DNA of 7,697 nucleotides, taken from CBDUXP01 sp965371225 [NCBI: uncultured bacterium] (GTDB taxonomy: Bacteria; Abyssobacteria; SURF-5; CBDUXP01). The position numbers and the translations under genes are program-made. Location: contig CBDUXP010000108.1 in the NCBI GenBank assembly GCA_965371225.1, positions 1-7,697 of the forward strand, given 5' to 3'. Below the pieces are notes generated by a model that was not told the origin of the DNA, did no database searches, and saw only the letters and a program-made list of their open reading frames with translations. Below, in pieces: positions 1-7,697 of the stretch (position 1 is the first letter of the stretch; every line of letters starts with the position of its first letter).

Positions 1-177
1 TGCCCGCGCACGCACTACAACCTGGCCCTGGTGCTCCACGAGATGGGGAACCAACAGGCGGCGCACGCCGCGCTAGCGGTGGCGCAACGCGCCTTGATCG
101 CCACCGCCACGCCCGACAGCTTTCTGCAGGCGCACGTGCAGGTGCTGGCCGAGCACCTGCGGGCGACGGTGCAGTAA
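1..177 (+). CDS. TPR-repeat protein, C-terminal end (5' part outside window)
   Basis: An open frame enters at base 1 and ends at a TAA (175-177), giving 58 visible residues. The first visible stretch, HYNLALVLHEMGNQQAAHAAL, has the spacing of a tetratricopeptide repeat: an aromatic plus NLA in helix A, a G after the turn, then an A-rich helix B. A further alpha-helical segment follows (residues about 33-58, Ala/Leu/His rich). TPRs are protein-interaction scaffolds, so the function cannot be read from this fragment. The gene is GC-rich like the rnf genes and points toward the minus-strand gene at 255-935, so the two are convergent. No terminator hairpin is evident in the 77-base gap. The TPR assignment rests on one repeat and the gene's start is not in the window. 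Confidence 0.6.
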   Translation, partial: CPRTHYNLALVLHEMGNQQAAHAALAVAQRALIATATPDSFLQAHVQVLAEHLRATVQ

Positions 178-254
178 CCGGCGAAACCCTGGCCGACACC
201 GAAGCCGCCTGGCACCGCGCGATCCCGAATTGGAAATGACTCGCTATTTCTGAT

Positions 255-935
255 CTAGGTCGAAAGCGAATTGTTCAGATTCCACCTGCCATTAGGCCCC
301 TGTTTTCGGCGTGCCAACTGGTAGGATTTAATCGTTCTTCTTAGCGTGGCACCACGAATAGCACTTCCTGCGTATTCTTCTCCCAACTGTGCATCGGACA
401 TAGCTCCTCTATCACGCATGAGCTGCAGAACTTTTATCGTTGCTTCCTTGTACTTTTCAGGTGCACTGGTATTCTGGTCAAAGTCTTCGTTGCATTGCCG
501 AAGCCGCTGAAAATATTCCATCGCCTCAAGATGCTCTGACAACTTCTTATCAAGCACACTCAGCTTCTTGTACCTAATCTGCTGTAACTGTGGGATATCG
601 CTGAGCTGCCATTCGGGTTTCCTCCCCTGCCTGCTTCTCCGCTCATCAAAGGAGATGACCACTTGACGCTGAGATTTGACGGCGAGGGCATAGCCAAGCT
701 CAAGGATGACATTCGGTTTGAATCCACTTACGTCGAAAATGGTCAAAGCACAGTCAGCGATATGCCGCTGGATCTGCTTCCACAGATCTTCTGAACCTCG
801 TCCTTTCTGCCTATCAATCAGTATGACTTCCAAGGGATACTTCTGTTCCCATGTCTTTTTCAGCACGTCAAAGTGATTCTTGATCTTCTTGTTAGAGTAG
901 TTACACCCTAGGAAAATCTTGTTGGCATATAGCAT
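255..935 (-). CDS. TIR-like / nucleoside 2-deoxyribosyltransferase-like fold protein with C-terminal winged-helix-like domain
   Basis: The gene encodes 226 residues, with an ATG at 933-935 preceded by AGGGG six bases upstream, a usable ribosome binding site. Residues 6-95 read as an alternating beta/alpha fold: strand KIFLGC (6-11), strand EVILID (36-41), strand LTIFDVSG (64-71), then PNVILELGYALA (74-85) and strand QVVISF (91-96). The D/S-G...PNV..ELG.A.A signature is typical of nucleoside deoxyribosyltransferase-like and TIR-like proteins, where the conserved Glu (here Glu79) is the catalytic candidate. Such proteins cleave N-glycosidic bonds of nucleotides or NAD+, and many serve in antiphage defence. 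Residues 160-222 (helices around 164-174, 181-188 and 195-207, then a GRWNL strand) look like a winged helix. Base composition is far lower in GC than the neighbours, and the gene lies 23 bases downstream of the methyltransferase on the same strand. The family call is from motif reading alone; no function is shown. Confidence 0.6.
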   Translation of the reverse strand: MLYANKIFLGCNYSNKKIKNHFDVLKKTWEQKYPLEVILIDRQKGRGSEDLWKQIQRHIADCALTIFDVSGFKPNVILELGYALAVKSQRQVVISFDERRSRQGRKPEWQLSDIPQLQQIRYKKLSVLDKKLSEHLEAMEYFQRLRQCNEDFDQNTSAPEKYKEATIKVLQLMRDRGAMSDAQLGEEYAGSAIRGATLRRTIKSYQLARRKQGPNGRWNLNNSLST

Positions 936-943
936 TAGGCACC

Positions 944-953
944 CCTAGCTAGG
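944..953. repeat. Perfect 10-base palindrome before the TIR-like gene
   Basis: CCTAGCTAGG equals its own reverse complement and lies 8 bases upstream of the ATG of the gene at 255-935, overlapping the region that holds its ribosome binding site. It could be a small operator for a dimeric regulator, possibly the winged-helix part of the same protein, but a 10-base palindrome can also occur by chance. Confidence 0.35.
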
Positions 954-955
954 AC

Positions 956-966
956 ATTCTATACCA
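956..966 (-). promoter_or_regulatory. Possible extended -10 promoter for the TIR-like gene
   Basis: On the minus strand this reads TGGTATAGAAT, which contains a TGn plus TATAGA extended -10 or, shifted, TAGAAT (5 of 6 matches to TATAAT). It overlaps the stop codon of the methyltransferase gene and lies about 20 bases from the downstream ATG. No good -35 box is present at 17 bases (GTGAGC). It would allow the low-GC gene to be transcribed independently of the methyltransferase. Confidence 0.25.
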
Positions 967-1759
967 ACAGCCACAGCTGCTCACCACCATAGATGAACGG
1001 GCCGCGCGCGAAGTCGCCGTAGAGCGCCTCGACCGTGAAGCCGGCGCGGCGGAACAGGTGCTCCATCTCCCAGCGGAAGCCGTAGCGCAGCTCAAGCGTG
1101 GAGGCGTACTCGGCGACGAGGGCGTCCCCGTCGCACTCGGTGAACGTCCACTCCTCTTTGAACGTCTGCGCTTCGGGAACCCACGCGCGCCAAGCGGTTT
1201 CCACGTGCACGGCGTGGCCCGTGACGCTCTCGATGAAGTCGACGCGAGGCACGGGCGCGCCGTCCAGATGGCGACCGTGCGTGGCGATCATGTCCATCTT
1301 CGGGTCGAAACAGTCGATGCACACGCGCCCGCCGGGCGCCAGCGCGCGGCGGATACACGCGAGGCACGCCTCCTGCGCCTCGACCGTGAGCAGGTGGTGG
1401 AACGCGCGGTACGGGATGAGCACGAGCGCAGCGGGCGTATCCAGCGTGAATTCCGTCATGTCGCCCCAGCGCAACTCCACGCGCGCCTGCACGTCGGGCG
1501 GCTGGTCGGCGAGCTTCACGGTCCCCGCCGCCAACATGGCCTCGCTCGCGTCCAGGCCGACGACCGGATGTTCCGTCGCCGCCGCGACGGGGAACAGCAC
1601 GCGCCCTTGCCCGCAGCCCAGCTCCAAGACGGGGCCGGCCGCTTCCCGCGCCAGCTCCACGAAGAATTCCACGTCCCCCGGCAGCCCCGGGGCGAGGTCT
1701 TCGTAAAACCGCGCCCACACCTCGTCGTACGTGTAGCCCACGGCCGCAGTGTAAACCAC
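959..1759 (-). CDS. Class I SAM-dependent methyltransferase
   Basis: A 266-residue protein with a Rossmann methyltransferase core. Motif I is VLELGCGQGRV (44-54). The acidic residue that binds the SAM ribose is Asp70 in GLDASEAML (68-76). WGDMTEF (98-104) is the motif around the adenine. LIPYRAFHHLLT (114-125) is the motif IV strand and following helix, and LAPGGRVCID (140-149) is the post-motif loop and strand. The C-terminal segment, with EMEHLFRRAGF (231-241) and LYGDF (246-250), is seen in many small-molecule methyltransferases of the Methyltransf_25 type. The substrate cannot be inferred. The start is uncertain: the assigned start is GTG at 1757-1759, with no Shine-Dalgarno and a hairpin just upstream. 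A second in-frame GTG at 1739-1741 (residue 7) would also keep the whole domain. Its composition matches the rnf genes. It lies 61 bases downstream of rnfB on the same strand and could be cotranscribed, although nothing ties it functionally to Rnf. Confidence 0.85.
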   Translation of the reverse strand: MVYTAAVGYTYDEVWARFYEDLAPGLPGDVEFFVELAREAAGPVLELGCGQGRVLFPVAAATEHPVVGLDASEAMLAAGTVKLADQPPDVQARVELRWGDMTEFTLDTPAALVLIPYRAFHHLLTVEAQEACLACIRRALAPGGRVCIDCFDPKMDMIATHGRHLDGAPVPRVDFIESVTGHAVHVETAWRAWVPEAQTFKEEWTFTECDGDALVAEYASTLELRYGFRWEMEHLFRRAGFTVEALYGDFARGPFIYGGEQLWLLV

Positions 1760-1769
1760 AGATGGTAGA

Positions 1770-1789
1770 GGCGGGTCTTTAGACCCGCC
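1770..1789. repeat. GC-rich 20-base palindrome between rnfB and the methyltransferase gene
   Basis: GGCGGGTC and GACCCGCC form a perfect 8-bp stem around TTTA (the central T and A could add a ninth pair). It lies between the rnfB stop and the methyltransferase start, ending 10 bases before the GTG. No T-run follows on either strand, so it is not a canonical intrinsic terminator. It looks like a REP-type dispersed palindrome or an RNA-stabilising or attenuating hairpin at the end of the rnf message. Only one copy is present in this window. Confidence 0.55.
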
Positions 1790-1820
1790 CGGCAGTAACG
1801 CGGGTAAGGAAGGTGAGCCC

Positions 1821-2909
1821 CTATGCGGCCGTCGCGGCTTTTTCTTTTGCCGGCGCGTTCTGGCTGTCCCAGAAGTGGAGCGGTTCGATCTGGATCAGGT
1901 CGAGCTTGGCGGGCTCGGTGGGGCGGACCATGTCGATGGCGTCGATCTTCGGCGGGCAGGTGTCAACGCACATGCCGCAGCCGATGCAGGCTTCCTCGTC
2001 CACTGTGTGCAGCACCTTCAGTGCGCCGTGGATCGCGTCGACGGGGCACGCCTTCAGGCACGCGAGGCAGCCGGTGCAGTCCTCGTTGATGATGGCCACC
2101 TTGTTGCGCGGCTGCTCGATGATGCAGTTGGTCGGGCACACCTCCACGCACAGGCCGCAGTTGGTGCACTTCTCCTGGTCGATGATCGCCAGGTGATCCT
2201 CAATCCAGATCGCTTCGTACGCGCACACCTTCACGCACGCGTCGCAGTCAACGCAGCCGACCTTGCAGACCTCGGTCGTCGCCTTCCCCTTGTCCAGCGA
2301 GTTGCACAGTACGATGGTGCCCGAATCCTCGGTGAACATCTCGATCAGGTCCACGGGGCACGCGGGGATGCACAGGCTGCAGCCGGTGCACTTGTCGTCG
2401 ATGACCTTCGGGATGCGGCCGTCGTCCCACTCGAACGCGTCGTAGGGGCAGACCTTCACGCACGAACCGAGGCCGATGCAGCCGTACTGGCAGCCCTTGT
2501 TCCCGCCGAACAGCACGTATTGCGCGTTGCAGTCGTTCAGCCCCGCGTAGTCGTAGTTGAACGCGACCACGTCGTCGCCCTCGCCCGTGCACTTGATACG
2601 CACCACGGGGCGCGCCGCGTCCGGGTCCGGCGTGGGCATGCCCAGGTACGCGGCGATCTTGACCGCCACCCGCTGCCCGCCCGGCGGACAACCGTCGGGT
2701 TCCGCCTTGCCGCCCACCAGGCCCGTGGCAAAGCCGCTGCACCCCGGGTAGCCGCACGCGCCGCAGTTGATGTTCGGCAGCATCTCTTCCAGGTCTTCGA
2801 TGCGCGGGTCCACATCCACGGCGAATCGCTGCGAGGCCCAGCTCAGGATGATGCCGATGAGCAGGCCCATGGCGGCGAGCAGGAGGACGGCGTAGACGGC
2901 GGTGAGCAT
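1821..2909 (-). CDS. rnfB: RnfB, multi-cluster iron-sulfur subunit of the Rnf complex
   Basis: Cytoplasmic iron-sulfur subunit that is the likely entry point for electrons from reduced ferredoxin. It has 362 residues. An N-terminal membrane helix (about 3-24) is followed by the RnfB-specific 4Fe-4S domain with Cys49, Cys52, Cys57 and Cys74 (NCGACGYPGC...DGCPPGG). Ferredoxin-like clusters follow: Cys140/144/150/154 in CQYGCIGLGSC..VCP form, then Cys174/177/180/184, Cys219/222/225/229, Cys248/251/254/258, Cys278/281/284/288 and Cys308/311/314/318. Seven 4Fe-4S sites are therefore visible. E. coli RsxB is about 190 residues with three, and Bacteroides/clostridial RnfB proteins typically show about five, so this is a long form. 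Residues 274-326 resemble the C-terminal part of E. coli RsxB (ACPVDAIHGA...LHTV). The ATG at 2907-2909 has AGGAG 12 bases upstream, overlapping the rnfA stop. It is the last gene of the operon. Confidence 0.96.
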   Translation of the reverse strand: MLTAVYAVLLLAAMGLLIGIILSWASQRFAVDVDPRIEDLEEMLPNINCGACGYPGCSGFATGLVGGKAEPDGCPPGGQRVAVKIAAYLGMPTPDPDAARPVVRIKCTGEGDDVVAFNYDYAGLNDCNAQYVLFGGNKGCQYGCIGLGSCVKVCPYDAFEWDDGRIPKVIDDKCTGCSLCIPACPVDLIEMFTEDSGTIVLCNSLDKGKATTEVCKVGCVDCDACVKVCAYEAIWIEDHLAIIDQEKCTNCGLCVEVCPTNCIIEQPRNKVAIINEDCTGCLACLKACPVDAIHGALKVLHTVDEEACIGCGMCVDTCPPKIDAIDMVRPTEPAKLDLIQIEPLHFWDSQNAPAKEKAATAA

Positions 2910-2924
2910 GGGCGGAACCGGCTC

Positions 2925-3512
2925 CTAGAACTTCATCCCGCTGAAGCCCATGAAGCTGACGGCGAGGAGCGCGGCGACCACGAACGCGATGGGCGCGCCG
3001 TCGAACGCCTTGGGCACGCGGGCCAGCTCCAGGCGTTCGCGAATCCCGGCCATGAGCAGGAGCGCGAGCGCGAAGCCGACGGCCGCCGTGAAACTGAACA
3101 ACACGGTGTCGAGGAAGTTCTGGCTTTCCTGCACGTTGAGCACCGCGATACCGAGGATGGCGCAGTTCGTGGTGATCAGCGGCAGGTACACGCCGAGGGC
3201 CGCGTAGATGGGCGGGTACACCTTTTGCAGGAACATCTCGACGAACTGCACGAGCGCGGCGATGACGATGATGAACGCGACCACCTGCATGAAGGGGATG
3301 TGGAAGATGACCAGCGCCTTCTGCACGAAGTACGTGGCGATGCCGGCGAGCGTCATGACGAAGATCACCGCCAGGGACATGCCGACGCTGGATTCGATTT
3401 CCTTCGACACGCCGATGAAGGGGCACAGGCCCAGAAACCGTGCGAGCACGAAGTTGTTGATGAAGATCGCGCCGACGGCGATAGTAAGGATGTGGCTGAT
3501 GTCGAGTTCCAT
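2925..3512 (-). CDS. rnfA: RnfA, integral membrane subunit of the Rnf complex
   Basis: Polytopic inner-membrane subunit, homologous to NqrE, that pairs with RnfE. It has 195 residues, close to the usual 190-195. Family signatures are FINNFVLARFLGLCPFIG (17-34) and LITTNCAILGIAV (112-124). Cys30 and Cys116 lie in the two half-membrane helices that, in the Rnf/Nqr family, supply ligands to a [2Fe-2S] cluster shared between RnfA and RnfE. Six hydrophobic segments are apparent, at about 7-27, 42-62, 70-91, 104-124, 134-155 and 174-193. A GGCGGG-type ribosome binding site lies a few bases upstream of the ATG at 3510-3512. The stop is 15 bases before rnfB, and the start is 9 bases after the rnfE stop, so translational coupling is likely. 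Confidence 0.96.
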   Translation of the reverse strand: MELDISHILTIAVGAIFINNFVLARFLGLCPFIGVSKEIESSVGMSLAVIFVMTLAGIATYFVQKALVIFHIPFMQVVAFIIVIAALVQFVEMFLQKVYPPIYAALGVYLPLITTNCAILGIAVLNVQESQNFLDTVLFSFTAAVGFALALLLMAGIRERLELARVPKAFDGAPIAFVVAALLAVSFMGFSGMKF

Positions 3513-3521
3513 GCCGCCCGC

Positions 3522-4178
3522 CTACGCGTTCCGCCAACGGTTGATGACGTTCATGCCCGCCATGAGCAGCGCGAGCGCCGCGAACCCGCCCGGCGGCAGG
3601 ATCATGACGAGCGACGGCTGAAAGCTCTGGGGCACCACGGGCACGCCGAACAGGGTGCCCATGCCGGTCACCTCGCGCATGGCGCTGAGCACGACGAGCA
3701 CGACCGCGAACCCCAGCCCCATGAACAGCCCGTCCCGCACGCTCATCCAAACCGTGTTGCGCGAGGCGAACGCTTCGGCCCGGCCCAGAATGATGCAGTT
3801 GACGACGATCAGCTTGATGAAGATGCCCAGCGCCGTGTACAGCTCGCGCGAGATCGCCGCGATGGTCTGGTCCGCGACCGTCACAAAGGTAGCGATTACC
3901 ACGATGTAGCACGGAATGCGAATCTGTTTGGGCACCACGCCCTTGATGAGCGACACGACCAGGTTGCTGCCCACGAGCACCCCGAGGGTCGCGACGCCCA
4001 TACTCAGCCCGTTCACAACCGAGTTCGTCACCGCCAGCGTCGGGCACAGGCCCAGCATCAGCACGAGGATCGGGTTGTCCGTCCACGTCCCGCGCGCCAG
4101 GTCTTCCGTCAGGGTCGGCGGGATCTCCACCGCCGCCTCGACCGGGGCCGGTGCTTCGAGCACTGCCGCGTCACTCAT
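3522..4178 (-). CDS. rnfE: RnfE, integral membrane subunit of the Rnf complex
   Basis: Polytopic subunit homologous to NqrD and the inverted-topology partner of RnfA. It has 218 residues. Diagnostic motifs are NPILVLMLGLCPTLAVT (35-51) and LIVVNCIILGRAEAFAS (123-139), with Cys45 and Cys128 as the expected ligands of the membrane [2Fe-2S] cluster. RIPCYIVVIATFVT (87-100) is another family-conserved stretch. The first 20 or so residues (Ala/Pro/Glu rich) precede the usual start of homology and form a small extension. The alternative would be a later start, but no Met lies between residue 1 and the conserved region, and the ATG at 4176-4178 overlaps the rnfG TGA as ATGA, which favours this start. 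The last visible residues (INRWRNA) form a short basic tail. Confidence 0.95.
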   Translation of the reverse strand: MSDAAVLEAPAPVEAAVEIPPTLTEDLARGTWTDNPILVLMLGLCPTLAVTNSVVNGLSMGVATLGVLVGSNLVVSLIKGVVPKQIRIPCYIVVIATFVTVADQTIAAISRELYTALGIFIKLIVVNCIILGRAEAFASRNTVWMSVRDGLFMGLGFAVVLVVLSAMREVTGMGTLFGVPVVPQSFQPSLVMILPPGGFAALALLMAGMNVINRWRNA

Positions 4179-4798
4179 CCTGCGTCGTCCTCCGGTGCCG
4201 CCGCCCCGTCTTGCTCCGCAGCGAGCGCGGCCCGGTAGGCGGCGAATGCTTCTTGCGCGCGTTCGGTGATCGCGCGCGACGTGATGGTCGCGCCCGTGAT
4301 CGCGTCGATCTCGCCGGGCGGCCCGTCGAGGCGCAATTGTACCCGGTCCGGCGTTAACCCCGCGTACTGCGCGCAGAACCAGGGATCGGTCTCGCCGTAG
4401 CGCACTTCGGCGGCGTTCGCCCCGAGGCCGGGCGTCTCCGCGTGTTCCGCCACGCGGATCCCGGACAGGCGTTCCCCATCGGGCGTAACTCCGATGATGA
4501 AGCTGATGTCGCCGCTGTAACCCTGGTGCGTGACCACGGTGAAGACACTTCCCACATACTCATTGTTTCGCCGACCGTCGTAGACCGCAAATTCGCCAAC
4601 TGTTCGCGGGGGGCCAAATTCCACTTCACGCCCAAGTTCCGTGCCTAGCAGGGCGCCACCGCGCAGCCGGGCCTCGTACTCGGCCACCAACCGGGCGATG
4701 CGCTCCCTCGTCAGCAGGTTGGTAAATCCCAACAGGCTGGCCGACACGAGGCACACGGCTAGCACGGCGCCGGTGAGCTGCAGGTAGACCTTGTTCAT
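4175..4798 (-). CDS. rnfG: RnfG, covalently flavinylated subunit of the Rnf complex
   Basis: Membrane-anchored, mostly extracytoplasmic subunit with an FMN-binding domain homologous to NqrC. It has 207 residues: an N-terminal membrane helix (about 7-27), the HAETPGLG motif (119-126), and the flavinylation motif D-A-I-T-G-A-T (165-171), in which Thr171 is expected to be esterified to FMN by the transferase ApbE. No apbE gene is visible in this window. The open frame runs further upstream, but that extension lies inside rnfD, and the ATG at 4796-4798 overlaps the rnfD TGA as ATGA and is followed by the normal helix. The gene ends in an Ala/Glu/Asp tail (193-207), and its stop overlaps the rnfE start. 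Confidence 0.95.
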   Translation of the reverse strand: MNKVYLQLTGAVLAVCLVSASLLGFTNLLTRERIARLVAEYEARLRGGALLGTELGREVEFGPPRTVGEFAVYDGRRNNEYVGSVFTVVTHQGYSGDISFIIGVTPDGERLSGIRVAEHAETPGLGANAAEVRYGETDPWFCAQYAGLTPDRVQLRLDGPPGEIDAITGATITSRAITERAQEAFAAYRAALAAEQDGAAAPEDDAG

Positions 4799-5841
4799 GC
4801 CGCCGGCCCCGCCGCGTCCTGGCCGAAGATGCGGGGTACCGTGAACCGGTCGATGAGCGGCGTCGCGGCGTTCATGAGCAGGATGCCGTAGGACGCGCCT
4901 TCCGCCGGCCCACCCTTCCACCGAATCAGCCACGTGAAGAAGCCGCACCCGATGCCGAAGATGACCTGCCCGCGCACGGTCATGGGGCAGGTCACCATGT
5001 CGGTGGACATGAAGAACGCGCCGAGGATGAGCCCGCCGGCGAGTACGTGGTACAGCCACTCACCGGTGAGCAGCCCCTCGGTCCCGCTGAACGCCCACGT
5101 GAACAGCGCGGTGGACACGATGTAGCTCGCCGGGTTCTGCCAGTACACGTGGCCGCGATAGATAAGGTAGAGCCCGCCGACGAGGAGGGCGATAACCGAC
5201 GTTTCCCCGATGCACCCGCCGTGGCCGCCGAGGAAGAGGTCCAGATACGTGACCGGGTCGGGCGCCTGGCCGCCCTTGATCAGCGGCGTGGCGGAGCTGA
5301 TGGCGTCGTGGGCCGTGCCCAGCCGGTCGGCCACGTTCAGCGAGAAGAACGAGTACCCGTCCTCGCGCCACCAGAACGGCGTCAGCCACCCCTTCGTCAT
5401 CGCCACGGGCCAGGCGGCAAGCAACGTCGCGCGCCCGATCAGGGCGGGATTGAAGATGTTGTAGCCCAGGCCGCCGAACAGCATCTTGGCCGCGACGATG
5501 GCGATGATGCTGCCCGCCGCCGCGAGCCATAGCGGCGAGCCGGGCGGAATATTCATAGCGAGCAACACGCCGGTCACGGCGGCGCTGCCGTCCGCGATGC
5601 GGATGGGGACCTTCATGATGCGCTGGCAGGCCGCTTCGGACCCCATCGCGGCCGCGACGGCCACGGCCACTACGAGCACCGGCCGGAAGCCAAAGTAGTA
5701 CACCGTCACGAGCATGGTCGGGACGAGCGCCACCAGCACGTCGACCATGACCCCTTGAATGGTCAGGCCCTGGTCCTCGATGTGCGGCGACGCGGTGACC
5801 ACCAGCGTCCGCGGCGCGGGCGGGGTCTTCAGCTTAGCCAT
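4795..5841 (-). CDS. rnfD: RnfD, integral membrane flavoprotein subunit of the Rnf complex
   Basis: Polytopic inner-membrane subunit homologous to NqrB that takes part in ion translocation and carries covalent FMN. It has 348 residues. Family motifs are VTGVLLAMNIPPGSPLW (89-105), KMLFGGLGYNIFNPALIGRA (119-138), FFMSTDMVTCPMT (276-288) and the C-terminal YGILLMNAATPLID (318-331). The flavin-attachment candidate is D-A-I-S-S-A-T (179-185), with Thr185 as acceptor; the usual Gly of the S/T-G-A-T motif is Ser here. The ATG at 5839-5841 was chosen because the homologous sequence begins just after it, an AGG lies four bases upstream within the rnfC stop region, and the frame open farther upstream lies inside rnfC. 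The distance from the rnfC stop is 4 bases, so coupling is likely. Confidence 0.95.
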   Translation of the reverse strand: MAKLKTPPAPRTLVVTASPHIEDQGLTIQGVMVDVLVALVPTMLVTVYYFGFRPVLVVAVAVAAAMGSEAACQRIMKVPIRIADGSAAVTGVLLAMNIPPGSPLWLAAAGSIIAIVAAKMLFGGLGYNIFNPALIGRATLLAAWPVAMTKGWLTPFWWREDGYSFFSLNVADRLGTAHDAISSATPLIKGGQAPDPVTYLDLFLGGHGGCIGETSVIALLVGGLYLIYRGHVYWQNPASYIVSTALFTWAFSGTEGLLTGEWLYHVLAGGLILGAFFMSTDMVTCPMTVRGQVIFGIGCGFFTWLIRWKGGPAEGASYGILLMNAATPLIDRFTVPRIFGQDAAGPAA

Positions 5842-5845
5842 CGAC

Positions 5846-7222
5846 CTAGTGGGCCTCGCGCGCGGCGGCGCGGCGCAACTCCTGCTTGCCGTACTTGAAC
5901 ATGTGCACCATGGGCCGTTTGCTGGGGCACACGTACACGCACGCGCCGCACTCGAAGCAGTCCAAGAGCCCCAGGTTTTTAGCCGCGTCGAACTTCTCGC
6001 CTTCGCAGAGAATGCCCAAGTCCGCCGGCAACAGTTGCATGGGGCAGACATCCACGCAGCGGCCGCAGCGAATGCACGCCTCGTAATCTTCGGACGTGGC
6101 GTCCTCTGTGCGCAAAACGAGGATGCCGCTGGTGCCTTTGAGCACGGGCACGTCAGTGGTGAACTGCGCCGGCCCCATCATGGGCCCGCCGCCGACGACT
6201 TTGTATGGCACGCCCTCGTACCCGCCCGCCTGCTGGATGCAGTAGTCGTAGGTCGCGCCGACGCGGACGCGCATGTTCTGCGGCGCCTTGACGCCCGGGC
6301 CGGTGACGGTGACCACACGCTCGATGCACGGGCGCCCGTGATAGAGCGCGTCGTGAACAGCCACCGCGGTCTGCACGTTGCTGCACACCACGCCGATGTC
6401 CAGCGGCAGGCCCCCGTTCGGCACCTCGCGCCCGCTGATCGCCTTGATAAGCTGCTTCTCCGCCCCTTGCGGGTACATGACGCGGAAGGCTTGCACGCCG
6501 ATCGCGCCGTCCCCGTTCAACGACGCGCGCAACGCGTCCACCGCCTCCTGCTTGTTGTCCTCCGTGCCGATGACCGCCTTCGTCGCGCCGACGGTGCGCA
6601 TGAGCAGGCGCAGCCCGCTGACGATCTCGGGCGCCTTGTCGCGCATGAGCACGTCGTCGCACGTGAGGTACGGCTCGCACTCGGCGCCGTTCAGGACGTA
6701 GAACTCGATGCGGGTGCCTTCCTTCGGCGCCAGCTTCACGTGGGTCGGAAACGCGGCGCCGCCCATGCCTACGATGCCGGCCTCATGAATGATGCGGCGC
6801 AATTCCTCCGGCGACAGCGCCGCCACTTCCTCCGGCGTCCGCGGCATGCACTCCACCCACGTGTCCTCCCCGTCGGACTCGATGAATACCGCCTCCATGG
6901 CGCGGCCCTGCGGATGCGCTGCGAGGCGGACGTCCTTCACCTTGCCGCTGATGGAGGCGTGCACCGGCGCGGAAACGAACCCGCCGCTCTCGGCGATGAC
7001 CTGCCCCGCCCGGACCGCGTCCCCCTTCTGGACCAGCAGCTTGGCCGGCGCGCCGATGTGCTGGCGAGTGGGGACGATCACCCGCTCGGGCAGCGGCGGC
7101 TCCAGAATCGGGCGGCTCGTGGACTCCCCCTTGTGCTCGGCCGGGTGGATGCCACCCTGGAAGTTCTTGCCCGTTAAGGCTTTACGGAGCCGGTCGCGGA
7201 TCTGGATGCTGAGCGGGGGCAT
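5846..7222 (-). CDS. rnfC: RnfC, NADH- and FMN-binding iron-sulfur subunit of the Rnf complex
   Basis: Peripheral cytoplasmic subunit that reacts with NAD+/NADH and is homologous to NqrF/Nuo51-type modules. It has 458 residues. The N-terminal barrel-sandwich domain contains FQGGIHP (21-27) and LPERVIVPTRQHIGAP (44-59). The glycine-rich GMGGAAFPTHVKL (152-164) and NGAECEPYLTCDD (178-190) form the FMN/NADH site. SLBB-like sequence follows (about 300-360). Two 4Fe-4S clusters close the protein: Cys383/386/389/393 (CIRCGRCVDVCP) and Cys422/425/428/432 (CFECGACVYVCP). The length fits the compact RnfC form, without the long Ala/Lys-rich tail of E. coli RsxC. An in-frame TAG lies six codons upstream of the ATG at 7220-7222, so the start cannot be moved far; no Shine-Dalgarno is evident. 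It is the first gene of the operon, with a promoter candidate about 130 bases upstream. Confidence 0.97.
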   Translation of the reverse strand: MPPLSIQIRDRLRKALTGKNFQGGIHPAEHKGESTSRPILEPPLPERVIVPTRQHIGAPAKLLVQKGDAVRAGQVIAESGGFVSAPVHASISGKVKDVRLAAHPQGRAMEAVFIESDGEDTWVECMPRTPEEVAALSPEELRRIIHEAGIVGMGGAAFPTHVKLAPKEGTRIEFYVLNGAECEPYLTCDDVLMRDKAPEIVSGLRLLMRTVGATKAVIGTEDNKQEAVDALRASLNGDGAIGVQAFRVMYPQGAEKQLIKAISGREVPNGGLPLDIGVVCSNVQTAVAVHDALYHGRPCIERVVTVTGPGVKAPQNMRVRVGATYDYCIQQAGGYEGVPYKVVGGGPMMGPAQFTTDVPVLKGTSGILVLRTEDATSEDYEACIRCGRCVDVCPMQLLPADLGILCEGEKFDAAKNLGLLDCFECGACVYVCPSKRPMVHMFKYGKQELRRAAAREAH

Positions 7223-7242
7223 ACGTGTCGCTGGCTGCTAGT

Positions 7243-7253
7243 GGGTTGAACCC
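7243..7253. repeat. Short inverted repeat in the rnfC leader
   Basis: GGGTT and AACCC around a single G form an 11-base interrupted palindrome, 21 bases upstream of the rnfC start. A second, perfect 10-base palindrome (GCCTATAGGC) follows at 7257-7266. Either could be an operator or part of the leader fold, but both are short enough to occur by chance. No Rex-like or Fnr-like site was recognised. Confidence 0.25.
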
Positions 7254-7271
7254 GGGGCCTATAGGCAGTAT

Positions 7272-7307
7272 GCCGCGGCGGCGCCTGCGCCGTTAGCGGT
7301 CCGCGGC
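7272..7307 (-). promoter_or_regulatory. GC-rich hairpin in the rnfC mRNA leader
   Basis: GCCGCGG (7272-7278) pairs with CCGCGGC (7301-7307). Directly inside it, CGGCGC (7279-7284) pairs with GCGCCG (7287-7292), leaving a two- to four-base loop and an 8-base bulge (7293-7300). The combined stem has 11 to 13 GC pairs and would lie in the untranslated leader about 50 bases before rnfC. No U-tract follows, so it is not a normal terminator of the upstream gene. It may stabilise the message or be a regulatory structure, or it may be a by-product of very high GC content. Confidence 0.35.
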
Positions 7308-7348
7308 GCGCGGGGCGCAGAAACCCTACTCACCCTGGGCAACCATTC

Positions 7349-7378
7349 ATTGTCCCGGCCCCCGCCGCGCCGTGTCAA
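7349..7378 (-). promoter_or_regulatory. Candidate sigma70-type promoter of the rnf operon
   Basis: On the minus strand a perfect TTGACA (-35, 7373-7378) is followed after 18 bases by GACAAT (-10, 7349-7354, four of six matches to TATAAT). Transcription would begin near 7342, giving a leader of about 120 bases before rnfC. It sits in the only sizeable intergenic region of the rnf side, downstream of the sxtJ-like stop, which is where an operon promoter is expected. Confidence 0.5.
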
Positions 7379-7441
7379 GGAAGCGGGCACACGACATCGT
7401 GAAGAACCGCGCCAGCCACCGGCTTCGCGGGCACTGCTGAG

Positions 7442-7697
7442 CTAGAACTGGCGTTCGTAGCGGTCTTTGTCGACGGGGCGCTTGCGGTCGGACCAGTAGG
7501 AGGCGAGGCGCGGGTCGGGCCGGCGGTGCAGCGGGTCTTTGCCGACCAGGCGCATGATCAGGCCGGTGAGGGTGAAGGCGGTATAAAAGAGGAGCCCGAG
7601 GATGAGCCGGCTGTTGACCCACCCGATGGCACCGGTCACCACGTGCCACACCATGTAGATGGGTGCGGCAACGGGGGGCAGCACGATGGCGAGCAGC
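7442..7697 (-). CDS. SxtJ-family membrane protein, C-terminal part (start outside window)
   Basis: The open frame continues past the window edge and ends at a TAG (7442-7444). A GTG at 7682-7684 could act as start, but coding-like hydrophobic sequence (LLAIV) continues upstream of it, so the gene is treated as 5'-truncated by the window. About 84 residues are visible. Two hydrophobic segments (one near LPPVAAPIYMVWHVV, one near LILGLLFYTAFTLTGLIM) are followed by MRLVGKDPL, a SYW motif and a basic C-terminus ending in RYERQF. The combination of GLxMRLxGKDPL, SYW and a short charged tail is characteristic of the small SxtJ-like membrane family, named after a gene in the saxitoxin cluster but widespread and of unknown role. 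No link to toxin synthesis is implied. It reads in the same direction as rnfC, 219 bases upstream. Confidence 0.65.
   Translation of the reverse strand, partial: LLAIVLPPVAAPIYMVWHVVTGAIGWVNSRLILGLLFYTAFTLTGLIMRLVGKDPLHRRPDPRLASYWSDRKRPVDKDRYERQF

Follow-up and report, generated by a model that had tools for sequence, protein, structure and literature searches.

The present analysis describes a small and scattered family of proteins that are probably one-gene NADases of abortive infection, a prediction built around a single gene located at 255-935 on the minus strand of the window, i.e., the entire 7,697-nucleotide stretch of DNA under study. We give about even chances to the complete reading, in which this is a horizontally acquired single gene for a two-part antiphage protein composed of a TIR-like NADase, a stalk, and a winged sensor that together would trigger abortive infection. 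The core fold, the correspondence of its Glu, Asn, and Asp residues, the foreign composition of the gene, the scattered relatives, and the location of one relative within a TIR-caspase cluster were all computed; NADase activity, clustering, an infection cue, and abortive infection are inferred. In the proposed mechanism, the TIR-like domain would cleave NAD+ when clustered, with E79 as the catalytic residue and N75 in the pocket; D113 would perhaps reach across the dimer, like D110 in TIR-STING. Helix 125-155 would serve as the stalk, and the faster-diverging winged-helix tail would recognize some infection cue, for which a phage protein assembly is a better candidate than host DNA. Presumably, binding of this cue would cluster the TIR cores, deplete NAD+, and ultimately result in abortive infection. 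The initial annotation had proposed a system of this kind, and it was right in kind: core, tail, and acquisition are supported, the antiphage role in part.

The features of the gene are as follows, all on the minus strand:

255-935: TIR-like, winged-tail ORF of 226 aa plus stop, set apart by composition
940-946: SD-like AGGGGTG, 4 nt upstream of the ATG, read from the sequence
570-935: NDT/TIR-like Rossmann core, residues 1-122, from the AlphaFold2 model and fold and profile matches
711-713: codon of N75, the counterpart by alignment of N80 in the TIR-STING pocket
699-701: codon of E79, the putative catalytic Glu, which lines up with that of Cap12, PycTIR, and Rcl and is present in 7/7 of the close family
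597-599: codon of D113, aligned with TIR-STING D110 and an Rcl Asp, in a lower-confidence stretch of the model
471-563: long helix, residues 125-155, of the model; proposed stalk, a role inferred from Swarozyc
276-461: winged-helix-like tail, residues 159-220, of the model, with weak HTH matches in three relatives; proposed sensor

Composition of the gene and its relatives

The gene is intact, with an ATG start, and it is the last of a series on the minus strand that runs from rnfC-D-G-E-A-B (7222 down to 1821; gene names from reading the translations) through a class I SAM methyltransferase gene (1759-959), which adjoins it. The plus strand at 1-177 carries the end of another gene, for which a Pfam scan returned no match. 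A perfect inverted repeat, GGCGGGTCTTTAGACCCGCC, is found at 1770-1789 between the methyltransferase gene and rnfB. The rnf genes (1821-7222) belong to a high-GC lineage; in 424 genome searches, a few genomes being counted twice, the best near-full-length identity to the RnfC of the window was 54%, with 56% over part of its length. Against this background, the composition of the gene is striking: its GC of 0.471 and GC3 of 0.551 compare with 0.62-0.69 and 0.90-0.93 in six minus-strand neighbors (the methyltransferase gene and rnfB, A, E, D, and C). The initial annotation had described a gene strikingly below its flanks in GC, and the block counts that it gave are exact (26 at 421-480, 23 at 841-900, and 48 at 1321-1380). 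Segments of 681 bases that begin beyond position 960, 6,057 in number, have a mean GC of 0.670 (sd 0.019) and never fall below 0.626, and therefore the dip at 255-935 is not ordinary variation along the sequence. We also considered the methyltransferase as part of the proposed system and rejected this, its GC3 of 0.90 being like that of its neighbors and its PADLOC match to mad2 covering a generic methyltransferase domain.

Full-length relatives of the window protein number six. Two, both from Syntrophaceae MAGs, are broken (L009 and L010) and match the window protein along its whole length, while four are intact, with lengths of 218-228 aa: L091 from the phylum of a Planctomycetaceae MAG, L092 from that of a Lentisphaerae MAG, and L093 and L094 from that of an Acidobacteriia MAG. 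L009 (about 7902-8683) and L010 (about 7962-8671) are interrupted by frameshifts that differ in position, and L009 has a stop in addition. A programmed frameshift was rejected, since the break sites differ and L009 also has the stop. Purifying selection is evident between L009 and L010 (dN/dS of about 0.06 for the core piece and 0.2 for the C-terminal piece) and between L092 and L094 (pN 0.20 against a saturated pS of 0.93). In all seven close-family genes the GC is lower than in the surrounding stretch: 0.47 vs 0.67 in the window, 0.37 vs 0.49 in L009, 0.36 vs 0.40 in L010, 0.54 vs 0.65 in L091, 0.51 vs 0.56 in L092, 0.50 vs 0.675 in L093, and 0.43 vs 0.65 in L094, the gap being only 4-5 points for L010 and L092. 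The GC and GC3 step, the scattered relatives, and this shared trend all support the claim of acquisition made earlier from the sequence, and the gene was probably picked up from another bacterium.

The family, which comprises seven proteins here, is rare and scattered. A pattern-plus-tblastn scan of 84,980 species' genomes yielded 561 pattern stretches, 41 of which encode relatives, and when the ORFs were read at 43 loci (these 41 plus two viral ones), 21 proved to be of a 388-aa effector type. A profile made from the window protein plus the L009 and L010 pieces (A4) was searched against 155 genomes of one class, where its 2 matches had been known beforehand, and against genomes sampled from four phyla, where it matched 3/246, 2/240, 2/247, and 4/245; four of these 11 phylum matches are the new proteins L091-L094 and the other seven are core-only. 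The matches span model positions 6-195 (of 227) in L091, 19-146 in L092, 4-206 in L093, and 19-158 in L094, such that the tails of L092 and L094, which lie outside the profile match, were placed by length and weak HTH matches. A further profile, A5, matched 3 of 93 genomes in the class of L094, namely the L094 protein itself, a protein of ~800 aa, and a distant one of 248 aa. When the window protein was searched through the phylum of G001, 7 of 297 genomes matched, with a full-length protein in G001 only. Three loci were left out of the full-length set: L013, a longer protein in another setting that matches over 35-226 at 27%, and L015 and L029, whose 257-315 aa proteins have their own C-terminal domain. 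At L013 (139-2247, plus strand), the 266-aa TIR-like protein has a different C-terminal domain, and its gene precedes two more ORFs on that strand, a short one containing a membrane-like stretch and one that is nucleotidyltransferase-like, an arrangement that appears CBASS-like by eye. Judging by translations, the core is also found fused to TPR-like, LamG-like, or phosphoribosyltransferase-like parts at L018, L019, L024, L025, L026, L031, L032, and L033, in bacteria as well as a Methanophagales archaeon, and fusions to other helical repeats occur among the 43 loci too.

Among mobile elements, the window protein has no close relative in plasmids at E<=1e-3, in phages at E<=1e-2, or in viral contigs, where none of 19 pattern stretches encodes a relative. 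At E<=10, 7 plasmid and 10 phage records appear, every one under 60% identity. Four of the five plasmid matches examined are of the 388-aa effector type; two of these four are near an annotated CBASS oligonucleotide cyclase and a third is near a nucleotidyltransferase. An A1 scan of the viral contigs gave 97 stretches with 3 relatives and an A6 scan gave 215 pattern stretches with none, while the L094 protein has no relative in plasmids or phages at E<=1e-3.

The core domain and its putative active site

An AlphaFold2 model built from a 29-row alignment, A2 (mean pLDDT 83.5, pTM 0.75), shows an alpha/beta core (up to residue 122) followed by a helix at 125-155 and by three helices and two strands to residue 220; confidence is lower over 101-120, where D113 lies, with block means of 59 and 76. 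That the core is TIR/NDT-like and Rossmann-like, E79 occupying the position of the catalytic Glu, had been predicted from the outset, and this is supported by the model together with the fold and profile matches. In the modelled Rossmann-like fold, E79 opens the alpha-helix 74-85, residues 74-85 of the window protein reading PNVILELGYALA, with E79 as the Glu within it.

In Foldseek and VIA-align comparisons, the top matches of the core are nucleotide glycosidases, with residues 2-140 matching DNPH1 (Z up to 15.7), MilB, BcmB, and deoxyribosyltransferase, and the core compares with TIR domains at similar Z values (SPARTA TIR-APAZ 14.5, IL-1RAcPb 13.6). Profile searches against TIR and NDT families had been suggested as a check. 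The only Pfam match is the CAP12-PCTIR TIR family (PF10137, E=0.0063), at 17 bits vs a curated cutoff of 24.7, whereas Nuc_deoxyrib_tr (PF05014) matches neither the window protein (E<=1) nor any of its four intact relatives (E<=0.05). PF10137 is matched by four of these five proteins, with L092 (26.2) and L094 (25.9) passing the cutoff and L091 (18.1) below it, while L093 has no match at E<=0.05. The best PADLOC match of the window protein is a CBASS TIR effector model, PDLC00733 (E=2.9e-7, residues 16-89), followed by a weak one to Csn2 (0.017); PHROGs returned an unannotated family (1.8e-4) and NCBIfam nothing relevant (CydD at 0.056). The A2 profile gave weak matches to Rcl/DNPH1 (E 0.0013), CD-NTase-associated protein 12 (E 0.0017), and PycTIR (E 0.0036), and Pfam matches over the 29 A2 rows were 10 for Nuc_deoxyrib_tr, 6 for CAP12-TIR, and 3 for TIR_2. 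A BFVD structure search produced 7 matches at E<=0.001, the best being a CAP12/Pycsar-type TIR protein of Terrestrivirus.

The profile alignments of A2 place E79 with the Glu of Rcl, Cap12, and PycTIR. When the Glu of Cap12 is counted as E84, that alignment further places N75 at N80 and D113 at D110 of TIR-STING. According to the available parts of PMC9402430, E84 of TIR-STING is catalytic and N80 lines the NAD pocket, while D110, contributed by the dimer mate, completes the site, such that D110A abolishes activity. Each of F8, Ile55, N75, E79, and D113 is present in 7/7 proteins of the close family, and F8 and D113 are each present in 27/27 of the A2 rows covering them. The fetching patterns fixed P74, N75, E79, L80, and G81, so that their invariance in A2 follows from the search itself; the patterns did not include F8, Ile55, or D113, and L091-L094 were retrieved with profiles. 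The column of D113 is also Asp in the Rcl alignment, and because of this D113 alone cannot separate an NADase from a glycosidase.

Alternatively, the protein could be an enzyme of the DNPH1/NDT kind, a nucleotide N-glycosidase or deoxyribosyltransferase, that carries an extra tail and serves in salvage, in nucleotide clean-up, or in an attack on phage nucleotides. The leading fold matches (DNPH1, MilB, BcmB, and NDT) would favor such an enzyme, as would the rank of Rcl as best A2 profile match and the Nuc_deoxyrib_tr matches in 10 of 29 A2 rows. The second catalytic residue of DNPH1/Rcl and NDT, an Asp (D80 in human and D69 in rat DNPH1), aligns, however, with Ile55, 24 residues before E79, and this position is Ile in 7/7 close relatives; the window protein and its four intact relatives also share the lack of a Nuc_deoxyrib_tr match noted above. 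We consider this explanation unlikely. A TIR-like NADase is favored because the close family gives CAP12-TIR but no Nuc_deoxyrib_tr matches and because Ile55 stands in for the catalytic Asp of DNPH1 and NDT. Judging by these residues and profiles, NAD cleavage is likelier than nucleotide salvage, although the fold alone does not decide. The Asp of the Rcl alignment and the Nuc_deoxyrib_tr matches within A2 are the reasons why the one-gene NADase defense reading is held less firmly.

The tail and the gene neighborhoods

The initial annotation had also proposed a winged-helix tail. The AlphaFold2 model supports this with three helices and two strands over residues 159-220 (pLDDT of about 87-92 as far as residue 210, falling to 77 and 60 beyond it), while sequence support is weaker, consisting of sub-threshold HTH matches in three relatives (HTH_24 in L092, HVO_A0114 in L094, and RecX_HTH1 in L093). 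The winged-helix fold of the tail is predicted from this one model. Modelled alone, the tail came out poorly (pLDDT 59.8), and Foldseek matches to this poor model are mostly winged-helix regulators, all at E above 1; the VIA-align list was filled by residues 2-140 and is silent on the tail. Conservation drops from core to tail in each of the seven pairs examined, e.g., from 82% to 54% for L092/L094, 55% vs 24% for the window protein and L009, and 80% vs 69% for L009/L010. Between the two subgroups, no homology of the tails was detected by hhalign (probability 0.1, compared with 98.7 for the cores), a weak negative given the few sequences. Net charge over the last 36 residues is +8 in the window protein and 0 to +3 in its six relatives, and the basic tail of the window protein may bind nucleic acid.

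These properties bear upon the possibility of a transcription regulator, in which the NDT/TIR-like domain would bind a nucleotide or NAD metabolite and thereby control a DNA-binding winged helix. The modelled tail, its Foldseek matches to regulators (E above 1, from the poor model), the +8 charge, and the place of the L094 relative as first gene of a run would all fit such a protein. Nevertheless, a Glu, Asn, and Asp of catalytic type in 7/7 proteins are unexpected for a pure binder, the charge is not shared by the six relatives, and the cores of the subgroups are homologous while their tails lack detectable homology (few sequences; a weak negative). Such divergence of the tail is easier to reconcile with a changing sensor than with a regulator that binds fixed DNA sites, and we regard a regulator as improbable.

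In the gene neighborhoods, the antiphage role put forward initially finds partial support at two relatives and none at the window itself. Among the window ORFs, of which the methyltransferase alone was scanned by PADLOC, no defense or mobility gene was recognized, nor was a caspase-like gene seen on reading the ORFs, as the type IV Thoeris layout would require. Among the scanned neighbors of the window gene, L009, and L010 (10 proteins by PADLOC and 10 by Pfam), no complete defense system was recognized. The gene immediately preceding L009, with the same orientation, encodes a nucleotide cyclase with a CHASE2 domain (5700-7841, plus strand), which matches Pycsar cyclase models over its cyclase domain (PADLOC, E 3.4e-32); we read it as a generic receptor cyclase, and a Pycsar-like pairing may exist. 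The vicinity of L010 includes a metallo-beta-lactamase-fold protein (PADLOC matches at E 6.7e-7 and weaker) among genes that otherwise look ordinary. On the contigs of L092 and L093 (4.6 and 5.8 kb), nothing defense-like was recognized, one L092 neighbor having been scanned. Behind L091, in the same orientation, come first a DUF5677 gene and then one for an OLD/GajA-like ATPase, each of the three genes having a GC of 0.53-0.55 inside 0.65. L094 leads three same-strand genes (7284-9420, minus strand; GC 0.43-0.50 inside 0.65) separated by gaps of about 34 and 9 bases by longest ORFs, the other two encoding a ThsB-type TIR (PF08937, 35.2 bits vs a cutoff of 21.2) and a caspase-like protease (PF00656 Peptidase_C14, 54.4 vs 21.4). 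Defense-like neighbors are thereby found for two of the six full-length relatives, L091 and L094, a raw, uncontrolled rate; the other four have no recognized defense neighbor in the available sequence, which for two of them is the 4.6- and 5.8-kb contigs. The relatives are consequently not all in housekeeping surroundings.

A TIR paired with a caspase-like protease is type IV Thoeris, as given in the available parts of PMC12847820. From the domains encoded, the L094 run is possibly a three-gene form of it. This also brings into consideration a signal maker of the Thoeris type, whose TIR-like domain would, upon infection, not itself deplete NAD+ but supply another effector with a messenger of the cyclic ADP-ribose type. 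The low-GC run led by L094, with the type IV layout just cited, would be in keeping with such a role. Yet that run already has a ThsB-type TIR of its own, and no effector was recognized beside the window gene or the five other relatives; we assign this explanation a small probability. Returning to the sensor-linked NADase, a more specific and rather doubtful version would see here an unnamed family of ~220-230 aa in which a CAP12-type TIR-like NADase is joined through a stalk to a fast-changing winged sensor, the Swarozyc plan thus being reached outside DUF4062, and which sometimes supplies a third component to a type IV Thoeris-like TIR-caspase pair. If true, the combination of compact TIR-like enzyme and winged sensor would have arisen more than once and spread as a single gene among distant phyla, phage sensing by small TIR proteins would be directly testable in a protein of 226 aa, and TIR-caspase systems might have a third gene, as suggested by the L094 run.

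Comparison with known systems

The open-access literature on TIR plus winged-helix proteins, to the extent available, yielded no description of this family, and the available parts of PMC13142454 make no mention of winged or helix-turn-helix domains. The 388-aa CBASS effector, whose model (PDLC00733) is the best defense-model match of the window protein, differs in that its TIR is C-terminal, behind about 240 other residues, and it sits in a multi-gene run with an annotated CBASS oligonucleotide cyclase in L001 and L003. With DNPH1/Rcl, MilB, BcmB, and NDT, the window protein shares the core fold (Z of about 14 to 15.7) and a Glu at the same place; unlike them, it has Ile55 for the catalytic Asp as well as the stalk and winged tail. 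The TIR effectors of TIR-STING, CAP12, and Pycsar systems (PF10137) have their NADase-site Glu, Asn, and Asp in register with those of the window protein, and two of its relatives pass the family cutoff. In contrast to these effectors, the window protein itself falls below that cutoff and has no recognized STING or other cyclic-nucleotide-sensing domain, and unlike for CAP12 and Pycsar effectors, the window has no CBASS or Pycsar operon.

Two of the systems compared consist of one gene, and of these Swarozyc is the closest analogue that has been worked out. SpbK, a Bacillus TIR, is described in the available parts of PMC12847820 as a one-gene NADase whose sensing domain clusters TIR on the phage portal. 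Compared by this partial description, SpbK resembles what is proposed here in being a one-gene TIR with a sensing domain, but that domain is N-terminal in SpbK. Swarozyc, as far as the available parts of PMC13174449 describe it, belongs to the TIR-like NADases of the DUF4062 family; it has helical stalks, and its auxiliary HTH/winged domain, a tail, binds the phage portal rather than DNA, leading to NAD+ loss. Unlike Swarozyc, the window protein (E<=1), the 29 A2 rows (E<=0.01), and the four intact relatives (E<=0.05) have no match to DUF4062 (PF13271), a model that itself finds proteins in 3/5 of the relatives' genomes and 3/14 control genomes. When the secondary structure of our model is set against this partial published description, both proteins nonetheless have a TIR/NDT-like core with one conserved Glu, a stalk, and a C-terminal HTH/winged domain in the same order, and both are single genes with a patchy, mobile distribution.
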